Position numbers and translations under genes: made by a program | The notes under the pieces: generated by a model | Told to the model about the DNA's origin: nothing | The model's input: only the letters and a program-made list of their open reading frames with translations | Database searches by the model: none | In this document: positions 1 to 64,000 of the stretch, piece after piece | Position numbering within the stretch: the stretch's first letter is position 1 | Layout of the letters: each line of letters opens with the position of its first letter | Virus record (IMG/VR): IMGVR_UViG_3300036770_005052 | Span: 62,001 to 126,000 of that record | Origin: a virus | Reading direction: 5' to 3' (one strand) | DNA length: 64,000 bases

Positions 1-359
1 TTCCATATTCTAGCGTAAGTGAACAAAATTCTTTCAGTGGAACAATCAGTGATAAAATTAGTGATGCTGTTGGAAAAATGAATGAAATGGGATCTGCATC
101 ATTGGGATCTCAAGATCAAGGATACTCTTCTATTCGTAAAGAATATTCTAAATTTTACAATTTTGTAAAAGGTGGTAATGATAGCTTGAGTTCTCTTCGT
201 AGAGAAACAATGTTTATCAACATTTTGCAAGGATTGCATCCTCTTGAAGCTGAAATACTTTGTTTGGTTAAAGATAAGAAATTAGAAACAAAATATAAAA
301 TTACAAAAGAAATTGTTTCACAAGCTTACCCAGATATTATTTGGGGTGGAAGATCTTGA
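1..359 (+). CDS. DUF6433-like phage protein, C-terminal part
   Basis: The reading frame is open from the left edge (first full codon at base 3), so only the C-terminal 118 residues are present. The end of the protein has the pattern I recall from the DUF6433 family of T4-like cyanophages: a segment about an induced complex of acidic and hydrophobic residues, LHPLEAEILCLVKDKKL, followed by a final AYPDIIWG. The family function is unknown to me. An internal ATG at 78 is probably not the start, because upstream codons remain open and similar in composition. The stop overlaps the next gene. The family call is from memory of motif shape; moderately sure. Confidence 0.6.
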   Translation, partial: PYSSVSEQNSFSGTISDKISDAVGKMNEMGSASLGSQDQGYSSIRKEYSKFYNFVKGGNDSLSSLRRETMFINILQGLHPLEAEILCLVKDKKLETKYKITKEIVSQAYPDIIWGGRS

Positions 360-700
360 GGAAAGAATTAGTAAAAACTAAGGAGGAACTTGATGTTGTG
401 GAATGGACAACTGAAGAAAAAACAAATTTACCTCCTAAGTATGGATGTCAGATTTTAGTTGAAAATGCCTCATATGAAGAACAAAGAGATACTTCTTTTC
501 CTACTGATGCACATTTAGTATATTACATTGTAAATGAAAAATCCTATGTTGATGTGTGCAGGGGAACTAGAGTAAAAATTTTTGATTTGTATTATGATAA
601 ATTTGGTTCTGGTGCAATCAAAAAAATATATTGGGGATATGGGAGAGTTAATCCTAAAATTTGGGGATATAAAGCACCCGAAAAGAAAAAAAGAAAGTAA
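356..700 (+). CDS. Hypothetical protein, Lys-rich C-terminus
   Basis: A 114-residue reading frame if it starts at the TTG at 356, which overlaps the stop of the previous gene. A GTG at 398 is an alternative: it lies 12 bases after an AGGAGG at 380-385 and would give 100 residues. No in-frame ATG exists near the start. The protein is mixed alpha/beta with several aromatic residues and ends in a basic tail (PEKKKRK). I do not recognise a family. It probably belongs to the same transcript as the gene upstream. Confidence 0.55.
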   Translation: MRKELVKTKEELDVVEWTTEEKTNLPPKYGCQILVENASYEEQRDTSFPTDAHLVYYIVNEKSYVDVCRGTRVKIFDLYYDKFGSGAIKKIYWGYGRVNPKIWGYKAPEKKKRK

Positions 701-719
701 TTTTCCAAAAGCTGGAAAA
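701..719. repeat. Inverted repeat after the first operon
   Basis: TTTTCCA at 701-707 and TGGAAAA at 713-719 form a perfect 7-bp hairpin with a 5-base loop directly behind the stop at 700. It is followed by A-residues, not a T-run, so it is not a classical intrinsic terminator on the plus strand. It may stabilise the 3' end. The rest of 720-784 is AT-rich with no gene seen. Confidence 0.4.
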
Positions 720-784
720 AAAATTCGCCAAAATTTTTTCGCACGAAGGTTTTTTAAAATTGTAACATCTTATACATAAAAAGC

Positions 785-813
785 TTGCTATATAGATTGA
801 ATAGGGTTATAAT
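785..813 (+). promoter_or_regulatory. Sigma-70-type promoter for riboswitch-peptide operon
   Basis: TTGCTA at 785-790 is separated by exactly 17 bases from a perfect TATAAT at 808-813. Transcription should begin around 820, immediately before the structured leader at 824. This is a host-type promoter and suggests early expression. Confidence 0.75.
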
Positions 814-823
814 AATCCTCTAA

Positions 824-875
824 CGTTCATCCCTTTGGGACGGAAGTAAGCCGACTCGGAACGGATCGTTCATCT
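824..875 (+). promoter_or_regulatory. Glutamine-riboswitch-like leader (glnA / Downstream-peptide class)
   Basis: The leader shows the hallmarks I recall for this RNA class: CGTTC (824-828) pairs with GAACG (859-863); a small hairpin CCC-TTT-GGG lies at 831-839; then the conserved ACGGAAGTAAG (840-850) and CCGACT (851-856). CGG at 841-843 could form the pseudoknot with CCG at 851-853. Known members bind L-glutamine and control short peptide genes or glutamine synthetase control in cyanobacteria and their phages. The GGAACGGA at 858-865 lies where a ribosome site for the ATG at 876 would be, so forming the CGTTC/GAACG stem could hide it. Ligand is inferred from class membership. Confidence 0.8.
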
Positions 876-1028
876 ATGGAAACACTCATTCTGACATGCT
901 TACAAGCACACTTAATTGCTGGGAGAGTTCATCAACAGAACATTTCCAAACAGGTAAAGAATGATTTAATTTGGGAAATAAAACAGATCTCTCCAAAGGA
1001 GTGTAAAATAGACGCAAAAGCCGACTGA
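876..1028 (+). CDS. Riboswitch-associated 50-aa peptide (METLILTCLQA type)
   Basis: A 50-residue protein that begins METLILTCLQAHLIAG and ends with a SPKECKIDAKAD-like tail. I recall similar short peptides in marine cyanobacteria and cyanophages behind Downstream-peptide RNAs, but no function is established that I know of. By analogy with small glutamine-synthetase-inactivating factors controlled by the related glutamine riboswitch, a role in nitrogen signalling is plausible but unproven. The ATG at 876 lies six bases after the motif region CGTTCATCT. The stop sits inside a second aptamer-like segment (see findings). Confidence 0.75.
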   Translation: METLILTCLQAHLIAGRVHQQNISKQVKNDLIWEIKQISPKECKIDAKAD

Positions 1029-1067
1029 AGGAACGCTCTTTAACCTAAACCATTAAGGAGAAACCTA

Positions 1068-1202
1068 ATGTCTAAAGTCGTATATCGCGGTGTCGAATAT
1101 GATACCGAAGTTCGTCGCCAGCAACAGCAGGCACAACAGCAACCCCAACAATACAACGAAACCTATCGTGGTGTTAAGTTTGTGAAGGAGGGGCAAAAAT
1201 GA
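1068..1202 (+). CDS. DUF4278-like YRGV peptide
   Basis: A 44-residue protein with two copies of the YRGV motif, VVYRGVEY near the start and TYRGVKF near the end, joined by a Gln-rich linker. This is the signature of DUF4278, a small family common in cyanobacteria and cyanophages with unknown function. The start is fixed by a strong ribosome site AAGGAG at 1055-1060, eight bases before ATG. It is the second peptide of the riboswitch transcript and overlaps the next start by four bases. Confidence 0.8.
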   Translation: MSKVVYRGVEYDTEVRRQQQQAQQQPQQYNETYRGVKFVKEGQK

Positions 1203-1300
1203 ATACTTACTTCGTTCGATATTTAAAAAGAAAAGCAAAGAAGGAACAACTCCTTCATAATGCACAACTGAATATGGCAAAGCAACCACAAATTGCTTGA
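1199..1300 (+). CDS. 33-aa basic peptide
   Basis: A 33-residue, strongly basic peptide (MNTYFVRYLKRKAKKEQ...). Its ATG overlaps the stop of the YRGV peptide as ATGA and has GGAGG at 1186-1191 just upstream, so translation is likely coupled. It is the last gene before the terminator. Function unknown; gene reality is supported by spacing and ribosome site. Confidence 0.6.
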   Translation: MNTYFVRYLKRKAKKEQLLHNAQLNMAKQPQIA

Positions 1301-1305
1301 TTTGG

Positions 1306-1332
1306 GAGGGGACTTGATCCCCTCTTTTTTTT
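1306..1332 (+). terminator. Intrinsic terminator
   Basis: GAGGGGA (1306-1312) and TCCCCTC (1318-1324) form a perfect 7-bp stem with a 5-base loop, followed by eight T residues. It ends the riboswitch-peptide operon. Confidence 0.95.
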
Positions 1333-1363
1333 ATGCTAAAATGAATTGAAGTAACTATAAAGT

Positions 1364-1516
1364 ATGGACAAAGAAAAACTAAAACTTATTGTTCGTAATC
1401 TTGAATTACTGATTGATTCTTTGAAAGTAGAAATTTACTCTGATACTTCTGCATCTAAAGCACCAAAAAGAGTTATTGATGATTATGACGAAATTTTCGA
1501 GGAATATGACAACTAG
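1364..1516 (+). CDS. Hypothetical acidic 50-aa protein
   Basis: A 50-residue protein beginning MDKEKLKLIVRNLELLIDSLK, predicted helical, with an acidic end (DDYDEIFEEYDN). I recall similar short genes in cyanomyoviruses but no function. It starts 32 bases after the terminator; a TATAAAG at 1355 could serve as a promoter -10 or late element. It overlaps the next gene by 11 bases. Confidence 0.65.
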   Translation: MDKEKLKLIVRNLELLIDSLKVEIYSDTSASKAPKRVIDDYDEIFEEYDN

Positions 1517-1676
1517 TAGAGCAAAAAAACTGGTTAAACTTCTGGAAAGAATGTTGAAACAAGATCATCTATTTTCAGAAGAGCAACTGGTAGAAATCAA
1601 ACAACAAATGCGAGTAGTAAAACAAGAACTTGCAGAATTTGAGACACAAACATCAAAAGGATTTGGAAAGAAATGA
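1506..1676 (+). CDS. Hypothetical helical 56-aa protein
   Basis: A 56-residue basic, helical protein (MTTSRAKKLVKLLERMLKQ...) with heptad-like leucines. The start at 1506 is preferred over an in-frame upstream ATG at 1476 because the latter would run deep into the previous gene, and GAGG lies at 1499-1502. It overlaps thyX by four bases, so the two are probably translated together. No family recognised. Confidence 0.6.
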   Translation: MTTSRAKKLVKLLERMLKQDHLFSEEQLVEIKQQMRVVKQELAEFETQTSKGFGKK

Positions 1677-2425
1677 AACCCATTAAAGCAAAAGACCTTC
1701 TTGAACTGGATAAAAGACTTGAAGTTGTAAAACTTCAGGGATACCCAATCCCAGAACAAGTTATTTGGCAGGCAGGAAAGGGCGATTATTCTGAAGTTCC
1801 GATTCATAATGTTCCAGTTCCCAACCATCATGAATGTGGTCAGTGGATTGTTGAACAATTGTTAGCTAATGAGAGGGGGCATTGGGGTCCAATTGAGCAC
1901 CCTGGCATTACTTTTTCTTGTGCTGGATTTGTTCATAATGTTATCGTTCAGGCAAGAACTCATCGTATCGGAACCAGTTGGGATGTTCAGTCTCAGCGTT
2001 ACACTGGAAAACGTGTTCTTAAAGTTGCCAAGCGTGAACTCCATGTTGAGGAAGTCTTCTACGTGCGCCCTCAGGGGTACTACACTAACCGTAAGGGTAA
2101 GAAGTATGAATGGGCCGAAGAGCACCGACAACGCAAGTTAGAGCGCATTTTGAGTGAGTGTGAGGAGTATGCTGATTACTATGAGCAGGGTATGTGTGAA
2201 GAGCATATTCGGGATTATCTTCCTCAGGCAATTCGTCAGAACTTTGTAGTCTCATTTAATCTTCGTTCAGTTCTTCACTTTATGGATCTTCGTTCTAAAC
2301 TTGATGCTCAAATTGAAATTCAAGCACTTTGTGATGCAATTGCTCCCGAACTTCAAAAATGGTCTCCTAATGTTTGGAGGTATTATGAAGAGAAGCGTCT
2401 TCACAAGGCACGTTTGAGTCCATAA
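1673..2425 (+). CDS. thyX: Flavin-dependent thymidylate synthase ThyX
   Basis: The enzyme makes dTMP from dUMP with methylene-tetrahydrofolate, using FAD and NADPH, to supply phage DNA synthesis. The 250-residue product has the ThyX signature region around residues 94-110 (ARTHRIGTSWDVQSQRY) and the C-terminal NLRSVLHFMDLR...AQIEI segment that closes the active site. The usual RHRx7S motif reads THR and is followed by eight residues before the Ser, a variation discussed in findings. The start ATG overlaps the preceding stop (ATGA). thyX is a frequent cyanophage auxiliary gene. Confidence 0.93.
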   Translation: MKPIKAKDLLELDKRLEVVKLQGYPIPEQVIWQAGKGDYSEVPIHNVPVPNHHECGQWIVEQLLANERGHWGPIEHPGITFSCAGFVHNVIVQARTHRIGTSWDVQSQRYTGKRVLKVAKRELHVEEVFYVRPQGYYTNRKGKKYEWAEEHRQRKLERILSECEEYADYYEQGMCEEHIRDYLPQAIRQNFVVSFNLRSVLHFMDLRSKLDAQIEIQALCDAIAPELQKWSPNVWRYYEEKRLHKARLSP

Positions 2426-2428
2426 ATA
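2421..2428 (+). promoter_or_regulatory. T4-type late promoter CATAAATA
   Basis: CATAAATA overlaps the end of thyX and lies about 25 bases before the next start, matching the T4 late consensus TATAAATA at seven of eight positions. Confidence 0.5.
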
Positions 2429-2452
2429 TTTTTGTGTTGATTTTGTAACTTT

Positions 2453-2695
2453 ATGGCAATATATCCAATTATTAACAAAGAGACTGGTGAGAAAAAAGTC
2501 ATTGAGATGAGTGTTAATGATATTATGCAGTGGTATAAAGACAATCCTGAATGGAAAAGGGATTGGTCTGAAGGATGTGCTACTCCAGGAGAAGTTGGTG
2601 ATTGGAGGAATAAACTAACCTCCAAGCATCCTTCGTGGAATACCGTCCTAGAAAAAGCATCAAAAGCACCAGGTTCAACTGTTAAGAAACTCTAA
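2453..2695 (+). CDS. Conserved cyanophage hypothetical protein (80 aa)
   Basis: An 80-residue protein beginning MAIYPIINKETGEKKVIEMS, with a central PEWKRDWSEGCATPGEVGDW and an end KAPGSTVKKL. I recall this arrangement, including the EVGDW segment and the SxAPGS end, from T4-like cyanophages where it sits near phoH. It may be a remnant of an FmdB-like zinc ribbon protein, but the Cys pairs are absent here. Function unknown. Confidence 0.7.
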   Translation: MAIYPIINKETGEKKVIEMSVNDIMQWYKDNPEWKRDWSEGCATPGEVGDWRNKLTSKHPSWNTVLEKASKAPGSTVKKL

Positions 2696-2696
2696 T

Positions 2697-3449
2697 ATGG
2701 CAAGAAGAAAAAGAACAGAGCAACCAATCGGAGTTGGTCTTACTACTCGTCAAACAAAGCGTAAAAAAACATTGAGTTCTGAATATCTAATTGATATAGA
2801 ACCACTTACAGAAAATCAAAGAAAACTTTTTGAATCTTATTCGGAACAAAAGCATATAGTTGCTTATGGTTGCGCAGGAACAGGTAAAACTTTTATCACA
2901 CTTTACAATGCTTTATGTGAAGTTTTGGATGAAAGATCTCCATATGAAAAAATTTATTTGGTTCGTTCATTAGTTGCTACACGGGAAATTGGCTTTCTTC
3001 CTGGTTCATATGATGATAAGTCAGATATTTATCAAATTCCCTATAAGAATATGGTAAAATATATGTTCCAACTTTCAAGCGATGCGGAGTTTGAGATGCT
3101 CTATGGAAATCTCAAATCGCAGGAAACGATTAAGTTCTGGTCAACTTCTTTTCTTCGTGGAACAACATTAGATAATGCAATTATCATCGTGGATGAGTTT
3201 CAAAATTGCACAATGCATGAATTGGATTCTATTATTACTCGTGTCGGTGAAAGTTCAAAAATTATGTTTTGTGGAGATGCAACCCAATCCGATTTGCAAA
3301 AAACAAACGAGCGAAATGGTATCATAGATTTTATGACAGTATTGCGAAAAATGCCATCTTTTGATATAATTGAGTTTGGTGTAGACGATATTGTTCGTTC
3401 TGGACTTGTTAAAGAATACATTGTTGCAAAAATGGATGCTGGTTTTTGA
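2697..3449 (+). CDS. phoH: PhoH-like P-loop ATPase
   Basis: A 250-residue PhoH-family protein. It has a Walker A loop GCAGTGKT (about residues 58-65), the PhoH-typical RSLVATREIGFLPGS segment, a Walker B IIIVDEFQN (about 162-170) and a CGDATQSD sensor motif. PhoH proteins are predicted RNA-associated ATPases. The phage gene is a common marine phage marker whose role in infection is unsettled. The start lies two bases after the preceding stop. The stop overlaps the next ATG. Confidence 0.93.
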   Translation: MARRKRTEQPIGVGLTTRQTKRKKTLSSEYLIDIEPLTENQRKLFESYSEQKHIVAYGCAGTGKTFITLYNALCEVLDERSPYEKIYLVRSLVATREIGFLPGSYDDKSDIYQIPYKNMVKYMFQLSSDAEFEMLYGNLKSQETIKFWSTSFLRGTTLDNAIIIVDEFQNCTMHELDSIITRVGESSKIMFCGDATQSDLQKTNERNGIIDFMTVLRKMPSFDIIEFGVDDIVRSGLVKEYIVAKMDAGF

Positions 3450-4129
3450 TGTTTAATCATATTGATATTGAACTCCCACAGTTGGAGCGTGAAACAATCG
3501 ATGGCGTAAGATATTACAAAGTCCCTGACGCAGAAGAACTTCTCCGACTGGTCTCCATCACTTCGGTGACCAGTCATTTTAATAAAGAAATTTTTGTTAA
3601 ATGGCGTAAAAAAGTCGGTGAAGAAGAAGCAGATAAGATTACTCGGCAGGCAACTAGTCGGGGAACTGATATGCATACTTTAGTTGAGCATCTTTTAAAA
3701 AACGAAGACCTTCCATCAGTTCAACCTCTTTCTGAGTTTTTATTTAAAATTGCAAAACCAGAACTCAATCGTATAAATAATATTTACGCCCTTGAGGGGT
3801 CCCTATATAGTAAGCAACTGGGAATCGCGGGAACAGTTGATTGTATTGCCGAATATAATGGTGAGTTAGCGATAATCGACTTTAAGACTTCTAAAAAACC
3901 AAAACCACGTGAGTGGATTGAGCATTATTTTGTTCAGTGTATGGCATATGGATGTATGCTTTACGAATTGACTGGAATTTCAGTCAAAAAACTTGTAATC
4001 ATTATGGCTTGCGAAAATGGAGAATGTATCGTTTATGAAGAATATGACAAATCAAAATACATCAAACTACTCACCCAATATATTAGAAAGTTTGTTAGAG
4101 ATAAATTGGAACTCTATGGAAACGAATAA
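3449..4129 (+). CDS. PD-(D/E)XK exonuclease-like protein
   Basis: A 226-residue protein with the nuclease core motif GTVDCIAEY (about residue 128 onward) followed by IIDFKTSKK (about 143-151), which supplies the D...(D/E)XK metal-binding residues. It resembles the exonucleases of T4-like cyanophages that are related to the mitochondrial MGME1 group. Likely substrate is single-stranded or flap DNA during replication or host DNA breakdown; this is inferred. The ATG at 3449 overlaps the phoH stop; a TTG just upstream is less likely. Confidence 0.75.
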   Translation: MFNHIDIELPQLERETIDGVRYYKVPDAEELLRLVSITSVTSHFNKEIFVKWRKKVGEEEADKITRQATSRGTDMHTLVEHLLKNEDLPSVQPLSEFLFKIAKPELNRINNIYALEGSLYSKQLGIAGTVDCIAEYNGELAIIDFKTSKKPKPREWIEHYFVQCMAYGCMLYELTGISVKKLVIIMACENGECIVYEEYDKSKYIKLLTQYIRKFVRDKLELYGNE

Positions 4130-4376
4130 AGAATTAGAAAAAGCAATAGAAAATAAATTTTTAACACCTTCTAAGTTTGCTCTTGAAATTGAAAAAATTG
4201 TTGCTGAAGAAAATTTTAACTATATTGATGCAATTGTTCATTATTGCGAAATCAATAATCTTGAAGTAGAATCAGTTACGAAACTCATTTCAAAACCTTT
4301 GAAAGAAAGATTAAAGTGGGACGCAACTCGTCTTAACTTTATGAAAAAAACTTCGAGAGCACGACTTCCACTATGA
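4116..4376 (+). CDS. gp33: Late transcription co-activator gp33
   Basis: An 86-residue protein beginning METNKELEKAIENKFLTPS and ending MKKTSRARLPL. In T4, gp33 binds host RNA polymerase and links the late sigma factor gp55 to the sliding clamp. The protein has the short helical build of cyanophage gp33, and the neighbour is gp59, as in T4 where 33, 59 and 32 are adjacent. The ATG at 4116 lies inside the end of the nuclease gene; a longer frame from 4017 would overlap it much more and is not preferred. Confidence 0.82.
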   Translation: METNKELEKAIENKFLTPSKFALEIEKIVAEENFNYIDAIVHYCEINNLEVESVTKLISKPLKERLKWDATRLNFMKKTSRARLPL

Positions 4377-4963
4377 GTCCTTTTGAGACATATCAAACTT
4401 ATCTTTCTATGAAAAGTCATTTTACTAATAGTAAATATGACTTTTTTAAATATGGGGGTAAATCTAGAGCAACCGTTACTTCTTTTAACAAACGGCGCGA
4501 TAAATATTTTTTTGAGAAGACAAGTCGCAAGTATTCTGATAAAGAAGTCGTAGATTTTTTAGTATCAAACTTTGTAGCATCGGATTCCCCTAGCAACTTA
4601 TGGATTGGAGAAATTATCAATTCTGGAGAAAGGACCTACGCAGATTGGATGCGGAGACAGCAGAGTTTGACTTACTTGTTCAAAGAACAATCAACGGAAT
4701 TGTTCTCCGAAAGCGAATTGGAAACTGTGTTCAACTGCTCCAAAGGACATCCTATAGTCCTCAAAAGATTTCTAAGCGGGAAATTATCACCAGAAACATT
4801 CGTAATTTACGACAAAATATTTTCAATCGTAAAAGATTTTGACAAGAAACTGTTGGATCCCGTATGGGAAACTGTTAGTTTAAAGATTAAAAAGTATTCT
4901 TCGTTTCTAAATATTGATGTATTTCAGTACAAAAAAATTTTAAGGGAAATCATAGATGAGTAA
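4373..4963 (+). CDS. gp59: Helicase loader gp59
   Basis: A 196-residue protein matching the build of T4 gp59 (217 aa): an N-terminal MSPFETYQTYLSMKSHF, then YDFFKYGGK and RRDKYFFEK segments, and a C-terminal WETVSLKIKKYSSFL. gp59 binds fork DNA and gp32 and loads the gp41 helicase. The ATG overlaps the gp33 stop (ATGA), and gp32 is two genes downstream, the expected T4 context. Confidence 0.88.
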   Translation: MSPFETYQTYLSMKSHFTNSKYDFFKYGGKSRATVTSFNKRRDKYFFEKTSRKYSDKEVVDFLVSNFVASDSPSNLWIGEIINSGERTYADWMRRQQSLTYLFKEQSTELFSESELETVFNCSKGHPIVLKRFLSGKLSPETFVIYDKIFSIVKDFDKKLLDPVWETVSLKIKKYSSFLNIDVFQYKKILREIIDE

Positions 4964-5288
4964 CTTTTTTGACTCCGATATTATTCAAGACGAATTGAAA
5001 GAAATCAATAAGTTGCAAGAAGAGATTTACGGTAGTATTCTCACTTTTGGTGGAATGACCCGCGAAACAAAACTGGAACATATTGAAAAACTTGAAATCT
5101 TGTTAGAAAAACAAAGAGTGATGTACACTAGATTATCCCTTTCAGATGATCCAAAGGCGGTCGAAATGAAAGAGAACCTACGCAAATCAGTTGCACTGAT
5201 GGGTTTCCCACCAGAAACTGATATGAATATATTATTCTGTAGTATGAATAAAACAATCGAATCTCTCAAGCAATATATTGACCTCTGA
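4956..5288 (+). CDS. DUF1825-like protein
   Basis: A 110-residue helical protein beginning MSNFFDSDIIQDELKEINKL, with TRETKLEHIEKLEILLEKQ and a LSLSDDPKAVEMK segment. This pattern resembles DUF1825, a family otherwise found in cyanobacteria, and similar genes lie between gp59 and gp32 in cyanophages. Function is unknown; the position suggests a replication or transcription accessory. It overlaps gp59 by eight bases. The gp32 promoter begins within its last codons. Confidence 0.7.
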   Translation: MSNFFDSDIIQDELKEINKLQEEIYGSILTFGGMTRETKLEHIEKLEILLEKQRVMYTRLSLSDDPKAVEMKENLRKSVALMGFPPETDMNILFCSMNKTIESLKQYIDL

Positions 5289-5306
5289 GAGCATCTTTGC
5301 TATAAT
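5278..5306 (+). promoter_or_regulatory. Strong sigma-70 promoter for gene 32
   Basis: TTGACC at 5278-5283, a 17-base spacer and TATAAT at 5301-5306, with the extended TGC before the -10. A ribosome site CGAGG lies at 5338-5342 before the gp32 ATG. The 5' leader is about 37 bases. Confidence 0.88.
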
Positions 5307-5349
5307 ATCTAAGTAAATCACTCGAATCCAATTTATCCGAGGTAATCTA

Positions 5350-6279
5350 ATGGGCTTTGCCGATCTTAAAAAACAATCTAAACTGGGCTCTCTGACCGCC
5401 AAACTGGTCAAAGAAGTCGAAAAAATGAATACCACCAATAGTTCTTCTGACGAACGTGTATGGAAGTTAGACGTAGATAAAAGTGGTAATGGTTTCGCAG
5501 TAATTCGTTTTCTTCCTGCTCCTGATGGGGAAGATCTTCCGTTTGTAAAGCTTTATAGCCACGCATTCCAAGGCACTGGTGGTTGGTATATTGAAAACTC
5601 CTTAACCACTATCGGCCAAAAAGATCCAGTTTCTGAATATAACACTCAACTCTGGAACAATGGAACTGATGCTGGTAAAGAATTAGCGCGTAAGCAAAAG
5701 CGCAAATTAACTTATATTAGCAACATTTATGTTGTGAAGGATCCTGCTAATCCCGAAAACGAAGGTAAAGTCTTTCTCTTTAAGTACGGTAAAAAAATCT
5801 TTGACAAACTGACTGCAGCTATGCAACCCGAGTTTGAAGATGAAGAAGCAATTGATCCTTTTGACTTCTGGCAAGGTGCCAACTTCAAGTTGAAGGCAAA
5901 AAATGTTGCTGGTTATCGTAACTATGATTCCAGCGAGTTTGCAAATCCCGCTCCTATGCTGGACGATGATGATGCAATGGAAGCGGTATGGAAGAAGCAA
6001 TATTCACTTGCCGAACTAGTTGCTGCCGATCAGTTCAAGACTTATGATGAACTGAAAAAGCGTCTTGATTCTGTTCTTGGTTCTAAGTCTTCTGTTCGTT
6101 TAGATGAAGAAGTTGAGAATGAGGAAGAGTATTCTCGTGGTTCTGTGAAGGAACTTGATGATGATCTTCGTTCAGAACTTAACAATCTGAAACCTACTCG
6201 ACGTGCTTCTGCACCTGTGGAGGAAGATGAGGATGATGATGCCCTCAGTTATTTTGCAAAACTTGCATCAGACGATTGA
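5350..6279 (+). CDS. gp32: Single-stranded DNA-binding protein gp32
   Basis: A 309-residue protein that coats single-stranded DNA in replication, recombination and repair. It has the basic N-terminal segment (LKKQSKLGSL), the OB-fold core with SHAFQGTGGWYIE and FGKKIFDKL-like segments, and a highly acidic C-terminal tail (EEDEDDDALSYF) used to recruit partners. The T4 zinc site needs a His and three Cys; His71 is kept, but the Cys positions carry roughly S84, V94 and Y97, so zinc is probably not bound. It has its own strong promoter and a terminator, consistent with very high expression. Confidence 0.95.
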   Translation: MGFADLKKQSKLGSLTAKLVKEVEKMNTTNSSSDERVWKLDVDKSGNGFAVIRFLPAPDGEDLPFVKLYSHAFQGTGGWYIENSLTTIGQKDPVSEYNTQLWNNGTDAGKELARKQKRKLTYISNIYVVKDPANPENEGKVFLFKYGKKIFDKLTAAMQPEFEDEEAIDPFDFWQGANFKLKAKNVAGYRNYDSSEFANPAPMLDDDDAMEAVWKKQYSLAELVAADQFKTYDELKKRLDSVLGSKSSVRLDEEVENEEEYSRGSVKELDDDLRSELNNLKPTRRASAPVEEDEDDDALSYFAKLASDD

Positions 6280-6287
6280 TTTTGTGC

Positions 6288-6306
6288 GGGGGGGGAAACC
6301 CCCCTT
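6288..6306. terminator. Terminator between convergent operons
   Basis: A run of eight G (6288-6295), AAA, and six C (6299-6304) followed by TTTCTT. It can form a very stable hairpin and lies between the gp32 stop and the end of the minus-strand gp53, so it may serve both strands. Confidence 0.8.
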
Positions 6307-6308
6307 TC

Positions 6309-6962
6309 TTATATTAAAGTATTTCTAGTATTTTCGGTGCGAATTAATTTTTCATCAATGTATTGTGACGATTGATCATACAATAATGAAGTTCTCATAT
6401 CTTTAACTACTTGTTTTAAATAACCAGGTTTAAGAACATATATTGTCCTTTTTTTATTATTTTTTTCCACCTCATATTCATAATTTGATATTCCAATAAC
6501 TGGTGGTGGACTAATAACTGCTAATCTATTAGATGGATCTGGTATAGTAAAATTTGAATCTACAGTTTTACCTTTTGGTAAAATTAATCTATTGTTTGAA
6601 TCTAACACTTCTATAGTTTCGTAATGATGAATTGAATTTAATTCATTTCCATATTTTTCTAGACAATATTCATATAGATCTTTATCAGATAGTGGCCATT
6701 GATCTCTTATATTTGTTATTCCAGCACTAATTAAGATAACCCAATCATATTGAGTGCTATTATATAATTCCTTAGCTACTAAATCTGGTCTAGAACCATC
6801 TGGAATTTGGTATTTGTAAAATATTGTAAATACATTTTGAAGGTCATCTCTAAGTTTAGCCCTACGAAATAAATTTTTAACAGTTACATACTCGTCAGAT
6901 GAAACTCTGGAAGATAATGGTGATTGATATTCTAAATTTGGAAGTTCTCTAAAGTAAGACAT
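6309..6962 (-). CDS. gp53: Baseplate wedge protein gp53
   Basis: A 217-residue protein beginning MSYFRELPNLEYQSPL. It has the gp53 core: NLFRRAKLRDDLQN, YKYQIPDGSRPDLVAKELYNS and YDWVILISAGI, the segment that in T4 gp53 clamps adjacent wedges of the baseplate (T4 length 196). The C-terminal half is variable. Its start shares one base with the end of gp48, so the two are co-translated in one late operon. Confidence 0.9.
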   Translation of the reverse strand: MSYFRELPNLEYQSPLSSRVSSDEYVTVKNLFRRAKLRDDLQNVFTIFYKYQIPDGSRPDLVAKELYNSTQYDWVILISAGITNIRDQWPLSDKDLYEYCLEKYGNELNSIHHYETIEVLDSNNRLILPKGKTVDSNFTIPDPSNRLAVISPPPVIGISNYEYEVEKNNKKRTIYVLKPGYLKQVVKDMRTSLLYDQSSQYIDEKLIRTENTRNTLI

Positions 6963-7876
6963 TAGTAACCTACCCCTTCTTTTCCTTCTTCTTCATTATA
7001 ATCTTCAGCATATACAACAGATAGTTCTTGAAAAGCTAATGATAGTTGTAAATGTACTGGAGTTGCATCTGGATATGTTGCATACATTCCAGAAGCTGTA
7101 TAATTAACTCCCATATTAATAAGAGCACAAGGTTTAAATCTATTTAAAAATGGATGATTTCTTCCACCACTCATGTATGAAAGTAAAAAAACGTTTGGAG
7201 ATTTAACAAAAAATCCTCCGCCAGAAGATTCTGCAGAACCTTTACTTGCACTCATATTTTGTTTAAAAATTCTAATAATATTTTTTACTATTTCAGATTC
7301 TTCTTTTGATCTTGGAATCAAATCATATGTAAATTGGAATGGTGTTCTAATTGTTACTCCACCAAATAACAGTTCAACATTTTGGTTTACAACAGCACCA
7401 GTTGCTCTTGATACCAATTGATTAATATCAGCACTTCCATTTAAAAGAGTTTGTACAGCTAATCCTGCAAAAGTTGTTGATGCAGCTTTTTGACCCGTTG
7501 CATCAGTTACTGCTCCAGATATTTTATCTAAAGCTCCTTGAACTGCTTTTAGTCCTGTATTAAAAGGATTTGAGGATGTTATTACCTTCTCAGTACCACT
7601 CAACAATCCTCCAGCAAGAGAATTTAAACTATTTTCTCCCCAACTAGCAGAATTTGAATCGCTAATATTTTGTGGTATTGGTAAAATAATTGTTTGCAAT
7701 AATACTTTATTATTTTTTATAGATTGGTCTGCGCTACCCAAAGCAAATCCAGAACCCTGTTGTCCCAATCCAGGAGGAACATACTGTACAATTTCGATTT
7801 TAAGATAATCATCCCTTTCCCCTATATTTTTAAGAGGATACCTCAATTGTTGTGGTGGCGAGGAATTTGGTGCCAT
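6962..7876 (-). CDS. gp48: Tail tube cap / baseplate protein gp48
   Basis: A 304-residue protein with RYPLKNIGERDDYLKIEI at the start, an Ala/Gly/Ser-rich middle, and a C-terminal tail-tube-like domain with ELLFGGVTIRTPFQFTY, ARSKEE-type helix, NHPFLNRFKPCALINM and HLQLSLAFQEL segments. In T4, gp48 and gp54 cap the hub and start tube growth. I favour gp48; the two proteins are related, so gp54 is the main alternative. A late promoter element lies just upstream on the minus strand. Confidence 0.82.
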   Translation of the reverse strand: MAPNSSPPQQLRYPLKNIGERDDYLKIEIVQYVPPGLGQQGSGFALGSADQSIKNNKVLLQTIILPIPQNISDSNSASWGENSLNSLAGGLLSGTEKVITSSNPFNTGLKAVQGALDKISGAVTDATGQKAASTTFAGLAVQTLLNGSADINQLVSRATGAVVNQNVELLFGGVTIRTPFQFTYDLIPRSKEESEIVKNIIRIFKQNMSASKGSAESSGGGFFVKSPNVFLLSYMSGGRNHPFLNRFKPCALINMGVNYTASGMYATYPDATPVHLQLSLAFQELSVVYAEDYNEEEGKEGVGY

Positions 7877-7888
7877 TCTTTTTTGTAA

Positions 7889-7897
7889 TTATTTATT
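7889..7897 (-). promoter_or_regulatory. T4-type late promoter (ATAAATA)
   Basis: On the minus strand ATAAATA (bases 7896-7890) lies about 15 bases before the gp48 start, inside the last codons of the upstream gene. It would drive gp48 and gp53. Confidence 0.55.
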
Positions 7898-8453
7898 ACC
7901 TATTTGTAATAAATCTTGCATATGGTAATTCTCTTAAAGAAGAAAATTCATATAAAGAAACTGGAAATAAAGGACTTGCAACTTCTGGATAGGTATACTG
8001 TCTTATTTTACCCCAATGATAATTAAATCCAAAAAACCCGTTTTCGGTTTTGTTTCCAGCCAATATTAGAGGATGGCGATCATAAACTATCTTTGGTGTT
8101 TTTGCATAATAAACAAAAGTATAATACTTACCAGAAGAAATGGTATTAGATTCTTTTTCCGATAAAGCTTCTATAATTGCATCCATAAGTTCTTCTGGAC
8201 TTTCAGTTCCATATAAACTGTTAACCAATCTTTGAATTCTATTTTCTGGTTTATTTTGGATTTTTGGATTTGCATTTTTATAATCCGTATCATTTTTAAT
8301 AATTTCAATTAATTTTTCTTTTGATAACTTAGAATATCCAGTAGTTTTTCCTTGACCAGATTCTCCAATATAGTAAATTGTATGGTTCTTTGCAATTTCA
8401 ACTAACTCATTTTTTGTGTATTGCTCTAAAGGCTTTTCGTATCCTGATATCAT
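7896..8453 (-). CDS. Conserved cyanophage hypothetical protein, SAP-like N-terminus
   Basis: A 185-residue protein. The first 60 residues hold two helical segments of the type YTKNELVEIAK and LSKEKLIEIIK, resembling SAP or Rho-N-like helical domains. The C-terminal half is beta-rich with aromatic residues (YYTFVYYAKTPKIVYDRHPL, FFGFNYHWGKIRQY). Similar proteins lie beside gp4 and gp53 in cyanophages, so a virion or packaging role is likely but undefined. It overlaps gp4 by four bases. Confidence 0.65.
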   Translation of the reverse strand: MISGYEKPLEQYTKNELVEIAKNHTIYYIGESGQGKTTGYSKLSKEKLIEIIKNDTDYKNANPKIQNKPENRIQRLVNSLYGTESPEELMDAIIEALSEKESNTISSGKYYTFVYYAKTPKIVYDRHPLILAGNKTENGFFGFNYHWGKIRQYTYPEVASPLFPVSLYEFSSLRELPYARFITNR

Positions 8454-8890
8454 TTAATGATTCCTAATTCGTCTTCTGTAAAAATTTTAAATTCCCAATT
8501 TCTATCCTCACAAAATTCTTTAGCAGCTTTCCATTTTTCTTGGTTCTTAGCCCATTCAGTGACTTCAAAAATATATCCTTTTGTTTTTCTTTTTTGCGGA
8601 ATTGGTTCTATTGTTTGCTTTTTAGGTTTTATCTCAATAATATATTTTTTAATTTTTCCATTTGATTCTTTTACTTTAACATAAAAGTCTGGGAAGTATC
8701 TATGAATTTTTCCATCTAAAGGTGAGCGATATGGTAATGCAATTTCTTCACTTCCCCATTCAAGAACATTTTGATTCAAATCGCAATACTTCATAAATTT
8801 TCTTTCCCACAATGATCTATAACAAATATTTGTTGGATCACCCTTGTATTTTTGTGGATAAGTAGGTTTATATTTTCCCTTATATGACAT
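8450..8890 (-). CDS. gp4: Head completion nuclease-like protein gp4
   Basis: A 146-residue protein (T4 gp4 has 150) that acts at the head-neck joint before tail attachment. It begins MSYKGKYKPTYPQKYKGD, has CYRSLWERKFMKYCD, and holds a TnsA/PD-(D/E)XK-type core with FPDFY (Asp68) and IEIKPKK (Glu86, Lys88). The metal-binding residues look intact, fitting a DNA-trimming role. First gene of the minus-strand operon, divergent from the tail operon. Confidence 0.88.
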   Translation of the reverse strand: MSYKGKYKPTYPQKYKGDPTNICYRSLWERKFMKYCDLNQNVLEWGSEEIALPYRSPLDGKIHRYFPDFYVKVKESNGKIKKYIIEIKPKKQTIEPIPQKRKTKGYIFEVTEWAKNQEKWKAAKEFCEDRNWEFKIFTEDELGIIK

Positions 8891-8930
8891 CTAAATAGTT
8901 AATAACTAAAACTACCTTAAGGTATTTAGA
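8891..8930. promoter_or_regulatory. Divergent late promoter region with palindrome
   Basis: This 40-base gap separates gp4 (minus) from the tail operon (plus). CTAAATA at 8891-8897 fits six of eight positions of the late consensus on the plus strand. TACCTTAAGGTA at 8912-8923 is a perfect 12-base palindrome, and its AAGG half is the only ribosome site before the GTG at 8931. Confidence 0.4.
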
Positions 8931-9752
8931 GTGTCATATCCTCGTAGAATATCCGATATTAAACCTCTTTTTACAAATCTTGCCCAAACATCTCACTATG
9001 AAGTTCAATTCGGGGGTCTTAGTAGAGAATTATTGGCTTATCTTGCGGTAAGAGGAGTTGATGCTGGATTTATATATCGCGATGCGGGGCTTTTGTGTTC
9101 TTCCACAAGTATTCCAACATTTCAACTTGGATCTGGTGAAATTTATAATCACATTGGAGTTCAAGAAAAATTTGCATATTCAAAAAATTATTCACAAGTG
9201 AGTATGGAATTTTATGTTGACAACGATTATAAAATAATAAAATTTATGGAACATTGGATGGAATTCATTAGTAGTGGATCTCATAATCCAATAGATGGGG
9301 TTTCTCCTCCAGTTGGTCAAGAGTCATCAGCTTATTTTGTTAGGATGCAATATCCATCATATTATAAATCTGATTCAACAAAACTTATAAAATTTGAACG
9401 TGATTATTTTAGCGAAATAGAATATAACTTTATTGGACTTTTTCCACTGAGCATATCTTCAATGCCTGTTTCTTATACTGCTTCAAATATATTGACAATG
9501 GGTGTCACTTTTCAATTTGATCGATATATTGCTGGAAGAAAAACAAGTGACTCTATATATCAGAGCACTGATAATAATAAACAAGCTACTCAAATACAAA
9601 CACAACAAGATCCAGGAAAAGAACCTCTTGTTCCAATTTCTCCTGGTGCTGCTGGAGCAGGTGGTGTTAGATTTGTAAGAAGAGGATCTACTCCTTATGA
9701 AACTGCATCTGAACAATATTTTGATATTCAAGGAACACGCAGAGCTCCATAA
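8931..9752 (+). CDS. gp54: Tail-tube-like baseplate initiator, gp54-like
   Basis: A 273-residue protein starting at GTG (MSYPRRISDIKPLFTN). The first 200 residues have the tail-tube fold pattern, including FYVDNDYKIIKFMEHWMEFI and a YFSEIEYNFIGLFPLSISS segment; the last 70 residues are low-complexity and probably flexible. T4 gp54 (320 aa) has a tube domain of this kind and starts tube assembly on the baseplate. gp19 is a less likely reading, since gp19 is shorter and normally lies elsewhere. The GTG choice rests on an AAGG at 8919-8922 and lack of nearby ATG. Confidence 0.62.
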   Translation: MSYPRRISDIKPLFTNLAQTSHYEVQFGGLSRELLAYLAVRGVDAGFIYRDAGLLCSSTSIPTFQLGSGEIYNHIGVQEKFAYSKNYSQVSMEFYVDNDYKIIKFMEHWMEFISSGSHNPIDGVSPPVGQESSAYFVRMQYPSYYKSDSTKLIKFERDYFSEIEYNFIGLFPLSISSMPVSYTASNILTMGVTFQFDRYIAGRKTSDSIYQSTDNNKQATQIQTQQDPGKEPLVPISPGAAGAGGVRFVRRGSTPYETASEQYFDIQGTRRAP

Positions 9753-9755
9753 ATA
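9748..9755 (+). promoter_or_regulatory. T4-type late promoter CATAAATA
   Basis: CATAAATA overlaps the stop of the gp54-like gene, 26 bases before the gp26 start. It matches the late consensus at seven of eight positions. Confidence 0.55.
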
Positions 9756-9780
9756 ATCATACTGAACTTTGCAGGTTATT

Positions 9781-10500
9781 ATGCCTTTACCAAAAATTTC
9801 TACACCAACATATGAGTTGGAAATACCATCATTAAAAAAAACGATTAAATATAGACCTTTTCTTGTTAAAGAAGAAAAAATCTTAATCATTGCAATGGAA
9901 AGTGAAGATACAAAACAAATTGCCGAAGCGGTAAAAACAGTAATTGGAAATTGTATTCTTACACGAGGAATTAAAATTGAAAATCTGGCAACATTTGATA
10001 TTGAATACCTCTTCTTAAATATTCGTGGAAAATCAGTAGGAGAAAATGTTGATATTTTGATTACTTGTCCGGATGATGGAAAAACACAAGTTCCAGTGAG
10101 TATTAATTTGGATGAAATAAAAGTACAAATTGGAAAAGATCATTCTAGAGATATAAAGCTTGATGATAAATTAATTCTTCGAATGAAATATCCATCCATG
10201 GAAGAATTCATTAAAAGTAATTTTTTAAATGAAAATAGTATTAGTGTAGATGATACTTTTGATTTAATATGTTCATGTATTGAGCAAGTTTATGATGAAG
10301 AAGAATCATGGGCAGCATCTGATTTTACAAAAAAAGAACTTGTTGAATTTTTGGAGCAATTAACTTCAAATCAGTTTAAATTAATTGAGAAATTTTTTGA
10401 AACAATGCCAAAACTTTCTCACACTTTAACAATTAAAAATCCAAATACAGAAAATGAAAATACAATCGTATTGGAGGGTTTATCAAGTTTTTTCGCCTAG
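9781..10500 (+). CDS. gp26: Baseplate hub protein gp26
   Basis: A 239-residue protein starting MPLPKISTPTYELEIPS, followed by KKTIKYRPFLVKEEKILIIA, IGNCILTRGIKIENLATFDIEYLFL and ITCPDDGKTQVPV. This is the pattern of gp26 (T4 208 aa), which takes part in hub assembly. The ATG at 9781 has AGG six bases upstream and fits the conserved N-terminus; the TTG four codons earlier is not preferred. The small gp51 follows at three bases, as in related phages. Confidence 0.85.
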   Translation: MPLPKISTPTYELEIPSLKKTIKYRPFLVKEEKILIIAMESEDTKQIAEAVKTVIGNCILTRGIKIENLATFDIEYLFLNIRGKSVGENVDILITCPDDGKTQVPVSINLDEIKVQIGKDHSRDIKLDDKLILRMKYPSMEEFIKSNFLNENSISVDDTFDLICSCIEQVYDEEESWAASDFTKKELVEFLEQLTSNQFKLIEKFFETMPKLSHTLTIKNPNTENENTIVLEGLSSFFA

Positions 10501-10502
10501 CG

Positions 10503-10676
10503 ATGGCGCATGAAAATCTTGCGTCATACTATAAAACAAATTTTGCTTTAATTCAGCATCATAAATATTCTTTGACAGAATTAGAAAATATGATACCTTG
10601 GGAAAGGGAAGTTTATATTTCTCTTCTCCAGCAGTATATTGAAGAAGAAAACCTAAAGAATCAAACGAATGGCTGA
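10503..10676 (+). CDS. gp51: Baseplate hub assembly protein gp51 (short cyanophage type)
   Basis: A 57-residue protein with the signature YSLTELENMIPWEREVYISLLQ, which I recall for the short gp51-like genes that directly follow gp26 in T4-like cyanophages. T4 gp51 is about 250 aa and catalyses hub assembly; this form is only its conserved core. It starts three bases after gp26 and overlaps the next start by eight bases. Confidence 0.78.
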   Translation: MAHENLASYYKTNFALIQHHKYSLTELENMIPWEREVYISLLQQYIEEENLKNQTNG

Positions 10677-12417
10677 GGTTGATTTAAATTCGGTTGCTAC
10701 TGCTGGGGTTGATCCAATTACAGGATCTCCTTTATCTAAAGAAGTGCGTCAAGCAATATTTAATAAAACAAGAATTTCTAGCTCAGCCTTCACATCAGAT
10801 AGTAGATTTGTATCACAATATACTCAAGATAATAATAAAAATTTAGAACTTATTGAAAATAATAGGCAATCATTAATAACTCTTGATTCACAGATTCAAA
10901 ATTTAAATCAACAAATTGTAAATTTAAATTCTGGATTAGATAAAATTTCTACATTATTGCAGGAAGATAGTTTTGCCGACCAAAAGAGAATTAATGATCA
11001 ACTTGAAAAAGAAAGAAGATATGCCGAACAAAAAATAAGAATTGGAAAAGAGAATGAAGTTGAAAATAAAATACAATCTGCTGTTTTACTTCCAGTACAA
11101 AGGATAGCACCAAAGGTTGAAAATATTTTTGATAATACTAAACGAGCATTATTAATTCTTTTTAGTGGATGGTTAACAAACGAAATAGTTAAATTATTTG
11201 ATGCAAAGCAAAGAGGAGATACTGATAGTCTAAGAGATATTAAAAATAATATCTTAAAACATTTAGGTATAGCTGGAGGAATTTTATTAGCTATTAATGG
11301 TGGATTTAGTGTTATTATTAAAACAATGGGAACCGTTATTACAAAGGTATCATCATTAATTGGGAAAACAATTACCGCACCATTTAAAGCAACTGCAGAT
11401 GCTGCAAAAAGTATTTTTAAAAAATCTCCAAAAACAAGCAATATTAAAGGAGAGGCTTCTGCTACGGAAAGAAGTATTGCATCATCTGCGGAAAAGGGAA
11501 TTGGAAGTAAAGTCTTATCAGGAACTGGAAAGGCATTAACATCAGTTGGTGGTGCAGCTCTTACTACATTTTTTGGAGTTTCTGAGTTTAAAGAAAGAAA
11601 GTCTGAAGGACAAACAAATATTGAAGCTGGCGCCGGAACTGCTGGAAGTTTATATGGTTCTAGTCTTGCAACTGGATTTGCATCTAAATTACCGTTACCT
11701 CCTATCATTAAATTTCCATTGATGATTGGTGCTGGAATTGGTGGATGGATGGGAGGTGGAAAACTAGTAGATACTTTTACTGGTGCAAATCAACCAAAAT
11801 TATCTGAAGATGTAAAAAGCACATCTCCACCACCTTTACCTCAACCAAAATCATCTAAAGAAGCTTCCGTTACTTCTATTATTCCACCGTTATCATCAAA
11901 AGAAAATAATGCACCTCAGGTTATTCAACCTTCAACAAATCAATTGAGTGCAACTAAAATTCAACCACAAACTCCATTGGCATCAGAAGTTGCTAATTTT
12001 TCTTTTGGAATTGATAAATCTAATCAAATTAACACAAATTTTGAAGGACTTGAAAGTTCTTTCACTTCAAAAAATCAACCTCAAGAAATTGAAAATGTAA
12101 GCAATAATAATAAGTTATCTCAATCATTCTTTGAAACTCAATCTCAAACTTCTAAAAAAGATGATAATAAATTTAGTGCAAATATAGAACCTTTGCAAAT
12201 TAATAATATACCAAAACAAGCTCCTAATATTGGAACTTTACCGGAGCCAAAGCCAAACGTTATTGTTGCACAAAGTTCTCAACCAAAAAATCAAATGCCA
12301 ATTCAATCATCCTCACAAAGTGATGAAAGTGTAACTGATATTCCATTGATAAAATCATCAAATCCAGATAATTTTTATATATTATATTCACAATTAAATT
12401 ATAACGTGGTAACGTAA
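10669..12417 (+). CDS. Tape-measure-like tail protein (gp29 position)
   Basis: A 582-residue protein. Residues 50-135 are coiled coil (repeated N, Q, L heptads), then a hydrophobic stretch ALLILFSGWLTNEIV (about 161-176) and a second hydrophobic patch around 197-225 (GIAGGILLAINGG). The middle is Gly/Ala-rich and the last 200 residues are Pro/Gln/Ser-rich and probably disordered. Length and position between gp51 and the hub genes match T4 gp29 (590 aa), the tail-length ruler, but sequence similarity is not evident to me. The N-terminal layout resembles the next protein. Confidence 0.55.
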   Translation: MAEVDLNSVATAGVDPITGSPLSKEVRQAIFNKTRISSSAFTSDSRFVSQYTQDNNKNLELIENNRQSLITLDSQIQNLNQQIVNLNSGLDKISTLLQEDSFADQKRINDQLEKERRYAEQKIRIGKENEVENKIQSAVLLPVQRIAPKVENIFDNTKRALLILFSGWLTNEIVKLFDAKQRGDTDSLRDIKNNILKHLGIAGGILLAINGGFSVIIKTMGTVITKVSSLIGKTITAPFKATADAAKSIFKKSPKTSNIKGEASATERSIASSAEKGIGSKVLSGTGKALTSVGGAALTTFFGVSEFKERKSEGQTNIEAGAGTAGSLYGSSLATGFASKLPLPPIIKFPLMIGAGIGGWMGGGKLVDTFTGANQPKLSEDVKSTSPPPLPQPKSSKEASVTSIIPPLSSKENNAPQVIQPSTNQLSATKIQPQTPLASEVANFSFGIDKSNQINTNFEGLESSFTSKNQPQEIENVSNNNKLSQSFFETQSQTSKKDDNKFSANIEPLQINNIPKQAPNIGTLPEPKPNVIVAQSSQPKNQMPIQSSSQSDESVTDIPLIKSSNPDNFYILYSQLNYNVVT

Positions 12418-12418
12418 T

Positions 12419-14410
12419 ATGGCTATATCTGATTCCCTTAGAATTTCTATACTATCCTCACAAAATGTAGGTAGATCTGTTAGTCAATCAAAATCACAAT
12501 TATTAAGATCAAATATTTCTTTAAATAAAATATCTCAAGTTATATCAAATAATACCAAACAAAAAGAAAGTATTGCGTATAAATCAAATATTTTAGATTT
12601 AAAAAGGAGAGAAGCATCTAAAAGAAAAGAAATAGAAGATAGAATTGAAGCTTCTAATGTTACTACAAATGCATTTTCTTATTCTGCTCGTTCTATAGTT
12701 AATTCTACTTCTGGTGGTCCACTAAAACGTTTAATTTCATTTCTTGGTTTTATAACTGCTGGTTGGCTAGTTGAAAATCTACCAACAATTATTTTTACCG
12801 GAAAAGAATTTATTTCCAGAGTATTAAAACTTTCTAATTTAATAACATCTTTTGTAAGTAATACATTTTCAATTATTACTAATTTTGGTTATTTACTTCA
12901 AAGCGTATCTTCAAATATTTTATCTCTTGATTTTACTGATAAATCAGAAAAAATTAAAAATTCATTTAATGAATTGAATTTATCAATAGAATCTGTAAAT
13001 AATGATATAATAAACGCTTATAAGTTATTAACCGCTCCACTTACACAATCTTCTGATGTTGAAGAAGAGGCTCCCGATTCTTTATACCCACAACCATATC
13101 AACCACCAGGACAACAATCTTCTTCTGGATCTGGTGGTTTTGGTGGATCCGGTCTTTCAAAAGGCACTCAAATCGCAAAGAGATTGCAAAAAGATCTAGG
13201 ACTTAAAGATTATCAAGCCTCTGCGGTTGTTGGAAATTTATTACAAGAAAATACCAATCTAGTTCCAGATTTACTTGAAGGTAGTAAAAAAGGTCTTTTA
13301 ACTGATGCGATGAGAAAGGGTATTGGGTATGGATGGGCACAATGGACAGATCCTGGTAGACAAAAAGAATTATATCAACTTGCTCAAAGTATGGGAGTCG
13401 ATCCTTCTAAACAACCTTTAACTGATGAAATTAATTATGCGATGTTAGTTAGAGAACTTCCAAGATATGATAGTGGTGGTAGATTTCGCAATTCAAAGAG
13501 CATAGAAGAAGCATCGAATTGGATTTTATTTCAATATGAAAATCCTGCAGATAAAAGTGCTAGGGAACAAAGTGAAAGAATTAATGATAGTAAAAAAGTT
13601 TTTCAAACATTAAAATCTGCCCCATCATCAACTATATCACAAACACCAACAGCACCACCAAGACCAATATCTACTGGAACAATGAATTTGATTCCACAAA
13701 CTGGAGCGGGTGGTTTTATTCAAGGTGGTTCTGGATCAAATGAAATGAGCTATGCTACACATTTTCATTTAGATTATAAATCTAAAACAAATGATCCATC
13801 AATTCTTTCTAGAATACGTGAAGTAGCATTCCATGCAGTAAAATCAATGTTTGCTAGAGGATCTACTGTTTATTTTGGAAACTTAGGACAGTTTGCATCT
13901 AAAAATGATATTGCTCTCAAAAATCAAATTATGGCAGAGCAAAAAGCTCATGGAGCTAGAAGCACTATGTCTGTTGATATACAAGAGCAAAATCGATCAA
14001 TTCAAAGAACTTTTCCATCTCAACCAGGCTCTGCATCAAAGTTCCCTTTTCAGGTTGGAGCTGTTTATTGGAGAGGTGGATATGGAAGAGAAGCAGAAAT
14101 TATAGGAAGTGGTGGAATAACAGTATCTCATGGTGCTGCTGGTTCTAAAGGTGTAGAAAGTTTTCCTACATCTAGAACAACAAAACCAGATTTATATCCC
14201 ACAGTAAAAACAGAAATACCTAAAACTATAACTCCAGAAAGACAGGGACAACAAGTTTTAATTGTAGATGTTCCTTCTTCAGATCAACAAGTAAAACCAC
14301 AAACACAAATGGTGAGTAAAAAAGAACAATATTCTCAAGAAATTGATGAGATTTATTTGTTAAATAAATTTATAAAACAGAAATTTTTGCTAGAATTAGC
14401 TTATCTATAA
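12419..14410 (+). CDS. Tail protein with phage tail lysozyme domain
   Basis: A 663-residue protein. Residues 1-180 are helical with a hydrophobic segment LISFLGFITAGWLVENLP like the preceding protein. After a Gly/Ser linker, residues about 244-400 have the phage tail lysozyme pattern: KDLGLKDYQASAVVGNLLQE, with the Glu near 276 as candidate catalytic acid, then GYGWAQWTDPGRQ (about 303-315). It would cut peptidoglycan during DNA injection. The last 260 residues hold a HFHLDYKS motif and GNLGQF repeats of unknown fold. It follows the tape-like gene after one base and overlaps the next by one base. Confidence 0.72.
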   Translation: MAISDSLRISILSSQNVGRSVSQSKSQLLRSNISLNKISQVISNNTKQKESIAYKSNILDLKRREASKRKEIEDRIEASNVTTNAFSYSARSIVNSTSGGPLKRLISFLGFITAGWLVENLPTIIFTGKEFISRVLKLSNLITSFVSNTFSIITNFGYLLQSVSSNILSLDFTDKSEKIKNSFNELNLSIESVNNDIINAYKLLTAPLTQSSDVEEEAPDSLYPQPYQPPGQQSSSGSGGFGGSGLSKGTQIAKRLQKDLGLKDYQASAVVGNLLQENTNLVPDLLEGSKKGLLTDAMRKGIGYGWAQWTDPGRQKELYQLAQSMGVDPSKQPLTDEINYAMLVRELPRYDSGGRFRNSKSIEEASNWILFQYENPADKSAREQSERINDSKKVFQTLKSAPSSTISQTPTAPPRPISTGTMNLIPQTGAGGFIQGGSGSNEMSYATHFHLDYKSKTNDPSILSRIREVAFHAVKSMFARGSTVYFGNLGQFASKNDIALKNQIMAEQKAHGARSTMSVDIQEQNRSIQRTFPSQPGSASKFPFQVGAVYWRGGYGREAEIIGSGGITVSHGAAGSKGVESFPTSRTTKPDLYPTVKTEIPKTITPERQGQQVLIVDVPSSDQQVKPQTQMVSKKEQYSQEIDEIYLLNKFIKQKFLLELAYL

Positions 14411-15741
14411 TGTCAATAAAAAGATCAGTATTTGAAGGGTTTATTTTAGAATCAAACGATCAGAAAAGAACAGTTGATATTACTTCTGGTGCAATTGTTT
14501 TTGAATATTTTGAAGATATTTTTTCACCAACAATTACTGCAAAAGTAAAAGTAGTTAATACTGGAAACGTAATACCTTCTGAAAAAAATTCTGATGGTGT
14601 TAAACAATCAATTTACAATGGCCTTCCTCTTCGTGGTGGTGAAAGGTTGTCTATAAAAATATCTGGTAACAGTGAAAAAAATCCAGGATTAGATTTTTCA
14701 AAAAAAGTTGAAGATTATTTTTATGTATCAAGTATTACAGATGTAATTTCAGAAACGCAAAAAGAAAGTTTTACGTTACATTTAGTTTCTAGAGAAGCAA
14801 TTACCAACGAAACATCTAGAATTCCAAAAAAATATCCTACATCATCAAGTATTGATACTTCAGTTAGAAAAATATTAACAGAATATTTAAAAACTAATAA
14901 ATTTGGAATAATTGATAAAACATCCAATAAGTATGGATTTATTGGCAATATGCGAAAACCATTTACGATTTTAATATGGCTAGCATCAAAATCTGTACCA
15001 GTATCATCTGGGGATGGTACTGCAGGATTTTTATTCTACCAAACAGTAGATGGATTTCAATTCAGATCAATTGATGGATTGATTGACCAAGAACCAAAGG
15101 CAATTTACACATATAGTGAAGCTACAGTTACATATGATTCCGAAAATACAAAAAATGATAATGATTTTAAAATATTAAATTATATTGTTGATAGGAATCA
15201 AAATTTAATTGAAAAATTAAGAACCGGGACGTATTCGAGTCAAAGATTATTTTTTAATCCATTGGACTTTAATTTTTCAAACAGTGTATTTAAATTAAGT
15301 GATTATATCAAAAAAACAAATAATCTTGGATCAGAAATAAAATTGCCGAAAATTTCAAATAGTTCCAACATTGGTCTAGGTGATATTCCAACAAGAATTA
15401 TGAGCCAAATTATTGATATTGGTATTATGGATCCTGATGTTTCTACCAAACCAAATGCAGATCCAGGAAAATATCAATCTCAAGCCTTAATGAGATACAA
15501 TATTTTATTTACTCAATCTTTAAGTATCATAGTACCATCAAATACTAATTTGAGAGCAGGTGATATTATTGAATGCAATTTCCCAAAAATTTCTGAAAGT
15601 GATTCAAAAGAATATGATCCAGAAACAAGCGGTCTATATATGATAAAAGAATTATGCCATCATTTTGATGTTGAAAGATCATATACATCAATGAAACTTG
15701 TTAGAGATACTTTTGGACCAAAATCGAACACAAAAAAATGA
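14410..15741 (+). CDS. gp27: Baseplate hub protein, gp27-like
   Basis: A 443-residue beta-rich protein beginning MSIKRSVFEGFILES, with an early GAIVFEYFEDIFSPT segment and a C-terminal RAGDIIECNFP...SGLYMIKELCHHFDVERSYTSMKLVRDTFG, the pattern of gp27/gpD-type hubs that form the ring on which gp5 sits (T4 gp27 391 aa). The next gene is gp5, which strengthens the call. The stop overlaps the gp5 start (ATGA). Confidence 0.65.
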   Translation: MSIKRSVFEGFILESNDQKRTVDITSGAIVFEYFEDIFSPTITAKVKVVNTGNVIPSEKNSDGVKQSIYNGLPLRGGERLSIKISGNSEKNPGLDFSKKVEDYFYVSSITDVISETQKESFTLHLVSREAITNETSRIPKKYPTSSSIDTSVRKILTEYLKTNKFGIIDKTSNKYGFIGNMRKPFTILIWLASKSVPVSSGDGTAGFLFYQTVDGFQFRSIDGLIDQEPKAIYTYSEATVTYDSENTKNDNDFKILNYIVDRNQNLIEKLRTGTYSSQRLFFNPLDFNFSNSVFKLSDYIKKTNNLGSEIKLPKISNSSNIGLGDIPTRIMSQIIDIGIMDPDVSTKPNADPGKYQSQALMRYNILFTQSLSIIVPSNTNLRAGDIIECNFPKISESDSKEYDPETSGLYMIKELCHHFDVERSYTSMKLVRDTFGPKSNTKK

Positions 15742-17891
15742 TAGATCAATCATTACTTCAAAGTAATTTTATAGGAAGAGATGGATTTAAATGGTGGGTT
15801 GGACAAATTCCACCAATTGATTCTAATGGAAAGCAGTCAAATGGTGGCGGTTGGGGAAATAGAACAAAGGTTCGTATTTTTGGTTATCACCCTTACAATA
15901 CCACTGACCTTTCAAATGATGATCTTCCATGGGCTCAGATTCTTTTACCAACGACCTCTGGATCTGGTGGAGCAAATTATGCAGTAAATCCAAAACTTAG
16001 ACCTGGGGATGTTGTTTTTGGCTTTTTTCTTGATGGAGATAATGCACAAACTCCAGTAATTATTGGTTGTTTTGGTAGAACTGATCAAGTACCAAGTAAC
16101 GAATTTATAGCCCCATTTGTACCCTTTACTGGTTATACTAATAAAGTTTCTAGACCTAATGGATCTTTATATCCAAGTGAAGCAAGTGAAGATAATACTA
16201 AAGCTCAAAAATCCCCAAGAGATGTTCCCCCTTCGGTTATTGAAAAAATAAATTCCACAAAAGAAACTAAGGATGAGATTCCTTATTTTACTGGAGTTGG
16301 AAAAAAGATTGTATTTGCAAATACTTGCGATGATACTGCAATTAAAGGAATAATATCAGAAGTTACAAATTTATTAGATAAAGTACAAAATGGGTTAAGT
16401 AAAGTATTAAATGTTGCAAATGAAATAAGTCGTTCTGTTGAAAAAATAGTTTCAATTGCAAATAATATTGTTGGACAAATGTTCAATTCTCTTTATAATG
16501 CTTTAATACCAGTTCTTCAGAAAGGTCTAGATTTATTATATAAACAAGTTTATGCAAAAGTTCTTGCATTAACTTCAAATCCAATCGCAGCTCATTTAGC
16601 TGGAGTAGCAGCTCAAACTGCAATGGTTCCACCTGTTAAAACTCTAGAGCAAGCAATTCCTTGCGTAGCATCAAATGTTGTTAATGCTCTTGGTGGAGTT
16701 GTAAAAGATCTTTTAAATTCTGTTTTAAAAAATGTTGAAAATTTTGTTACATGTGTGGGTACTCAATTTGCAGGGACACTTATTAATCAAATTATAGAAA
16801 GCATTATGAGTGGTCTTTCGGGAGCTTTAAATGGTGTATCCAAAATATTATCTCCAGCATTTAATATTGTAAGTTTTTTACGTAGTGGAATTGATATTAT
16901 TAAATCAATTGGAGGATTATTTGATTGTAATCAATCCAAAACCAAATGTTCTGGTTTAGTCAAAGAATGGACAATTGGAAAAGGTGCAAAAAGTAGTGAA
17001 AATGAAAATGATTTGTTCAATAAAATAGTAAATGATATGAATGTTTCGGGATCTATTGGTCAAATTGATTTTGACCCATTTAATAAAGTAAGGAATGCAT
17101 CATTATATGATCCATTGGGATCATGTTATGTTGGAGAACCCATTTCTTGTGGTCCCCCTAAAGTTAAAATATTTGGTGGTGGTGGTTCAGGTGCAGTAGC
17201 CACTGCAATTTTAGGATCTTTTGCCAATAATATTTTGGGTGACGGTACAATTACTAGTCAAAGAACCGCCAGTATTATAGGAGTTAGACTTGACAATCCA
17301 GGTTCTGGTTATAGATACCCTCCTTTTGTAGAATTTGTTGATAATTGTAATCAAGGTTATGGTGCTGTTGCCAGATCATTAATAAATGAAAATGGGGAAA
17401 TAACTCAAATTTATATGGTTTCTGAAGGTGAGAACTATCCAGTTGGTGAAATTAATATAGACTCTTCTTCTCCTATTGCAGAAACAGATCCACAATATAA
17501 TACTTATGGCGTTATTAAAGTTTCTGTTGTGGATGGTGGTAGAGAATATTCGGCTATAGATTTTGGCACAGATGATTATGGAAATGTTTATAATTTAACA
17601 ATAGATGAAGAGACAGGTTCTATAATTAGTGCTGAGCCAGAATTACGACCATTAGTTAATCCTGAAGATTCTGGAGTTCCTTTACCAAATTCCCAATCCC
17701 CAGAACAAACTGTTATTAGAACTTTAATACCTTCGGAAGGTAGAGAAATAAATACTAATATAATATCAGATTTACCAGTTATAACAGTTAAATCTAAAAC
17801 TGGGGTTGGGGCAGTATTAAAGCCAATTATTGGTCAGATTTCAAATTCTCCTCAAGGAGAACTCAAAATAGTTGTTGATTGTGTAACATAA
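15738..17891 (+). CDS. gp5: Baseplate hub/spike protein gp5, OB-fold without lysozyme
   Basis: A 717-residue protein. Residues 10-125 are the gp5 OB-fold: FIGRDGFKWWVGQIPP, WGNRTKVRIFGYHP, LPWAQILLPTT and RPGDVVFGFFLDGDNAQTPVIIGCFGRT. T4 gp5 has a lysozyme domain after the OB-fold; here residues 200-400 are instead a hydrophobic helical region, and residues 450-717 are beta-rich with a GSGYRYPPFVEF module. Peptidoglycan cleavage is probably done by the tail lysozyme two genes upstream. The C-terminal spike is encoded separately by the next gene. Confidence 0.85.
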   Translation: MIDQSLLQSNFIGRDGFKWWVGQIPPIDSNGKQSNGGGWGNRTKVRIFGYHPYNTTDLSNDDLPWAQILLPTTSGSGGANYAVNPKLRPGDVVFGFFLDGDNAQTPVIIGCFGRTDQVPSNEFIAPFVPFTGYTNKVSRPNGSLYPSEASEDNTKAQKSPRDVPPSVIEKINSTKETKDEIPYFTGVGKKIVFANTCDDTAIKGIISEVTNLLDKVQNGLSKVLNVANEISRSVEKIVSIANNIVGQMFNSLYNALIPVLQKGLDLLYKQVYAKVLALTSNPIAAHLAGVAAQTAMVPPVKTLEQAIPCVASNVVNALGGVVKDLLNSVLKNVENFVTCVGTQFAGTLINQIIESIMSGLSGALNGVSKILSPAFNIVSFLRSGIDIIKSIGGLFDCNQSKTKCSGLVKEWTIGKGAKSSENENDLFNKIVNDMNVSGSIGQIDFDPFNKVRNASLYDPLGSCYVGEPISCGPPKVKIFGGGGSGAVATAILGSFANNILGDGTITSQRTASIIGVRLDNPGSGYRYPPFVEFVDNCNQGYGAVARSLINENGEITQIYMVSEGENYPVGEINIDSSSPIAETDPQYNTYGVIKVSVVDGGREYSAIDFGTDDYGNVYNLTIDEETGSIISAEPELRPLVNPEDSGVPLPNSQSPEQTVIRTLIPSEGREINTNIISDLPVITVKSKTGVGAVLKPIIGQISNSPQGELKIVVDCVT

Positions 17892-18446
17892 ATGGCAGAA
17901 AGACCTAAGCAAAATTGGGAAGCTAGAGACATTTCTAGTTTTGGACCAAAATTTAGAGTAGATATTAATAACCCCCAAATGGGTTATAATAGTACAAATG
18001 TTTATGCTTTTTATGGTGTAACAGATGGAAATGATATAAATTTTTCTGGAGTTACGGAAGCAGGAAATTATAGAATTTATAATGATAGGTACATTGAAAT
18101 TATTGCAGGAAATAAAGAAAGTAGCGATGGAGTAGATATTGTAATTGCAGGGATGAATGGAGATGTTACTATTACTGCAATGAGAAATGGTGCGGTTAGA
18201 ATTAAAGGAAAAACTATAATGATAGACGCAGATGAAGATGTAGATATTAAAGCAGGTAGAAATATTACAGCTTCATCTGGATCAGGAAGAATATTAATGA
18301 AAGGTAATAAAATTGACACAAGTGCATTAACTGGAAATGCTATAAAAGAAACTTTTGGAATGCAAGTATTTTCAAAGAGTTTTGTTGGTGGCGATATTGT
18401 TGACAAAGCATTCAATGTTGCAACTACTTTTTTGAAGGGAAATTAA
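17892..18446 (+). CDS. Spike beta-helix protein (gp5C-like)
   Basis: A 184-residue protein. Residues 60-150 form a repeating beta pattern with V/I and G/N/D alternation (VDIVIAGMNGDVTITA, AVRIKGKTIMIDADEDVDIK), typical of the triple-stranded beta-helix of T4 gp5 C-terminus and VgrG-type spikes. It starts directly after the gp5 stop, so the membrane-piercing spike seems to be a separate polypeptide. No PAAR-like tip is obvious within it. Confidence 0.7.
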   Translation: MAERPKQNWEARDISSFGPKFRVDINNPQMGYNSTNVYAFYGVTDGNDINFSGVTEAGNYRIYNDRYIEIIAGNKESSDGVDIVIAGMNGDVTITAMRNGAVRIKGKTIMIDADEDVDIKAGRNITASSGSGRILMKGNKIDTSALTGNAIKETFGMQVFSKSFVGGDIVDKAFNVATTFLKGN

Positions 18447-18447
18447 T

Positions 18448-21400
18448 ATGGAAAGGGATATTGAAGTATTTGGTAATGAAGTTTATTTCAATGAAAGAGT
18501 AACTTTTTATAAAAATAATTTTCAATCTTCAAAATATCAACTTTCTGAAATATGGGAATCTGAAAATGAAATTCTTCCTGAAGGATCTTTAGGTGTAGAA
18601 TCTGACACAAACTTTTTTAAGTTTGGAGATGGGGCTACTAGATGGAATGATTTGCCATATGCCTCAACAAACAGTATTCAAGGAACTCAAGGACTTCAGG
18701 GAGTAGGATATCAAGGATCACAAGGTCTTCAAGGAAATCAAGGTATTTCTGGAGCTTTTGCCGGAAAAGGAGACCAAGGTACTCAAGGTCTACAAGGATC
18801 TCAAGGTCTACAAGGATCTCAAGGTCTACAAGGATCTCAAGGATCTCAAGGATTACAAGGATTACAAGGAAACCAAGGAAACCAAGGAAATCAGGGATTA
18901 CAAGGAAACCAAGGATTCCAGGGTGGTCAAGGTTTACAAGGTTTTGCAAATCAAGGATCACAAGGTAATCAAGGTCTTCAAGGGAATCAAGGAATTCAAG
19001 GAGTTCAAGGATTCTTAAGTAACTTCCAAGGAACGCAAGGTATTCAAGGTTCTCAAGGATTTCAGGGGTTACAAGGTAATCAAGGAACACAAGGTAATCA
19101 AGGAATTCAAGGTAGGCAAGGAACTCAGGGTAATCAAGGTCTTCAAGGGAATCAAGGAATTCAAGGACTTCAAGGACCTTTAAGTAACTTTCAAGGAACC
19201 CAAGGTAATCAAGGGACACAAGGACTACAAGGACTACAAGGACGCCAAGGTCTACAAGGGTCAATTGGTTCTCAAGGAACTCAAGGATTCCAGGGAATAC
19301 AGGGTAATCAAGGTCTTCAAGGACTTGATGGTGCTTTTGCCGGTCAAGGTGTCCAAGGTCTTCAAGGAATACAAGGTCGTCAAGGTGCTCAAGGATTAGC
19401 AAATCAAGGAGTGCAAGGAAGAATCGGTTCTCAAGGATTCCAAGGAATTCAGGGTCGTCAAGGTGCTCAGGGTCGTCAAGGAACACAGGGACCTTTAAGT
19501 AACTTCCAAGGAACTCAAGGAGCTCAAAGTTCTCAAGGAACCCAAGGACTTCAGGGTAATCAAGGAACTCAAGGATTCCAGGGAATACAGGGCAATCAAG
19601 CTTCACAGGGACGCCAGGGATCTCAGGGTTTAAGTACTCAAGGTTCTCAAGGTATTCAGGGTCGCCAAAGTGCTCAAGGTTTACAAGGATTACAAGGACG
19701 CCAAGGATCTCAAGGATCTCAAGGATTACAGGGTGATCAAGGTACTCAAGGTAATCAAGGACTGCAAGGTAATCAAGGACTTCAGGGTAATCAAGGTAAT
19801 CAAGGATTGCAAGGCAATCAAGGACTTCAGGGTAATCAAGGAAACCAAGGACTCCAGGGTAATCAAGGTGTTCAAGGTAATCAAGGTCTTCAAGGTAGCC
19901 AAGGTACTCAAGGTAATCAAGGACTCCAAGGTAATCAAGGACTCCAAGGACTGCAAGGCAATCAAGGACTTCAGGGTAATCAAGGAAACCAAGGGCTCCA
20001 GGGTAATCAAGGTTTACAAGGTAACCAAGGTTTACAAGGACTCCAAGGTTTACAAGGACTTCAAGGTCGCCAAGGTGGTCAAGGAGTTCAAGGAAATCAG
20101 GGACTGCAAGGAAATCAGGGATTGCAAGGAAATCAGGGACTTCAAGCTAATCAGGGTCTTCAAGGTCTTCAGGGACTTCAAGCTAATCAGGGTCTTCAAG
20201 GTCTTCAGGGTCTTCAAGGTCTTCAGGGTCTTCAAGGTCTTCAGGGTCTTCAAGGTTCTCTAAGTAATTTCCAAGGAACTCAAGGACTTCAAGGTAATCA
20301 AGGTCTTCAAGGACCTCAAGGACTTTCTGGAGAATTTGCTGGACAAGGAACGCAAGGAACGCAAGGACTCCAAGGTTCTCAAGGTTTACAAGGTCTTCAA
20401 GGTTTACAAGGTCTTCAAGGACCTTTAAGTAATTTCCAAGGAACTCAAGGACTTCAAGGACCTTTAAGTAATTTCCAAGGAACTCAAGGTAATCAAGGTC
20501 TTCAGGGGCTTCAGGGGCTTCAAGGGCTTCAGGGGCTTCAAGGACTTCAGGGTAATCAAGGATTGCAAGGAACTCAAGGTAATCAAGGTCTTCAGGGTCT
20601 TCAGGGTCTTCAAGGATCCTTAAGTAACTTCCAAGGAACACAAGGTAACCAAGGTGCTCAAGCAACTCAGGGTGCTCAAGGAACTCAAGCAAATCAAGGA
20701 ATGCAAGGTCTTCAAGGACCTTTAAGTAACTTCCAAGGAACTCAGGGAAATCAAGGTGTTCAAGGTAATCAAGGTCTTCAAGGTAACCAAGGTACTCAAG
20801 GTAATCAAGGCTTACAAGGTCTTCAAGGATCACAAGGTCTTCAGGGAATGCAAGGTAGTCAAGGACTTCAAGGACCTTTAAGTAACTTTCAAGGAACCCA
20901 AGGTAATCAAGGGACACAAGGACTACAAGGACTACAAGGACGCCAAGGATCTCAAGGATCTCAAGGATTGCAAGGTAATCAAGGAAATCAAGGGCTTCAA
21001 GGGCGCCAAGGTTCTCAGGGAACACAAGGACTTCAAGGTTCTCAGGGAACACAAGGACTTCAAGGTTCTCAGGGAACACAAGGTTTACAAGGTATTGGAA
21101 TTCAAGGTCCACAGGGAACTCAAGGAACTCAAGGACTTCAAGGTCTTCAAGGTATACAAGGATTACAGGGATTGCAAGGAATTCCAGGCTCAGGAATTAT
21201 TTTTATTCAAGATGAAAACGATCTAGATAAAACTTTTTATCCTTCATTTTTAGAACAAACAAGTGGAACAACAAGCACAGAATATGTTTCTTCTGAAAAA
21301 TTAGTTTTCAATCCTTCTTCTGGAAGTATTGGTATAGGCACAAGTATTATTACAAATACACTTACTGTTGCAGGAACAGCTACTGCAACCTCATATTTTG

Positions 21401-24400
21401 GAGAGGGAGTTAATCTTGTCGGTATTGTAACCCAGTTAGTTCCTGGAATTGGTATTGACATTACTAGCACACAAAATCCAGGAAAGGGTGTAGTCAAGGT
21501 AGATGCATACAGACCTGTTGGTAAAACAATATACGTATCTCAAAATGGTGATGATAATAATACTGGATTAGCAGAAAATTATCCAAAGAGAACTATAAAA
21601 GCTGCAGCTTCTGTTGCCTTATTTGGTGATACAATTAAAGTTTTCCCCGGATCATATGTAGAAGATAACCCAATTGTATTATCAAAAACAGTATCAGTTG
21701 AAGGCACTGAACTTAGAAACTGTGTAGTTACTCCAAGAAATTTAAATCAAGATTTATTCCATGTTAATAATGGTTGCCATATTACTGATGCGAGTTTTAT
21801 TGGCGCTCCCATGACAAATGGAGCTGCTGCTGTTGCTCTTCAACCATTGTCAGGAGTTGCGACTGATAGATTTTTTGATGCGGCAAGAATGATTCGTTTT
21901 AATTTGGATTATATTGCTCAAGAATCTGTTGGATTCTTGACAAGTGGATTTAGTGGATTTGCAGGTAGTCATAGGGAGCAAGATGCAGCTAAACTTATTG
22001 ATTCTAACTTAAATTATATTTCAAGCGAAGCAGTCGGATTCTTAACATCTCCTTCTGGATATAACTTTACTTTAAACAATAGTGATTATACCAACTGTAG
22101 AGAGGATATTGTCAGCATTATGCAGGCAGTTTCTTATGATTTGAAAGCAAATAGTAATCGCAAATCAATCGGAGCAGGTTATTCTTACTTTAATAACTCG
22201 GGTGGATTAATTCATATTACTGGAGTTGGTGTTTCTGAGGCAACTATTGCCACACTCGATTATGCAGCTGGAATTGCAACTTATATTATCAATAATCAAA
22301 CACCTCCAATTTCTTATCAGGGAGTGGGTAATAGTATACCACAAGTTAAAAATCTTTCAGTAATTCAAGTAGAAGGTGGGTGTGTAGGTGTAGGTACGAC
22401 TATTGGACAATTAGTTGGAATTGTAACTAATATGATTGGTGCAGGAACGACATTAAATGCACCTTCAGTGAGATATGGAGTTACATTAGAAAGTCAAGAT
22501 TGTGCTGACGATATTAAGAGTATATGGAAGTGTATAATTTTTGATATTACTAGAGGAGGAAATTCAAAATCTGTTTCGGCTGGAAGTGCATATTATGATG
22601 AGGAATGGAATTTGAAATCTGGAATCTTAAAAAATCCAGATGAAGTTAAACAAACTATAGCTACTATAGATTATTCTTTTAACGTCGCAAGAGCAATAAT
22701 TAACAATTGCTCTTGGGGAGGATATCCCGTAGGTCTAGGGACAATAGTTGTAAATGCATCATATAATGAAAATACAGGCATTACTACAATAACTGCAATA
22801 AATCATGGATTATCAAATAATGACCCAGTTAAAATTGTTGGTTTAGGGTTTACTTGTCCATCAGGTCCAGGTACAATAATATATCCTAGCGGAACTTATG
22901 GTTATGTCTTCCCTGTAAAAAATGTTTTAAATTCTGATACTTTTGAAGTAGTTGTTGGACAATCTACATTACCACACACGTATGTTTCTGGTGGAACTGC
23001 TCAAAAGTATACTAGTTTCCAAACAAAATTTACGCAAGTTAAAGATCTTGCAATGCAAGTTGATTCTGAAACTGGATTTAATAATGTAATTACTTCTTGT
23101 TCGGATGTTGCATCTGCACTTAAAACATGTATAGGTATAGTAACTTCTATTGTTGGATTTGGTTCAACTGCATTTTCATATGTTGGATTTAATACAACAT
23201 ATCCTGGAAATAGAGGTAAGGGATTTGATACTATTGTTGGTGTTACAAGCGCATTGTATGAAGAAACATCTGGAAAGACTACAATTAAAGCTCCTGGACT
23301 ACCAGTCAAGGTTGGCGATTTAATTGAAGTTAGAAATCTCACATTCTCTTGTTCATCTGGGGGACCAACATTAACACAAAAATTCCCATCAGGTTATTAT
23401 GGATATGAATTTTATATTACTAAAATTAATCAAGATGAGTCATTTGAAATTTACACTGGAGTAAGTACTATTCCTCATACATATGTTTCTGGTGGTTATG
23501 TCATAAATCGTACAATAGGCGTCACAACTGCTCAATATGATAATATCACAGGAATTACTACAATTACTGCACCTGGTTTAATTGTTAAGACAGGGGATAT
23601 AATTACGTTAAGAGATTTAGAATTCTCATGTTCAAGTGGTGCGGGAACAACTACTTTGTATCCTACAGGAAATAGAGGATATGCTTTTGAAGTTTTATCT
23701 ACAGTCAATGAAAAAGATACTTTTACTGTAAATGTAGGATCATCAACTATTCCGCACAATTATGTTTCTGGAGGAGTTGTTATTCCACCTTACTCTAAGG
23801 GTGTTGGTCCAATCACACAAGGTCCATATGTAAGAAATTGCACCAACTTTATAGCAGATAGTATTGGAATGAAAGTTGATGGTTTCTCTGCTGAGCCAGG
23901 AGATCAAGATGATATCGGTGTTACTGGAACAATGAGTGTTGACTCATACACCCAATATAATCAAGGTGGTATTGGAGTTTCTATCACAAATGGTGCATAT
24001 ACCCAATTAGTTTCTATCTTTACAATCTGCGATGACATTGGAATCTTTACAAAGTCTGGTGGACAGTGTGATATTACAAACTCAAATTGTTCTTTTGGTA
24101 ATTATGGTCTAGTATCAGATGGTGTTGGCGATTACACTACTAAGTCAATATATAGATTTACTGGAGAAGTTGTTGAGGACACTGAAGAAGAAACAGCAAC
24201 GGTTGTTATTTCAGGAGTCGGTACTTATAGACCTTATGATGGTCAAGCAATATATTTTGGAGAACTATACTATCAGGTAAATACAATTAATGTTACCAAT
24301 GGTGGAAATGGTTACAATCCAGATAATCCACCAGTGGTTACAATTAGTTCTCCTGAAGGACCTAATGGAATTACTGCAGAAGCATCCGCAAATGTTAATG

Positions 24401-24912
24401 AATTTGGTCGCATATCATCAATTGATATCATCAGTAATGGTAGCCAATATTTAAATCCACCGTCAATTACTATAGATGGTAATGGAGGAGCCACTGCAGA
24501 AGCTGTTATGTATCCACTATACTACAGCATTGAATCCGCTTCACTCCCTTCAGCAGGAATTTCAACGGTGGTTCTGACACAAAATCTAAATAGTATTATT
24601 GGAGCAGGAACTACTGTTTATTTTTCCAGATTAAGTCTCCAAATTGCCACCTCAATATCACTTGAATGGGTTGGTTCTGGTACAAATATCAACACAGCAA
24701 AACCAGCATTAGGTGGAGTTACGATTCAAGCAAATGAAGTCGATAAGAGAAATGGTGGTCAAGTTGTTTATACAAGCACAAACCAAGCAGGTAACTTCCA
24801 AATTGGTGAAGGTATTGTTATCAACCAGCTTACTGGAACTATTAGTGGAAGATCCTTTAGTCAAAGTTTGTTAAATACAGTAACACCATTGATTATTGCT
24901 TTAGGTAGATAA
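18448..24912 (+). CDS. Giant collagen-like tail fibre protein (2154 aa)
   Basis: N-terminal residues 1-74 form an attachment-type domain with LPEGSLGVESDTNFFKFGDGATRWNDLPYA, a motif shared by many phage fibre N-termini. Residues 75-914 are collagen-like (see repeat entry). The rest is beta-structured: a VGKTIYVSQNGDDNNTGL start of a right-handed beta-helix region, a helix-containing insert with repeated ATIDYAAGIATYII-like units, three tandem modules of about 90 residues each ending in STIPHTYVSGG (about 22740-23790), a GNGYNPDNPPVVTI module, and a conserved end TNQAGNFQIGEGIVINQLTG. Probably a long host-contacting fibre. Frame and length are certain; its place on the virion is inferred. Confidence 0.88.
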   Translation: MERDIEVFGNEVYFNERVTFYKNNFQSSKYQLSEIWESENEILPEGSLGVESDTNFFKFGDGATRWNDLPYASTNSIQGTQGLQGVGYQGSQGLQGNQGISGAFAGKGDQGTQGLQGSQGLQGSQGLQGSQGSQGLQGLQGNQGNQGNQGLQGNQGFQGGQGLQGFANQGSQGNQGLQGNQGIQGVQGFLSNFQGTQGIQGSQGFQGLQGNQGTQGNQGIQGRQGTQGNQGLQGNQGIQGLQGPLSNFQGTQGNQGTQGLQGLQGRQGLQGSIGSQGTQGFQGIQGNQGLQGLDGAFAGQGVQGLQGIQGRQGAQGLANQGVQGRIGSQGFQGIQGRQGAQGRQGTQGPLSNFQGTQGAQSSQGTQGLQGNQGTQGFQGIQGNQASQGRQGSQGLSTQGSQGIQGRQSAQGLQGLQGRQGSQGSQGLQGDQGTQGNQGLQGNQGLQGNQGNQGLQGNQGLQGNQGNQGLQGNQGVQGNQGLQGSQGTQGNQGLQGNQGLQGLQGNQGLQGNQGNQGLQGNQGLQGNQGLQGLQGLQGLQGRQGGQGVQGNQGLQGNQGLQGNQGLQANQGLQGLQGLQANQGLQGLQGLQGLQGLQGLQGLQGSLSNFQGTQGLQGNQGLQGPQGLSGEFAGQGTQGTQGLQGSQGLQGLQGLQGLQGPLSNFQGTQGLQGPLSNFQGTQGNQGLQGLQGLQGLQGLQGLQGNQGLQGTQGNQGLQGLQGLQGSLSNFQGTQGNQGAQATQGAQGTQANQGMQGLQGPLSNFQGTQGNQGVQGNQGLQGNQGTQGNQGLQGLQGSQGLQGMQGSQGLQGPLSNFQGTQGNQGTQGLQGLQGRQGSQGSQGLQGNQGNQGLQGRQGSQGTQGLQGSQGTQGLQGSQGTQGLQGIGIQGPQGTQGTQGLQGLQGIQGLQGLQGIPGSGIIFIQDENDLDKTFYPSFLEQTSGTTSTEYVSSEKLVFNPSSGSIGIGTSIITNTLTVAGTATATSYFGEGVNLVGIVTQLVPGIGIDITSTQNPGKGVVKVDAYRPVGKTIYVSQNGDDNNTGLAENYPKRTIKAAASVALFGDTIKVFPGSYVEDNPIVLSKTVSVEGTELRNCVVTPRNLNQDLFHVNNGCHITDASFIGAPMTNGAAAVALQPLSGVATDRFFDAARMIRFNLDYIAQESVGFLTSGFSGFAGSHREQDAAKLIDSNLNYISSEAVGFLTSPSGYNFTLNNSDYTNCREDIVSIMQAVSYDLKANSNRKSIGAGYSYFNNSGGLIHITGVGVSEATIATLDYAAGIATYIINNQTPPISYQGVGNSIPQVKNLSVIQVEGGCVGVGTTIGQLVGIVTNMIGAGTTLNAPSVRYGVTLESQDCADDIKSIWKCIIFDITRGGNSKSVSAGSAYYDEEWNLKSGILKNPDEVKQTIATIDYSFNVARAIINNCSWGGYPVGLGTIVVNASYNENTGITTITAINHGLSNNDPVKIVGLGFTCPSGPGTIIYPSGTYGYVFPVKNVLNSDTFEVVVGQSTLPHTYVSGGTAQKYTSFQTKFTQVKDLAMQVDSETGFNNVITSCSDVASALKTCIGIVTSIVGFGSTAFSYVGFNTTYPGNRGKGFDTIVGVTSALYEETSGKTTIKAPGLPVKVGDLIEVRNLTFSCSSGGPTLTQKFPSGYYGYEFYITKINQDESFEIYTGVSTIPHTYVSGGYVINRTIGVTTAQYDNITGITTITAPGLIVKTGDIITLRDLEFSCSSGAGTTTLYPTGNRGYAFEVLSTVNEKDTFTVNVGSSTIPHNYVSGGVVIPPYSKGVGPITQGPYVRNCTNFIADSIGMKVDGFSAEPGDQDDIGVTGTMSVDSYTQYNQGGIGVSITNGAYTQLVSIFTICDDIGIFTKSGGQCDITNSNCSFGNYGLVSDGVGDYTTKSIYRFTGEVVEDTEEETATVVISGVGTYRPYDGQAIYFGELYYQVNTINVTNGGNGYNPDNPPVVTISSPEGPNGITAEASANVNEFGRISSIDIISNGSQYLNPPSITIDGNGGATAEAVMYPLYYSIESASLPSAGISTVVLTQNLNSIIGAGTTVYFSRLSLQIATSISLEWVGSGTNINTAKPALGGVTIQANEVDKRNGGQVVYTSTNQAGNFQIGEGIVINQLTGTISGRSFSQSLLNTVTPLIIALGR
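18670..21190 (+). repeat. Collagen-like Gly-X-Gln tandem repeat, first fibre
   Basis: About 280 nine-base units CAAGGNNNN encode Gly-X-Gln triplets, with X mainly Leu, Asn, Thr, Ser, Ile, Arg or Val. Pro and Lys are nearly absent and the third position is almost always Gln. Nine breaks of the type (P/S/F)LSNFQGTQG interrupt the triplet register. All six frames are largely open here because of the short period, so other frames should not be read as genes. Confidence 0.95.
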
Positions 24913-24913
24913 A

Positions 24914-25276
24914 ATGGCAGCAGTAGCACTTAATAAATTCAGAACAATTAGAGTTGGTATAACCACCAATAATGTAGGAATATACACTTGTCCAATTGGT
25001 GTTGCTTCCATTGTTATTTTGTCTCAAGTTACAAATATTTCAACTGGAGCCGCAACAAGTACATACACTGTTACTGCTTATCATTCTCGCTCAAAGGAAG
25101 CTCCAAATACAGATTATAAATTTGCAAATGCGGTCCCAATTCCACCAAATGATAGTTATACTTTAGTTTCTGATGGAAGATTGGCATTAGAAACTAATGA
25201 TGTAATTAAAGTTCAGAGCAATGCAAATGGAGCATTAACTTTGCTTTTAAGTGTTTTAGAAACTGCAAAACAATAA
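24914..25276 (+). CDS. Small virion structural protein (120 aa)
   Basis: A 120-residue beta-rich protein (MAAVALNKFRTIRVGITTNN...) with IYTCPIGVASIVILSQVTNIS and VPIPPNDSYTLVSDGRLALETND segments. The layout is that of small jelly-roll-like virion proteins seen between fibre genes in cyanophages. It sits one base after the first collagen fibre and nine bases before the second. Its role may be to connect or cap fibres, which is inferred only from position. Confidence 0.6.
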   Translation: MAAVALNKFRTIRVGITTNNVGIYTCPIGVASIVILSQVTNISTGAATSTYTVTAYHSRSKEAPNTDYKFANAVPIPPNDSYTLVSDGRLALETNDVIKVQSNANGALTLLLSVLETAKQ

Positions 25277-25285
25277 TTAAGATTT

Positions 25286-28200
25286 ATGGTAAGATATAAT
25301 TCTGGAAGAGTAAGAAAATTTGATCAAACAGGTATAACCTCAGATCGATATCAATTTTTGGGTTTAGAGCAAGCAGAACCAGATTTAGGTGATCCTATAG
25401 TTGGAGTATCTTCTGTCATCGCAAATCCAGCTCCTCCAGGAGATCAATATGTATTAGCGGCAGTTGATGGGCAAGTTGGAAAAAGATATTGGTTAAAAAG
25501 TACCAATCTTGTAGGAATTGGATCCACAGGAACTCAAGGAACTGCTGGTCCTCCTGGATCACAAGGAGTTCAAGGCTCACTCAGTAATTTTCAAGGAACT
25601 CAAGGTAGGCAAGGAACTCAAGGTAATCAAGGTCTTCAAGGGAATCAAGGAATTCAAGGAGTTCAAGGATTCTTAAGTAACTTCCAAGGAACGCAAGGCA
25701 ATCAAGGTTCTCAAGGAACTCAAGGTAATCAAGGTCTTCAAGGAACACAAGGTAATCAAGGTCTTCAAGGAACTTCTGGAAATCAAGGTTCTCAAGGTCT
25801 ACAAGGAAATCAAGGAGTTCAAGGTGTTCAGGGATTTTTAAGTAATTTCCAAGGAACACAAGGAAATCAAGGTTCTCAAGGTCTACAAGGAAATCAAGGT
25901 ACTCAAGGTCTACAAGGGTCAATTGGTTCTCAAGGAACTCAAGGATTCCAGGGAATACAGGGTAATCAAGGTACTCAAGGTCTACAAGGGTCAATTGGTT
26001 CTCAAGGAACTCAAGGATTCCAGGGAATACAAGGAAATCAAGGTCTCCAAGGTAATTTTGGTAATCAAGGAGTACAAGGAGCACAAGGATCTCAAGGAGT
26101 TCAAGGACCTAATGGATCTTTTGGTGCGAAAGGTGATCAAGGAGTGCAAGGTCTCCAAGGGTTACAAGGAACATCAGTTCAAGGGTCTCAGGGTGCTCAG
26201 GGAGTTTTAAGCAATTTCCAAGGAACTCAGGGTAATCAAGGTATTCAAGGTTCTCAAGGAATGCAAGGAGCTCAGGGAGTTCAAGGATTCTTGAGCAATT
26301 TCCAAGGAACTCAGGGTAATCAAGGTCTTCAAGGGAATCAAGGAATTCAAGGAGTTCAAGGATTCTTAAGTAACTTCCAAGGAACGCAAGGTATTCAAGG
26401 TTCTCAAGGTTCTCAAGCAACTCAAGGTGTTCAAGGAGCACAAGGTTCAATTGGTCCTCAAGGATTTCAAGGACTTCAAAGTTCTCAAGGAATGCAAGGT
26501 AATATTGGTAATCAAGGTGGACAAGGACTTCAAGGTTTACAGGGAACCCAAGGATTTAGTGGATCCACAGGTTCTAAAGGAGATCAAGGTGCTCAAGGTC
26601 TTCAAGGATTACAGGGATCACAGGGTAATCAAGGATTATCAAATCAAGGACCTCAAGGTCCTCAAGGTTCTCAAGGTTCTCAAGGATTACAAGGTTCTCA
26701 AGGAACACAAGGGTTTACTGGAGGTGAAGGAAGACAAGGAGCTCAAGGACCCCAAGGTGTTCAAGGATTAAGTGGAGGTGAAGGAAGACAAGGAGCTCAG
26801 GGACCCCAAGGTGTTCAAGGTGTTCAAGGTCTTCAAGGTTTTAGTGGTAATGTCGGATCAAAGGGTGATCAGGGCGCTCAAGGTGTTGGAGCACAGGGTA
26901 CTCAAGGTCTTCAAGGTTTCAGTGGTAGTATTGGTGGAAAAGGTGACCAAGGAGCACAAGGGATTCAAGGTGTTCAAGGTCTTACTGGAATTTCACCATT
27001 AACATCAGCAAGTCTTGCTGTCATTGATGCCGCAGTTTCTTCTACAATCAATTTGGGATCTGGAGCAAGACTATCAACGGTTGCTAGTGTCAGTGCAATG
27101 GCAACCAGAACTGAAGTTCCTGGTTCAACTTCAATTGTAGTGTTTGATGGAAATGGAAATAGATCTGCAACAACTGCAGGAAAATATTATTTGTCTGCTG
27201 TTTCCAAATTGTTCTATTGGGTAAATCGTGGTGGTGGTGGATGGGGAGATGACCCAGCTGGTACTACAGTTGAATTGCAGTTTTCTTATGATGGTTCTAC
27301 AGGATGGACAGCTTTAGATCAAGTTACAACTTCAATAGTATCTTCCAATAATACTTGGATTCAAAGAGAAATTATATTGTCTAATTTTTCAGGATCTCAA
27401 TATTATAATGGTGTTTATCTAAGATTTGTTCAATCTCCATTATCAAGATCTAGTAATGTTGATACTTGGGCATTTACTTCCGTAATTTATCAAGCAGGAT
27501 CTGCAGGTGGTGGTGGTTCTACATCCACAGGATCTAATTCTTTGGCAGTCATGGATGTTTCATCAACATCTACAATTTCTCTTCCATCATACCCAAGCAC
27601 ATCAGGTGTAAGACTAACCACAGTTAGTGGCGTTACTGGAATGACATCCAGAACTGAAGTTCCTGGTTCAACTCCAATTGTAGTATTTGATGGAAATGGA
27701 ATTGCAAATTCCACAAGAACAGTAACATTACCAAATAGGGTTTATTTGTCAACTGTTAATAAACTTTATTATTGGGTTATTAAAGGTGGTGGTGGATGGG
27801 GTGATGAACCTTTTGATACTTTGTCATTACAATATTCTTATGATGGTACTAATTGGTTAGGTACTATTGATTCTACAGCTTATCAAGATATTTTATCTAC
27901 AAATACATGGACTCAAAAGTCTGTAACAGTTCCTGCAGCCGCCAAATATTATAATGGTGTTTACTTAAGATTTTCGCAACCTGGTTATAATACATCTAGT
28001 ACTTATAGAAGTTGGGCTATAACTTCTATTATACCTGATTTTGGTGCTGCTGGTGGGGGAAGTTCTGGTGGATCAACTTCTCTTGCTTTAGTTGATTTAT
28101 CATCTTCAAATAATTTTGATTTTCCAACCCCTCAGCCTGGAGCTAGATTAACAACAGTTTCCGCTGTTACTGGAATGGCAACCAGAACTGAAGTTCCTGG

Positions 28201-30160
28201 TTCAACTCCAATTGTAGTATTTGATGGCAATGGTTTTTATGGTTCAACTAGAACAGCTACAATTAAAAATAAAGTATTTCTTGCTAACGTTGATAAAGTT
28301 TATTATTGGGTTATTAAAGGCGGTGGTGGATGGGGCGATGAACCTTTTGATACTTTATCATTACAATATTCGATTGATGGAACTGCTTGGTCAGCTACTA
28401 TTGACTCTACAAATTATTCAGATATTTTATCTACAAATAGTTGGACTCTAAAGTCTGTAACAGTTCCTGCAGGTGCCAAATATTATAATGGTGTTTACTT
28501 AAGATTTTCACAACCTGGTTATAATACATCTAGTGTTTATAGAAGTTGGGCATTTACTTCAGTTTTATTTGATTTAAACAGTATATCTTCATCAGGATCT
28601 GGAAAATCTACATCATTTGCTTTGATGGATTTATCATCTTCATCTAATATTATTTTCCCAACTCCTCAACCTGGAACTAGATTAACGACAGTTGGTAGTG
28701 TTACTGGAATGGCAACCAGAACTGAAGTGCCATCTTCAACACCAATTGTGGTATTTGACGGTAATGGTTTTTATGGTTCAACTAGATGGGTTTCAATACC
28801 AAATAAAGTCTTTTTAGGTGGTATGTCCAGACTATATTATTGGGTAAATCGTGGTGGTGGTGGATGGGGAGATACCCCCTATGACACTTTATCATTACAG
28901 TATTCAATTGATGGAACTACTTGGTCAGCCACTATTGATTCAATTTCACAAACAACTAGTTATGATGGTACAAGTGAAATTTCAAGTAATCAATGGACTT
29001 TAAGAGAAGTTGATATTCCACAAGGAGCCAAATATTATAATGGTGTTTACTTAAGATTTTCACAATCTACTTATAATACATCAAATGTATATTATACTTG
29101 GGCAGTAACTTCAATAGTTGCAACTATTAACGAATATGATCAATCTTATACACCAAGTACACTTAGTTTAATTGATCTCTTAAATCAAGATACTTTTAAT
29201 CTGACAAAACCACGTACAGCTGCAAGAATAACTACAGTTAGTGGTGTTGCTGGAATGGCAACCAGAACTGAAGTGCCATCTTCAACACCAATTGTGGTAT
29301 TTGGTGAGGCTGACTTATATCCTGGATTTTATGGTTCATCAAGAACATTAACAAATAGATCGAAAATTTTCCTCTCTAATGTTAATCAAGTTCAATTTTA
29401 TGTTAATAAAGGTGGATCTAATGGGGCTCAAACATGGGGTGATGAACCATTTTCATCATTATTTTTACAATATTCCGCCGATGGAATTACTTGGTCTACA
29501 CTTTATGAAGTAGTAAGGACTACAGTATCACCAAATACATGGACTCTTCAAACTGTCACAGTTCCAGCGGGAGCAAAATACTACAATGGAGTTTTCTTAA
29601 GATTCTCCCAACAATCTTATAATGCATCTTCTTCATATTACACATGGGCAGCTACATCAGTAGTGGCACTTCCATCATCTGGAACTTCTGGAACTATTAG
29701 TTATTCTGACGATACAACAACAAACAGTACATATTATCCATCCGTAATTTCCGCAACTAGTGGTGGTTCTTTAAGAATTTCTTCCACAAAACTAACATAC
29801 AACCCTTCAACTGGAAGACTTTCTTCAAGTAGTGTTTCTGACTCTAAAGGAGACTTAAGAACAATTCCAGTTAATGTGAAAAGTACTGGATATACACTAG
29901 TGCTTTCTGATGCTGGTAAGATTATATCAACATCTTCTGGAATAACAATTCCTACTAATGTCTTTAGTAGTGGAGATGCTATTAGTGTATTTAATAATTC
30001 AGCATCAACACAAACAATAACTGCAAGTTCCGTTACGATGTATTTTCCTGGTTATTCTTCAGCTTTTGGATCTATAACATTGGATGCGAGAGGTGTATGC
30101 ACAATTCTTTGTGTATCATCTAATGTTTTTGTAATTTCTGGTGCAGGATTGATACCATGA
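25286..30160 (+). CDS. Second collagen-like tail fibre with five repeated beta modules (1624 aa)
   Basis: Residues 1-80 form an N-terminal domain (SSVIANPAPPGDQYVLAAVDGQ). Residues about 82-570 are Gly-X-Gln collagen-like. Residues about 572-1465 hold five copies of a module of roughly 175 residues with the shared elements RTEVPGSTPIVVFDGNG, YYWVxxGGGGWGD, and AKYYNGVYLRF. A final domain of 160 residues ends in a beta segment (SSNVFVISGAGLIP). The modules resemble carbohydrate-binding beta-sandwiches in general character, but I cannot name a family. It overlaps the next gene by four bases. Confidence 0.88.
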   Translation: MVRYNSGRVRKFDQTGITSDRYQFLGLEQAEPDLGDPIVGVSSVIANPAPPGDQYVLAAVDGQVGKRYWLKSTNLVGIGSTGTQGTAGPPGSQGVQGSLSNFQGTQGRQGTQGNQGLQGNQGIQGVQGFLSNFQGTQGNQGSQGTQGNQGLQGTQGNQGLQGTSGNQGSQGLQGNQGVQGVQGFLSNFQGTQGNQGSQGLQGNQGTQGLQGSIGSQGTQGFQGIQGNQGTQGLQGSIGSQGTQGFQGIQGNQGLQGNFGNQGVQGAQGSQGVQGPNGSFGAKGDQGVQGLQGLQGTSVQGSQGAQGVLSNFQGTQGNQGIQGSQGMQGAQGVQGFLSNFQGTQGNQGLQGNQGIQGVQGFLSNFQGTQGIQGSQGSQATQGVQGAQGSIGPQGFQGLQSSQGMQGNIGNQGGQGLQGLQGTQGFSGSTGSKGDQGAQGLQGLQGSQGNQGLSNQGPQGPQGSQGSQGLQGSQGTQGFTGGEGRQGAQGPQGVQGLSGGEGRQGAQGPQGVQGVQGLQGFSGNVGSKGDQGAQGVGAQGTQGLQGFSGSIGGKGDQGAQGIQGVQGLTGISPLTSASLAVIDAAVSSTINLGSGARLSTVASVSAMATRTEVPGSTSIVVFDGNGNRSATTAGKYYLSAVSKLFYWVNRGGGGWGDDPAGTTVELQFSYDGSTGWTALDQVTTSIVSSNNTWIQREIILSNFSGSQYYNGVYLRFVQSPLSRSSNVDTWAFTSVIYQAGSAGGGGSTSTGSNSLAVMDVSSTSTISLPSYPSTSGVRLTTVSGVTGMTSRTEVPGSTPIVVFDGNGIANSTRTVTLPNRVYLSTVNKLYYWVIKGGGGWGDEPFDTLSLQYSYDGTNWLGTIDSTAYQDILSTNTWTQKSVTVPAAAKYYNGVYLRFSQPGYNTSSTYRSWAITSIIPDFGAAGGGSSGGSTSLALVDLSSSNNFDFPTPQPGARLTTVSAVTGMATRTEVPGSTPIVVFDGNGFYGSTRTATIKNKVFLANVDKVYYWVIKGGGGWGDEPFDTLSLQYSIDGTAWSATIDSTNYSDILSTNSWTLKSVTVPAGAKYYNGVYLRFSQPGYNTSSVYRSWAFTSVLFDLNSISSSGSGKSTSFALMDLSSSSNIIFPTPQPGTRLTTVGSVTGMATRTEVPSSTPIVVFDGNGFYGSTRWVSIPNKVFLGGMSRLYYWVNRGGGGWGDTPYDTLSLQYSIDGTTWSATIDSISQTTSYDGTSEISSNQWTLREVDIPQGAKYYNGVYLRFSQSTYNTSNVYYTWAVTSIVATINEYDQSYTPSTLSLIDLLNQDTFNLTKPRTAARITTVSGVAGMATRTEVPSSTPIVVFGEADLYPGFYGSSRTLTNRSKIFLSNVNQVQFYVNKGGSNGAQTWGDEPFSSLFLQYSADGITWSTLYEVVRTTVSPNTWTLQTVTVPAGAKYYNGVFLRFSQQSYNASSSYYTWAATSVVALPSSGTSGTISYSDDTTTNSTYYPSVISATSGGSLRISSTKLTYNPSTGRLSSSSVSDSKGDLRTIPVNVKSTGYTLVLSDAGKIISTSSGITIPTNVFSSGDAISVFNNSASTQTITASSVTMYFPGYSSAFGSITLDARGVCTILCVSSNVFVISGAGLIP
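25529..26995 (+). repeat. Collagen-like Gly-X-Gln tandem repeat, second fibre
   Basis: About 160 CAAGGNNNN units encode Gly-X-Gln triplets, opened by a short classic stretch with GPPG. Six (S/F/V)LSNFQGTQG interruptions occur, with DNA nearly identical to those of the first fibre. Stretches such as the one at 25921-26040 are themselves tandem duplications of about 60 bases. Confidence 0.95.
27003..29690 (+). repeat. Five tandem ~520-bp fibre modules
   Basis: Five diverged repeats start near 27003, 27538, 28078, 28612 and 29158. Each encodes a Leu/Ile-Asp-rich start, a TEVPGSTPIVVFDG-like strand pair, a WGDxPxxTLSLQYS-like strand and an AKYYNGVYLRFSQ-like strand. Several blocks are identical at the DNA level over tens of bases, so duplication or gene conversion is recent. 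Confidence 0.85.
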
Positions 30161-30816
30161 GTATTCAGCAACTATTTTTTTCAGGTGGATTTAGTTTACA
30201 ATTACCTGATTTTATTTCTTCTGGATCAAAATTACCTGTTTATGGAACAAGTGGTGGTTCCTACCCTCCTCCTGGATGGGTTGGTGTTCAAAATGCTTCT
30301 GTTGATGATGGTTGGTTATCTATTTTTCTTCCATTTACATTTTATATTGCTGGAAATGGATACACTACAACCTATATAAGTTCAAATACCTATCTTACAT
30401 TTGGTTCTGGATCTGCCAGTTTTAGCGGATTATCTGCCTCAAATCCAGCTCTTCCAAAATTTATGTTTGGTGCTTTCGATAACTCTTTTCAAAGAGTTTC
30501 TAGATTCACTAGTGGAACCGATTATCAAAGAATTCGTTATGAAGGAACTGCCTCTACTATTGGTACTGTAGGTTCTCCAAATATTGTTCTTGAAATTACG
30601 TTATTTAATCCAGAAAATTATGGTGGATTAAATGTTCTCGAATTATTAACAGGGGATCATAACAGAACAGGAGGAGTAAGTCTTGTGGCAAATTCATCTA
30701 CAGCATACGCTACATATACTCAATCTCCTTTTAGAAGTTATGTATTTGTAGGAAATAGCAATGGAACATCATGGAAAATTTATACAGATTATTATGTAAA
30801 TAACACTGATTATTAA
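30157..30816 (+). CDS. Putative fibre tip or adhesin protein (219 aa)
   Basis: A 219-residue beta-rich protein with a GWVGVQNASVDDGWLSI segment, TYISSNTYLTFG, and FMFGAFDNSFQRV. Aromatic and Gly/Ser/Asn content suggests a surface-binding jelly roll. It follows the second collagen fibre with an ATGA overlap, which points to a tip, cap or chaperone of that fibre. No family recognised. Confidence 0.55.
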   Translation: MSIQQLFFSGGFSLQLPDFISSGSKLPVYGTSGGSYPPPGWVGVQNASVDDGWLSIFLPFTFYIAGNGYTTTYISSNTYLTFGSGSASFSGLSASNPALPKFMFGAFDNSFQRVSRFTSGTDYQRIRYEGTASTIGTVGSPNIVLEITLFNPENYGGLNVLELLTGDHNRTGGVSLVANSSTAYATYTQSPFRSYVFVGNSNGTSWKIYTDYYVNNTDY

Positions 30817-30831
30817 GCTAACTAGCACCTC

Positions 30832-30860
30832 TTGACAACCCTTCACAGATGCTATATAAT
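30832..30860 (+). promoter_or_regulatory. Consensus sigma-70 promoter
   Basis: A perfect TTGACA (30832-30837), a 17-base spacer and a perfect TATAAT (30855-30860). It drives the two small genes before the tRNA region and is the best sigma-70 match in the window. Confidence 0.92.
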
Positions 30861-30885
30861 ACTCAGGTAATCAATCAAAGACCAA

Positions 30886-31071
30886 ATGAAAACCGAAGAG
30901 TTCTTGAGTCGTTGCGTTGTCGATACTCTTGCACGTAAATTTTACCTATATTCTAGTGAAGGTTCAGAACGAATCGTAGAATGCGAGAATGTTGACCAGT
31001 TTATGAACGTACTGGAAGTTGTGCGCACTCAGGTAAGTGAAGATTGTCTTGCATACACCGATCCTCTTTAA
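30886..31071 (+). CDS. Conserved small cyanophage protein (61 aa)
   Basis: A 61-residue protein (MKTEEFLSRCVVDTLARKFYL...) with an ECENVDQFMNVLEVVR helix. I recall near-identical short genes in other cyanomyoviruses with no assigned function. It sits about 20 bases after the predicted transcription start of a consensus promoter, so it is probably made early and strongly. Confidence 0.72.
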   Translation: MKTEEFLSRCVVDTLARKFYLYSSEGSERIVECENVDQFMNVLEVVRTQVSEDCLAYTDPL

Positions 31072-31074
31072 GAA

Positions 31075-31248
31075 ATGGAAGTTTTCACTGTAGATGAATT
31101 TCAAGAACATTTTGATAAACTCATGGAAAGAGTCGAAAATGGTGAACATCTAGGTATAATCAACGAAAACGGCCAGGCGACAGTGATGATGCCATACGAT
31201 GATGACCTTATACGAATACACACTGAATTAAACAACGAAGCATCTTGA
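31075..31248 (+). CDS. Phd/YefM antitoxin-like protein (57 aa)
   Basis: A 57-residue protein beginning MEVFTVDEFQEHFDKLMERV and continuing ENGEHLGIINENGQATVMMP. The pattern of an N-terminal strand-helix and GE...I.NENG.A..M.P is that of the Phd/YefM DNA-binding fold. No partner toxin gene follows; a promoter and tRNA genes do. In cyanophages such orphan genes are common, so a regulatory or anti-defence role is possible but unproven. A -35 box for the tRNA promoter overlaps its stop codon. Confidence 0.7.
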   Translation: MEVFTVDEFQEHFDKLMERVENGEHLGIINENGQATVMMPYDDDLIRIHTELNNEAS

Positions 31249-31273
31249 CAAAGAGTTCCAGATCCTCTATAAT
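31245..31273 (+). promoter_or_regulatory. Consensus sigma-70 promoter for tRNA genes
   Basis: TTGACA at 31245-31250 overlaps the stop of the Phd-like gene; a 17-base spacer leads to TATAAT at 31268-31273. The first tRNA starts 12 bases later. Confidence 0.9.
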
Positions 31274-31285
31274 TGATCTGTTCAA

Positions 31286-31373
31286 GCGAGTGAGACTTGG
31301 TAGTCAGAGGAGTCTTATAAACTCTTTCCGCCAGATTAGCGGCTTTGACCTGGTTCGAATCCAGGCACTCGTA
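31286..31373 (+). tRNA. Class II tRNA-like gene, anticodon loop reads UAU
   Basis: The acceptor strands GCGAGTG (31286-31292) and CACTCGT (31366-31372) pair with one G-U; the T arm CCTGG-TTCGAAT-CCAGG is perfect. The anticodon arm GGAGT / ACTCT holds the 7-base loop CTTATAA, which places UAU at 34-36. A long variable arm with stem CCGC/GCGG (31328-31340) makes it class II, a class normally Leu, Ser or bacterial Tyr. The D arm is unusually short (GAC-TTGGTA-GTC) and position 8 is A. A decayed or atypical tRNA-Leu(UAA) is the main alternative. CCA is not encoded. Confidence 0.6.
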
Positions 31374-31376
31374 TCT

Positions 31377-31412
31377 GCTTACCCATTTTGTAGTGGGTTT
31401 TAGAGGGTAAGC
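31377..31412 (+). repeat. Hairpin between the two tRNA genes
   Basis: GCTTACCC (31377-31384) and GGGTAAGC (31405-31412) form a perfect 8-bp stem with a 20-base loop. CCCA at 31382-31385 could alternatively pair with TGGG at 31394-31397. No T-run follows, so it is not a terminator. It may guide tRNA processing or be a stable small RNA. Confidence 0.7.
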
Positions 31413-31430
31413 AACAGTAAACCTACTTGA

Positions 31431-31514
31431 AAAGCGGTGACGTAACTGGTAGCCGTATCAGACTTAAAATCTGCTGGGAGTATTCCCGTGGGGGTTCGAT
31501 TCCCCCCTCGCCCT
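31431..31514 (+). tRNA. tRNA-Leu(UAA)-like gene with defective acceptor stem
   Basis: The anticodon arm CAGA-CTTAAAA-TCTG gives UAA, the D arm ACG-TAACTGGTAGC-CGT, the variable arm GGGAG-TATT-CCC and the T arm GGGGG-TTCGATT-CCCCC are all sound, which identifies class II tRNA-Leu. The 3' acceptor strand is CTCGCCC, but the 5' side reads AAAGCGG, so only about four pairs form, with a bulge (GCGG against C-TCGC). It may be a pseudogene or need repair of its 5' end. CCA is not encoded. Confidence 0.6.
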
Positions 31515-31518
31515 ATAA

Positions 31519-31526
31519 AATAAATA
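31519..31526 (+). promoter_or_regulatory. T4-type late promoter AATAAATA
   Basis: AATAAATA lies 20 bases before the start at 31546 and just behind the second tRNA. Confidence 0.5.
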
Positions 31527-31545
31527 TAAGATATGGGAAATCCCA

Positions 31546-31851
31546 ATGTCTTATCGTATTGATCACGCATACTGCTGGTACAACAATGGCAGTATGATTG
31601 TGAAGATGTATTTTATCAATCATATACCTTTTACATTTGATGAACTTCCAGATGGTCATTTGTACGATCAAGATCTTTGTAGATTAGCAGATCAACAATG
31701 CACATTTGAACCGGAAGATTTGTATAAAAATTCATTCTATTTAATAGATGAAGAAGTACATCCATGTTTTTTTCCAGTTGAGTTAGAAAATCCTGAAGAT
31801 CTTCCAGATAACCTTGAATATGATTATGGTGAAGAAGACTTGACTAACTAA
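31546..31851 (+). CDS. Hypothetical protein (101 aa)
   Basis: A 101-residue acidic protein (MSYRIDHAYCWYNNGSMIVKM...) with aromatic residues and a C-terminal run of acidic residues (ENPEDLPDNLEYDYGEEDL). No family recognised. It follows a late promoter element and precedes the large fibre gene after 35 bases, so it is probably expressed late. Confidence 0.65.
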   Translation: MSYRIDHAYCWYNNGSMIVKMYFINHIPFTFDELPDGHLYDQDLCRLADQQCTFEPEDLYKNSFYLIDEEVHPCFFPVELENPEDLPDNLEYDYGEEDLTN

Positions 31852-31854
31852 ATA
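31848..31854 (+). promoter_or_regulatory. Possible late promoter CTAAATA
   Basis: CTAAATA overlaps the stop at 31851 and lies 33 bases before the 2042-aa fibre gene. It matches six of eight positions of the late consensus. Confidence 0.35.
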
Positions 31855-31886
31855 AAACATAGAATTACTACAGCTAATATAATACA

Positions 31887-34800
31887 ATGCCTCTTAATAA
31901 GTTAGAGAATTTTATTAAGAATACAGAAGGTCGTATTCTTTATGTAAATCCAAATGATCTTGATTCAACTGATTCGATTACTAATCAAGGAAATTCACTT
32001 GCTCAACCGTTTAAGACTGTACAAAGAGCTCTTTTAGAATCAGCAAGATTTTCTTATTTGAGAGGTTATAATAATGATCTTACTGAAAAAACTACAATTT
32101 TACTTTTTCCAGGTGAACATTTAATTGACAATAGACCTGGTTATGCAATTTATGATAATGATCCCCTTGGTGCATATGCGGTTCCCCCAACTGGTGGTGT
32201 TGGAGTTCCTGCACCACAAACTTTATCATTAGAACTAGATTCAGTATTTGATCTGACTGATCCAGACAATATTCTTTACAAATTTAATAGTGTATATGGT
32301 GGTGTTATTGTTCCTCGTGGCACTTCAATTGTCGGTCTTGATTTAAGAAAGACTAAGATTCGTCCAAAATATGTCCCAAATCCAACCGACCCAAGTGCAA
32401 CTAATTCTGCAATTTTTAGAATTACTGGTGCTTGCTATTTTTGGCAATTATCAATCTTTGATGGTGATGAAAGTGGATTAGTTTATACAAATCCAACATA
32501 TTCTACCAGTATATATCAATCTACTCCTACGTTTTCTCACCACAAACTAACTTGTTTTGAATATGCGGATGGTGTAAATCCTGTTGGTTCTTATGAATTA
32601 ACAGATCTTGATATGTATTATAGTAAGCTCTCGAATGCTTACAATACTTATAGAAATATTGATGCAAAATATCCTTCTGAACCATTAGGATTTTCGAAAA
32701 AAGCCCCAGAATGGGAAATTGTTGGTGCATTCGCATCTGATCCTATTGATATTACTGGATTATTTTCGGGCAATGGTACAACTGCCGGAGCTAGAGTTAC
32801 TGTAACTACCGCGTTTGAACATAATTTAAATTCCGGAACTCCAATTAAAATTCGTGATGTTTCGGAAGGAACTTATAATGTTTCAACAAAAGTACAAGAA
32901 GTTTTAAGTCCAACTCAATTTACATATCTCTTAACCTCATTTCCAATCAATTTAGATGCAAATCCAAGTGTATCTGGTGCAACAGTTACTGTCGAAACGG
33001 ATACTGTCTCTGGTGCTTCTCCATACATTTTTAACTGCTCTTTAAGATCAGTATGGGGTATGAACGGAATGCACGCTGATGGGTCAAAGGCATCAGGCTT
33101 CCGTTCCATGGTTGTTGCACAGTTCACCGCAGTATCACTACAAAAAGATGACCGTGCATTTGTAAAATATAATAATGTAGCAAGAGCATATGAAGGTGTT
33201 ACCATTTCTCCAGTATCAGGAGCAGCTTTATCATCTGGCTCTTCTCAAACTGATGCAGAATTGGTTTATCACTTAGATCAAAACGCAATATATCGAAATG
33301 GATGGGAAACTAGCCATATTAAAATTTCCAATGATTCCTTTATTCAAATCGTATCTGTTTTTGCAATTGGTTTTAATAAGCATTTTGATGTTCAAAGTGG
33401 TAGTGATGCATCTATTACAAACTCCAACTCTAATTTTGGTCAAATTTCATTAAATGCTGAAGGTTTTAAAAATGCTGCCTTTGGCAAAGATAATAAAGCA
33501 TTTATTACATCAATTATACCTCCCAGAAATATTGATGAATTTGATGAAGACATTATTGAATGGCTTTCTTTAGATGTTGGCATTACAACTGCATATGGTA
33601 ATGATACTACTGATACCTCTAGACTTTACCTTTATGGTTTTACTGCCAAAGATAGTCTTCCAGTTAGCTTAACACAAGGATATCGTGTCGGTGCTCGTAA
33701 AAATGATATCTTATATCTTTCATATAATGGGGTAGAATATAATGCTAAAATATACATGGAGGATCCTAGTGGTGTTGGATTAATTAGTGCTGAAAAATCA
33801 TATTCAGTAATAGGATCTCCATCAAATAATATTTTTACTTTAAATACTCCTTTAAATTTATTAACAACTGGAGAAAAAGTTGTTATTAATAGTGAAGATG
33901 GAGATCTGCCCGAAAATATAACAGAGCATATTCCATATTATGTCATTAAAATTAATTCAACTCAAATCAAATTAGCAACATCATATACTAATGCAATTTT
34001 AGACAACCCAATTACTGTTTATGGTGGAACAAATCTAATCATCAAAAGTAGGGTGTCTGATAAAAATGCTGGTGAATATGGTTCTCCTCTTCAATATGAT
34101 GATACCTATCAAAATTGGTATATAAAAGTTGCAGAAGATAATCAAATATATAATCTTCTCAATACAATTGGTGTTCAAACACTTACAGAAACTACAGATT
34201 TAAGTTATATAAAAAGAGTTTCTGATGGAAGAGCTCTTGATGAAAAATTATATAAAGTTAGGGTAGTTATTCCAAAAGAATTTGCAAATGCAAAAAATCC
34301 AGAATCTGGATTTGTTTTGCAAGAATCAAGTTCAACTGGTGCTAGAAATTCTGCAGATTTTAGTCGTACTACAATATCAACAAGTGATTATGACTATAAG
34401 AAAAACCCAAGATTTATTGAAAAATGTACATTACAAGATAATACAGTAACAGTCACTACAGAACTTCCTCATAATTTAAAAGTTGGGGATATTGTAATTA
34501 TTAAATATGTAACTGACACTATTAATACTACTGGAGATCAAACTTTAGGATACAATGGTTATTTTAAAGTTACGACTATCCCAAATATAATGAGTTTTCA
34601 ATATGATATTGTAGATATAAAAGGAAAGTCACACTCTCCTGGAGTTTTTACTAATGATGTAACAAATAGAACAACAACATTACCAAGATATGAAAGAAAT
34701 GATTTAAAATCAAATATATTCATTTATAGAAATCAAGTAATTTCTCCATATATTGAAAACAGCCAAGATGGAATCTACCATCTTTATCTACTGAATGCAA

Positions 34801-37800
34801 GCAATACAGTCTCAACAGAGTTTACAAATTTACAATACAGTCAAAATAGTGTTGATTTATACCCCCAATTAGATAGAGATAATTTCGATTCTAACCCAGA
34901 ATCTTCTATTACATTTGCCAAGAGAAATCCAATTGGTGATATTGTAACAAATGATCTTAAAAGAAGTGTTACTAGAGAAACTGTTGATAAATTACTAAAA
35001 GATTTTGGAAAAGGATTGAGAATTTCTAATGTTTCTAGTACATCATCTTCCGCAACGATTACAATTGATCGTGATCATTTGTTAGGCGGAATAGTTGGAT
35101 ATTCTGCTTTAACTGGTGGAAGTGGTCATACTCCAGGAACTTATTATAATGTAAAATTATATAATGATCTTGCCTTATCTGAATGGAATGGTGCAACAGC
35201 AAAAGTTACAGTTTCAGGTTCTGGATCTGTTACAAATGCTGAGATAATTGCAAACGGTTCTGCATATACAAATAATTCAACTTTATATTTTGACAGTTTA
35301 AAAATTGGTGGATCTGCAAGTGCAAGAATTACAGTTTCAACTTCTGGAATTTCTACAAGTATAGGTGATGTTGTACAAATTGCTGGAGCTGGCACTACAA
35401 CTTCAAATCAATATTATAGGATTACTTCATTACCAGCAACAAATCAAATAGCAGTTGCAAGAACATCTGGTGATGCTTCTATTGCTTCTGGTCAATATGC
35501 ATTAGTTATTGGCCCATCAGTAAAAATTAGTAGCACATCATACACATCAAATACAGGTCTTTTAACAGTTAATTCATCATCTGCACACGGATTATTGGCT
35601 GGAAATAGATTTAGAATTATTGATTCATCAAATAATAATCTTGGTGACTATGTTGTAAATGAAAGAATTAGCTTAACTTCATTTACAGCTTTTACATATA
35701 AATCTATTTCTGCATCAAATGGATTTATTTTAAAACATGGCTTATCAGCTAATAATGGAGTTTCTGATACTAGAGGTGAAAACTTAGGTGTAAGAGGAAT
35801 TCCATTATATGCAAATGAGTCATTAAAACTTCAAAATTCAATTACAACAGATACTGTAATTGATGTATTACCATCTACGGTTGGAATAACAACAATTGCA
35901 GGAAGATTCCCATTAGGATCTTATATTCAAATTGATAATGAAATTATGAGAATCACTACTTCTGGTAGTGAAACTACATTTGGTGTTATCAGAGGTTCTT
36001 TGGGAACACGTCAAGAAGATCATGATGCAAATTCTATAATTCGTAAAATTGAACCAATAGCAGTAGAATTTAGAAGACCTTCAATTTTACGTGCATCTGG
36101 TCACACATTTGAATATATGGGATTTGGACCTGGCAACTATTCAACGGGTCTTCCGCAAGTTCAAATACGTGCTCTTACAGATAGAGAGGAATTTCTTTCA
36201 CAAGCACAAGAAAGATCTTGTGGTGCTGTAATTTACACTGGAATGAATAATAAAGGTGATGTTTACAGTGGTAATACAAAAACTATTGCATCTAGTGGTG
36301 AGATTATTTCTTATGACATTCCAAAACCAACAGTAACTGGACAAGATCCTACAAAATTAAGTGTTGTATTTGACGAAGTTACTGTTAAAGAAAGATTATT
36401 GGTTGAAGGTGGTGCATCTGCAACTGTTCTTTCCCAATTTAACGGACCTCTTACACTTAATGGGCAACTTAGAGTTAAGGCAAAAGCAACATTTAGTAGA
36501 CAAGTAAAAATTTCAAATACTACACCATCAACCAACAAATTTACTGGTGCTTTGATCATCAATGGTGGTGTAGGAATTCTTGAAAATATAAATGTTGGTG
36601 GAATTGGTTCATTCTCAAATTCTCAAGATTCAACTACTATTGCCAACGGATCTATAGTTACAAATGGTGGAGTTGGAATTGAAAAAAGACTTAATGTTGG
36701 CGGCGCAGTTGGATTTACAAGTACTACAGACTCGACAAGTGGATCAACTGGAGCATTTGTGATAACTGGTGGTGTTGGAATTGGCAAAAACTTAAATGTT
36801 AGTGGAATTACAAATGCTGAAAACAGCACCGATTCCACATTAATTTCAAATGGATCTTTAACCGTTCAAGGTGGAGTTGGAATTAGAAAAAGACTTAATG
36901 TTGGTGGTGCTGTTGGATTTACAAGTACTACAGATTCCACATCCACAACTTCTGGCGCATTAATTGTAACTGGTGGTGTTGGAATTGGTAAAACAGTATT
37001 CATTGGTGGTAGTTTAAATGTTGCATTAACTAGATCTACAACTCTTGGTGGAACATTGAGTGTTGTTGGAAATACAAATTTGAGTGGAACATTGGGTGTT
37101 GCAGCTGGTCAAGCAACTGATCTTGGCGGAACATTAAATGTTGATGGTGCCACAACATTGCAAAGCACATTAGATGTTACTGGAAGTTCAACATTTAATA
37201 GTAATACCACAATTAATGGAATATTAGATGTAAACTCTGGTGCCACTATTGATAATATCAGAATTGGAATTGCAAATGACAATACAATTGACACAAGCAC
37301 TGGTGGATTAACATTAGATTCTTCGAGTGGTACAACTACAATCAGCGATAATACTACTATAACAGGAACTCTTGATGTTTCTGCAAATATAACTGGAAGT
37401 AGTGCTATCAGTGCTACTGGTAATATTAGTGCTGGTAATAGATTAATTGGACAACTTCAAAGATCAGTCAGAATTGTGGGGTCTGGGGTCGATTCTACAT
37501 TTAACAATAGCAGTGATGTTACAGTTACCCTACCAGACAAAACTAAAATAACAGTTTCTGGAAGCACAGATCCTGGTATTTCAAATGGATTTAGGGAAAA
37601 TATGACTGCAACCAGACAGGGTGATGCAGATACTTTGATGTTTAGGGGAATCAATGGTGGAACTTCAGTAGGAAGTGGTGGACTCACATGTGCTGGTGAT
37701 ATTATTGCATTTGCTTCTGATGAAAGATTAAAAACTAATATTGAGCCAATCGAAAATGCGGTTGATAAGGTACTCAAACTCCGTGGATTTACATATAACT

Positions 37801-38015
37801 TTAATGAAATTGGAGAAGAACTTGGATTTGATGCATCACTAAGACATGCAGGTGTATCCGCACAAGAAGTTCAAGAAGTTCTTCCAGAAGCAGTTTGCCC
37901 TGCTCCTGCAAGCGATGAGTATCTGACAGTTAAATATGAAAAACTTGTACCACTTCTTATTGAAGCAATTAAAGAATTAAGAGCAGAAATAAATGAGCTG
38001 AGGAGATCTAAATAG
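31887..38015 (+). CDS. Long tail fibre with C-terminal S74 chaperone (2042 aa)
   Basis: The N-terminus (MPLNKLENFIKNTEGRILYV) is followed by a beta-helix-like region with YVNPNDLDSTDSITNQG and FPGEHLI elements, then many beta modules. Residues about 1510-1720 hold four to five repeats of the type TGGVGIGKxLNVGG. The last 100 residues are the S74 intramolecular chaperone: ASDERLKTNIEPI with the candidate Ser-Lys dyad near residues 1943-1948, then GVSAQEVQEVLPEAV and a final coiled coil EAIKELRAEINELRR. In this family the chaperone trimerises the fibre and cuts itself off. The frame is intact over its full length. Confidence 0.88.
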   Translation: MPLNKLENFIKNTEGRILYVNPNDLDSTDSITNQGNSLAQPFKTVQRALLESARFSYLRGYNNDLTEKTTILLFPGEHLIDNRPGYAIYDNDPLGAYAVPPTGGVGVPAPQTLSLELDSVFDLTDPDNILYKFNSVYGGVIVPRGTSIVGLDLRKTKIRPKYVPNPTDPSATNSAIFRITGACYFWQLSIFDGDESGLVYTNPTYSTSIYQSTPTFSHHKLTCFEYADGVNPVGSYELTDLDMYYSKLSNAYNTYRNIDAKYPSEPLGFSKKAPEWEIVGAFASDPIDITGLFSGNGTTAGARVTVTTAFEHNLNSGTPIKIRDVSEGTYNVSTKVQEVLSPTQFTYLLTSFPINLDANPSVSGATVTVETDTVSGASPYIFNCSLRSVWGMNGMHADGSKASGFRSMVVAQFTAVSLQKDDRAFVKYNNVARAYEGVTISPVSGAALSSGSSQTDAELVYHLDQNAIYRNGWETSHIKISNDSFIQIVSVFAIGFNKHFDVQSGSDASITNSNSNFGQISLNAEGFKNAAFGKDNKAFITSIIPPRNIDEFDEDIIEWLSLDVGITTAYGNDTTDTSRLYLYGFTAKDSLPVSLTQGYRVGARKNDILYLSYNGVEYNAKIYMEDPSGVGLISAEKSYSVIGSPSNNIFTLNTPLNLLTTGEKVVINSEDGDLPENITEHIPYYVIKINSTQIKLATSYTNAILDNPITVYGGTNLIIKSRVSDKNAGEYGSPLQYDDTYQNWYIKVAEDNQIYNLLNTIGVQTLTETTDLSYIKRVSDGRALDEKLYKVRVVIPKEFANAKNPESGFVLQESSSTGARNSADFSRTTISTSDYDYKKNPRFIEKCTLQDNTVTVTTELPHNLKVGDIVIIKYVTDTINTTGDQTLGYNGYFKVTTIPNIMSFQYDIVDIKGKSHSPGVFTNDVTNRTTTLPRYERNDLKSNIFIYRNQVISPYIENSQDGIYHLYLLNASNTVSTEFTNLQYSQNSVDLYPQLDRDNFDSNPESSITFAKRNPIGDIVTNDLKRSVTRETVDKLLKDFGKGLRISNVSSTSSSATITIDRDHLLGGIVGYSALTGGSGHTPGTYYNVKLYNDLALSEWNGATAKVTVSGSGSVTNAEIIANGSAYTNNSTLYFDSLKIGGSASARITVSTSGISTSIGDVVQIAGAGTTTSNQYYRITSLPATNQIAVARTSGDASIASGQYALVIGPSVKISSTSYTSNTGLLTVNSSSAHGLLAGNRFRIIDSSNNNLGDYVVNERISLTSFTAFTYKSISASNGFILKHGLSANNGVSDTRGENLGVRGIPLYANESLKLQNSITTDTVIDVLPSTVGITTIAGRFPLGSYIQIDNEIMRITTSGSETTFGVIRGSLGTRQEDHDANSIIRKIEPIAVEFRRPSILRASGHTFEYMGFGPGNYSTGLPQVQIRALTDREEFLSQAQERSCGAVIYTGMNNKGDVYSGNTKTIASSGEIISYDIPKPTVTGQDPTKLSVVFDEVTVKERLLVEGGASATVLSQFNGPLTLNGQLRVKAKATFSRQVKISNTTPSTNKFTGALIINGGVGILENINVGGIGSFSNSQDSTTIANGSIVTNGGVGIEKRLNVGGAVGFTSTTDSTSGSTGAFVITGGVGIGKNLNVSGITNAENSTDSTLISNGSLTVQGGVGIRKRLNVGGAVGFTSTTDSTSTTSGALIVTGGVGIGKTVFIGGSLNVALTRSTTLGGTLSVVGNTNLSGTLGVAAGQATDLGGTLNVDGATTLQSTLDVTGSSTFNSNTTINGILDVNSGATIDNIRIGIANDNTIDTSTGGLTLDSSSGTTTISDNTTITGTLDVSANITGSSAISATGNISAGNRLIGQLQRSVRIVGSGVDSTFNNSSDVTVTLPDKTKITVSGSTDPGISNGFRENMTATRQGDADTLMFRGINGGTSVGSGGLTCAGDIIAFASDERLKTNIEPIENAVDKVLKLRGFTYNFNEIGEELGFDASLRHAGVSAQEVQEVLPEAVCPAPASDEYLTVKYEKLVPLLIEAIKELRAEINELRRSK

Positions 38016-38037
38016 TTTTATTATTTGATTTTATATC

Positions 38038-38736
38038 ATGTTAAAATATAATACTGCTCAGATTTTTCCAACAACAATTTATGTTGGAGATATGGAAAAT
38101 CACGAAAAATATAAAGAAGAATTTTATAAATTATATCATAAATTTGATTACGAAGTTACGTCAGAAAATAATACTGTTAGTGAGGAATGTGGTAATCCAT
38201 TAATTCATTTAGAAGAAAGTTTAGAACCACTTTTTTCTGAGGTAACTTCTCATGTAAAAAATTATATTCATAACGTTTTAAATTTAAGGGATTTATTTGA
38301 TGTAACAATAACTAAAACATGGCTATCAAGAGCTAGAGAAATTAAAGATGAAATACCTTGGCATATACATTCAACAAGTCATATTTCTTTTACATATTAC
38401 TTAAATACCCCTACAAATTCACATACAATAACTTTTTCTAATCAACATGAGCCAAATAGCTTATTTTTGGGTATGTCAAAATTTAATGAGGAAAAAGAAA
38501 AAAGATTTGTAGATTTTTATAATGAAAATAATGCAACGACATTTTTTATTACCCCCGAAGAAGGAAAGATTGTTTTATTTCCAAGTAAACTAGTACATTC
38601 AACAAAATCCAAATCCGAAGAATTTAGTGGAGAAAGATTAGCAATAGTTGGAGATATTTCATTAATACTGAGAGAAGAGTATCTTTCATTTTCTATGGGG
38701 TATGTAAATGAAAAATATTGGAAAAAATTCAAATGA
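38038..38736 (+). CDS. 2OG-Fe(II) oxygenase-like protein (232 aa)
   Basis: The protein begins MLKYNTAQIFPTTIYVGDM. A WHIHSTSHISFTYYLNTP segment (about residues 107-124) and a later IVLFPSKLVHST followed by GERLAIVGDI fit the 2OG-FeII_Oxy_5-type pattern, in which the first His, the distal His and a downstream Arg bind iron and 2-oxoglutarate. Such genes are frequent in cyanophage fibre loci. The substrate is unknown; a virion protein or host metabolite is possible. Confidence 0.7.
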   Translation: MLKYNTAQIFPTTIYVGDMENHEKYKEEFYKLYHKFDYEVTSENNTVSEECGNPLIHLEESLEPLFSEVTSHVKNYIHNVLNLRDLFDVTITKTWLSRAREIKDEIPWHIHSTSHISFTYYLNTPTNSHTITFSNQHEPNSLFLGMSKFNEEKEKRFVDFYNENNATTFFITPEEGKIVLFPSKLVHSTKSKSEEFSGERLAIVGDISLILREEYLSFSMGYVNEKYWKKFK

Positions 38737-38738
38737 AA

Positions 38739-38746
38739 AATAAATA
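38739..38746 (+). promoter_or_regulatory. T4-type late promoter AATAAATA
   Basis: AATAAATA lies directly after the oxygenase-like gene and 23 bases before the Gly-rich adhesin gene. Confidence 0.5.
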
Positions 38747-38768
38747 ATAAAAAACTCATAATAAACCA

Positions 38769-39767
38769 ATGGCATTACAATCTACTGGACAAATTTCTTT
38801 CAGTGATATAAGTAAAGAATTTGGAACACCTACTAGAAGAAACCTTGGTGCTTATAGAGTTAGTGAAAATTATGGGTCTCTAACAAATCTTCCTCTTGCA
38901 GAAGGAATACCTCAAAGTGGTGAAATAAAATTTAGTGATTTTTATAACAAAAGACTTAACATTGTTATCGTATTTGGAGGAGGGAGTCGCCTTACTGCAA
39001 GAACATATTATAATGCAAATGCTGTTAATGTTGTTGGAAAATTTAGAACAAGACCATCAAGCAGTTCTGGCTGTAGAATTTTAATAAATTTGGCATCCGG
39101 AACTTATTCATCAATTAATTGGAGTAGAAATTATTGTGCATTTAAGACAGGTGGATGGGATACTGATACAACGTTAAGATTAATCATTGCTTCGGGAGCT
39201 GGTGTCTATGGTTCTGGTGGTGATGGGGGTAGAGGACAGTTTAGTGTATCCGATGGTGGGGATGGTTCTAGTGCATTGGGAATAGAGTATCCAACTACAA
39301 TAATTAATGATGGATATGTTCAATGTGGCTATGGTGGTGGAGGAGGAGGTGGATTTGGAACTTCCGACCCAGATAAAAATACAAGAGACTTTGGGGCACC
39401 GGGTGGTGGTGGAGGAGGAGGTGCAGGAATTCCTGCTGGGCGAGGTGGCTCGGCAGGTGGTGGTGGATATAATACTAATGGGGCAAGCAGAGGAAATAGT
39501 GCAACACAAACTATTGGTGGATCAGGTGGTGGGGGAGGAAGCGGAGGCGGAGCAAGTGGAGGTCGTGGTGGTGATGGTGGAGGGACAAATAATGGAGGAG
39601 GTCAAGGAGGTAATCGTGGAGATGGAAATATAACTGGAGGTGAAGGAAGAGCTGGTCAAGCAGGAGCAAATGGATATGGAATTATTATTGGACCTAGTGG
39701 TTCTATAGTTTCTTTAACTGGCGCCGGAACAGTTTTAGGTGGTCAAACTAACGGCACAGTTCTATAA
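38769..39767 (+). CDS. Glycine-rich tail adhesin-like protein (332 aa)
   Basis: Residues 1-60 are a domain with two ISFSDISKEF / IKFSDFYNKR-type motifs, found at the N-termini of many cyanophage fibre proteins. Residues about 125-310 are dominated by glycine runs (GGGGGGGFG, APGGGGGGGAG, GGSGGGGGSGGG), the composition of polyglycine-II sandwich adhesins such as T2/S16 gp38, where loops between Gly strands bind the host receptor. It is a strong candidate for a host-range determinant. The assignment rests on composition and layout. Confidence 0.72.
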   Translation: MALQSTGQISFSDISKEFGTPTRRNLGAYRVSENYGSLTNLPLAEGIPQSGEIKFSDFYNKRLNIVIVFGGGSRLTARTYYNANAVNVVGKFRTRPSSSSGCRILINLASGTYSSINWSRNYCAFKTGGWDTDTTLRLIIASGAGVYGSGGDGGRGQFSVSDGGDGSSALGIEYPTTIINDGYVQCGYGGGGGGGFGTSDPDKNTRDFGAPGGGGGGGAGIPAGRGGSAGGGGYNTNGASRGNSATQTIGGSGGGGGSGGGASGGRGGDGGGTNNGGGQGGNRGDGNITGGEGRAGQAGANGYGIIIGPSGSIVSLTGAGTVLGGQTNGTVL

Positions 39768-39773
39768 TAAATA
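39766..39773 (+). promoter_or_regulatory. T4-type late promoter AATAAATA
   Basis: AATAAATA lies at the stop of the Gly-rich gene and 18 bases before the next start. Confidence 0.5.
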
Positions 39774-39791
39774 TTTTTTTTATTGATCAAT

Positions 39792-40364
39792 ATGAGAAAT
39801 CATGATAATTTTTTAGGAATATATGAAAACTGCTTTGATAGTGAATACTGCAAAAAATTTATAGAGCATATAGATTTGCTAGAAGAACGTAGTATTGTTT
39901 TACCGACGCCAGAATTAAATCATAGAGTTGATGACCATGGTGTATTTTTTTCTCATGATTATAATTTAAAATCATGGAGTTGGTTGGGTGAATCATTTTT
40001 ACCAAAAATTCAACATCATGTTCAAAATTATATGGAAAAATATTCAATTTTGATGAAAAGTCGCTTTTTAATGCACGATATAAAAGCAAAAAAAATAGAT
40101 TGTGGTGGAGGATTTCATGAATGGCATTATGAAAACAGTTGTTTTGCCGCATTAAATCGAATTTTAGTTGTACAATTATATCTTAATACAATTGAAGAGG
40201 GTGGAGAAACAGAATTTTTATATTTAAATAAAAGAGTAAATGCCGAAGAAGGAAAAATATTGATATTTCCTGCAGGGTTTACGCACACTCATAGAGGCAA
40301 TCCACCAATAAATCAAACTAAATACATAGTTACGACATGGGTACTGTTGCAGGAGGATAAATGA
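39792..40364 (+). CDS. 2OG-Fe(II) oxygenase-like protein (190 aa)
   Basis: The protein begins MRNHDNFLGIYENCFDSEYCKKFI. The double-stranded beta-helix core shows FHEWHYEN (about residues 106-113, H-x-E in place of the usual H-x-D), LVVQLYLNTIEEGGETEFLY, and IFPAGFTHTHRGNPP with the distal His, then TKYIVTTW. This is the prolyl-hydroxylase-like 2OG-FeII_Oxy_3 pattern. It is the second such enzyme in this fibre locus. The ATG at 39792 is preferred to a TTG three codons earlier. It overlaps the next gene by four bases. Confidence 0.75.
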   Translation: MRNHDNFLGIYENCFDSEYCKKFIEHIDLLEERSIVLPTPELNHRVDDHGVFFSHDYNLKSWSWLGESFLPKIQHHVQNYMEKYSILMKSRFLMHDIKAKKIDCGGGFHEWHYENSCFAALNRILVVQLYLNTIEEGGETEFLYLNKRVNAEEGKILIFPAGFTHTHRGNPPINQTKYIVTTWVLLQEDK

Positions 40365-40708
40365 ATTTAATTTTTAAAATTGTAGAATATCTTGAAGAAA
40401 CAGATCAAATTATTATTAAATTTAGCAGACAAAATTCACCAAAGCCAATAGATGAATATCCTCCAGTAGCAATTGATTGTTGTAATATTGATCAAAGTGA
40501 TTATCACCAATTTGTATGTTCAATTATGAGATATGGTATTGATATTGTTTTGAAACAAGAAGAAGAAGAACCCACTCTTCTAGAAAATGTCCCATCCGAA
40601 CTTTTAGAATCTACAAATGCTAAAGATCATGTTAATCGTATTATTTCGTTAAGTGCAATGGAATTGGTGGCATCTTCATATAGAATGAATAAAATTAAAT
40701 TAGATTAA
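40361..40708 (+). CDS. Hypothetical protein in fibre locus (115 aa)
   Basis: A 115-residue acidic protein (MNLIFKIVEYLEETDQIIIKF...) with DEYPPVAIDCCNIDQSDY and a helical C-terminus. Similar short proteins accompany fibre genes in cyanophages in my recollection, but no role is known. It is translationally coupled to the oxygenase gene by an ATGA overlap. Confidence 0.6.
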   Translation: MNLIFKIVEYLEETDQIIIKFSRQNSPKPIDEYPPVAIDCCNIDQSDYHQFVCSIMRYGIDIVLKQEEEEPTLLENVPSELLESTNAKDHVNRIISLSAMELVASSYRMNKIKLD

Positions 40709-40720
40709 AATAAAAAAATT

Positions 40721-41332
40721 TTGAATGTGATAAAAAAATTTTCTGGTAAAGATACGAATATTATTGTTACCAGGTATGACGAAGGTTTATCTTGGATTAA
40801 ACCTTATCTTGAGTATTCGATTATTTACAATAAGGGTAAAGATGATCTCAAATATCCATCATTTAAATTGCCTAATATTGGTTTAGAGCATCATAGTTGG
40901 GTTTATCATATTGTAAATCATTATGATAATTTACCGAATTATCTAATTTTTTTGCAAGGAAGTCCACATTATCATTTTATAGGTAATGTGGAAAGATTTT
41001 TGGATAGATTTTTAGATTTGGATAGAAGAAAAAATATTCAAACAGAAGACTTTGAATATATACCTCTCACAGACTGGTACACAACAGAACCCATAAATTA
41101 CACAGAGGTAGTTGAAACTTATCAAGAACTTTTTGGCACAATTCCCCACTTTAAACATATTGAGTATGCAACTTGTGGACAGTTTTGCATATCTTCGAAT
41201 AGAATTAAACATTATCCAAAAAGTTTTTATGAAAAATACTTAGCCATCTTTGAAAGAAAAAATAATATTGATTACGCATATACTGCGGAGAGAATGTGGT
41301 CTTTATTTTACTCTCAAAAATATCTTAAATAA
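40721..41332 (+). CDS. DUF3431-like protein (203 aa)
   Basis: The protein shows the DUF3431 order of motifs: IIVTRYDEGLSWIKPYL, IIYNKGKDD, LPNIGLEHHSWVYHIVNHYDNLPNY, IFLQGSPHYH, and TCGQFCISSNRIKHYPKSFYEK with a final YTAERMWSLFY. The family has glycosyltransferase-like features and occurs in fungi, plants and phages, but its reaction is not established to my knowledge. The start is TTG at 40721 or GTG at 40727; no ATG fits. It may decorate the host surface or fibres. Confidence 0.72.
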   Translation: MNVIKKFSGKDTNIIVTRYDEGLSWIKPYLEYSIIYNKGKDDLKYPSFKLPNIGLEHHSWVYHIVNHYDNLPNYLIFLQGSPHYHFIGNVERFLDRFLDLDRRKNIQTEDFEYIPLTDWYTTEPINYTEVVETYQELFGTIPHFKHIEYATCGQFCISSNRIKHYPKSFYEKYLAIFERKNNIDYAYTAERMWSLFYSQKYLK

Positions 41333-41335
41333 ATA
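41328..41335 (+). promoter_or_regulatory. T4-type late promoter AATAAATA
   Basis: AATAAATA overlaps the DUF3431-like stop and lies 20 bases before the 752-aa fibre gene. Confidence 0.5.
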
Positions 41336-41354
41336 GTTCTAAAACCAATATAAA

Positions 41355-43613
41355 ATGGCAAATTATACAAAGTCATTTAATTTTAGAAATGGTGTTCAGG
41401 TTGATGACACCAACTTTATAGTAAATGCCAATGGATTGGTTGGAATTGGAACCAGCATTCCAAGAGAAATTTTAGATGTTCATGGAAATACTAAGATCGT
41501 TGGTCTACTTTCTGCGACTCGTATTTACACTGAAGATATTAACGTATTAAGAAGTGGTTCTAATAGTTTAACCGTAGGTATTGTATCAATTTCTTCTGGA
41601 ATTATAACAGCAACTTCTGGAATAATTACATATTATGGTGATGGTGGAAATTTAATTAACTTACCAACGTCACAATGGATAGATGTTGATAGTGGATTTG
41701 GTTATACTAGCATATATGCATCAGGAAATGTTGGTATAGCAACAACATTTCCAAATTATACCTTGCAAATTGGAGGAAATCCTTCAATTCATAATGGTAT
41801 CGGAATTAATTCAAGAGGATCAATAGTAGCAACTGGTATTGTAACTGCAAATAAATTTGTTGGAATAGGATCAGATTTAACTTTATTAGATGCATCCAAC
41901 ATTTCTTCTGGAACTTTAAGCAACTCCAGATTGCCATCAATTATCAGTGTAGGTGGTAGTATAAGTGCAGGAACTGGAATATATGGCGACACATTAAATA
42001 TTGCTGGTAATATTACTGCAAATGATATTAGTGCAGATGGTAATTTACTTACAAATTTAAACGCTACTAGTATTTCTTCTGGAACTCTAAACAACTCCAG
42101 ATTGCCATCAGATATTACTGTTTCTGGCACAATTACTGCAGCATCTCTTAGTGGATCTGGAACTAATATAACAGCAATTAATGCGAGTAATATTTCATCT
42201 GGAACTTTAAATAATTCAAGATTACCATCTAATATTAATATTTCGGGAATTATTACTGCAACTAGAATTAATGGAAGTACATTAACATTATCACAAAATA
42301 TTAATGCACCTAGTGGTATTGTAACTGCAAATAAATTTATTGGAATAGGATCAGAATTAACTTTATTAGATGCATCCAACATTTCTTCTGGAACTCTAAA
42401 CAACTCCAGATTGCCATCAGATATTAGTGTTTCTGGGACTATAACAGCATCTAATGGATTTGCTGGAAATATTGCTGGAAATGTAACCGGAAACGTTATT
42501 GGTGATTTAACTGGAACGGCATCTTTAGCTAATAATCTTACTGGTTCTCCAGCTATTGTAGTAAGTAATATTAATAGCAATTTTTCTAATTTGGGTGTTT
42601 CTACATTAACAAGTGCTTATGTTCAAAATAGTATTGGAGTTGGTACACTTTCTCCAAATGCAACTGTTCATATTAGAAAAACATCAAGTCCAACATCACT
42701 TCAAATAACTAGTGATGCCGATGAATCCTACATTACAATAGGAAGTTCAGAATCTAGATTGGGAAGTAATGGTGAAATTAAATATGGAAACATAAGTGGA
42801 ATATATCCATATAGTTCTTCAAAAACCTTAGATATTATAAACTATTCTTTAGGAAATATCAATCAATATTTACATTTAGGAACACTACCAGGAATTGGAA
42901 CTGGAAACTTTAATTGGATTTATGGTCAAACCAACAATATTTTGTTGACACTGACCTATGAAGGTAAAATGGGAATTGGTGTCACAGATCCAATCAATAC
43001 ATTTGAAGTTGTTGGCACTTCAACAGTGACTAATAACTCATACGTTGGAAATGATTTTTCAGTAAGTGGAAATGCAACAATTGGTGGAAATTTAACAATC
43101 AATGGTTCTTTATCTTCTCAAGGAGCTATAAATTCGGATGTTGCAGGAACCCTTACTGGAAATGTTAATTCCACTAGTGGAATTTCTACATTTAATGATG
43201 TAAATACAATTTCTTTAAATGTAACTAATTATGTTGGAATAGGAACTACTACCGATGGTGGAACACCTTTAAAAATAAACAAAGGTGTTAATGCAAGATC
43301 ATTTATAGTATCTACAGATGGTTCAATAGGAATACAAACAAGTGAAATTCAAGACAATACAATTTTAACTGCAATTAGTGGTTCTTCTGTATTTTTATCA
43401 GTTGGTGTTGGTACAACTGCTTTACGTTCATCTGCAGATTTTGCAAATGCTGGTGGACCTGCGGGTATTAATTATAATTTTATGATTCTTCCAAAAGTTA
43501 CTACAACTGAAAGAGATAATTTCACAGGTGTAACTAATGGATCAATAATTTATAATACCACGACCAATAAATTCCAAGGATATGCTGCTGGTTCTTGGAT
43601 TGATCTTCATTAG
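41355..43613 (+). CDS. Repeat-containing tail fibre or structural protein (752 aa)
   Basis: The protein begins MANYTKSFNFRNGVQVDDTNF and consists of beta repeats. The unit (L)DASNISSGTLNNSRLPSDI occurs four to five times between about residues 180 and 370, and VGIGTxxPxxxLDV / MGIGVTDPINTFEVVG-type units, common in phage and bacterial adhesins, recur. The end TTERDNFTGVTNGSIIYNTTTNKFQGYAAGSWIDL is a widespread fibre terminus. No S74 domain is present. Probably a side or short tail fibre. Confidence 0.8.
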   Translation: MANYTKSFNFRNGVQVDDTNFIVNANGLVGIGTSIPREILDVHGNTKIVGLLSATRIYTEDINVLRSGSNSLTVGIVSISSGIITATSGIITYYGDGGNLINLPTSQWIDVDSGFGYTSIYASGNVGIATTFPNYTLQIGGNPSIHNGIGINSRGSIVATGIVTANKFVGIGSDLTLLDASNISSGTLSNSRLPSIISVGGSISAGTGIYGDTLNIAGNITANDISADGNLLTNLNATSISSGTLNNSRLPSDITVSGTITAASLSGSGTNITAINASNISSGTLNNSRLPSNINISGIITATRINGSTLTLSQNINAPSGIVTANKFIGIGSELTLLDASNISSGTLNNSRLPSDISVSGTITASNGFAGNIAGNVTGNVIGDLTGTASLANNLTGSPAIVVSNINSNFSNLGVSTLTSAYVQNSIGVGTLSPNATVHIRKTSSPTSLQITSDADESYITIGSSESRLGSNGEIKYGNISGIYPYSSSKTLDIINYSLGNINQYLHLGTLPGIGTGNFNWIYGQTNNILLTLTYEGKMGIGVTDPINTFEVVGTSTVTNNSYVGNDFSVSGNATIGGNLTINGSLSSQGAINSDVAGTLTGNVNSTSGISTFNDVNTISLNVTNYVGIGTTTDGGTPLKINKGVNARSFIVSTDGSIGIQTSEIQDNTILTAISGSSVFLSVGVGTTALRSSADFANAGGPAGINYNFMILPKVTTTERDNFTGVTNGSIIYNTTTNKFQGYAAGSWIDLH

Positions 43614-43616
43614 TAC

Positions 43617-43645
43617 TTGACATAAGATTAAAAACCATATAGACT
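43617..43645 (+). promoter_or_regulatory. Promoter for a possible small RNA
   Basis: TTGACA at 43617-43622, a 17-base spacer and TAGACT at 43640-43645 (four of six to TATAAT). No gene starts within the next 115 bases. Confidence 0.6.
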
Positions 43646-43651
43646 ACCTTT

Positions 43652-43731
43652 GTCCTGGTTGAAGATAAGACTTAGCTTTCTTTAAGACACTTTAGAAACC
43701 GTCCACTACAACCCCGTCAAGGGGATTTTTT
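43652..43731 (+). ncRNA. Candidate small RNA upstream of the helicase gene
   Basis: About 80 bases lie between a TTGACA promoter and a CCCC-GTCAA-GGGG-A-TTTTTT terminator. No reading frame with a ribosome site was seen in it. The segment could also be a long leader of the helicase transcript, if the terminator is leaky. Confidence 0.4.
43712..43731 (+). terminator. Short intrinsic terminator
   Basis: CCCC (43712-43715), loop GTCAA, GGGG (43721-43724), then ATTTTTT. The stem is only four GC pairs, so termination may be partial. Confidence 0.6.
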
Positions 43732-43732
43732 A

Positions 43733-43742
43733 TTGCTATAAT
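43733..43742 (+). promoter_or_regulatory. Extended -10 promoter for helicase gene
   Basis: TTGCTATAAT contains the extended TGn element and a perfect TATAAT (43737-43742). No clear -35 is present. The same TTTGCTATAAT context occurs in the gp32 promoter. Confidence 0.65.
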
Positions 43743-43765
43743 ATCAAGACAGTCAACCAAACATC

Positions 43766-44998
43766 ATGTTTCAACTTCGTCCCCACCAACAACGTGGTCT
43801 TGATGCCATGATCAAACATCTTAAAGGTCAATTGGTCATGCCCACGGGTTCTGGTAAGACTCCTACGATGATCTTTGATGCTAAAAATCAATTTGACAAT
43901 CATTACGGAGAAACTCTGATCGTTGTAGTTGCTCCGCGTATTCTACTTTCTGAACAACTTTCTAGTGAGTTTCTTGAGTTTATCGATAATGCTTCCGTGA
44001 TGCATGTTCACACTGGTGAAACCCATCATTATAGTAGTACTAGTCCAAGTGCAATTCGTTCCTGGGTAGATAACACCAGGGGACATAAGATTATTTTTAC
44101 AACTTATAATTCTCTTTGCCGTATTCAAAAGGCAGACATTCATGTGAATACGATTTACTTTGATGAAGCACATAATAGTGTTAAGAAGTCATTCTTTGAG
44201 TCAACTGAATATTTTTCAGGGAATGCAGATCGTTGTTATTTCTTCACTGCTACACCAAAACACAGTGCAACGATTTCTAAACCTGGAATGAATGATTCTA
44301 GGGTTTATGGGCAGGTGATCTGTAATGTTTCTGCACCAGAGTTGGTTGATGCTGGATTTATTCTTCCAGCTAAAGTTTCAGTTCAAAAAATTGATCTGGT
44401 GCGTGATAAAGATTATGGTGCTGAGCGTGACTGTATGACTCTTCTTGACACGATTATCAATGAAGATCATATGGATAAAGTTTTGGTTGCGGCGCCGAAT
44501 ACTAAGGTTTTGATGCGTATGCTTGCGGAAACTGAATTCATGACCGAAATTCAGTCTTATGGCTATGATGTGATGTGGATTACTGCAAAGTACGGTGCAT
44601 TCATCAATAACAAAAAGGTTTCGCGTGAGGTATTCTTCGATACCTTGACTGCATGGGGTAAAGATTCTGATAAAAAATTCATAATTCTTCACTACAGCAT
44701 TCTGTCAGAAGGGATCAACTGCCCTGGGTTGACATCCTGCATCATGATGCGTAATATGGATGTGATCCAGATGTGTCAGACCATTGGTAGAGTGATTCGC
44801 CTGCATCCAAACGATTCCAAGCGCATTCAAGCTGGAGAGATCGCCTCAGGGGATCTTCAGAGCTACTCCAAGGCATTTGGAATGATTCATGTACCAGTTT
44901 ATGCTAATACTGGTATTGCCACCGCTAAGCGCCTTCAGAGCGTCGTTGACACTGTTTTTACACAGGGTCAACCTGCAATTTCTACAATCAAACTCTAA
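43766..44998 (+). CDS. uvsW: SF2 DEAH-box helicase, UvsW-like
   Basis: A 410-residue superfamily 2 helicase: RPHQQRGLDAMIKHLKG at the start, Walker A PTGSGKT (about 26-32), DEAH (about 133-136), FTATP motif III, and QTIGRVIR motif VI (about 337-344). In T4, UvsW unwinds R-loops and branched DNA and helps switch replication mode. The T4 protein is longer (about 500 aa), so this is a compact cyanophage form. Another SF2 helicase of related phages is possible. Confidence 0.82.
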   Translation: MFQLRPHQQRGLDAMIKHLKGQLVMPTGSGKTPTMIFDAKNQFDNHYGETLIVVVAPRILLSEQLSSEFLEFIDNASVMHVHTGETHHYSSTSPSAIRSWVDNTRGHKIIFTTYNSLCRIQKADIHVNTIYFDEAHNSVKKSFFESTEYFSGNADRCYFFTATPKHSATISKPGMNDSRVYGQVICNVSAPELVDAGFILPAKVSVQKIDLVRDKDYGAERDCMTLLDTIINEDHMDKVLVAAPNTKVLMRMLAETEFMTEIQSYGYDVMWITAKYGAFINNKKVSREVFFDTLTAWGKDSDKKFIILHYSILSEGINCPGLTSCIMMRNMDVIQMCQTIGRVIRLHPNDSKRIQAGEIASGDLQSYSKAFGMIHVPVYANTGIATAKRLQSVVDTVFTQGQPAISTIKL

Positions 44999-45019
44999 TT
45001 TTTAACAGGAGATCTTATT

Positions 45020-45163
45020 ATGTTTTGTGAAGTTAAGCTTTACGTTGCTGGTAAAATTTTTTACGAAACTGTGATTGCTCGCGACTATGCGGAAGCCAGG
45101 CTTGTTGCAAAAACACGCAATCCAAATGCTACAATTATGGGTGTAACTGCTGTGGTTCGATGA
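45020..45163 (+). CDS. Conserved small cyanophage protein (47 aa)
   Basis: A 47-residue protein (MFCEVKLYVAGKIFYETV...) with RDYAEARLVAKTRNPNATI. I recall this beta-strand, helix, strand layout in short genes following the helicase in other cyanomyoviruses. A ribosome site AGGAG lies at 45007-45011. The stop overlaps the next ATG by four bases. Function unknown. Confidence 0.7.
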   Translation: MFCEVKLYVAGKIFYETVIARDYAEARLVAKTRNPNATIMGVTAVVR

Positions 45164-45387
45164 ACATTCAAAATGAAGGTATTTTAGATCCTGTTCCTGG
45201 TGAACCTAATGGGTTTGTCTCAAAAAATGGAGAATGGGCGGCAATTCCTTGGGGAAAGAAGTTCATTATTGTTTATAAGGGGCAACAAGTTCACACTGCA
45301 AAAAACTACAATTCTGCTAAATCTTACATTCAAAAGTCCACAAAAGGTTCATCGGTTTCAACTTTGGATCAATTTTTGTCCGAGTAA
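45160..45387 (+). CDS. Hypothetical protein (75 aa)
   Basis: A 75-residue basic protein with GFVSKNGEWAAIPWGKKFIIVYKGQQV and a C-terminal STLDQFLSE. It is coupled to the preceding peptide by ATGA. No family recognised. Confidence 0.65.
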   Translation: MNIQNEGILDPVPGEPNGFVSKNGEWAAIPWGKKFIIVYKGQQVHTAKNYNSAKSYIQKSTKGSSVSTLDQFLSE

Positions 45388-45409
45388 ATACACATAATGC
45401 TTTAATTCA

Positions 45410-45643
45410 ATGACACCTTCCTACTACTTTTGGTTTTTTGCCTTTGCTGTAATTGCTTACTTTATTGTGACCGATAATAGTGTTGCAATTGCAGTGAATC
45501 TTATTTCTAAATTAGTAGGAATTTGGTTTGAAAAGAAAAAATGGTGGTTGCTTCACAATCCTCGTAATCCTGTGATAAAATATCTAATGTGGCGTCATGC
45601 TCTGAAACTTGCCAAAGAAATTGAAAAGGAATTTAAACAATGA
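45410..45643 (+). CDS. Conserved membrane protein (77 aa)
   Basis: Residues 5-25 form one transmembrane helix (YYFWFFAFAVIAYFIVTD), with a second hydrophobic patch at about 28-42, then a basic soluble tail with KKKWWLLHNPRNPVIKYLMWRH. I recall the WWLLHNPR segment from cyanophages. Probably inserted in the host inner membrane; function unknown. Overlaps the next gene by four bases. Confidence 0.7.
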   Translation: MTPSYYFWFFAFAVIAYFIVTDNSVAIAVNLISKLVGIWFEKKKWWLLHNPRNPVIKYLMWRHALKLAKEIEKEFKQ

Positions 45644-45825
45644 AACCTAACTTTCGCAAAGTATTGGAGATGGCACTTGAAGAAGGTGTCCGTTATGGTT
45701 ATTCTCGTGCTCATAAACACGTAGAAAATCCAACAGAAGGTGCTATTATTGATAATATTGTGGAGCAAGTTATGAATTCTTTGTATGAGTGGTTTGATTT
45801 TGAGGATAATAATGAACCTAATTAA
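45640..45825 (+). CDS. Hypothetical protein (61 aa)
   Basis: A 61-residue helical protein (MKPNFRKVLEMALEEGVRYGYSRA...). The GxxYGYxRAHKHxENP segment is followed by an amphipathic helix ending in an acidic tail. Translated by coupling to the membrane protein gene. Function unknown. Confidence 0.65.
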   Translation: MKPNFRKVLEMALEEGVRYGYSRAHKHVENPTEGAIIDNIVEQVMNSLYEWFDFEDNNEPN

Positions 45826-46123
45826 TTTTAAACATCGTAAAACATTAATTAAATATAATCATCGTGAAGATTTTGGACACGATTGGTACGTTCAAATTTT
45901 AAATATCAAACGATGGAGTTTACTCCAAGTATCTGTAAGTTGGAATGATTATCCATCTTGGCCTTATCTGCAGATCAAATCTGGAACTGGTGATGTTCTA
46001 GATTTTTTGTTCTGGGTTTATAAGTTTGGAATTGATGTGACTCTGATTGGTAGAACTTGGAGTTGGGACTATTTGGATGAAATAGATGAAGAAGGAGAAG
46101 ATAATGAAGGAATTTCCCGATAA
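45812..46123 (+). CDS. Hypothetical protein (103 aa)
   Basis: A 103-residue protein (MNLINFKHRKTLIKYNHRED...) with several Trp residues (WSLLQVSVSWNDYPSWPYLQI) and an acidic end. The ATG at 45812 is preceded by GAGGATAAT and overlaps the previous gene by 14 bases; an upstream in-frame ATG at 45785 would overlap more. The size and Trp pattern resemble small internal or binding proteins, but no family is recognised. Confidence 0.6.
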   Translation: MNLINFKHRKTLIKYNHREDFGHDWYVQILNIKRWSLLQVSVSWNDYPSWPYLQIKSGTGDVLDFLFWVYKFGIDVTLIGRTWSWDYLDEIDEEGEDNEGISR

Positions 46124-46292
46124 ACTTAATTTGGATATAATGTGGACGGTGGCAACATCGTCCAGTATTGAAACTGGCACAAGACCCCAATACGGGTTTG
46201 CCAAACTGCTGTATGATTACCTCACAGACAACGATCCCTATGGACTCTGTAATGACTTTAAAAGAAAAGAAAGCACTCCTGAAGAAACTTGA
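46104..46292 (+). CDS. Doubtful small gene containing an internal promoter module (62 aa)
   Basis: A 62-residue frame from ATG 46104, with AGGAG at 46091-46095 just upstream. Its second half is crossed by one copy of the repeated promoter module (46174-46217) and it overlaps the next gene by 41 bases. Either it is a short real gene whose end doubles as a promoter, or only its first part was once coding. Confidence 0.4.
   Translation: MKEFPDKLNLDIMWTVATSSSIETGTRPQYGFAKLLYDYLTDNDPYGLCNDFKRKESTPEET
46174..46217 (+). promoter_or_regulatory. Repeated promoter module, copy 1 (variant)
   Basis: ACTGGCACA with GGCACA at 46176-46181, a 30-base spacer, then TATGAT at 46212-46217. CCCC/CGGG can pair weakly. 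No T-run is present. Confidence 0.55.
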
Positions 46293-46536
46293 AACTGCCT
46301 ACAACACGTGTTTTGATTGTGGGAAGAAGTATGGAGTATATTCTGTAGGATGCTCCTCTGTTTATGAGTCAAAGTGTGGTGTGTGCGATGAAATCAAACC
46401 CATTACTGAAACTAGGGATTTTGCTTACTTTATTACTGGTATTCGCAAACTGAAACTTGAGATCCAAAATGAGAAAAGTAACCGTAAAACCGAAAAGCAA
46501 AAAGGCGAAGAACAGACTCTGCAATGTGATGGGTAA
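46252..46536 (+). CDS. Cys-rich zinc-ribbon-like protein (94 aa)
   Basis: A 94-residue protein beginning MTLKEKKALLKKLETAYN. Two Cys pairs, CFDCGKKYG and CGVCDE, with more Cys between them, suggest a zinc ribbon; the tail is basic. The start at 46252 fits the module spacing (GGACTCTGTAATGAC) better than an ATG four codons earlier or the frame opening at 46168, which lies inside the promoter. A nucleic-acid-binding or regulatory role is possible. Confidence 0.65.
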   Translation: MTLKEKKALLKKLETAYNTCFDCGKKYGVYSVGCSSVYESKCGVCDEIKPITETRDFAYFITGIRKLKLEIQNEKSNRKTEKQKGEEQTLQCDG

Positions 46537-46663
46537 TAATCCCATTTGCATTGTAGAGCAAGACAAAGGAGATGGTATGTTGTTTCTCGCATCAGAGAAT
46601 CAAAAATACTTTTTCTGGGTAAACATCAACGACTTTTGGGAATGTGATTGGGAGGTTATTTAA
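46469..46663 (+). CDS. Conserved small cyanophage protein (64 aa)
   Basis: A 64-residue protein beginning MRKVTVKPKSKKAKNRLCN, followed by NPICIVEQDKGDGMLFLASENQKYFFWVN. I recall this basic N-terminus and ICIVEQD core from many cyanomyoviruses. It overlaps the previous gene in another frame by 68 bases, which is unusual in this arm. Function unknown. Confidence 0.68.
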   Translation: MRKVTVKPKSKKAKNRLCNVMGNNPICIVEQDKGDGMLFLASENQKYFFWVNINDFWECDWEVI

Positions 46664-46947
46664 TGAGTTTTTCTAAAACTGTTTCTGTTTTTGCTGCTCT
46701 TGCAAGTATCTTTGCTGCTGGTGCTACTGGTTGGAAACTTGCAGATTCACAAAAAGAAGTTCCTTTGAGTCCATTAGACCAAAAGGTTATGGAGTTGGAA
46801 AAGAAACTTGACCAAGCACAACAACCCCAAGTTGTTCCAGAACCTGTAATTCTTCCTACCCCCCAACCTCAACTGCCTCAAACATCTCAAACCCCTCCTC
46901 CTCAACTGCCTCCTCCTGCTCCTGCTCCAGAAAATGTCACTCCTTGA
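46663..46947 (+). CDS. Membrane-anchored Pro-rich protein (94 aa)
   Basis: Residues 5-22 are a hydrophobic anchor or signal (VSVFAALASIFAAGATGW). A short coiled coil KVMELEKKLDQAQQ follows, then a Pro/Gln/Thr-rich tail (LPQTSQTPPPQLPPPAPAP). This layout is like small spanin-like or periplasmic linker proteins, but no lysis context is visible. The ATG shares one base with the previous stop. Confidence 0.6.
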   Translation: MSFSKTVSVFAALASIFAAGATGWKLADSQKEVPLSPLDQKVMELEKKLDQAQQPQVVPEPVILPTPQPQLPQTSQTPPPQLPPPAPAPENVTP

Positions 46948-47125
46948 TACTCTCAATTACCTTATACAAGACCAAGAAGGAGACCTTCAATGTTATGAAT
47001 GGGATATTAGGGAAGAACTCAATCACGAAGTTAATGATGTTGATTGGTATACTGAACAATACGACCTCACAAAACAAAGAATAGAAGACCTCAAACAAAT
47101 CAAAATCATTATTGAAAATCAATGA
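46934..47125 (+). CDS. Hypothetical acidic coiled-coil protein (63 aa)
   Basis: A 63-residue acidic helical protein (MSLLDTLNYLIQDQEGDLQC...) ending in a LTKQRIEDLKQIKIIIENQ helix. It overlaps the Pro-rich gene by 14 bases and the next by four. No family recognised. Confidence 0.6.
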   Translation: MSLLDTLNYLIQDQEGDLQCYEWDIREELNHEVNDVDWYTEQYDLTKQRIEDLKQIKIIIENQ

Positions 47126-47559
47126 AAACCTACAATCTCACCATCACTGAAAAGCAGGCACGAGCACTTGTAGATGCTACTGATTTGCTTCAAAGAGTTC
47201 AATTGGGTCAGTGGAGGGAAATTCAAGATAATCTTCCTCTTCAAAAACCAATTGATTATACAGAATTTCACCAGGATATGAAAATTATTGGAGCAATTCT
47301 ATCCAAACATATGATTGATGGTATTGATGGTGGTGCTTCCTCACTTGGAGTAGGACATCAAGACCTTCCAGAAAGTAATGGTATTCTTTATGACCTTCAT
47401 CGGGTCATTCGCAGGAAACTTTCTGTGGAACGAGCAGTAGAGCAGGGTATTATTGAGAATGAAAATGTTTCCAGAAATGAAATGCCTATCACAGTGGATT
47501 TTGATTTACCTATGAAGTGGGGAACCGAACCACTTGCTAAACTGGAAAGGGTCAGTTGA
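47122..47559 (+). CDS. Conserved phage protein (145 aa)
   Basis: A 145-residue protein with the N-terminus MKTYNLTITEKQARALVDAT and LQRVQLGQWREIQDNLP, then a central GIDGGASSLGVGHQDLPES and LYDLHRVIRRKLS. I recall this LTxxQxxxL...RxxxGQ(F/W) pattern in unassigned proteins of many tailed phages. It is one of the largest proteins of the small-gene arm. Function unknown. Confidence 0.7.
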   Translation: MKTYNLTITEKQARALVDATDLLQRVQLGQWREIQDNLPLQKPIDYTEFHQDMKIIGAILSKHMIDGIDGGASSLGVGHQDLPESNGILYDLHRVIRRKLSVERAVEQGIIENENVSRNEMPITVDFDLPMKWGTEPLAKLERVS

Positions 47560-47563
47560 GAAA

Positions 47564-47606
47564 CTGGCACAGGGTATCTCCACAGGTGCCCTTTTTGCCG
47601 TATAAT
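47564..47606 (+). promoter_or_regulatory. Repeated promoter module, copy 2, with terminator
   Basis: ACTGGCACA (GGCACA 47566-47571), 29 bases, TATAAT 47601-47606. GGCAC (47566-47570) can pair with GTGCC (47586-47590), followed by TTTTT (47592-47596). Confidence 0.8.
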
Positions 47607-47627
47607 AATTTCAGTTCAAACAAACCA

Positions 47628-47798
47628 ATGGACGACCAACACACTCTCAACGTGCAGATCGCTGACACGCTTGAGAAGATCCAACACATCAATCCTGTGT
47701 TGTATGGTTTCTGGTATAGTAAGTTGTATCCTCCTCATGGCGACACCAAACACTGGACTACTGAAACTCTTGTCCATTTAAACAATCTTTTAAAATGA
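47628..47798 (+). CDS. Hypothetical protein (56 aa)
   Basis: A 56-residue protein (MDDQHTLNVQIADTLEKIQ...). The ATG at 47628 is 22 bases after the -10, whereas the frame extends upstream through the promoter without a good start. The stop overlaps the next start. No family recognised. Confidence 0.62.
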   Translation: MDDQHTLNVQIADTLEKIQHINPVLYGFWYSKLYPPHGDTKHWTTETLVHLNNLLK

Positions 47799-47968
47799 TT
47801 AGAGCAATCCTTAATCAAGTTCCAGTTAAATATGGATCTTATACTGCTGAAGGTAACAAGATCCGCCGAACATTCTCCAACGGTTTCAGTTACATCGTAG
47901 AAGAATGTAACTCACCAGAGGAAGCACAACGCATCGTCAGTGATCTCAACTATCTTACAAGCAAATGA
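47795..47968 (+). CDS. Hypothetical protein (57 aa)
   Basis: A 57-residue protein (MIRAILNQVPVKYGSYTAEG...) with a YIVEECNSPEEAQRIVSDLN helix. It overlaps both neighbours by four bases. No family recognised. Confidence 0.6.
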   Translation: MIRAILNQVPVKYGSYTAEGNKIRRTFSNGFSYIVEECNSPEEAQRIVSDLNYLTSK

Positions 47969-48252
47969 CTGAAACCAAAACCTATCCCTACCTCAAATAC
48001 ATTCCTCATTTTGTTGCAATTCGGTTGATTGTGCTTGGTCCCTTTGCGATTGCACAAGCAACGGCAGAGTTCATCTCCAACTCTCTGGATAAATTTACAT
48101 ACAAACTTGATAAACTTCTTCCATCACCTTATATTGAAAAGCAAGTAGAATGGGATCAGTTGCCCAAACAAAATCAAGAAGCGATTGAGTATCTTGCAAA
48201 AAAGCGTGATACTACCAAAGAACGAATTCTTATTCAAACTGTGAAACCATGA
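47965..48252 (+). CDS. Hypothetical protein with hydrophobic segment (95 aa)
   Basis: Residues 12-36 are hydrophobic (PHFVAIRLIVLGPFAIAQAT), possibly one membrane helix. The rest is helical and charged, ending in LPKQNQEAIEYLAKKRDTTK. Function unknown. Coupled to both neighbours by ATGA. Confidence 0.6.
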   Translation: MTETKTYPYLKYIPHFVAIRLIVLGPFAIAQATAEFISNSLDKFTYKLDKLLPSPYIEKQVEWDQLPKQNQEAIEYLAKKRDTTKERILIQTVKP

Positions 48253-48488
48253 CTAAACAACTACCACAAAAAACACACGCAGAGACACTAATTAAGGTCA
48301 CAGAAGAATACACTCTACGACCCAAAACAGGTGATCGTGCTCGTGTATGTATTGCTACTCTTCAATATCTACTGGACAACTTTGCTTACAATGTTGAGTA
48401 TGATGCTGATGGTTGGGGTGGTTCTGTTAAATGTGTAGAAACTGAAGACATTGAACATCTTATTTACCAACTGCAAAAACTGAAATGA
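48249..48488 (+). CDS. Hypothetical protein (79 aa)
   Basis: A 79-residue protein (MTKQLPQKTHAETLIKVTEE...) with ARVCIATLQYLLDNFAYNVEYDADGW. No family recognised. Its stop overlaps the first copy of the NYLCLxDGVVEY paralogue. Confidence 0.6.
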   Translation: MTKQLPQKTHAETLIKVTEEYTLRPKTGDRARVCIATLQYLLDNFAYNVEYDADGWGGSVKCVETEDIEHLIYQLQKLK

Positions 48489-48661
48489 ACTACCTCTGCC
48501 TACTTGATGGTGTTGTAGAATACGCCAGCACAGATCTCTACCAATTCAATCATTATCGTATGATGTATTACGAAGACCACAAAGATGCTGATGTAGAGTA
48601 TCTTGTGCTAACTGATGAAGAGTATAATGCTATGTTCCCTGTAGAGGAGGATGAAGAATGA
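48485..48661 (+). CDS. NYLCLLDGVVEY family protein, copy 1 (58 aa)
   Basis: A 58-residue acidic protein beginning MNYLCLLDGVVEYASTDLYQ and ending in a run of acidic residues. It is a clear paralogue of the gene at 49521 (about 80 percent identical by eye), one kilobase downstream, on the other side of a promoter module. Function unknown. Confidence 0.68.
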   Translation: MNYLCLLDGVVEYASTDLYQFNHYRMMYYEDHKDADVEYLVLTDEEYNAMFPVEEDEE

Positions 48662-48942
48662 GCGGCGGACACTTCAACGATTGCGGATACGAATACTATA
48701 ATGTCTCACAGTTTGCTGATGAACTTGAAGCAGAAGTTCGTAACAACTTTGAGAAGGATGAGTATGGTTATGCCTATGAGTATCCCCCAGAAGTTTGTGA
48801 GTATCTTTTAGAACAGGTGCCCAAAATGCGTAAGATGGCAGAGATTATGAGGGCGGTGGATTACTTATACAGCGGCGACCACGGTAGCGATAGTTTTATG
48901 GAAAGGGTGAAAGAAGTAGAAGAGAAATATAAGGACACTTGA
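48658..48942 (+). CDS. MSGGHF-family phage protein (94 aa)
   Basis: The protein starts MSGGHFNDCGYEYYNVSQFADELEAEV and has PKMRKMAEIMRAVDYLYSGDHG. The MSGGHF start and the VDYLxSGDxG segment are familiar from a widespread phage and bacterial family without assigned function. Its last residues, KDT, are encoded by the conserved upstream part of the next promoter module. Confidence 0.72.
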   Translation: MSGGHFNDCGYEYYNVSQFADELEAEVRNNFEKDEYGYAYEYPPEVCEYLLEQVPKMRKMAEIMRAVDYLYSGDHGSDSFMERVKEVEEKYKDT

Positions 48943-48946
48943 AGAA

Positions 48947-48989
48947 CTGGCACAGGGCATCTCCACAGGTGCCCTTTTTGCCTTATAAT
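48947..48989 (+). promoter_or_regulatory. Repeated promoter module, copy 3, with terminator
   Basis: ACTGGCACA (GGCACA 48949-48954), 29 bases, TATAAT 48984-48989. AGGGCA and TGCCCT flank a 10-base loop and are followed by TTTTT. Confidence 0.85.
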
Positions 48990-49011
48990 ACTCTTATAAG
49001 CAATCAAACCG

Positions 49012-49278
49012 ATGGACTACGAAACTGAAATCATAGATGGACGCAAAGCAGTTGTCCGTCATTTCTTCAAATCACACGAAATTCAAGTTGGTTCTCGTTG
49101 GGCACGGGCAGATGGTTCTAAAGGTTTTGTGACCGTTGAAGGTCTCAATTCTTATGGGAGCACAGACCCTTGGTATGAAGTAGTTTATTCTTGGGAAGAA
49201 AATGGTGTGAAGAAAATCTGGCAAAAAGAAACTTTTGCCTTTCAATGTCGTTATTGTTTGATTATTGAGGACACTTGA
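49012..49278 (+). CDS. Hypothetical protein (88 aa)
   Basis: An 88-residue beta-rich protein beginning MDYETEIIDGRKAVVRHFF, with IQVGSRWARADGSKGFVTVEG and a WYEVVYSWEENG strand. The start resembles MNYETDIII of the gene at 60849. The end EDT is encoded by the next module. Function unknown. Confidence 0.65.
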   Translation: MDYETEIIDGRKAVVRHFFKSHEIQVGSRWARADGSKGFVTVEGLNSYGSTDPWYEVVYSWEENGVKKIWQKETFAFQCRYCLIIEDT

Positions 49279-49282
49279 AGAA

Positions 49283-49325
49283 CTGGCACAGGGCATCTCC
49301 ACAGGTGCTCTTTTTGGTTTATAAT
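49283..49325 (+). promoter_or_regulatory. Repeated promoter module, copy 4, with terminator
   Basis: ACTGGCACA (GGCACA 49285-49290), 29 bases, TATAAT 49320-49325. The hairpin AGGGCA/TGCTCT is followed by TTTTT. Confidence 0.83.
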
Positions 49326-49348
49326 ACTCTCATACACACAGACACCTG

Positions 49349-49519
49349 ATGACTTTTCTATCTGGACTTGAAACTTACTTTCTGTTTTTTATTGGAGTTT
49401 ATGCGGTAAATCAGGTTTGGAATTTCTTTACAAAAGAACGAACCCAAATTCAAATCTTCACCGAAGCACTTCTTTGGGCAGGAGTTTGGATTGTTTTTGA
49501 TAAAATCGTTGGTATTTGA
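49349..49519 (+). CDS. Small membrane protein (56 aa)
   Basis: Two hydrophobic segments, about residues 3-22 (FLSGLETYFLFFIGVYAVNQ) and 38-54 (ALLWAGVWIVFDKIVGI), flank a short charged loop. Probably spans the host membrane twice. First gene of its operon. Function unknown. Confidence 0.65.
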   Translation: MTFLSGLETYFLFFIGVYAVNQVWNFFTKERTQIQIFTEALLWAGVWIVFDKIVGI

Positions 49520-49520
49520 A

Positions 49521-49700
49521 ATGTCTCTCAATTATTTGTGCCTTGTTGATGGTGTCGTAGAATACGGCAGTACAGACCTCAACCAATTCAATCATTATCG
49601 TATGTTGTATGCCGAAGACCACCAAGATGCTGATGTAGAGTATCTTGTGCTGACTGATGAAGCATACAACGAAATGTTCCCTTGTGAGGATGAAGAATGA
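49521..49700 (+). CDS. NYLCLxDGVVEY family protein, copy 2 (59 aa)
   Basis: A 59-residue paralogue of the gene at 48485: MSLNYLCLVDGVVEYGSTDL, with DVEYLVLTDEAYNEMFP and an acidic tail. The DNA is also similar, so the duplication is fairly recent. The ATG at 49521 follows the previous stop by one base; an upstream in-frame ATG at 49491 would overlap. Confidence 0.68.
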   Translation: MSLNYLCLVDGVVEYGSTDLNQFNHYRMLYAEDHQDADVEYLVLTDEAYNEMFPCEDEE

Positions 49701-49978
49701 CTAACGAAGAACTCCCAGTATCAAACGAATTCATCACATTTGTGAGAATTCGACTTGACCACGAACAAAAACAACAATTCCGTCGTTATCTAAATCTCCA
49801 TTATCTTGGTGATGTGAATTGTAATGAGTATGATGAGAATATGAAAATTGTTCCCAAATACCCAGAGAAAGAAACACAAGAGTTCAAAGATGCTATGTGG
49901 AGAGCAGATATGTCAGTAGATTATCAAGTCAAAGTAGTTTATGATGTAAATGGTCAATGTAAATTGGAGTTGCTATGA
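49697..49978 (+). CDS. Hypothetical protein (93 aa)
   Basis: A 93-residue protein (MTNEELPVSNEFITFVRIRL...) with a DHEQKQQFRRYLNLHYLGDVN helix and a C-terminal YQVKVVYDVNGQCKLEL strand pair. No family recognised. Coupled to both neighbours. Confidence 0.62.
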   Translation: MTNEELPVSNEFITFVRIRLDHEQKQQFRRYLNLHYLGDVNCNEYDENMKIVPKYPEKETQEFKDAMWRADMSVDYQVKVVYDVNGQCKLELL

Positions 49979-50142
49979 TTGACCTCAAAAGATATAAAAT
50001 CACTATTACTGTCACCACAAGAGATAGTGCTTTTGATACAAAAATTGGAGACCCTATTTGGCATCTCCTTGATATTGAAAATGGAGAACGACTTGATAGT
50101 GTTTCTTTACCTGTTGAATTACCTTTGATTAATTATGAATAA
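49975..50142 (+). CDS. Hypothetical protein (55 aa)
   Basis: A 55-residue protein (MIDLKRYKITITVTTRDSAF...) rich in beta strand. It overlaps the next gene by eight bases. No family recognised. Confidence 0.55.
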   Translation: MIDLKRYKITITVTTRDSAFDTKIGDPIWHLLDIENGERLDSVSLPVELPLINYE

Positions 50143-50398
50143 ACTCTTTCAATACGATAAAAAAGTTTGGGAAAATGATGAAACTGACCGCACTTGGCAG
50201 TTCGGTGTCATCAACAATCGTTCATTACTTTGGGTGAATTATGAAAATCCCAGTAGTTTAGTTCATAGTAATGGTGGATTTCACATCATGCTCTCATTTC
50301 TTACTTCTTCTTCTCTTTTTGGAGTAGATTTTCAAGTTGGTAAGATTGGTTTGAGTTTTAACTTTTTCACAGAATACTTTGATGGGTGGGATGACTAA
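50135..50398 (+). CDS. Hypothetical protein (87 aa)
   Basis: An 87-residue aromatic-rich protein (MNKLFQYDKKVWENDETDRTW...) with FHIMLSFLTSSSLFGVDFQV and FNFFTEYFDGWDD. No family recognised. It shares one base with the next start. Confidence 0.6.
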   Translation: MNKLFQYDKKVWENDETDRTWQFGVINNRSLLWVNYENPSSLVHSNGGFHIMLSFLTSSSLFGVDFQVGKIGLSFNFFTEYFDGWDD

Positions 50399-50598
50399 TG
50401 TTTAACTTCAAAGAGGACTGGGAAGAACCAACTCGTAAGGCAATTCAAAAAATGCTGACTTATAAGGGATACATTCCATCCAAAGACCTCAACGAGTATC
50501 AGTATCAAACCTATCTTCAAGTAGCATCACCATACGAACTTGAAAAGGACATTATCACCGAAAAAACGATGCTTAAAGTAAATGATGAAGAATTATGA
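50398..50598 (+). CDS. Hypothetical protein (66 aa)
   Basis: A 66-residue helical protein (MFNFKEDWEEPTRKAIQKML...) with YKGYIPSKDLNEYQYQTYL. Coupled to both neighbours. No family recognised. Confidence 0.58.
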   Translation: MFNFKEDWEEPTRKAIQKMLTYKGYIPSKDLNEYQYQTYLQVASPYELEKDIITEKTMLKVNDEEL

Positions 50599-50828
50599 TT
50601 AAAATCTATTGTGTGGTTGATAATGTTGATTTGGGTTATCACGTTCTGTGTGCTTCCACTTCCAAGGATAAAGCACAAGTAGCATTAGATATAAAGATTA
50701 AACAAAAATATGATTATGCTATTAAACAACAAGTGCTTCGTGGATTTGATTACGAGAAAGCAAAAGAAAAAGTAGATGAATGCTTCTGGACTCCTTATGA
50801 AATTATTGAGATTGAGGTGGAAGAATGA
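50595..50828 (+). CDS. Hypothetical protein (77 aa)
   Basis: A 77-residue protein (MIKIYCVVDNVDLGYHVLCA...) with strand, helix (KDKAQVALDIKIKQKYDYA) and acidic end IIEIEVEE. Similar YCVVDNxDLGYHV starts occur in small phage genes in my recollection. Function unknown. Confidence 0.6.
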   Translation: MIKIYCVVDNVDLGYHVLCASTSKDKAQVALDIKIKQKYDYAIKQQVLRGFDYEKAKEKVDECFWTPYEIIEIEVEE

Positions 50829-51064
50829 ATAAGGACGCATACTACGACTGGATTGATGAAAACGACACATATCCAGAACATTCTCATAAGTGGATAGTGG
50901 GACTTTATAACAAATATGAAGGTGTAGAGGGACTTCATAGATACTTTGGAGTTTTTGAAACCAAAGAAGAAGCAAAAGTATTCGCAGCAGATTATAAAGA
51001 CAAATATACAAAACCAGGATTTATTTCAAGTATAAGAGTGTTCCCTTTGTGTGAGGTATTATGA
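50825..51064 (+). CDS. Hypothetical protein (79 aa)
   Basis: A 79-residue protein (MNKDAYYDWIDENDTYPEHS...). The segment HRYFGVFETKEEAKVFAADY has the strand-helix look of small phage proteins that pair with the neighbour downstream. No family recognised. Confidence 0.58.
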   Translation: MNKDAYYDWIDENDTYPEHSHKWIVGLYNKYEGVEGLHRYFGVFETKEEAKVFAADYKDKYTKPGFISSIRVFPLCEVL

Positions 51065-51261
51065 CCAACCCTGATTACCGAATTGAAGAATGCTTTGATT
51101 TTGATTGTATGACTACTTACTATGTTATTCAAAGATATAATGTTGTTCAAGCAGAGTATGTTCTTCACTCAACAAAAAGATTTGGACAACTTATGCAAGC
51201 AAAAGAGGCAATTAGGATGTTAAGGAGATACAAAGAACCAATTTATCATTATATGGAGTGA
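51061..51261 (+). CDS. Hypothetical protein (66 aa)
   Basis: A 66-residue protein (MTNPDYRIEECFDFDCMTTY...) with YYVIQRYNVVQAEYVLHSTK and a basic helix. The layout parallels the preceding protein (strands, then helix). No family recognised. Confidence 0.58.
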   Translation: MTNPDYRIEECFDFDCMTTYYVIQRYNVVQAEYVLHSTKRFGQLMQAKEAIRMLRRYKEPIYHYME

Positions 51262-51264
51262 GAA

Positions 51265-51441
51265 ATGACAAAACTCTACAATCGTCCTATGAATTTCTTT
51301 GAGAAACTTTCTGCTGGGTATTATTGGTTTGGTGAATGTTGGAGTGAGTGGTGCTATACTATGAGAAGTGAAGACGGAGAGTTCTTTAACTATCTTCAAA
51401 GTGATTATGTCCGTTATGAACAGGATATGTATTATGACTGA
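51265..51441 (+). CDS. Hypothetical aromatic-rich protein (58 aa)
   Basis: A 58-residue protein (MTKLYNRPMNFFEKLSAGYY...) with many Tyr, Trp and Phe (WFGECWSEWCYTM). It overlaps the next gene by eight bases (ATGACTGA). No family recognised. Confidence 0.58.
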   Translation: MTKLYNRPMNFFEKLSAGYYWFGECWSEWCYTMRSEDGEFFNYLQSDYVRYEQDMYYD

Positions 51442-51607
51442 TTGGTTGTCTGGTTTTAGAGAAGAAATCAAACAAATTAGAGAAGACAACAAACAAATTA
51501 GAAAGGAAGTTGAAAGATTGCGAAAAGAAAATGAAGCACTTCGTTCCATTACTCCTAAAAAATTATTAGAGATTGTGGAAAAATCTGTAAAGGAGGACAC
51601 TTTCTAA
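51434..51607 (+). CDS. Coiled-coil protein (57 aa)
   Basis: A 57-residue protein (MTDWLSGFREEIKQIREDNK...) whose residues 8-40 are a strong coiled coil (IREDNKQIRKEVERLRKENE). The ATG at 51434 is preferred to an upstream start at 51368 that would overlap almost the whole preceding gene. Its C-terminal EDTF is encoded by the conserved upstream part of the following promoter module. Confidence 0.62.
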   Translation: MTDWLSGFREEIKQIREDNKQIRKEVERLRKENEALRSITPKKLLEIVEKSVKEDTF

Positions 51608-51608
51608 A

Positions 51609-51651
51609 CTGGCACAAGACCTCACCACAGACCCTGTGGATGCCCTATAAT
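51609..51651 (+). promoter_or_regulatory. Repeated promoter module, copy 5 (no T-run)
   Basis: ACTGGCACA (GGCACA 51611-51616), 29 bases, TATAAT 51646-51651. CCACAG and CTGTGG form a 6-bp hairpin with a 3-base loop. No T-run follows. Confidence 0.78.
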
Positions 51652-51676
51652 ACTCTCATACACAAAGGAACTCCAA

Positions 51677-51961
51677 ATGCTTGATGCTTTTACTGATTAT
51701 CCTATTCCATCTTATGGTGATGTTGCGGGAGAAAAAGCACCTATTCGTAGAGCAAAAATCTTGACCTACGATAGAAATAAGTATTGTGATGTGCTTGTCT
51801 ATCAAGTAGATAAAGATGGAGATTTGAGAGGAACTGTTGTTAATTTTAAGCAGTTTTATCTTTATAAAAATGAAGCACGACTTGATGATGGCATTCCATT
51901 CACTGATGAAGAACTGAAAACTCTTCCTTGGACTAAAATAAGTTCTCCTCATTCCATTTGA
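51677..51961 (+). CDS. Hypothetical protein (94 aa)
   Basis: A 94-residue protein (MLDAFTDYPIPSYGDVAGEK...) with APIRRAKILTYDRNKYCDVLV and DLRGTVVNFKQFYLY strands. An AAAGGAACT ribosome-site context lies upstream. It is alone in its transcription unit, since another -10 overlaps its stop. No family recognised. Confidence 0.65.
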   Translation: MLDAFTDYPIPSYGDVAGEKAPIRRAKILTYDRNKYCDVLVYQVDKDGDLRGTVVNFKQFYLYKNEARLDDGIPFTDEELKTLPWTKISSPHSI

Positions 51962-51967
51962 TATAAT
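51957..51967 (+). promoter_or_regulatory. Short promoter variant TTTGATATAAT
   Basis: TATAAT at 51962-51967 overlaps the stop of the upstream gene and is followed by CCTCATACACAAAGGACTG like the full modules, but lacks GGCACA and the hairpin. The same TTTGATATAAT core recurs at 60817-60827. Confidence 0.6.
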
Positions 51968-51988
51968 GACCTCATACACAAAGGACTG

Positions 51989-52195
51989 ATGACTAACACC
52001 GCATACCAAATCTGGGAAACATTCAAAGCAGAACTTACACAACCAGCAACAGATGATATGAAAGAAGCATTAGCATCTTCTATTCGTGTGATTTCTTCTC
52101 TCATTTATAGAGATGGAGTGCTTGCAGATGAACCTTGGCATTTTTATATTGCTCAAGAACTAAATGAATATGCTGATGAGGTGGAGGCACTATGA
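51989..52195 (+). CDS. Small paralogue family A, member 1 (68 aa)
   Basis: A 68-residue acidic helical protein (MTNTAYQIWETFKAELTQPA...) ending EVEAL. It shares length, start and end with the genes at 52192 and 52610, so the three look like tandem duplicates. AAAGGACTG lies just upstream as ribosome site. Function unknown. Confidence 0.65.
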   Translation: MTNTAYQIWETFKAELTQPATDDMKEALASSIRVISSLIYRDGVLADEPWHFYIAQELNEYADEVEAL

Positions 52196-52398
52196 CTGAA
52201 AGAGCACAACAGATTATGGATGTTTTCTATAAGGACGAAGATTTGGATGGTGATTTTATTCCAGATAAAATTGTTGTTGCGAATGTTCTTCGTAAATTGA
52301 ATAGTATTTTTGCTGAAGAAGGATATGGTGGTGATGAATTTTCTTGGCGTGTTTTTAGTGAAATTATTGATATAATTGATGAATTGGAGGCACTCTAA
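52192..52398 (+). CDS. Small paralogue family A, member 2 (68 aa)
   Basis: A 68-residue protein (MTERAQQIMDVFYKDEDLDG...) ending IIDELEAL. The MTERAxxIM start and DELEAL end match the gene at 52610. It is coupled to the previous gene by ATGA and shares one base with the next. Function unknown. Confidence 0.65.
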   Translation: MTERAQQIMDVFYKDEDLDGDFIPDKIVVANVLRKLNSIFAEEGYGGDEFSWRVFSEIIDIIDELEAL

Positions 52399-52613
52399 TG
52401 ATTTTAGATGAAGAAATCCGTGAACTTGCTAACACCTATGGGTTTGATAGACACATATGTAAAACAACACACGACATTTACTGGGAATGTGATGAAAAAG
52501 ACTTCTTGAAGTTTGCCCGAGAACTTTATGATGAGGGTTATACTAAAGGTTTTAAAGTAGGGCACGATGCTGGTTGGGAATTAAATGAAGAAGTATCACG
52601 CAGAGGATTATGA
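52398..52613 (+). CDS. Small paralogue family B, member 1 (71 aa)
   Basis: A 71-residue protein (MILDEEIRELANTYGFDRHI...) with WECDEKDFLKFARELYDEGY. The order of elements (D-E-x-I-x-x-L-A, then GFD, then FARxx) recurs at 54480 and 54916 and is familiar from short genes of many phages. Function unknown. Confidence 0.65.
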   Translation: MILDEEIRELANTYGFDRHICKTTHDIYWECDEKDFLKFARELYDEGYTKGFKVGHDAGWELNEEVSRRGL

Positions 52614-52780
52614 CTGAAAGAGCAAAAAAGATTATGAAAGCATACGAAGCAGAGGATACATACAACTTTCCAAATGATGGAGTTGCTGCTGCTCTCCGTA
52701 AGGTTGTAGAAGAACTCAAGTATATCGGTATTACTGAAAAGAACATCCTTGAACTTGCTGATGAATTGGAGGCACTATGA
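52610..52780 (+). CDS. Small paralogue family A, member 3 (56 aa)
   Basis: A 56-residue protein (MTERAKKIMKAYEAEDTYNF...) ending ELADELEAL. It is a shorter relative of the gene at 52192, with family B's member inserted between them. Overlaps both neighbours by four bases. Confidence 0.62.
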   Translation: MTERAKKIMKAYEAEDTYNFPNDGVAAALRKVVEELKYIGITEKNILELADELEAL

Positions 52781-52965
52781 TTACTCTTGATACACTAAAA
52801 GATAGTGTTTATTCTCTTCATCTCACAATAGAGCAGGATGAACAAGTTATGGATATTATAGAAACTGCTTATCGTCTTGGATGTGAAAATGGGTATGATG
52901 AAGCAGGAAGAATATATGCTCCAATTATTGATAAACTTATGACTTCTGTGGAAGAACTGAAATGA
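52777..52965 (+). CDS. Hypothetical protein (62 aa)
   Basis: A 62-residue helical acidic protein (MITLDTLKDSVYSLHLTIEQ...) with VMDIIETAYRLGCENGYDEAG. No family recognised. Confidence 0.6.
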   Translation: MITLDTLKDSVYSLHLTIEQDEQVMDIIETAYRLGCENGYDEAGRIYAPIIDKLMTSVEELK

Positions 52966-53183
52966 AAAACTTTGATGAACTTGATTGGATAGTTTTGTCT
53001 GTATTCTTTATTATAATCGTTGCTGCTACTTCTATCACTTATAGTGAGCAACAACAACGAGCACTCTTTCAACAAACATACAATAAGAACTTGGAGTGTC
53101 GTCAAGCACTCAAAAATAATACAAAAAGTTTTGTTAATGAGATTTGTGGTCCTATTCCTGTGATTGGAGATTTTGTGAAATGA
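52962..53183 (+). CDS. Small membrane protein (73 aa)
   Basis: One transmembrane helix at about residues 9-27 (IVLSVFFIIIVAATSITYS), then a soluble tail with two Cys and KNLECRQALKNNTKS. The C-terminus VNEICGPIPVIGDFVK is hydrophobic. Followed by another membrane protein. Function unknown. Confidence 0.65.
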   Translation: MKNFDELDWIVLSVFFIIIVAATSITYSEQQQRALFQQTYNKNLECRQALKNNTKSFVNEICGPIPVIGDFVK

Positions 53184-53380
53184 ACGATGAAAGTGTGATT
53201 GGAACAGTTTGTCTTGGTATTCTCGCAACTATTGGTGTTGCATTTCTTTTAGGCACTCGGTTTGGTTTTGATGATGGTGTTGTAGAAGGGAAGAATGAAG
53301 GTATTGTGTATTGTGTAGAGAAACCCAAAGAGTGTAAGATTGCTTATGATTACCTGAAACTTCAAGAGAAACAGAAATGA
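53180..53380 (+). CDS. Small membrane protein (66 aa)
   Basis: One transmembrane helix at about residues 7-24 (GTVCLGILATIGVAFLLG). The tail contains CVEKPKECKIAYDYL. The ATG at 53180 overlaps the previous stop as ATGA; an upstream in-frame ATG is not preferred. The pair with 52962 suggests a membrane complex, by position only. Confidence 0.65.
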   Translation: MNDESVIGTVCLGILATIGVAFLLGTRFGFDDGVVEGKNEGIVYCVEKPKECKIAYDYLKLQEKQK

Positions 53381-53661
53381 ACCAAATACTACAAGGTTGG
53401 AAAATGGTTCTCAAAGATTATCGGCACTGGAAAATGATACTCAAATATCCTTATGATGCTTTTGATTGTGCTGTTTTCTTTGGTAATCTTGCTCAACCAC
53501 CAAACTCACTTGATGATTATATCAAAGAATTGAAAGAACTTGACCCAGATTGGGAAAAAAATTATTATGATAATCTCTGGGTTCTTTATGATGATATTGG
53601 GGAACGAATGAACGAAACAGATAAGTTGCTTGAAGAAGTTGATGAGGTATTGAAAAAATGA
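53377..53661 (+). CDS. Hypothetical protein (94 aa)
   Basis: A 94-residue protein (MNQILQGWKMVLKDYRHWKM...) with a DDYIKELKELDPDWEKNYYD helix and acidic C-terminal helix. No family recognised. Confidence 0.6.
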   Translation: MNQILQGWKMVLKDYRHWKMILKYPYDAFDCAVFFGNLAQPPNSLDDYIKELKELDPDWEKNYYDNLWVLYDDIGERMNETDKLLEEVDEVLKK

Positions 53662-53864
53662 CTAAATGCACCTGTTCTTACATCCAAATAGGATACAAAA
53701 CCTCCAACACCAAAAACCTCAATCCAGATTGCCCTCTTCACGGAACTGATAGTGTGTGGTATAATAGTCCAGAACAAGTCAAAAAAAGAGATGAAAGGTC
53801 TCAACGACTTCGGGAACTTTATGATGCTGCTCGCAAAGCAAGGGAGAATATGAAAAATGACTAA
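53658..53864 (+). CDS. Cys/His small protein, zinc-binding candidate (68 aa)
   Basis: A 68-residue protein with CTCSYIQIGYKT and NPDCPLHGTD, giving three Cys and a His able to bind one zinc ion, and a basic C-terminal helix (RRDERSQRLRELYDAARK-like). DCPLHG motifs are common in small phage proteins. Function unknown. Confidence 0.65.
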   Translation: MTKCTCSYIQIGYKTSNTKNLNPDCPLHGTDSVWYNSPEQVKKRDERSQRLRELYDAARKARENMKND

Positions 53865-54027
53865 ATCCTACATTTCGTGCTACAATATGCCCTATAAAGA
53901 CCTTCAAAACTTTGAGGTGCCCGATGCAGTTTATATCTACATTCGTCAGTTGGAAAACGAAATCATCAATCGTAATGGTGCCGTTCAACGACTTTATGAT
54001 TTTAGGTTTGGTGAGAAACAGAAATGA
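53857..54027 (+). CDS. Hypothetical protein (56 aa)
   Basis: A 56-residue protein (MTKSYISCYNMPYKDLQNFE...) with VYIYIRQLENEIINRNG. It overlaps the previous gene by eight bases and the next by four. No family recognised. Confidence 0.55.
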   Translation: MTKSYISCYNMPYKDLQNFEVPDAVYIYIRQLENEIINRNGAVQRLYDFRFGEKQK

Positions 54028-54227
54028 TTGAAAACCTCTACGAACTACAAAGTAATGTAGAATGCTGGTGCCAAAAGTGTTGTGAGGAACAGACAGGGCA
54101 TCAACATATGTTTAGAATGGTTCTGTGCCCTACTTGTGGTAATAAACGATGCCCCAAAGCAACCGATCATAGGTTAGAATGTAGTGGTAGTAATGAACCA
54201 GGACAGAAAGGGAGTGTGTATCAATGA
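54024..54227 (+). CDS. Zinc-finger-like phage protein (67 aa)
   Basis: A 67-residue protein with CWCQKCC, LCPTCGNKRCPKATDH and LECSGSNEPGQ. The CPTCGNKRCPKATDHR...C...SNEPGQ signature is one I recall from many phages of varied hosts. It should bind zinc. Function is not established to my knowledge. Confidence 0.75.
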   Translation: MIENLYELQSNVECWCQKCCEEQTGHQHMFRMVLCPTCGNKRCPKATDHRLECSGSNEPGQKGSVYQ

Positions 54228-54424
54228 TTGAAATGAGAATTGTAGAACACGAACTGGGAATGAAACCAGATATTCAGTATCGTTTTGTGCTTTCTACTGC
54301 TGATGCTTCTGTTCCTTTTATGAATACATCTATGAACTTGATTATGCAAAATAGTTTTGTTTGGAGTGAATGGAAAACTGCCGAATGGGTAAAAGCAGAG
54401 ACACTTGAAGAACTGGCACAGTAG
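54224..54424 (+). CDS. Hypothetical protein (66 aa)
   Basis: A 66-residue protein (MIEMRIVEHELGMKPDIQYR...). Its last residues TLEELAQ and the stop TAG are encoded by the conserved ACACTTGAAGAACTGGCACAG block of the next promoter module, so the promoter element doubles as coding sequence. No family recognised. Confidence 0.6.
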   Translation: MIEMRIVEHELGMKPDIQYRFVLSTADASVPFMNTSMNLIMQNSFVWSEWKTAEWVKAETLEELAQ

Positions 54425-54455
54425 GCATCCAGAGTGGTCTGTGATGCCTTATAAT
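54413..54455 (+). promoter_or_regulatory. Repeated promoter module, copy 6 (no T-run)
   Basis: ACTGGCACA (GGCACA 54415-54420), 29 bases, TATAAT 54450-54455. GGCATC and GATGCC form a 6-bp stem with a 13-base loop. No T-run follows. Confidence 0.8.
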
Positions 54456-54479
54456 AATAGGACAAACAAAGGAACTCCA

Positions 54480-54689
54480 ATGATTACTGATGAACAAATC
54501 CTTAAAATTGCCCGAGAACATCTTTATATTCTTACTTCTGTGAATGAATGGTGTGGTGAGGAGGGAGACCTCTTAAACTTTGCCCGAGCAATCTACGAAA
54601 TCGGTAATGACAATGGTTGGCAAAGTCGTGAAGAAGCAGAATACTTCAACTCATCTTATCCAACTGGACTTGTAGGAGACCCACAATGA
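54480..54689 (+). CDS. Small paralogue family B, member 2 (69 aa)
   Basis: A 69-residue protein beginning MITDEQILKIAREHLY with GDLLNFARAIYEIG. It matches the genes at 54916 and 52398. The ATG at 54480 follows an AAAGGAACT ribosome-site context; the frame upstream runs through the promoter. Confidence 0.68.
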   Translation: MITDEQILKIAREHLYILTSVNEWCGEEGDLLNFARAIYEIGNDNGWQSREEAEYFNSSYPTGLVGDPQ

Positions 54690-54919
54690 AACTTGTAGCA
54701 ATTTTTCATCATCACTCTAACAATCTTCCTATTGTGATGGAAGTATCTTCAACTGAAAAGTTTCGGGATTGTTGTGACACACTTCCAACTGACTGGGCAC
54801 ACCTGATGAATAAGGAAACTGGAGAAATTACATACACTTATAGAAACAACACTCGTACTGTTTCTCAACCAACTTTTACAATCTCACAAGAACAATCTAT
54901 CAACCGAGTAGAACGATGA
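54686..54919 (+). CDS. Hypothetical protein (77 aa)
   Basis: A 77-residue protein (MKLVAIFHHHSNNLPIVMEV...) with a HHH segment and THR-rich beta end. It lies between two family B members. No family recognised. Confidence 0.6.
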   Translation: MKLVAIFHHHSNNLPIVMEVSSTEKFRDCCDTLPTDWAHLMNKETGEITYTYRNNTRTVSQPTFTISQEQSINRVER

Positions 54920-55140
54920 TTACTGACGAACAAATCCTCAAGCTTGCTAAAACCTGTGGATTTGATGATTTCTCACCCGAAGATAGAGTGTGTTGGGAAT
55001 GTTGGGAAGAACAACTGATTGAGTTTGCCCAACAAATTCGTAAAGAAACAATCAACGAAATTCTTTCTGCCCTCAAAAATGTTCCTAATCCAGAAGCAAA
55101 CCGAACAGCAATCAATCGTATTGAAATGGAGTTAAATTGA
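54916..55140 (+). CDS. Small paralogue family B, member 3 (74 aa)
   Basis: A 74-residue protein beginning MITDEQILKLAKTCGFDDFS with VCWECWEEQLIEFAQQI. The first eight residues are nearly identical to the gene at 54480. It shares one base with the next start. Function unknown. Confidence 0.68.
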   Translation: MITDEQILKLAKTCGFDDFSPEDRVCWECWEEQLIEFAQQIRKETINEILSALKNVPNPEANRTAINRIEMELN

Positions 55141-55307
55141 TGATTGAAGTAAAGAAATCTTATGTTTTGGAATTGACTGAAACACAGGCAAGGGAACTCT
55201 ACAAACTTCTACTATCCGCAAAACATACTGAACACATAACTCACGATAATGAACTGGTGCTTGTCTATCACGAACTCAAAAAACTCTTTGATACGGGGAT
55301 ACGATGA
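55140..55307 (+). CDS. Hypothetical protein (55 aa)
   Basis: A 55-residue protein (MIEVKKSYVLELTETQAREL...) with an LTETQARELYKLL segment like the start of the 145-aa protein at 47122. Function unknown. Confidence 0.58.
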   Translation: MIEVKKSYVLELTETQARELYKLLLSAKHTEHITHDNELVLVYHELKKLFDTGIR

Positions 55308-55522
55308 ATAAGTATCGTATCAAAAAAGAAACTTATGGTGATACTACAAGGTATTATCCACAAGAGAAATTTTTGTGGTGGTGGTATAATGTCTTTGCTT
55401 TTGATGTTTATTTTGATGGTGGATATGATACTCTGGAAAAAGCACAGAAAAACTTGTGTATCTACTGTAGGGGAACTATGGTAGAATATATTAACTTTAA
55501 CCCTAATGAGGATTGTAAATGA
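55304..55522 (+). CDS. Hypothetical protein (72 aa)
   Basis: A 72-residue aromatic protein (MNKYRIKKETYGDTTRYYPQ...) with FLWWWYNVFAFDVYFDGGYDTLEKAQ. This strand-then-helix plan is familiar from short phage proteins but has no assigned function. Confidence 0.6.
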   Translation: MNKYRIKKETYGDTTRYYPQEKFLWWWYNVFAFDVYFDGGYDTLEKAQKNLCIYCRGTMVEYINFNPNEDCK

Positions 55523-55860
55523 CTGCTGATTACAAACAACTTGCTCAAGAACTTTACAGGGTACTCAACAGATTTAGATGTTGGTCCCCAGAAATAGATG
55601 ATGTTATCTCAAAATACGAATACGCAACAACCAGAGGAACTGGACGAACCACTGCTCTCTATATGAAAGCAATCACAGAAGCACTTGAAAATCCTGGTAA
55701 GAGTGTGGAGTTTATTGACCATTATCCTCATACTTTTCTTAGTGCTAAAAGTCACGGAAGCAATCTGGCAAATATTATTATTAAACTGGGATATGATATT
55801 GCGGTTACTGTTCCTTCTGGAGATGGAAGAGTGTTTCTTTACAATAAGTTTGGACAATAA
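55519..55860 (+). CDS. P-loop-like protein with GTGRTT motif (113 aa)
   Basis: A 113-residue protein. Residues about 37-45 read TTRGTGRTTAL, which has the spacing of a Walker A loop with Arg in place of the usual Lys. A Walker B motif is not obvious, and the protein ends before one would be expected. I recall GTGRT-type short proteins in other phages. It may be a nucleotide-binding fragment or domain remnant. Confidence 0.6.
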   Translation: MTADYKQLAQELYRVLNRFRCWSPEIDDVISKYEYATTRGTGRTTALYMKAITEALENPGKSVEFIDHYPHTFLSAKSHGSNLANIIIKLGYDIAVTVPSGDGRVFLYNKFGQ

Positions 55861-55874
55861 GGACACTTACTAAA

Positions 55875-55918
55875 TTGGCACAAGGGCACTTGAAATCAGG
55901 TGCCTTTTGTCGCATAAT
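55875..55918 (+). promoter_or_regulatory. Repeated promoter module, copy 7, with terminator
   Basis: ATTGGCACA (GGCACA 55877-55882), 30 bases, CATAAT 55913-55918. GGCAC and GTGCC pair and are followed by TTTTG. The conserved GGACACTTNCTAAA block lies after the upstream stop here. Confidence 0.72.
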
Positions 55919-55941
55919 ACTTCTATACACACAGAAGACTG

Positions 55942-56235
55942 ATGACTGCTGAACGCATTACAATCAAAGAAAGCAAAGATTTTTGTTACTATGGTGAGTT
56001 TTATGGTTCAATAGACAAAATCATTTCCACACTCCAAAGGTGCAAAGAACAGGGTTGGGAAGGTATTGATTATGATTATGATTATGGGAATGGAGGAAAA
56101 GACTACTATGTCTACAAAACCCGACTTGAAAATGATGAAGAGTATGAAAAGAGAGTGAAACAAGAAGAGCAACAAAAAGAAAATCGTCGTAAACAATATG
56201 AACAACTCAAAAAGGAGTTTGGTAAGGACACTTGA
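55942..56235 (+). CDS. Hypothetical protein with coiled-coil end (97 aa)
   Basis: A 97-residue protein (MTAERITIKESKDFCYYGEF...). Residues 70-95 form a charged coiled coil (RVKQEEQQKENRRKQYEQLK). The C-terminal KDT is encoded by the following promoter module. No family recognised. Confidence 0.62.
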   Translation: MTAERITIKESKDFCYYGEFYGSIDKIISTLQRCKEQGWEGIDYDYDYGNGGKDYYVYKTRLENDEEYEKRVKQEEQQKENRRKQYEQLKKEFGKDT

Positions 56236-56239
56236 AGAA

Positions 56240-56283
56240 CCGTCACAAGGGCACTTGAAATCAGGTGCCTTTTGTTGTATAAT
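56240..56283 (+). promoter_or_regulatory. Repeated promoter module, copy 8, with terminator
   Basis: CCGTCACA (GTCACA 56242-56247, one change from GGCACA), 30 bases, TATAAT 56278-56283. GGCAC/GTGCC hairpin followed by TTTTG; the spacer is identical to copy 7 over 27 bases. Confidence 0.75.
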
Positions 56284-56306
56284 GACTTCATACGCACAGA
56301 AACCTA

Positions 56307-56582
56307 ATGAAAGTATTTTCTTTATACTACAACGATGAGTTCGTAGCATCTTTTCCCACAAAAGAAAGTGCTATTTTCTATGGTAAGCAATTCTATGAGG
56401 ATGGATGGTCTTGTAATATTGTAGAAGAGTATTTGAGTAAATCTCCACTACTTTATAGCACTCCTTATACTCCTCTCACAAATCCAAATCCTATTCCTTA
56501 TACAATTCCTCCTATAGTTTCAAAACCACCTGCGAAGTATCCTGACACTTATCCTCATATCTATTGTGATGGAACCAAATGA
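56307..56582 (+). CDS. Hypothetical protein with Pro-rich end (91 aa)
   Basis: A 91-residue protein (MKVFSLYYNDEFVASFPTKE...) with an N-terminal strand-helix part and a Pro/Tyr/Thr-rich tail (TPYTPLTNPNPIPYTIPP). The N-terminal part resembles small phage proteins with ExAIxYGK helices. Function unknown. Confidence 0.62.
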   Translation: MKVFSLYYNDEFVASFPTKESAIFYGKQFYEDGWSCNIVEEYLSKSPLLYSTPYTPLTNPNPIPYTIPPIVSKPPAKYPDTYPHIYCDGTK

Positions 56583-56950
56583 AATGTAAATACTGGGATT
56601 GTGGGTTCTGTTATGCACCAGTAGATGTAGAAACCAACGCAACTCAAGGTGGATGTTTTGAACCAGAATATTGCCCTTATAAGAAATCACAAATGACTAA
56701 TCAACAACTCCCTGATATTATTGAAATCGGTGGTGTAAAATACCAACGAGTAGAAGAACCAAAACCACAGACACTCTTTGAGATTATCCGTGAGTGGTGT
56801 GATGATGATAATCAACCAACTTGCGAAGAACTTGTGAGTAGGATTGAGACGGGATGGTTGCCTAATGAAGGTTGCCACGAACTAAACAGTAATGATTATT
56901 GTGAGGGTTGGAATGATTGCATAGAACATCTAAAAGAGAACCTCAAATGA
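56579..56950 (+). CDS. Cys-rich protein with VKYQRVEEPKPQTLF module (123 aa)
   Basis: The first 40 residues have seven Cys (CKYWDCGFCYA, GGCFEPEYCPYKK), a likely zinc-binding part. Then comes GGVKYQRVEEPKPQTLFEII, shared with the gene at 57150, and a helical end with CEELVSRIETGWLP and WNDCIEHLKENL. The shared module suggests domain shuffling within this arm. Function unknown. Confidence 0.66.
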   Translation: MKCKYWDCGFCYAPVDVETNATQGGCFEPEYCPYKKSQMTNQQLPDIIEIGGVKYQRVEEPKPQTLFEIIREWCDDDNQPTCEELVSRIETGWLPNEGCHELNSNDYCEGWNDCIEHLKENLK

Positions 56951-57153
56951 CTGAAATACCAGAACCAAAAAAGTGGAGTGAGACTTACGATAAAGAACTC
57001 ACACTTGAAGAACTATTTCAACTGATTGGTGATGTTGAGTGGAACTTAAAGGATTATATTTGGGAACTTAAACAAGAAGTTGAAGAACTAAAAAAATTAG
57101 CACACTTTCACGACGATATGTATACTGAAAAAGGTGAATTGATTAGAAAATGA
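56947..57153 (+). CDS. Hypothetical acidic helical protein (68 aa)
   Basis: A 68-residue protein (MTEIPEPKKWSETYDKELTL...) with a coiled-coil-like WELKQEVEELKKLAHF. The ATG at 56947 overlaps the previous stop by four bases. It lies between the two genes that share the VKYQRVEEPKPQTLF module. Confidence 0.6.
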   Translation: MTEIPEPKKWSETYDKELTLEELFQLIGDVEWNLKDYIWELKQEVEELKKLAHFHDDMYTEKGELIRK

Positions 57154-57611
57154 CTGACGAACAAGGAAACTTGGAATGGGAAGAACTACGACTTCAAATA
57201 GAACAAAAAGCAAAAGAAATTGGAGACATTGTGAACATTCTTGAACGAAGGAGACAAAAACTTAAAGAAATCAACGACACAAACAAAGCAGTAGAGAACA
57301 AACGGAAAGAAAATCTTATTAGTGACCTACAATCCAAAAACTGGTATGTGAATATGAGGGAATTTATGTATCCAAAGGTGGAAGTGGTTGATGATGAAAT
57401 TGTTACGATTAATGGTGTAAAGTATCAACGAGTAGAAGAACCAAAACCACAGACACTTTTTCAGCATTTGAATTCTTTTGGTATTGTTGGTGCTGAAGGC
57501 ATCTGTAATATTGTAAGAGGTTGGTTGATTGACAACACAGTAATTGAAACTGAAGATGCTGAAAAGGTTACATTTACTATTCATAAAGAACAATTACAAA
57601 CACCAAAATGA
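57150..57611 (+). CDS. Coiled-coil protein with VKYQRVEEPKPQTLF module (153 aa)
   Basis: Residues 5-60 are a coiled coil (LRLQIEQKAKEIGDIVNIL). Residues about 90-106 carry INGVKYQRVEEPKPQTLF, identical in most positions to the gene at 56579, also at DNA level. The end is a helix-strand part. It is among the largest proteins of the arm. Function unknown. Confidence 0.65.
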   Translation: MTDEQGNLEWEELRLQIEQKAKEIGDIVNILERRRQKLKEINDTNKAVENKRKENLISDLQSKNWYVNMREFMYPKVEVVDDEIVTINGVKYQRVEEPKPQTLFQHLNSFGIVGAEGICNIVRGWLIDNTVIETEDAEKVTFTIHKEQLQTPK

Positions 57612-57781
57612 CTAACTTACTCAAATACATCAAATCTCTAAAAACAATTTATGTTCCTTCACTTTGGTTTGGTGTTCTGTTAGTTGCTTTGTTATTTCCA
57701 CAGTATGTTTTGTGGTTTATGTTTGGAACTGCTTGGGGAGTTTCGTGGATGTTTGCTTACAATTGGTTTCACGACAAATGA
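57608..57781 (+). CDS. Small membrane protein (57 aa)
   Basis: Two hydrophobic helices, about residues 17-34 (PSLWFGVLLVALLFPQYV) and 36-52 (WFMFGTAWGVSWMFAYN), follow a basic N-terminus. Likely in the host membrane. Coupled to both neighbours. Confidence 0.65.
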   Translation: MTNLLKYIKSLKTIYVPSLWFGVLLVALLFPQYVLWFMFGTAWGVSWMFAYNWFHDK

Positions 57782-57918
57782 TTGACTACACCACAATAGA
57801 ACTGGAACTTATCTTTGAGGAAGTCGCAAAACTTCCAAAAACCACAGACACTTCCTATGTGGTTCCAGATGTGTTAGAATTGGTGAGACAACGGATTTTT
57901 GATTATGAACTTCAATGA
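57778..57918 (+). CDS. Hypothetical protein (46 aa)
   Basis: A 46-residue acidic helical protein (MIDYTTIELELIFEEVAKLP...). The ATG overlaps the previous stop as ATGA; the same frame extends upstream through the membrane protein gene without a better start. No family recognised. Confidence 0.55.
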   Translation: MIDYTTIELELIFEEVAKLPKTTDTSYVVPDVLELVRQRIFDYELQ

Positions 57919-58147
57919 TTTGCCCAATAATTCTTGGGAAAAAGTAATGGTTCATCTTGTGGAACATATTGGTGGGGATGGTGGGTCTCTTGTAAAATGG
58001 AGTGGAGAAATCCCAGACCCAGTAGAAACAGCAACTGCAATTTTGGGAATGGTTCAATATTATGACCCAGATTATCGGGACTTACCAGAAGGTGCTCTTG
58101 CTAAAGGTTTTAGAGCATTTTATAGATTGGGAGAATATGAAGAATGA
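57905..58147 (+). CDS. Hypothetical protein (80 aa)
   Basis: An 80-residue protein (MNFNDLPNNSWEKVMVHLVE...) with GEIPDPVETATAILGMVQYY and GALAKGFRAFYRLG. The ATG at 57905 overlaps the preceding gene by 14 bases. No family recognised. Confidence 0.6.
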   Translation: MNFNDLPNNSWEKVMVHLVEHIGGDGGSLVKWSGEIPDPVETATAILGMVQYYDPDYRDLPEGALAKGFRAFYRLGEYEE

Positions 58148-58350
58148 CTTACGAAGATTTTTTGAATATTCCAGGTGGTGTTCTCAAAGATTTGCAAACT
58201 ATTCTTATCTTGAAAGACAAGTATCATATGGATATTACCACTGAAGAAAGAAAAATCTGCGAACATATAAACAGGTTTGCTGACGAACGAAGAAAATCTG
58301 CCGAACTCTGGAAACAAAAAGAACAACTTGAAAACCTTTTTAGAAAATGA
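58144..58350 (+). CDS. Hypothetical basic helical protein (68 aa)
   Basis: A 68-residue protein (MTYEDFLNIPGGVLKDLQTI...) with a long charged C-terminal helix (RFADERRKSAELWKQKEQLE). Coupled to both neighbours. No family recognised. Confidence 0.6.
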   Translation: MTYEDFLNIPGGVLKDLQTILILKDKYHMDITTEERKICEHINRFADERRKSAELWKQKEQLENLFRK

Positions 58351-58616
58351 AATCCTTCAACATCAACTATACCGTCAAAGTAAAACTCACAAAGTTCGGT
58401 AAAGAACTTCATAAGAAACTCTGGGAAGATTTTTGGAACTCTCACGGTAAATTGGATAAGTTTCCTTATACTCCACCAAAGGAAGATGAAAATGGATACT
58501 GTGAGTTTGTAATGTGGGACTTGATGAATAAGTTTGGTTCTTATTGTGTATTGGGATGCGAACAACCTTTTGATACTATTATTCTGATTGATGAGGAGTA
58601 TTTGAAAGATGATTGA
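58347..58616 (+). CDS. Conserved phage protein (89 aa)
   Basis: An 89-residue protein (MKSFNINYTVKVKLTKFGKE...) with DENGYCEFVMWDLMNKFGSY and a final EQPFDTIILIDEEYL. I recall this strand, helix and F.MWxLM.xFG core from unassigned proteins of several tailed phages. It overlaps the next peptide by eight bases. Confidence 0.65.
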   Translation: MKSFNINYTVKVKLTKFGKELHKKLWEDFWNSHGKLDKFPYTPPKEDENGYCEFVMWDLMNKFGSYCVLGCEQPFDTIILIDEEYLKDD

Positions 58617-58701
58617 GTTTCTTATGATTGTTATGCTTGTTTATATGGGAGGTTCTATGTTTTTGGGACTACTTGAATACCTTATGGATAGAAAGAAATG
58701 A
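58609..58701 (+). CDS. 30-aa membrane microprotein
   Basis: A 30-residue peptide (MIEFLMIVMLVYMGGSMFLG...) that is almost a single transmembrane helix followed by a basic DRKK end. It overlaps the previous gene by eight bases and the next by four, so it fits the coupling pattern of the operon exactly. Too short to assign. Confidence 0.55.
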   Translation: MIEFLMIVMLVYMGGSMFLGLLEYLMDRKK

Positions 58702-58880
58702 CTGAACCAAAAATAAAGAATATTCTTATACCCTACAAAAATAAAACGGTTTATGCTCCTTGTATTAAAACAGAATATGGTTGGTGTATTAATATGACTG
58801 ATGAGGTTATGAAAATTTTGGAAACAAATGAAATAAGAATTGACGGTGTTATTACTGTGGAGGATTTGAGAGATGACTAA
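58698..58880 (+). CDS. Hypothetical protein (60 aa)
   Basis: A 60-residue protein (MTEPKIKNILIPYKNKTVYA...) rich in beta strand with two Cys. It overlaps the next gene by eight bases. No family recognised. Confidence 0.58.
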   Translation: MTEPKIKNILIPYKNKTVYAPCIKTEYGWCINMTDEVMKILETNEIRIDGVITVEDLRDD

Positions 58881-59028
58881 ACTTGAACTTATTCAAAGAT
58901 TACAGAACTCCCCTTTTACTAGATGGTGGTGGAAAATGTGGATACATAACACAACCAGAAGAATTATAATGGTTCCTTTCTATAAAAATCCAGGAAAACA
59001 ATATGAACTTTGTAAATTTAGAGAATAA
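58873..59028 (+). CDS. Hypothetical basic protein (51 aa)
   Basis: A 51-residue basic protein (MTKLELIQRLQNSPFTRWWW...) with WWWKMWIHNTTRR. It shares one base with the next start. The basic, Trp-rich centre could bind membranes or nucleic acid. No family recognised. Confidence 0.55.
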   Translation: MTKLELIQRLQNSPFTRWWWKMWIHNTTRRIIMVPFYKNPGKQYELCKFRE

Positions 59029-59174
59029 TGACTGAAAAAAAGATTGTACATTTTGGGAAAGAATACATAATTCCACAAAATGTTATTGATGATTTGATGA
59101 AGTATCACGGTCTTGATGCCGTAGAAGCAGTGGAACAAATAGTAGAATTGAATGATGAGGTAAAAAATGACTGA
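59028..59174 (+). CDS. Hypothetical acidic protein (48 aa)
   Basis: A 48-residue protein (MTEKKIVHFGKEYIIPQNVI...) with a DDLMKYHGLDAVEAVEQIVE helix that has the spacing of a short ribbon-helix or helix-turn-helix element. It overlaps the next gene by eight bases (ATGACTGA). Function unknown. Confidence 0.55.
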   Translation: MTEKKIVHFGKEYIIPQNVIDDLMKYHGLDAVEAVEQIVELNDEVKND

Positions 59175-59388
59175 CAGATTAAATCACAAACTTGATGTAA
59201 GTAAAATTCAAACTCTTGAAGATGTGCGAAATGTTTTTGAGTGTATGAACTTGGTTGCTAATTCGAGTGAAACTAACGAACAGTATGAACTTCTCAAAGA
59301 GTATTTTACTATTCCTTATGTTCCAGAACCTTTGAAGTTTGATAAGGCAGATTTTGACTATCAAAATTATATTGAGGATTATAAATGA
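59167..59388 (+). CDS. Small paralogue family C, member 1 (73 aa)
   Basis: A 73-residue acidic protein (MTDRLNHKLDVSKIQTLEDV...) with LLKEYFTIPYVPEPLKFD. The order of NxKL start and (Y/K)xxxxIPxxPxxL motif recurs in the next gene, which suggests an old duplication. Function unknown. Confidence 0.58.
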   Translation: MTDRLNHKLDVSKIQTLEDVRNVFECMNLVANSSETNEQYELLKEYFTIPYVPEPLKFDKADFDYQNYIEDYK

Positions 59389-59918
59389 CTGAAAAAATAG
59401 GATACAAACTCAATCCAAAGAAACTCAAAAAAGCACCTCAATACATTACTCCTTATTTGTTTCTTGGTGCTTTTTATTACACCGAAGATTATGAGTATTT
59501 TGATGTAATCAAACCTTATCTTGATATTCCAGAACCACCCAAGTCATTAGAAGAAATCTCACAAGAATGTGAAGAGAAGTTTGATAAACATATTGAGAGT
59601 ATCAAGCATAAGTTTGCTGAACTCAAATGTCATCAAGAGTATCTGTACAATCAAAAGTTCAATAGGATTATTGAGAACTTTGAATACGCTAAGGAACACG
59701 GACAATTCCCAGTCAGATTTACAGTAGGTAATTTAGATTGTTCTAACCTTATTGCGAATAATACTGTATCTTGGAGCACAGAGTTTAGAATTGGTACAGA
59801 TGAAGTAGGATACTGGGACATCAAACCAAACATCAAAGTGTATCTGAAAAAGAAACCAAACCGTATTGTGAGATACTTTACCAAACTGCTTCTTGATTTT
59901 ACTTGGAAAGACAAATGA
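59385..59918 (+). CDS. Small paralogue family C, member 2, extended (177 aa)
   Basis: A 177-residue protein (MTEKIGYKLNPKKLKKAPQY...). After VIKPYLDIPEPPKSLEEI, which resembles the previous gene, comes a coiled-coil part (CEEKFDKHIESIKHKFAEL) and a beta-rich end with RFTVGNLDCSNLIANNTVSW. It is the largest protein of the small-gene arm. Function unknown. Confidence 0.64.
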   Translation: MTEKIGYKLNPKKLKKAPQYITPYLFLGAFYYTEDYEYFDVIKPYLDIPEPPKSLEEISQECEEKFDKHIESIKHKFAELKCHQEYLYNQKFNRIIENFEYAKEHGQFPVRFTVGNLDCSNLIANNTVSWSTEFRIGTDEVGYWDIKPNIKVYLKKKPNRIVRYFTKLLLDFTWKDK

Positions 59919-60118
59919 AACTAACTGCTGCTGATATGATGGTGATTGTGGATACTCTCAATCATAGTTTGCGAATTGGAAATTATGGTGGAGGATTTAC
60001 TACAGAAACCCGAGAACAAACTATGAATGCTGTGATTGATATTATGGCAAATATGGGTGCAGAAGTTGTCTGTGGTGATGTAGAACCTATTGTAGTGAGT
60101 GGAGATGTTGAAGAATGA
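59915..60118 (+). CDS. Hypothetical protein (67 aa)
   Basis: A 67-residue protein (MKLTAADMMVIVDTLNHSLR...) with GGGFTTETREQTMNAVIDIM. The xxxxLxxSLRIxxxGGxFTxETREQ pattern is familiar from unassigned phage proteins. The ATG at 59915 overlaps the previous stop by four bases. Confidence 0.62.
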   Translation: MKLTAADMMVIVDTLNHSLRIGNYGGGFTTETREQTMNAVIDIMANMGAEVVCGDVEPIVVSGDVEE

Positions 60119-60420
60119 CTAATCCTCTTATAGACAAATATAATGAAATCTACGGAAAGAAAGAGATTAAAAGTCCAATAACTTTATCAGACCCAAATAT
60201 TTCACTTACAACAATACCATCAGTAGCAACATCAACCACAGGTATTACAAAGGCATCAAATTTTCTAACTCACGATATTCACGATACGGAGAAAACTTTT
60301 CTACAAGTCGCAGATAAAATCAAACAAGGAAAAGCAAAGGTAGGAAGTGTGAGTATAGAACACGATGTTATGCTTATGGGTGGAACAAAAGTATTTTTTG
60401 AGGTTTATGTTAACAATTGA
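60115..60420 (+). CDS. Hypothetical Thr/Ser-rich protein (101 aa)
   Basis: A 101-residue protein (MTNPLIDKYNEIYGKKEIKS...). The middle is Thr/Ser-rich (LTTIPSVATSTTGITKAS), then a helix with FLQVADKIKQGKAKVGSV and a final strand pair. No family recognised. Confidence 0.6.
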   Translation: MTNPLIDKYNEIYGKKEIKSPITLSDPNISLTTIPSVATSTTGITKASNFLTHDIHDTEKTFLQVADKIKQGKAKVGSVSIEHDVMLMGGTKVFFEVYVNN

Positions 60421-60565
60421 AGAACTCCAAAAATACTTGGATGATAATAAAATCACCCTTGAAGAGTATATGAGAGCAAATATGATTACTGATGAAGACA
60501 GGAAATATTTTGATAAGATATGGATGGATGCGATTTATAAGAACTTGGGTGAGGACACTTTCTAA
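60407..60565 (+). CDS. Hypothetical acidic helical protein (52 aa)
   Basis: A 52-residue protein (MLTIEELQKYLDDNKITLEE...) with an acidic helix pair. The ATG at 60407 overlaps the previous gene by 14 bases. Its end EDTF is encoded by the conserved block of the next promoter module, as in the gene at 51434. Confidence 0.6.
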   Translation: MLTIEELQKYLDDNKITLEEYMRANMITDEDRKYFDKIWMDAIYKNLGEDTF

Positions 60566-60566
60566 A

Positions 60567-60609
60567 CTGGCACAGGGGATGCTCTGGGTGCCTCTGTGGG
60601 TGGTATGAT
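60567..60609 (+). promoter_or_regulatory. Repeated promoter module, copy 9 (no T-run)
   Basis: ACTGGCACA (GGCACA 60569-60574), 29 bases, TATGAT 60604-60609. The spacer is GC-rich with weak pairing and no T-run. CTCTCATACACACAAAGGACTG follows. Confidence 0.72.
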
Positions 60610-60632
60610 ACTCTCATACACACAAAGGACTG

Positions 60633-60821
60633 ATGACTTCAAAAACCATATCAATTGGTGATTGGAAAATTAAAACTTTGACTGAAACAGAAGTCAAAGA
60701 TATTATTGCTATGCTTCGTCAGGCACAACAAGACAATCTTGATGATGAGCATTCTTATGAGTACTTCAAAAAATTAGCATCAAAAATTCACCGAATGGGA
60801 CTTGCTTTTCAATCTCTTTGA
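60633..60821 (+). CDS. Hypothetical protein (62 aa)
   Basis: A 62-residue protein (MTSKTISIGDWKIKTLTETE...) with VKDIIAMLRQAQQDNLDDEH. AAAGGACTG precedes the ATG. It is alone in its unit, since a new -10 begins at its stop. No family recognised. Confidence 0.62.
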   Translation: MTSKTISIGDWKIKTLTETEVKDIIAMLRQAQQDNLDDEHSYEYFKKLASKIHRMGLAFQSL

Positions 60822-60827
60822 TATAAT
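60817..60827 (+). promoter_or_regulatory. Short promoter variant TTTGATATAAT
   Basis: TATAAT 60822-60827 overlaps the stop of the upstream gene. The flank ACTCTCATAAGAAACAAACCG matches full modules, but GGCACA and the hairpin are missing. Twin of the site at 51957. Confidence 0.62.
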
Positions 60828-60848
60828 ACTCTCATAAGAAACAAACCG

Positions 60849-61022
60849 ATGAATTACGAAACTGACATCATCATTCATCAGTATTCATCTGATGGAGATT
60901 TTTATTACAAACTCAAAGTCACAGATGTAATGAATATGGATTATCTGTATATGGGTAATGCTCCAACACTTGAAGGTGTTATGGAATGTATCCAACTTCA
61001 CCTCAAACAACACCAGAACTGA
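60849..61022 (+). CDS. Hypothetical protein (57 aa)
   Basis: A 57-residue protein (MNYETDIIIHQYSSDGDFYY...) with LEGVMECIQLHLKQH at the end. The start and the preceding AAACCGATG context match the gene at 49012. Function unknown. Confidence 0.6.
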   Translation: MNYETDIIIHQYSSDGDFYYKLKVTDVMNMDYLYMGNAPTLEGVMECIQLHLKQHQN

Positions 61023-61023
61023 A

Positions 61024-61209
61024 ATGACTGACCAAGAAAAACTTTACAAACTCTGTATTCTTGAGTTGCTGATTGCGATTGATGAGGATGTAGTGGATTG
61101 GAGGAACTATCCTAAACTCTGGGAAGCAGTTAAACTTGCCGACAGAACTCTTGACATTTGGGCAGGAGACAATCTCAAACAAATGAAAGCAGAACTTGAA
61201 GAGGTGTAA
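61024..61209 (+). CDS. Hypothetical protein (61 aa)
   Basis: A 61-residue acidic protein (MTDQEKLYKLCILELLIAID...) with VVDWRNYPKLWEAVKLADR. The ATG at 61024 follows the previous stop by one base. No family recognised. Confidence 0.6.
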   Translation: MTDQEKLYKLCILELLIAIDEDVVDWRNYPKLWEAVKLADRTLDIWAGDNLKQMKAELEEV

Positions 61210-61216
61210 AAACTAA

Positions 61217-61411
61217 ATGAAATACAACATCAAAAAACAACAAATCATTCAAAATGAAGAAGAAGGTTGGAGTTTTCAATTTTGGGAAGAGGTAGATTTT
61301 GTAAAGATTGTTTATTTTGAACAACTACTTTCAAAAACAACAGAATTTCGTATTCCTAAAGATTGTGTAGAATATTTTATTGATGCTTTGGAGAACCTGA
61401 ATGACACTTGA
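61217..61411 (+). CDS. Small paralogue family D, member 1 (64 aa)
   Basis: A 64-residue protein (MKYNIKKQQIIQNEEEGWSF...) ending with TEFRIPKDCVEYFIDALENL. The IPKDCxxxFIDALExL end is shared with the gene at 62726. Its last residues NDT are encoded by the next promoter module. Confidence 0.66.
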   Translation: MKYNIKKQQIIQNEEEGWSFQFWEEVDFVKIVYFEQLLSKTTEFRIPKDCVEYFIDALENLNDT

Positions 61412-61415
61412 AGAA

Positions 61416-61458
61416 CTGGCACAGGGGGTCTCCACAAGACCCCTTTTTGCCTTATAAT
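61416..61458 (+). promoter_or_regulatory. Repeated promoter module, copy 10, with terminator
   Basis: ACTGGCACA (GGCACA 61418-61423), 29 bases, TATAAT 61453-61458. GGGGTC and GACCCC form a perfect 6-bp stem with a 7-base loop, followed by TTTTT. Confidence 0.86.
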
Positions 61459-61483
61459 ACTCTCATAGACAAAGGAACTCCAA

Positions 61484-61687
61484 ATGGCAATTGACACCAG
61501 CACCTGCATCAACATTCTTCCCGATGAGGAATGGTATTACACAGTTGAAGACTCAAATATTGTCACCAGTATGGATGGTTGCACCATTTCCTATTGGCAA
61601 GATGGAAAACGGCATACTCACATTACGATGGAAAAAGAAGAAGCACTCGCAGTAGCAGACGCAATTTACAAACTCTTTAAGAACTGA
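61484..61687 (+). CDS. Hypothetical protein (67 aa)
   Basis: A 67-residue protein (MAIDTSTCINILPDEEWYYT...) with HTHITMEKEEALAVADAIYK at the end, a helix plan similar to family D ends. AAAGGAACT precedes the ATG. No family recognised. Confidence 0.62.
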   Translation: MAIDTSTCINILPDEEWYYTVEDSNIVTSMDGCTISYWQDGKRHTHITMEKEEALAVADAIYKLFKN

Positions 61688-61688
61688 A

Positions 61689-62018
61689 ATGATTGACCTT
61701 TCACAACTGACCAAAGAACAACTCAACGAACTTGAACTTCAAATCCAAAAGCATAAGGAACAACAGAAGGTAAAGGATGCTTTGGAAAATCTAAAAGGTT
61801 ATAAAGTAACTTTTTATATGAGGTTTGACCCTGAAAAGCATAAAGATAATGATATGCTTACAGATGATGGAGAACTTGACCCAAACATTTTTGCTGATTA
61901 TCTGTGTGATAATCTTGTTACAGACCTGATTAGAAATTTTGAATTGTATGGTTATGAAGATGTGAGTTATCCTATTGTGGAGATAGCAACAGAAGAAGAA
62001 ATTAAACACCAATTTTGA
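61689..62018 (+). CDS. Hypothetical protein (109 aa)
   Basis: A 109-residue protein: a coiled-coil-like start (LTKEQLNELELQIQKHKEQQ) and an acidic beta/alpha end with DPNIFADYLCDNLVTDLIRN. No family recognised. Confidence 0.6.
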   Translation: MIDLSQLTKEQLNELELQIQKHKEQQKVKDALENLKGYKVTFYMRFDPEKHKDNDMLTDDGELDPNIFADYLCDNLVTDLIRNFELYGYEDVSYPIVEIATEEEIKHQF

Positions 62019-62028
62019 GGAAACTGAA

Positions 62029-62418
62029 ATGAAACCCTTTGATTACTATTCCAAATCACAAACTGCTTATCCCAACAAAAAGGATTACATCAAGTATTAT
62101 GTTTATGATAAGGGTGAAGTTCTTTGGTCTGGGCATGACTATGAAAAAACTAAACCTGAATTAGAAAAAGAGTATCCTGATGCTGTGATTCAGGTAGTTC
62201 TTGATAAAGAAGGATACAAAGCACACCAACTTCAATATGCAGATGAAAAGCATAAACTTCACGAGGAGTTTGTGAATGACCTTTTTGAGAACTTTAATGT
62301 GACTGATAATCCTAAAAGGCAAAAGGCATTTGACCTTGCTTGGGAAAAGGGACACTCTAATGGTCTTGAAGAAGTTTATAATGAGTTTTATGACCTTGTA
62401 GAACTTATTAAAGATTGA
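62029..62418 (+). CDS. Hypothetical protein (129 aa)
   Basis: A 129-residue charged protein (MKPFDYYSKSQTAYPNKKDY...) with a helical second half (QKAFDLAWEKGHSNGLEEVY). FDLAWEKGHSNG is familiar from small phage proteins without known role. GAGGAAACTG precedes the ATG. Confidence 0.62.
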   Translation: MKPFDYYSKSQTAYPNKKDYIKYYVYDKGEVLWSGHDYEKTKPELEKEYPDAVIQVVLDKEGYKAHQLQYADEKHKLHEEFVNDLFENFNVTDNPKRQKAFDLAWEKGHSNGLEEVYNEFYDLVELIKD

Positions 62419-62432
62419 GGACACTTCTCAAA

Positions 62433-62475
62433 CTGGCACAGTGGGTGCTTCACGGCATCCCAGATGCCTTATAAT
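62433..62475 (+). promoter_or_regulatory. Repeated promoter module, copy 11 (no T-run)
   Basis: ACTGGCACA (GGCACA 62435-62440), 29 bases, TATAAT 62470-62475. GGGTGC pairs with GCATCC. No T-run. GAGGACACTTCTCAA precedes it after the upstream stop. Confidence 0.78.
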
Positions 62476-62498
62476 ACTCTCATACACACAGAGGACTA

Positions 62499-62729
62499 AT
62501 GAAACGCAACAACTTTGATCTTATGGATGCTTGGATTGTTTTGGTTGCTGGTGGTGCTGTTTTGGTTATTACTGTTGCTCCCATCATAGGAGTTATGAAA
62601 GTCATTACAACTCAACAAGCACTCAACGAACAGTGTGGGACTCACTACAACTTCTTCCAAGTTACTACTGCGGGTGATAATCTTTCCCGTCTTTGCCAAA
62701 TCAAAAATCAAACGGTGACTATCAAATGA
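62499..62729 (+). CDS. Small membrane protein (76 aa)
   Basis: One long hydrophobic segment at about residues 10-36 (AWIVLVAGGAVLVITVAPII), then a soluble tail with two Cys (NEQCGTHYNFF, LSRLCQIKN). The plan, a membrane anchor followed by a two-Cys tail, resembles the protein at 52962. Function unknown. Confidence 0.65.
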   Translation: MKRNNFDLMDAWIVLVAGGAVLVITVAPIIGVMKVITTQQALNEQCGTHYNFFQVTTAGDNLSRLCQIKNQTVTIK

Positions 62730-62926
62730 CTTATCAAATCACAAAAGAAATTCGTATTCTTCACGAACAAGATGATTGGGATTATGTTTTTACAACTGAT
62801 GAGTATGGAACTGTGAGTGTTATTAGTTCCGAAGGTTTAGAGGCAATGACTGGTAAAACTACAACCATTTACATTCCCAAAGATTGTATTCAACACTTTA
62901 TTGATGCTCTGGAGCAACTGAAATGA
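62726..62926 (+). CDS. Small paralogue family D, member 2 (66 aa)
   Basis: A 66-residue protein (MTYQITKEIRILHEQDDWDY...) ending TIYIPKDCIQHFIDALEQLK. It is a relative of the gene at 61217. The ATG at 62726 overlaps the previous stop by four bases. Confidence 0.66.
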   Translation: MTYQITKEIRILHEQDDWDYVFTTDEYGTVSVISSEGLEAMTGKTTTIYIPKDCIQHFIDALEQLK

Positions 62927-63090
62927 CTGAACAAGAAGAACTTCTCAAAGAATATCAAAAAGAAGTTGAGAAATGTTGGGAACTTGCTCAAAAACTTGAT
63001 ACTCTAAATCCTGAACTTGTTGGTGCCTTTACTGGAACACCAAGTCAAAGGATTGAACGACAACTTTATGCTCTTGGTGTTTTGGAATGA
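62923..63090 (+). CDS. Hypothetical helical protein (55 aa)
   Basis: A 55-residue protein (MTEQEELLKEYQKEVEKCWE...) with a charged helix and GAFTGTPSQRIERQL. Coupled to both neighbours. No family recognised. Confidence 0.58.
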   Translation: MTEQEELLKEYQKEVEKCWELAQKLDTLNPELVGAFTGTPSQRIERQLYALGVLE

Positions 63091-63311
63091 CTGACCTCGC
63101 AAAATCCGTAAAGATTAACCCTTATACTGGAAAGATTTCAATTATGTGTGATGACCGAGTTGCCTTTACTATTAGTATTCTTGACGGTCATACTATTGAG
63201 GTTCGTGGTGGTGATGTAGTAATGGATAAAGGAGTTGCTTATGATGAAAAACTTCAAATCACTCCTTGTTATTCTAATGTGGTTCAAGTAAGCAAAATGA
63301 GGTATGAGTGA
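63087..63311 (+). CDS. Hypothetical protein (74 aa)
   Basis: A 74-residue beta-rich protein (MTDLAKSVKINPYTGKISIM...) with VRGGDVVMDKGVAYDEKLQI. No family recognised. Confidence 0.6.
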   Translation: MTDLAKSVKINPYTGKISIMCDDRVAFTISILDGHTIEVRGGDVVMDKGVAYDEKLQITPCYSNVVQVSKMRYE

Positions 63312-63312
63312 A

Positions 63313-63642
63313 ATGACTGCCTTTAATTACAAAGGATACGGACGCATCTACACTAATCCAGAGAACATTCAAGATGTAGAAAACATTATTCAAGAACTTG
63401 ATGAGTTTGAGTGGGGTTATTATACAGGAGGACTTGTAGCATCTTGGGATATGTATCCAAATGTTGAGTATGTTGGTAAGTTTGAACTGAATGAAGAAAA
63501 GTTCAAACAAATCTGTAAGGAACGAAACATTCCTGTTTTTGTCTTTAATGCTTATGATAATGATTATCCTCGTGGTTATGTCAAAACCTTGACTGTAGAA
63601 GAAATCAAAACACTTTCTTATGGAGAACTGAAATGGAAATAA
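63313..63642 (+). CDS. Hypothetical protein (109 aa)
   Basis: A 109-residue protein (MTAFNYKGYGRIYTNPENIQ...) with a DVENIIQELDEFEW helix and PVFVFNAYDNDYPRGYVKT. The ATG at 63313 fits the GTGAAATGACT context of other starts; an ATG three codons earlier at 63304 is possible. It overlaps the next gene by ten bases. Confidence 0.62.
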   Translation: MTAFNYKGYGRIYTNPENIQDVENIIQELDEFEWGYYTGGLVASWDMYPNVEYVGKFELNEEKFKQICKERNIPVFVFNAYDNDYPRGYVKTLTVEEIKTLSYGELKWK

Positions 63643-63965
63643 CTATTCAAGCAACTGAACTTCTTCAACTCTTCACCAAAGCAGAAAAACTTGACTTAAG
63701 TGTTAAGGTTCATGAGGACAAAGATGGGGATTATGTAATTCGCATCTATGAAATGTTCCGTCCAGAAAAGTTTGAAGAAAAAGTAGTCATCGATCAGAAT
63801 GGTGGAAGCAGTTGGAACAAAGGTTCGTATAGTTTTGATGCTATGATGGATGTTCTTGATGGGATGTTGGAAGAAAAACTATTGGAGGAAATCAAAGCAC
63901 GAAAACGACAAGAACTGATTGCTCGTTTGACTGATGAAGAAAAAGAACTTCTGGGGGTAAAATGA
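63633..63965 (+). CDS. Hypothetical protein (110 aa)
   Basis: A 110-residue protein (MEITIQATELLQLFTKAEKL...) with a strand-rich centre (EDKDGDYVIRIYEMF) and a charged C-terminal helix (LLEEIKARKRQELIARL). No family recognised. Confidence 0.62.
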   Translation: MEITIQATELLQLFTKAEKLDLSVKVHEDKDGDYVIRIYEMFRPEKFEEKVVIDQNGGSSWNKGSYSFDAMMDVLDGMLEEKLLEEIKARKRQELIARLTDEEKELLGVK

Positions 63966-64000
63966 AACTCAACACTATTGTTTTACTGAATGCTTATCAA
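63962..64000 (+). CDS. Start of a further small gene, cut by window end
   Basis: ATG at 63962 overlaps the previous stop as ATGA. Thirteen codons (MKLNTIVLLNAYQ) are visible and the frame runs off the right edge. The coupling pattern supports it as a real gene. Confidence 0.6.
   Translation, partial: MKLNTIVLLNAYQ

Follow-up and report, generated by a model that had tools for sequence, protein, structure and literature searches.

A candidate compound glutamine riboswitch of cyanophages with a small gene nested inside the RNA

Results

The locus and its features

The window (the whole stretch of DNA analysed here, 64,000 nucleotides, positions 62,001 to 126,000 of IMG/VR record IMGVR_UViG_3300036770_005052) is part of a viral record of 144,422 bases. 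Its annotated relatives are T4-like cyanophages, two of which carry thymidylate synthase and PhoH genes 3' of the element described here. The features of the locus are given in Table 1. A sequence-only reading that preceded this analysis had placed here an upstream promoter, the strings CGTTC (824-828) and GAACG (859-863), a TCCC/GGGA hairpin (830-833/837-840) and ACGGAAGTAAG, and all of these were found at those positions; promoter-like sites number 4 per 700 bases in this region, against 1.6 expected.

Table 1. Features of the compound element and its surroundings in the window.
Feature	Positions	Strand	Basis or remark
Sigma-70-like promoter, TTGCTA-N17-TATAAT	785-813	+	10/12 matches; transcript start inferred at ~820, just 5' of the RNA
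A1, CGTTC, P1 5' strand	824-828	+	Invariant in relatives, partly demanded by search patterns
P2 of half 1 (TCCC/GGGA)	830-840	+	Rfam match and pairing in relatives
Core of half 1, CGGAAGTA; many relatives have CGCAAGTA	841-848	+	Rfam match and relatives
X1 (shared helix, 5' strand), AGCCGACT	849-856	+	Covariation
B1, GGAACG, Rfam partner of A1; also weak candidate ribosome site for ATG 876	858-863	+	Rfam alignment
A2, second CGTTC	867-871	+	Relatives
P2' 5' strand, TCTAT; nested start codon begins at 876	873-877	+	Pairing in relatives
Nested gene, 50 amino acids (50 codons); TGA at 1026-1028, at the end of X2	876-1028	+	Open reading frame, relatives
P2' 3' strand, ATAGA	1008-1012	+	Pairing in relatives
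Core of half 2, CGCAAA	1013-1018	+	Relatives
X2 (shared helix, 3' strand), AGCCGACT; doubles as codons of the nested gene	1019-1026	+	Covariation
GAAG joining segment and B2 (GAACG), canonical glutamine-aptamer 3' end	1027-1035	+	Relatives
Hairpin CTCTTTAA/TTAAGGAG straight after B2, covering ribosome site AAGGAG	1036-1060	+	Sequence
Downstream gene, 44 amino acids, two YRG motifs	1068-1202	+	phrog_5049, E 3e-13
Third small gene, 33 amino acids	1199-1300	+	Weak phrog_545 match only
Terminator-like stem, 9 pairs, then T run	1304-1326	+	Transcript would be ~500 bases

Plain phage aptamers continue after the core with a P3 hairpin and then GAAGGAACG. In the family of the window, the core is followed by X1, GGAACG (B1), CGTTCA (A2), P2', CGCAA, X2 and GAAGGAACG (B2). 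The compound would consist of the halves A1-P2-CGGAAGTA-X1-B1 and A2-P2'-CGCAA-X2-GAAG-B2, with X1/X2 standing in for two separate P3 hairpins and a small complete gene occupying the P2' loop (other phages have one in P2, or one in each). Judging from the relatives, this layout of two aptamer halves joined by a shared long-range helix, with a gene within P2', is very probable.

Relatives of the element

Pattern scans of IMG/VR returned at least 119 stretches for the first part of the RNA and at least 120 for the junction GGAACGG..CGTTCAT. Elements were counted in 245 records (the collected loci and the window), among the matches listed. There, 173 junctions yielded 132 with a first CGTTCA at most 90 bases away and a later AAGGAACG; 116 of these were distinct, and 114 were parsed, of which 49 had a short P2' loop without a gene and 65 had a gene inside. 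The two left unparsed, L008 and L050, are full tandems of two glutamine aptamers with separate P3 hairpins. A further 31 distinct junctions, lacking a first CGTTC close by, were counted separately from the 114.

The four outer pairs of P2 were formed in 114, 114, 114 and 109 of the 114 listed elements, with several pair types, and P2' was a short hairpin in the gene-less ones. The strands of P1 never vary in the relatives, an invariance that comes partly from the search patterns. Either CGTTC may pair with either GAACG, and because the strands are invariant the sequences give no hint as to the partners; the Rfam evidence on this point is divided, since the halves of L062 match singly and L153 matches over its whole length.

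Two loci, L117 (from 4475) and L075, carry another glutamine-type element, with insertions after the core (beginning GTAGGAAAACCTGAAAACCTCC in L117) and no second half. In L117 the inserted stretch is followed by GAAGGAACGC and a YRG-type gene; L075 stops within the element. Other RNAs were seen near compound elements: manA RNAs (RF01745, >180 bits) at L126 2016-2201 and L145 2033-2229 (minus strand), in P-SSM4 and a metagenome contig, and PhotoRC-II RNAs on the same contigs at L153 1021-1116 and L169 5813-5907 (minus strand).

A helix shared by the two halves

X1 pairs with X2 in the window across the second half and the gene. Over the 34 distinct X1|X2 combinations among the matches listed, 79% of positions were paired, against 67% in shuffled combinations (sd 1.5); none of 2000 shuffles scored as high, and shifting the strands by 1-2 bases lowered pairing to 13-39%. 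Within the 49 listed gene-less elements (alignment A1), both sides had changed at six of the eight X1/X2 pairs, with 34 both-side-change cells against 14 in shuffles (0/500 as high). The outer pair occurs as A-U, G-C, G-U and once C-G, the inner pair as U-A, G-C and A-U; AGTCG/CGACT and AAACGAC/GTTGTTT are examples of strand pairs. The helix of the window contains two A-C mismatches, corresponding to alignment pairs 35-94 and 38-91, which are non-standard in 40 of 49 and 31 of 42 listed gene-less elements, respectively. RNAalifold did not draw X1/X2 spontaneously. In these alignments, X1/X2, P2 and P2' covary across the gene.

In S-SRM01 (L121 2440-2780) the outer X1/X2 pair is C-G instead of A-U. 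The C-G pair removes the usual stop codon, and so the nested gene continues into B2.

The most serious alternative to a compound aptamer is a pair of independent tandem glutamine aptamers, A1/B1 and A2/B2, each with a separate binding site and acting pseudo-cooperatively, in which X1/X2 would be a kissing contact and the gene a tolerated loop insertion; topology and the role of the gene would then be other than in the compound model. Such tandems are common (157 doublets and 4 triplets are counted in the available text of PMC9481103) and complete ones with separate P3 hairpins occur in L008 and L050. The halves also match the Rfam glutamine model RF01739 one at a time, at 35.4 and 24.8 bits in L062 and 33.3 and 24.4 bits in L124. 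Against this, a separate P3 hairpin is missing from both halves, the covariation of X1/X2 spans the gene, and the first half lacks the GAAG joining segment: GAAGG is present before B2 (1027-1031) and absent before B1 (858). The match in L153 extends over 87 bases from A1 to B2 with 43.6 bits, as a nested fold would, and the start and stop of the gene are fixed to helix positions (see below), unlike those of a free insertion. We consider tandem aptamers unlikely, at somewhat less than one chance in four.

Riboswitch class and probable ligand

A covariance search with the Rfam models (cmscan), proposed in the sequence-only reading, gave RF01739 (Glutamine) at 822-867 on the plus strand, with 36.0 bits against a cut-off of 35 (E 0.00042), the only Rfam match above its cut-off in the whole window. 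The P1 strands CGTTC/GAACG and the P2 hairpin of this family are both found in the window, with two candidate 3' strands for P1, and the conserved class-I bases (CGTTCA, GACGGAAGTA and GAAGGAACG) are retained. The local P3 hairpin between core and P1 is absent from the window, and the long-range X1/X2 is found instead. Most relatives tested scored below the RF01739 cut-off. For RF01704 (Glutamine-II, identical with Downstream-peptide) the window reached 17.6 bits and its relatives 24.6-28.9, below the cut-off of 33. Assignment to the glnA/Downstream-peptide class, as first proposed, thus stands for class I and is ruled out by score for Downstream-peptide RNA. The proposal of a glutamine-type riboswitch in a phage is supported by the covariance score and by relatives in many cyanophages. 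By these comparisons we class the RNA as an altered compound form of RF01739 and not as a plain member, because X1/X2 replaces the local P3.

The protein of the gene at 1068 is predicted to be DUF4278-like (PF14105; 19.8 bits, below the Pfam cut-off of 25.3); two of eight equivalents in other phages exceed that cut-off. In cyanobacteria, a DUF4278 domain makes up the N-terminal part of IF17, an inactivating factor of glutamine synthetase, the IF17 leader contains a glutamine riboswitch, and glutamine turns such genes on, as described in the available part of the review PMC6316151.

Given the retained class-I bases, glutamine is the probable ligand of the compound element. The fold could instead have been kept for another role (hiding of a start codon, protection of the 5' end, coupling of translation), with ligand binding perhaps lost. 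The scores at or below the Rfam cut-off speak for such a role, as do the core of half 2, which reads CGCAA instead of CGGAAGTA, and the folding energies, which do not favour the aptamer: relative to the free ensemble, RNAs forced into the nested fold lost a mean of about 9 kcal/mol in stability, and the window element lost 12.6 kcal/mol, a cost that the ligand and tertiary contacts would need to repay. The intact class-I bases in the window argue the other way, as does the family of the downstream gene, since DUF4278 is a family controlled by glutamine riboswitches in cyanobacteria, going by what is accessible of PMC6316151. A role apart from glutamine seems improbable to us, roughly half as likely as the tandem arrangement.

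The platform of the downstream gene

In the window, the hairpin that follows B2 has eight pairs and lies over the ribosome site of the gene at 1068. The marine relatives have a different platform, in which the aptamer segment CT[G/A]AAGG can pair alternatively with CTT[C/T]AG directly 5' of the ribosome site. Among the matches listed, marine 3' ends with TAAAGG had TTTAGGAG in 24 cases and TTCAGGAG in none, and those with TGAAGG had TTCAGGAG in 20 and TTTAGGAG in 24 (p 4e-5, uncorrected for kinship); this table leaves out 67 of the 135 distinct 3' ends, which have other sequence before the ribosome site. This covarying alternative helix predicts that in marine relatives aptamer folding would switch the downstream gene on with glutamine. 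The ribosome-site hairpin of the window abuts P1, and folding gives no direction for it. Forcing the aptamer hardly altered predicted access to the downstream ribosome site, which went from 0.29 to 0.31 in gene-type elements, from 0.22 to 0.23 in hairpin-type elements and from 0.04 to 0.04 in the window, and folding energies gave no usable result on the direction of the switch.

Single phage aptamers, in loci such as L006, L009 and L020, have a platform of their own, for example CGCACTT...AGGAGAAGTG or CGCACTC...AGGAGAGTG, with the look of a covarying hairpin at the ribosome site. The downstream gene of S-SM2 (L273 378-656) is annotated as starting within the nested gene (compare 454-621 in L271 and L274), and the ATG that matches the downstream start of other phages comes later.

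Genes nested in P2' and P2

In all 65 listed gene-type elements an ATG is located 4-6 bases past the beginning of the segment that follows A2, in or at the P2' 5' strand. The stop codon (TGA or TAA) falls at the X2/GAAGG junction in 60 of them; three genes stop 15 bases earlier, inside P2', with the core and X2 still kept beyond the stop codon, and two have no stop within the element. Runs of P2' pairs flanking the gene average 6.1, compared with 4.2 for shuffled sequences (0/2000 as high, 65 listed elements). The first five pairs are formed in 65, 65, 65, 63 and 58 of these 65, and several pair types occur at the third pair and beyond.

Codon use in the tail of the nested gene follows the RNA. 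Among the matches listed, the Asp codon of the tail is GAC in 59 of 59 genes at the first position and in 58 of 59 at the last (the remaining one encoding Gly), and the Ala codon is GCA in all 59. Asp codons in the gene bodies are GAT in 103 cases and GAC in 24, and 86 of 191 body Ala codons are GCA. The body of twelve window-like genes has a pN/pS of 0.39. By these measures the nested gene is doubly constrained, by protein selection in its body and by RNA selection in its tail.

These data bear on two simpler readings. One is a local class-I aptamer confined to 822-867, with GGAACGGA, as ribosome site for ATG 876, hidden in the closing stem and nothing belonging to the element past 875. The Rfam alignment covers just this stretch, and GGAACGGA lies directly 5' of ATG 876 and is the only purine-rich stretch ahead of it, as the sequence-only reading had held. 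The local model is incomplete, since the RNA encloses the gene, whose last codons and stop codon form part of it. In the Rfam alignment the local P3 is poor, X1 covaries with a strand on the far side of the gene (X2), the tail codons track the RNA, and both halves are retained in 49 distinct gene-less elements among the matches listed. The RNA does not end at 875 but runs from 824 to 1035, with an aptamer-type 3' end (GAAGG-GAACG, 1027-1035) after the gene. We therefore rejected the local pairing as the complete structure, and a purely local aptamer is very unlikely. The other reading, that the repeats arose by chance or descend from a DAKAD or WDAND tail of related proteins, draws on the conservation of the tail as a peptide too, and is refuted as far as sequence permits by the single codon used there despite synonymous choices, by the same RNA in the 49 listed gene-less elements and by its persistence past the stop codon in three elements.

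The nested protein of the window matches phrog_504, a family of unknown function, remotely (E 1e-3), and that of phage S-CAM8 matches it at E 5e-31. An AlphaFold2 model of the window protein is a two-helix hairpin (residues 8-20 and 25-38, mean pLDDT 85.6); Cys 8 and Cys 43 are invariant in the alignment. The last ten residues are modelled with lower confidence, which would fit a sequence dictated by the RNA. We disregarded the one solved-structure match (E 0.87) and an NCBIfam LicT match (16.9 bits, cut-off 300). No clear ribosome site precedes the nested gene.

Genes also occur in P2 of the first half. Among the matches listed, 26 of the 31 distinct junctions that lack an A1 close by hold one, with the ATG just after CGTTCAT and the stop at most 12 bases from the core; of the other five, three lie at most 200 bases from the end of the contig or stretch examined. 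The P2-lodged genes include other families, phrog_6471 and phrog_13397; the occupants of the two positions comprise phrog_504, phrog_6471, phrog_13397 and unclassified families. All 75 single-aptamer 3' ends in the collected loci had an A1 close by, so that none of them carries a gene in P2, in a sample biased by the search pattern.

Distribution in phages and hosts

The nested protein of S-CAM8 has relatives in 314 phage records. Thirteen isolates, picked by protein and not by RNA from 60 listed of these 314, were opened, and nine had the whole element: syn9, S-CAM4, S-SKS1, ACG-2014d, S-RIM2, SynMITS9220M01, S-SM2, S-CAM22 and P-RSM1. S-TIM5 and S-CAM1 have it save for the first part, which lies beyond the stretch examined. 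Sf-CH5 (L272 1-239) has only the second half and its gene, with a homing endonuclease gene in the place of the first half, and Bellamy has no element. Seven further isolate records, picked by DNA similarity, all had the element, which carries a gene in P2' in five of them and none in S-PM2 and S-CREM1, bringing the whole element to 16 of the 20 isolate records opened. The S-CREM1 record already labels its stretch "riboswitch, glnA". Both syn9 (gp196) and P-SSM4 have a second gene in P2 of half 1.

Among 300 genomes of the Prochlorococcus/Synechococcus family, 21 also contained the junction pattern. Of 20 host loci read around the junction, only that in G001, a phage-like contig of a Prochlorococcus single-cell genome, contained the element, and a host origin was rejected on this basis; four listed matches fell outside the reading, three in genomes with another match read and one the sole match of genome G178. 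A search for phrog_504 in 201 of those genomes gave no match, with a silent control, and is no proof of absence. The compound form is taken to be a phage feature, an assignment resting on one pattern.

Proposed mechanism

At high glutamine, the compound aptamer would be stabilised and P2' would sequester the nested start codon, turning the nested gene off; at low glutamine, a ribosome could start on it. A translating ribosome would then hold the 3' strand of P2', the second core and X2 open until the stop just before B2. Since the ribosome would undo the aptamer while reading the nested gene, translation and ligand binding would exclude each other, as we infer from the anatomy of the element. 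The downstream DUF4278-like gene would respond through its own platform after B2. Forcing the aptamer lowered calculated access to the nested start codon only modestly, from 0.27 to 0.22 on average and from 0.56 to 0.33 in the window, and exclusion of this start codon by the folded aptamer has, in our judgement, even odds. For the reading as a whole, in which 824-1035 is a compound riboswitch of cyanophages with mutually exclusive nested translation and ligand binding, we estimate a probability of about 0.55.

Discussion

Group I and II introns carry ORFs in peripheral loops of structured RNA. The elements described here likewise have a gene in a loop; they differ in having no ribozyme and in that codons of the gene form conserved helix strands.

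With class I (glnA RNA, RF01739) the element shares P1 CGTTC/GAACG, P2, the core CGGAAGTA and GAAGG before the 3' strand of P1; here, however, P3 would span the second half and a gene, and a gene is lodged in P2' or P2. With Glutamine-II it shares the strings CGTTCA-P2-CGCA and GGAACGG and the small peptide genes that follow. The P1 3' strand lies within P3 in that class, an arrangement expected of half 1 under a tandem topology. In Glutamine-II, however, P3 is local, and the scores here are below its cut-off. Both classes and their tandem occurrence have been published (PMC2864571, PMC9481103, each seen in part). For Downstream-peptide RNAs, the accessible text of PMC2864571 states that only the 5' leader seems conserved and refers the conserved peptide to its supplement. 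The tandem glutamine riboswitches of PMC9481103 have two aptamers per leader, as here; its available portion describes them as pseudo-cooperative doublets and mentions neither a shared helix nor an inner gene.

The M. tuberculosis metE B12 riboswitch, as presented in excerpts of PMC11260477, also has a translated short ORF inside an aptamer and an interplay of translation and riboswitch. In contrast to that bacterial B12 aptamer, start and stop codons of gene families would here form helix strands, in many phages and at two alternative gene positions. The gifB/IF17 leader of cyanobacteria has a glutamine riboswitch before a DUF4278-type gene, as here; a nested gene is not mentioned in the part of PMC6316151 available, and the function of the phage protein is putative. 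Glutamine riboswitches have already been noted in cyanophages (PMC9964418, PMC9602691) and in marine methylophages (PMC9004378), again according to partial texts. Thus neither the riboswitch class nor its occurrence in cyanophages is new. Our literature search brought up no account of glutamine riboswitches that contain a gene, share a long-range P3 between halves or accommodate gene families in P2, and the nested genes and the shared helix are apparently undescribed. Annotation based on Rfam mostly misses the compound element because each half scores around or below the cut-off.

If our reading is right, the gene sits inside the aptamer and not behind it, the same bases serving as codons and as aptamer strands, and the unknown families phrog_504 and phrog_6471 gain a regulatory setting. 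We suggest tentatively, at somewhat below even odds, that the P2 helices of this two-part glutamine riboswitch are slots in which cyanophages place whole small genes, and that one metabolite would set two genes in opposite directions, high glutamine turning the nested gene off and the glutamine-synthetase-inhibitor-like gene on. With a DUF4278-type gene beside a glutamine sensor, the element would be a possible route by which a phage reads and resets the nitrogen assimilation of its host.

Follow-up and report, generated by a model that had tools for sequence, protein, structure and literature searches.

The window, a stretch of 64,000 nucleotides, belongs to a virus record of 144 kb in which thyX, phoH and further genes characteristic of T4-like cyanophages are found. 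RF01739, the glutamine-I aptamer, is the sole Rfam family over threshold in these 64 kb; it matches positions 822–867 with 36 bits (cut-off 35), a segment that we call unit A, and occurs once in the whole virus record. Immediately downstream lie further aptamer sequences (unit B), a 50-codon ORF and a short gene whose product we refer to as YRGV. The features of this region, together with the pairings proposed below, are:

785–813, + strand: promoter-like site of sigma-70 type (TTGCTA-17-TATAAT; 10/12 consensus matches, a consensus match only), just 5' of the aptamer
824–828, + strand: CGUUC of unit A, 5' strand of the outer P1; proposed partner 1031–1035 (compact-locus folds)
830–840, + strand: P2 of unit A, UCCC (830–833) with GGGA (837–840), a covarying helix with two-sided changes at 4/4 pairs
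841–848, + strand: core of unit A, CGG-AAGUA; G843 (xA) is proposed to pair with C1036 (xA:yB covariation)
849–856, + strand: 5' strand of the long-range P3, AGCCGACU; proposed partner 1019–1026 (compensatory changes at three positions)
859–864, + strand: GAACG of unit A and G864 (yA); proposed inner P1 with 867–871, and G864 with C1015
867–872, + strand: CGUUCA of unit B, the repeated 5' half (invariant in 48/48 peptide-selected contexts)
873–877, + strand: 5' strand of unit B P2, UCUAU, which holds A876-U877 of the AUG and pairs with 1008–1012 (covariation across the ORF)
876–1028, + strand: 50-aa ORF in the P2 loop of unit B (phrog_504-like, two conserved cysteines)
1008–1012, + strand: 3' strand of unit B P2, AUAGA, partner of 873–877
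1013–1018, + strand: core of unit B, CGC-AAA; C1015 (xB) is proposed to pair with G864 (xB:yA haplotypes)
1019–1026, + strand: 3' strand of the long-range P3, proposed partner of 849–856; the stop codon begins at U1026
1031–1036, + strand: GAACG of unit B and C1036 (yB); 3' strand of the outer P1, proposed partner 824–828, and C1036 with G843
1036–1060, + strand: hairpin CUCUUUAA (1036–1043) with UUAAGGAG (1053–1060) over the YRGV ribosome-binding site (minimum-free-energy fold)
1068–1202, + strand: YRGV (DUF4278-like) gene, 44 aa (phrog_5049, E = 3e-13)
1199–1300, + strand: gene of 33 aa overlapping the YRGV stop (phrog_545, E = 0.06)
1304–1333, + strand: intrinsic terminator-like hairpin at the end of the transcription unit

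Elsewhere in the window, positions 3888–3924 (− strand) gave a sub-threshold match to the CRISPR repeat family RF01334 (29 bits versus 48), probably by chance.

The split unit B and its gene

A sequence-only reading of this stretch had proposed that the aptamer is followed by a second, split copy of itself, and the sequence agrees: the second 5' half, CGTTCATCT, lies at 867–875, directly 3' of the Rfam match at 822–867, and the second 3' half, GACGCAAAAGCCGACTGAAGGAACGC, at 1011–1036, where it contains the stop codon of the peptide gene (1026–1028). The suggestion that the gene takes the place of P2 was borne out as well, in that compact relatives carry an ordinary P2 hairpin before the same 3' half. 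Such compact second units are found in S-PM2, P-TIM68, Bellamy and S-CREM1 (33–35 bits with RF01739), while an ORF of 49–62 codons occupies the hairpin position in S-SRM01, DSL-LC02, DSL-LC03, P-HM1, P-SSM4, P-SSM7, P-RSM6, P-TIM40, S-CAM8 and AG-345-L05. In the window, P2 of unit B closes across the gene by pairing of UCUAU (873–877) with AUAGA (1008–1012), and unit B alone gave no RF01739 match because of the inserted ORF. We conclude that the split element is real: its halves make up one glutamine-aptamer unit in which a 50-codon gene stands in for the P2 loop.

A search with the peptide only returned 241 viral places, of which 80, representing 48 distinct contexts, were kept. CGTTCATCT precedes the ATG in 48/48 of these contexts, the P2 bases UCUAU and AUAGA (or GUAGA) pair in 48/48, and the 3' half is retained in 47/48; the exception, L044, has no YRGV gene in the stretch seen. 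Conservation is 100% over the nine bases 5' of the ATG and mostly 65–85% in the preceding 30 bases. These counts indicate that the co-occurrence of the peptide gene with the aptamer halves is not due to chance. In a census of the fetched loci, second units were split in 148 distinct cases and compact in 29. The ATG lies 3–6 nt 3' of CGTTCA in 143 of the split loci, and in the same 143 the ORF terminates 16 nt into the 3' half, with its stop ending at a constant base of the aptamer. The P2 helix of unit B averages 6.75 bp over 83 distinct arm pairs, as compared with 4.05 ± 0.21 bp for shuffled partners (0/2000 as high). Its arms are of 15 types, with all five pairs present in 12, and they covary (UCUAU/AUAGA, UCCCA/UGGGA, UCCUU/AAGGA, UCCUC/GAGGA and UCUUA/UAAGA). 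At one locus (L144, nested ORF 5411–5563, − strand), P2 of the split unit reaches 14 continuous pairs by way of the first and the matching near-terminal codons. At two others (L023 and L024), the spacer between GAACG of unit A and CGTTC of unit B is ∼20 nt long rather than the usual 3–5 nt and may hold a small hairpin.

Among pairs of nested ORFs differing by 3–25%, compared with the aptamer-coding tail omitted, third codon positions take 62% of the differences and a crude dN/dS is 0.09, indicating that the nested ORF is a gene under purifying selection. The last five codons of the window ORF (DAKAD) and its stop codon fall in the aptamer 3' half; the terminal residues D-A-x-x-D derive from the aptamer sequence, and two cysteines are conserved. 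Marine members belong to phrog_504, a family with no assigned function, which the window copy matches weakly (E = 0.001). The AlphaFold model of the peptide, a hairpin of two helices with a mean pLDDT of 84.5, was too generic to support a fold search, and a match to LicT (E = 0.003, far under the cut-off) was judged to be due to chance. In S-SRM01 (L082, 1239–1406), an A:U pair of P3 is changed to C:G, the nested stop is lost and the peptide gains GRNAL; there the RNA pair is kept, so that the nested stop codon is sacrificed and the peptide is longer.

Unit A is likewise split in 54 distinct loci, by an ORF of 61–73 codons that belongs to phrog_6471 in the two marine examples matched, and its P2 then has arms such as UCCUA/UAGGA. 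In 22 of the loci split in the first unit, the ORF stop is the UAA of the core CGCAAGUAA. A distant relationship between the first- and second-unit ORF families was detected in one pairwise hhalign comparison (95% probability). At L197 (1690–1887, − strand) and L228 (6689–6883, − strand), the second-unit protein resembles the first-unit family yet has the DAKAD tail, which argues that the C-terminus is set by the aptamer and not by the protein family. A recurring module thus appears to exist in these phages, with the aptamer supplying the start context, the stop codon and the C-terminus of the protein.

Proposed pairing between the two units

As the sequence-only reading had noted, GAACG at 1031–1035 has two candidate partners, the CGTTC copies at 824–828 and 867–871. 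Both strands of 867–871/1031–1035 are invariant, so that covariation between them is impossible; since P1 strands never vary, the assignment made here was derived from the adjacent core pair, from P3 and from folding. In the glutamine-II structure, x (the third base after P2) pairs with y (the base after GAACG) as C19:G41, and the pocket and an equivalent long-range pair have been described for glutamine-I (PMC6698751). In freshwater-type loci, the window included, x and y are both G in unit A and both C in unit B, so that neither unit closes on itself, whereas both close when partners are exchanged. In glutamine-I, the equivalent of C19:G41 is G23:C60.

Across 241 loci (70 haplotypes), xA:yB is a standard pair in 70/70 (42 C:G, 27 G:C and one G:U), and xB:yA is C:G in 66, deviating in four; xA:yA and xB:yB, the pairs of a tandem arrangement, are standard in 61% and 60%. 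Of two search patterns used, one held the second 3' half largely constant and left xA, a8 and b1 free; the other constrained most of the first 3' half and required C or G to follow the first CG. In both patterns yB was free. Co-changes were counted on a tree of 140 tips made from the ORF sequences without the aptamer-coded tail. In these counts, which phage recombination could distort, xA and yB changed five times each, on the same branch in 5/5 cases and every time compensating, while a8:b1 and a5:b4 co-changed five times each, pairs of P2 in unit B four and five times, and the tandem pairs never. Block replacement does not explain the co-changes, because xA and yB flank the ORF while yA and xB are nearly constant.

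Compensatory changes occur at three positions of P3: U:A is replaced by A:U or G:C at one end, G:C by A:U in the middle, and A:U by C:G at the opposite end. Length changes of its strands (849–856 and 1019–1026) are matched between units. The duplex energy of matched halves beats all 3000 shuffles, and covariation under the interlocked model lies above that of all shuffles and slides; P3 of the window contains two A.C mismatches. With P3 formed between the units, a local P1 could close only if its strand ran back across all eight pairs of P3 with 1–2 linking bases. Local P1 helices alongside an inter-unit P3 were therefore judged not feasible; the swapped P1 helices continue naturally from P3.

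An RNAalifold consensus of 23 compact loci gives the swapped P1, without drawing P3, and the swapped P1 is found in 23/23 minimum-free-energy folds of single compact loci. A covariance model made from the 23 compact loci, with the window excluded, matches 824–1036 with 72.6 bits (E = 9e-18). This model spans the ORF in the window and in L001 only; it was rejected as a detector of split loci, since the other split loci tested returned mostly partial matches. Ligand-free energies on the whole window, which leave aside the ligand and pseudoknot pairs, are −37.3 kcal/mol for the swapped form, −40.2 for the tandem form and −44.8 for the unconstrained fold.

We propose that two aptamer units of glutamine-I type interlock by domain swapping in 824–1036, with the gene as the P2 loop of the inner unit, a reading to which we give a probability of roughly 0.7; judged from the pairing patterns, the interlocked architecture of the double aptamer itself appears very likely. 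The RNA would run from CGUUC of unit A through P2, core, the 5' strand of P3 and GAACG of unit A, and continue with CGUUC of unit B, P2 (around the ORF), core, the 3' strand of P3 and GAACG of unit B. CGUUC of unit A and GAACG of unit B would form the outer P1 (824–828/1031–1035), GAACG of unit A and CGUUC of unit B an inner P1 hairpin (859–863/867–871), and the shared P3 (849–856/1019–1026) would join both three-way junctions tip to tip. The helix 867–871/1031–1035, which the sequence-only reading had favored checking, is then probably not the functional one: covariation of the core pair and P3 couples 1031–1035 with 824–828, and the partner of 867–871 is 859–863. That reading was right that a long-range aptamer unit spans the coding region, but what it described as a first aptamer followed by a split second appears as one interlocked double. 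With the contact nucleotides taken from glutamine-I and glutamine-II structures (PMC6698751), the outer swapped site has C824, G842, C1034 and G1035 plus the pair G843:C1036, corresponding to contacts C1, G22, C58 and G59, and the inner site has C867, G1014, C862 and G863 plus the pair C1015:G864. Each predicted swapped site has every nucleotide that contacts glutamine in the published structures.

Two ordinary tandem glutamine aptamers, each with local P1 and P3 and with the ORF in the second P2 loop, would be in keeping with the tandem glnA RNAs already described (PMC2864571), with each pair of halves scoring alone with RF01739, with both P1 sets being invariant, so that either could form, and with the small energy advantage of the tandem form in the ligand-free full window. 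However, xA:yA and xB:yB fail in ∼40% of haplotypes (as G.G and C.C) with 0 co-changes, the local P3s lack one of two pairs in about half of the compact sequences, and changes in P3 are compensated in the other unit. We regard this arrangement as quite improbable, and the core-pair and P3 covariation led us to reject independent tandem aptamers as the main state. Alternatively, both folds may form in turn, with unit A first folding on itself as it is transcribed and strand exchange then being brought about by further transcription or by glutamine, as a timed switch. GAACG of unit A fits either CGUUC copy (the spacer to CGUUC of unit B is 3–5 nt in 237/241 loci), unit A of the window passes the Rfam cut-off alone, and the energies of the local and swapped forms are close, which makes such a switch a possibility worth keeping in mind, but the local pairs show no covariation and selection is seen only for the swapped state. 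Turn-taking would be compatible with the swapped model, which describes the final state.

The gene itself could be a hitch-hiker in a tolerant loop, in which case the riboswitch would act on YRGV only and the start codon in P2 would be meaningless. P2 loops vary freely in length among glutamine aptamers, compact and split forms exist side by side, and other phages have a second insertion, in P2 of unit A; nevertheless, strong purifying selection on the ORF, a start and stop fixed relative to the aptamer in 143/148 loci, and the common origin of the A and B ORFs, whose tails are dictated by the host aptamer, make this explanation unlikely. That the RNA halves are relics, with only coding and promoter functions left, is scarcely credible given the compensatory changes at the core pair, P2 and P3 in many lineages. 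The two observations in its favor are that unit B of the window alone has no RF01739 match, owing to the insertion, and that L044 has lost the 3' half, but L044 has no YRGV gene in the stretch seen, consistent with a local loss of function.

Known riboswitches and proposed regulation

The proposed interlocked double resembles glutamine-I (RF01739) in its CGUUCA-P2-CGGAAGUA core, its GAAGGAACGC end, its contact nucleotides and its position 5' of a DUF4278-like gene. Glutamine-I cases known so far have one aptamer with its own P3 hairpin or are described as tandem copies, whereas here P1 is apparently swapped, P3 shared, and a protein gene enclosed by P2. A single-unit three-way junction with its own P3 hairpin was not found in these loci, in which the local P3 is not kept and P3 lies between the units; two junctions with one common P3 suggest a variant architecture. 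Glutamine-II (RF01704, Downstream-peptide RNA) shares the CGC/GAACGG core pair, as C19:G41, and a small peptide gene downstream, and its crystal showed strand-swapped dimers (PMC6698751). It differs in its 3' pseudoknot helix, absent here, and in that the Downstream-peptide gene follows the aptamer, whereas the gene here is inside. An assignment of the window to glutamine-II was rejected (17.6 bits versus a cut-off of 33, no 3' pseudoknot helix); unit A of one marine relative, alone, reaches 33.1 bits with RF01704. Whole ORFs are tolerated in peripheral loops of structured RNA in group I introns, but here there is no splicing or endonuclease, and the start and stop bases of the ORF belong to sensor helices. 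In direct-occlusion riboswitches (SAM-II, preQ1; PMC10907184), the ligand-bound fold similarly includes translation-initiation signals, although there the ribosome-binding site is at the aptamer 3' end and here the start codon, ORF and stop are internal.

The YRGV gene scores 19.8 bits with Pfam DUF4278 (cut-off 25.3) and matches phrog_5049 with E = 3e-13. Cyanobacterial glutamine riboswitches 5' of DUF4278 genes activate expression, that is, they are ON switches (reviewed in PMC6316151). By analogy with these reported cases, glutamine probably gates the YRGV gene, and the sensor probably acts on it as an ON switch. A possible link is the hairpin over the YRGV ribosome-binding site, which starts at C1036, the base that G843 would need in the bound core. 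This hairpin is frequent in the group with C at yB and missing from most marine leaders. A general anti-ribosome-binding-site hairpin was rejected, as it is clear in the former group only, and because it is not general in marine relatives the hairpin was left out of the evidence.

The proposed fold places start-codon bases A876 and U877 in P2 of unit B, U1026 of the stop codon in P3, and the site at which ribosomes would land on the nested ORF in the inner P1 hairpin. With start-codon bases in P2 and a stop base in P3, folding of the sensor and translation of the ORF would be mutually exclusive: the glutamine-bound fold would block initiation on the nested ORF, and ribosomes translating it would open the aptamer and dismantle the sensor. 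Owing to this exclusion, glutamine should reduce peptide synthesis, and we consider the odds about even that it shuts off the nested peptide. The two small proteins would then be produced under opposite glutamine conditions, but opposite regulation of the two genes is a tentative idea on which we would not rely. Similarly, we offer only as a conjecture the complete picture of a natural two-site domain-swapped riboswitch with a gene as its sensor loop, in which translation and sensing exclude each other and two proteins are oppositely controlled in infection.

Riboswitches are usually described as leaders placed 5' of a regulated gene. In these loci the gene lies within the aptamer, and helix bases are common to both. 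If correct, the locus would be a natural case of a sensor and a coding sequence in one RNA, and a possible route to cooperativity or reciprocal control. It would also explain the cyanophage small-protein families phrog_504 and phrog_6471, whose C-terminal DAKAD and GRK would be dictated by RNA structure. Single-aptamer family models would misread these loci, and tandem glutamine riboswitches elsewhere deserve re-examination.

Distribution

Glutamine aptamers, tandem copies and associated peptide genes are already known (PMC2864571, PMC6316151), and glnA RNAs in cyanophages have been noted previously (PMC9964418). In the open-access papers searched, we came across no prior account of a coding sequence nested in a glutamine aptamer, or of a pair of aptamers with a common P3 and swapped P1. 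The loci collected here suggest that many cyanobacterial viruses carry two interwoven glutamine-sensing switches with a small gene, in some cases two, inside.

Single RF01739 aptamers are common in cyanobacteria (42/194 genomes). In a screen of 251 Prochlorococcus-family genomes, a single contig carried the compact double aptamer; it belongs to G001, the genome that contains L254, and we read it as phage sequence. Three other genomes of this family gave weak matches of 43 nt, too short for a double aptamer. On the basis of this 251-genome screen, a host origin of the double aptamer was rejected. With one strict pattern, four genome-contig matches look like phage or mis-binned contigs. Two contigs binned as Dehalococcoidia (L252) and Acidimicrobiia (L253) have the second-unit 3' half and are probably mis-binned phage; L252 carries a complete compact double aptamer. 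In P-SSM4 (L086), the CDS PSSM4_169.1 (571–744) lies largely within a manA RNA match (516–701, 184 bits), so that either this CDS is spurious or the manA RNA also holds coding sequence.
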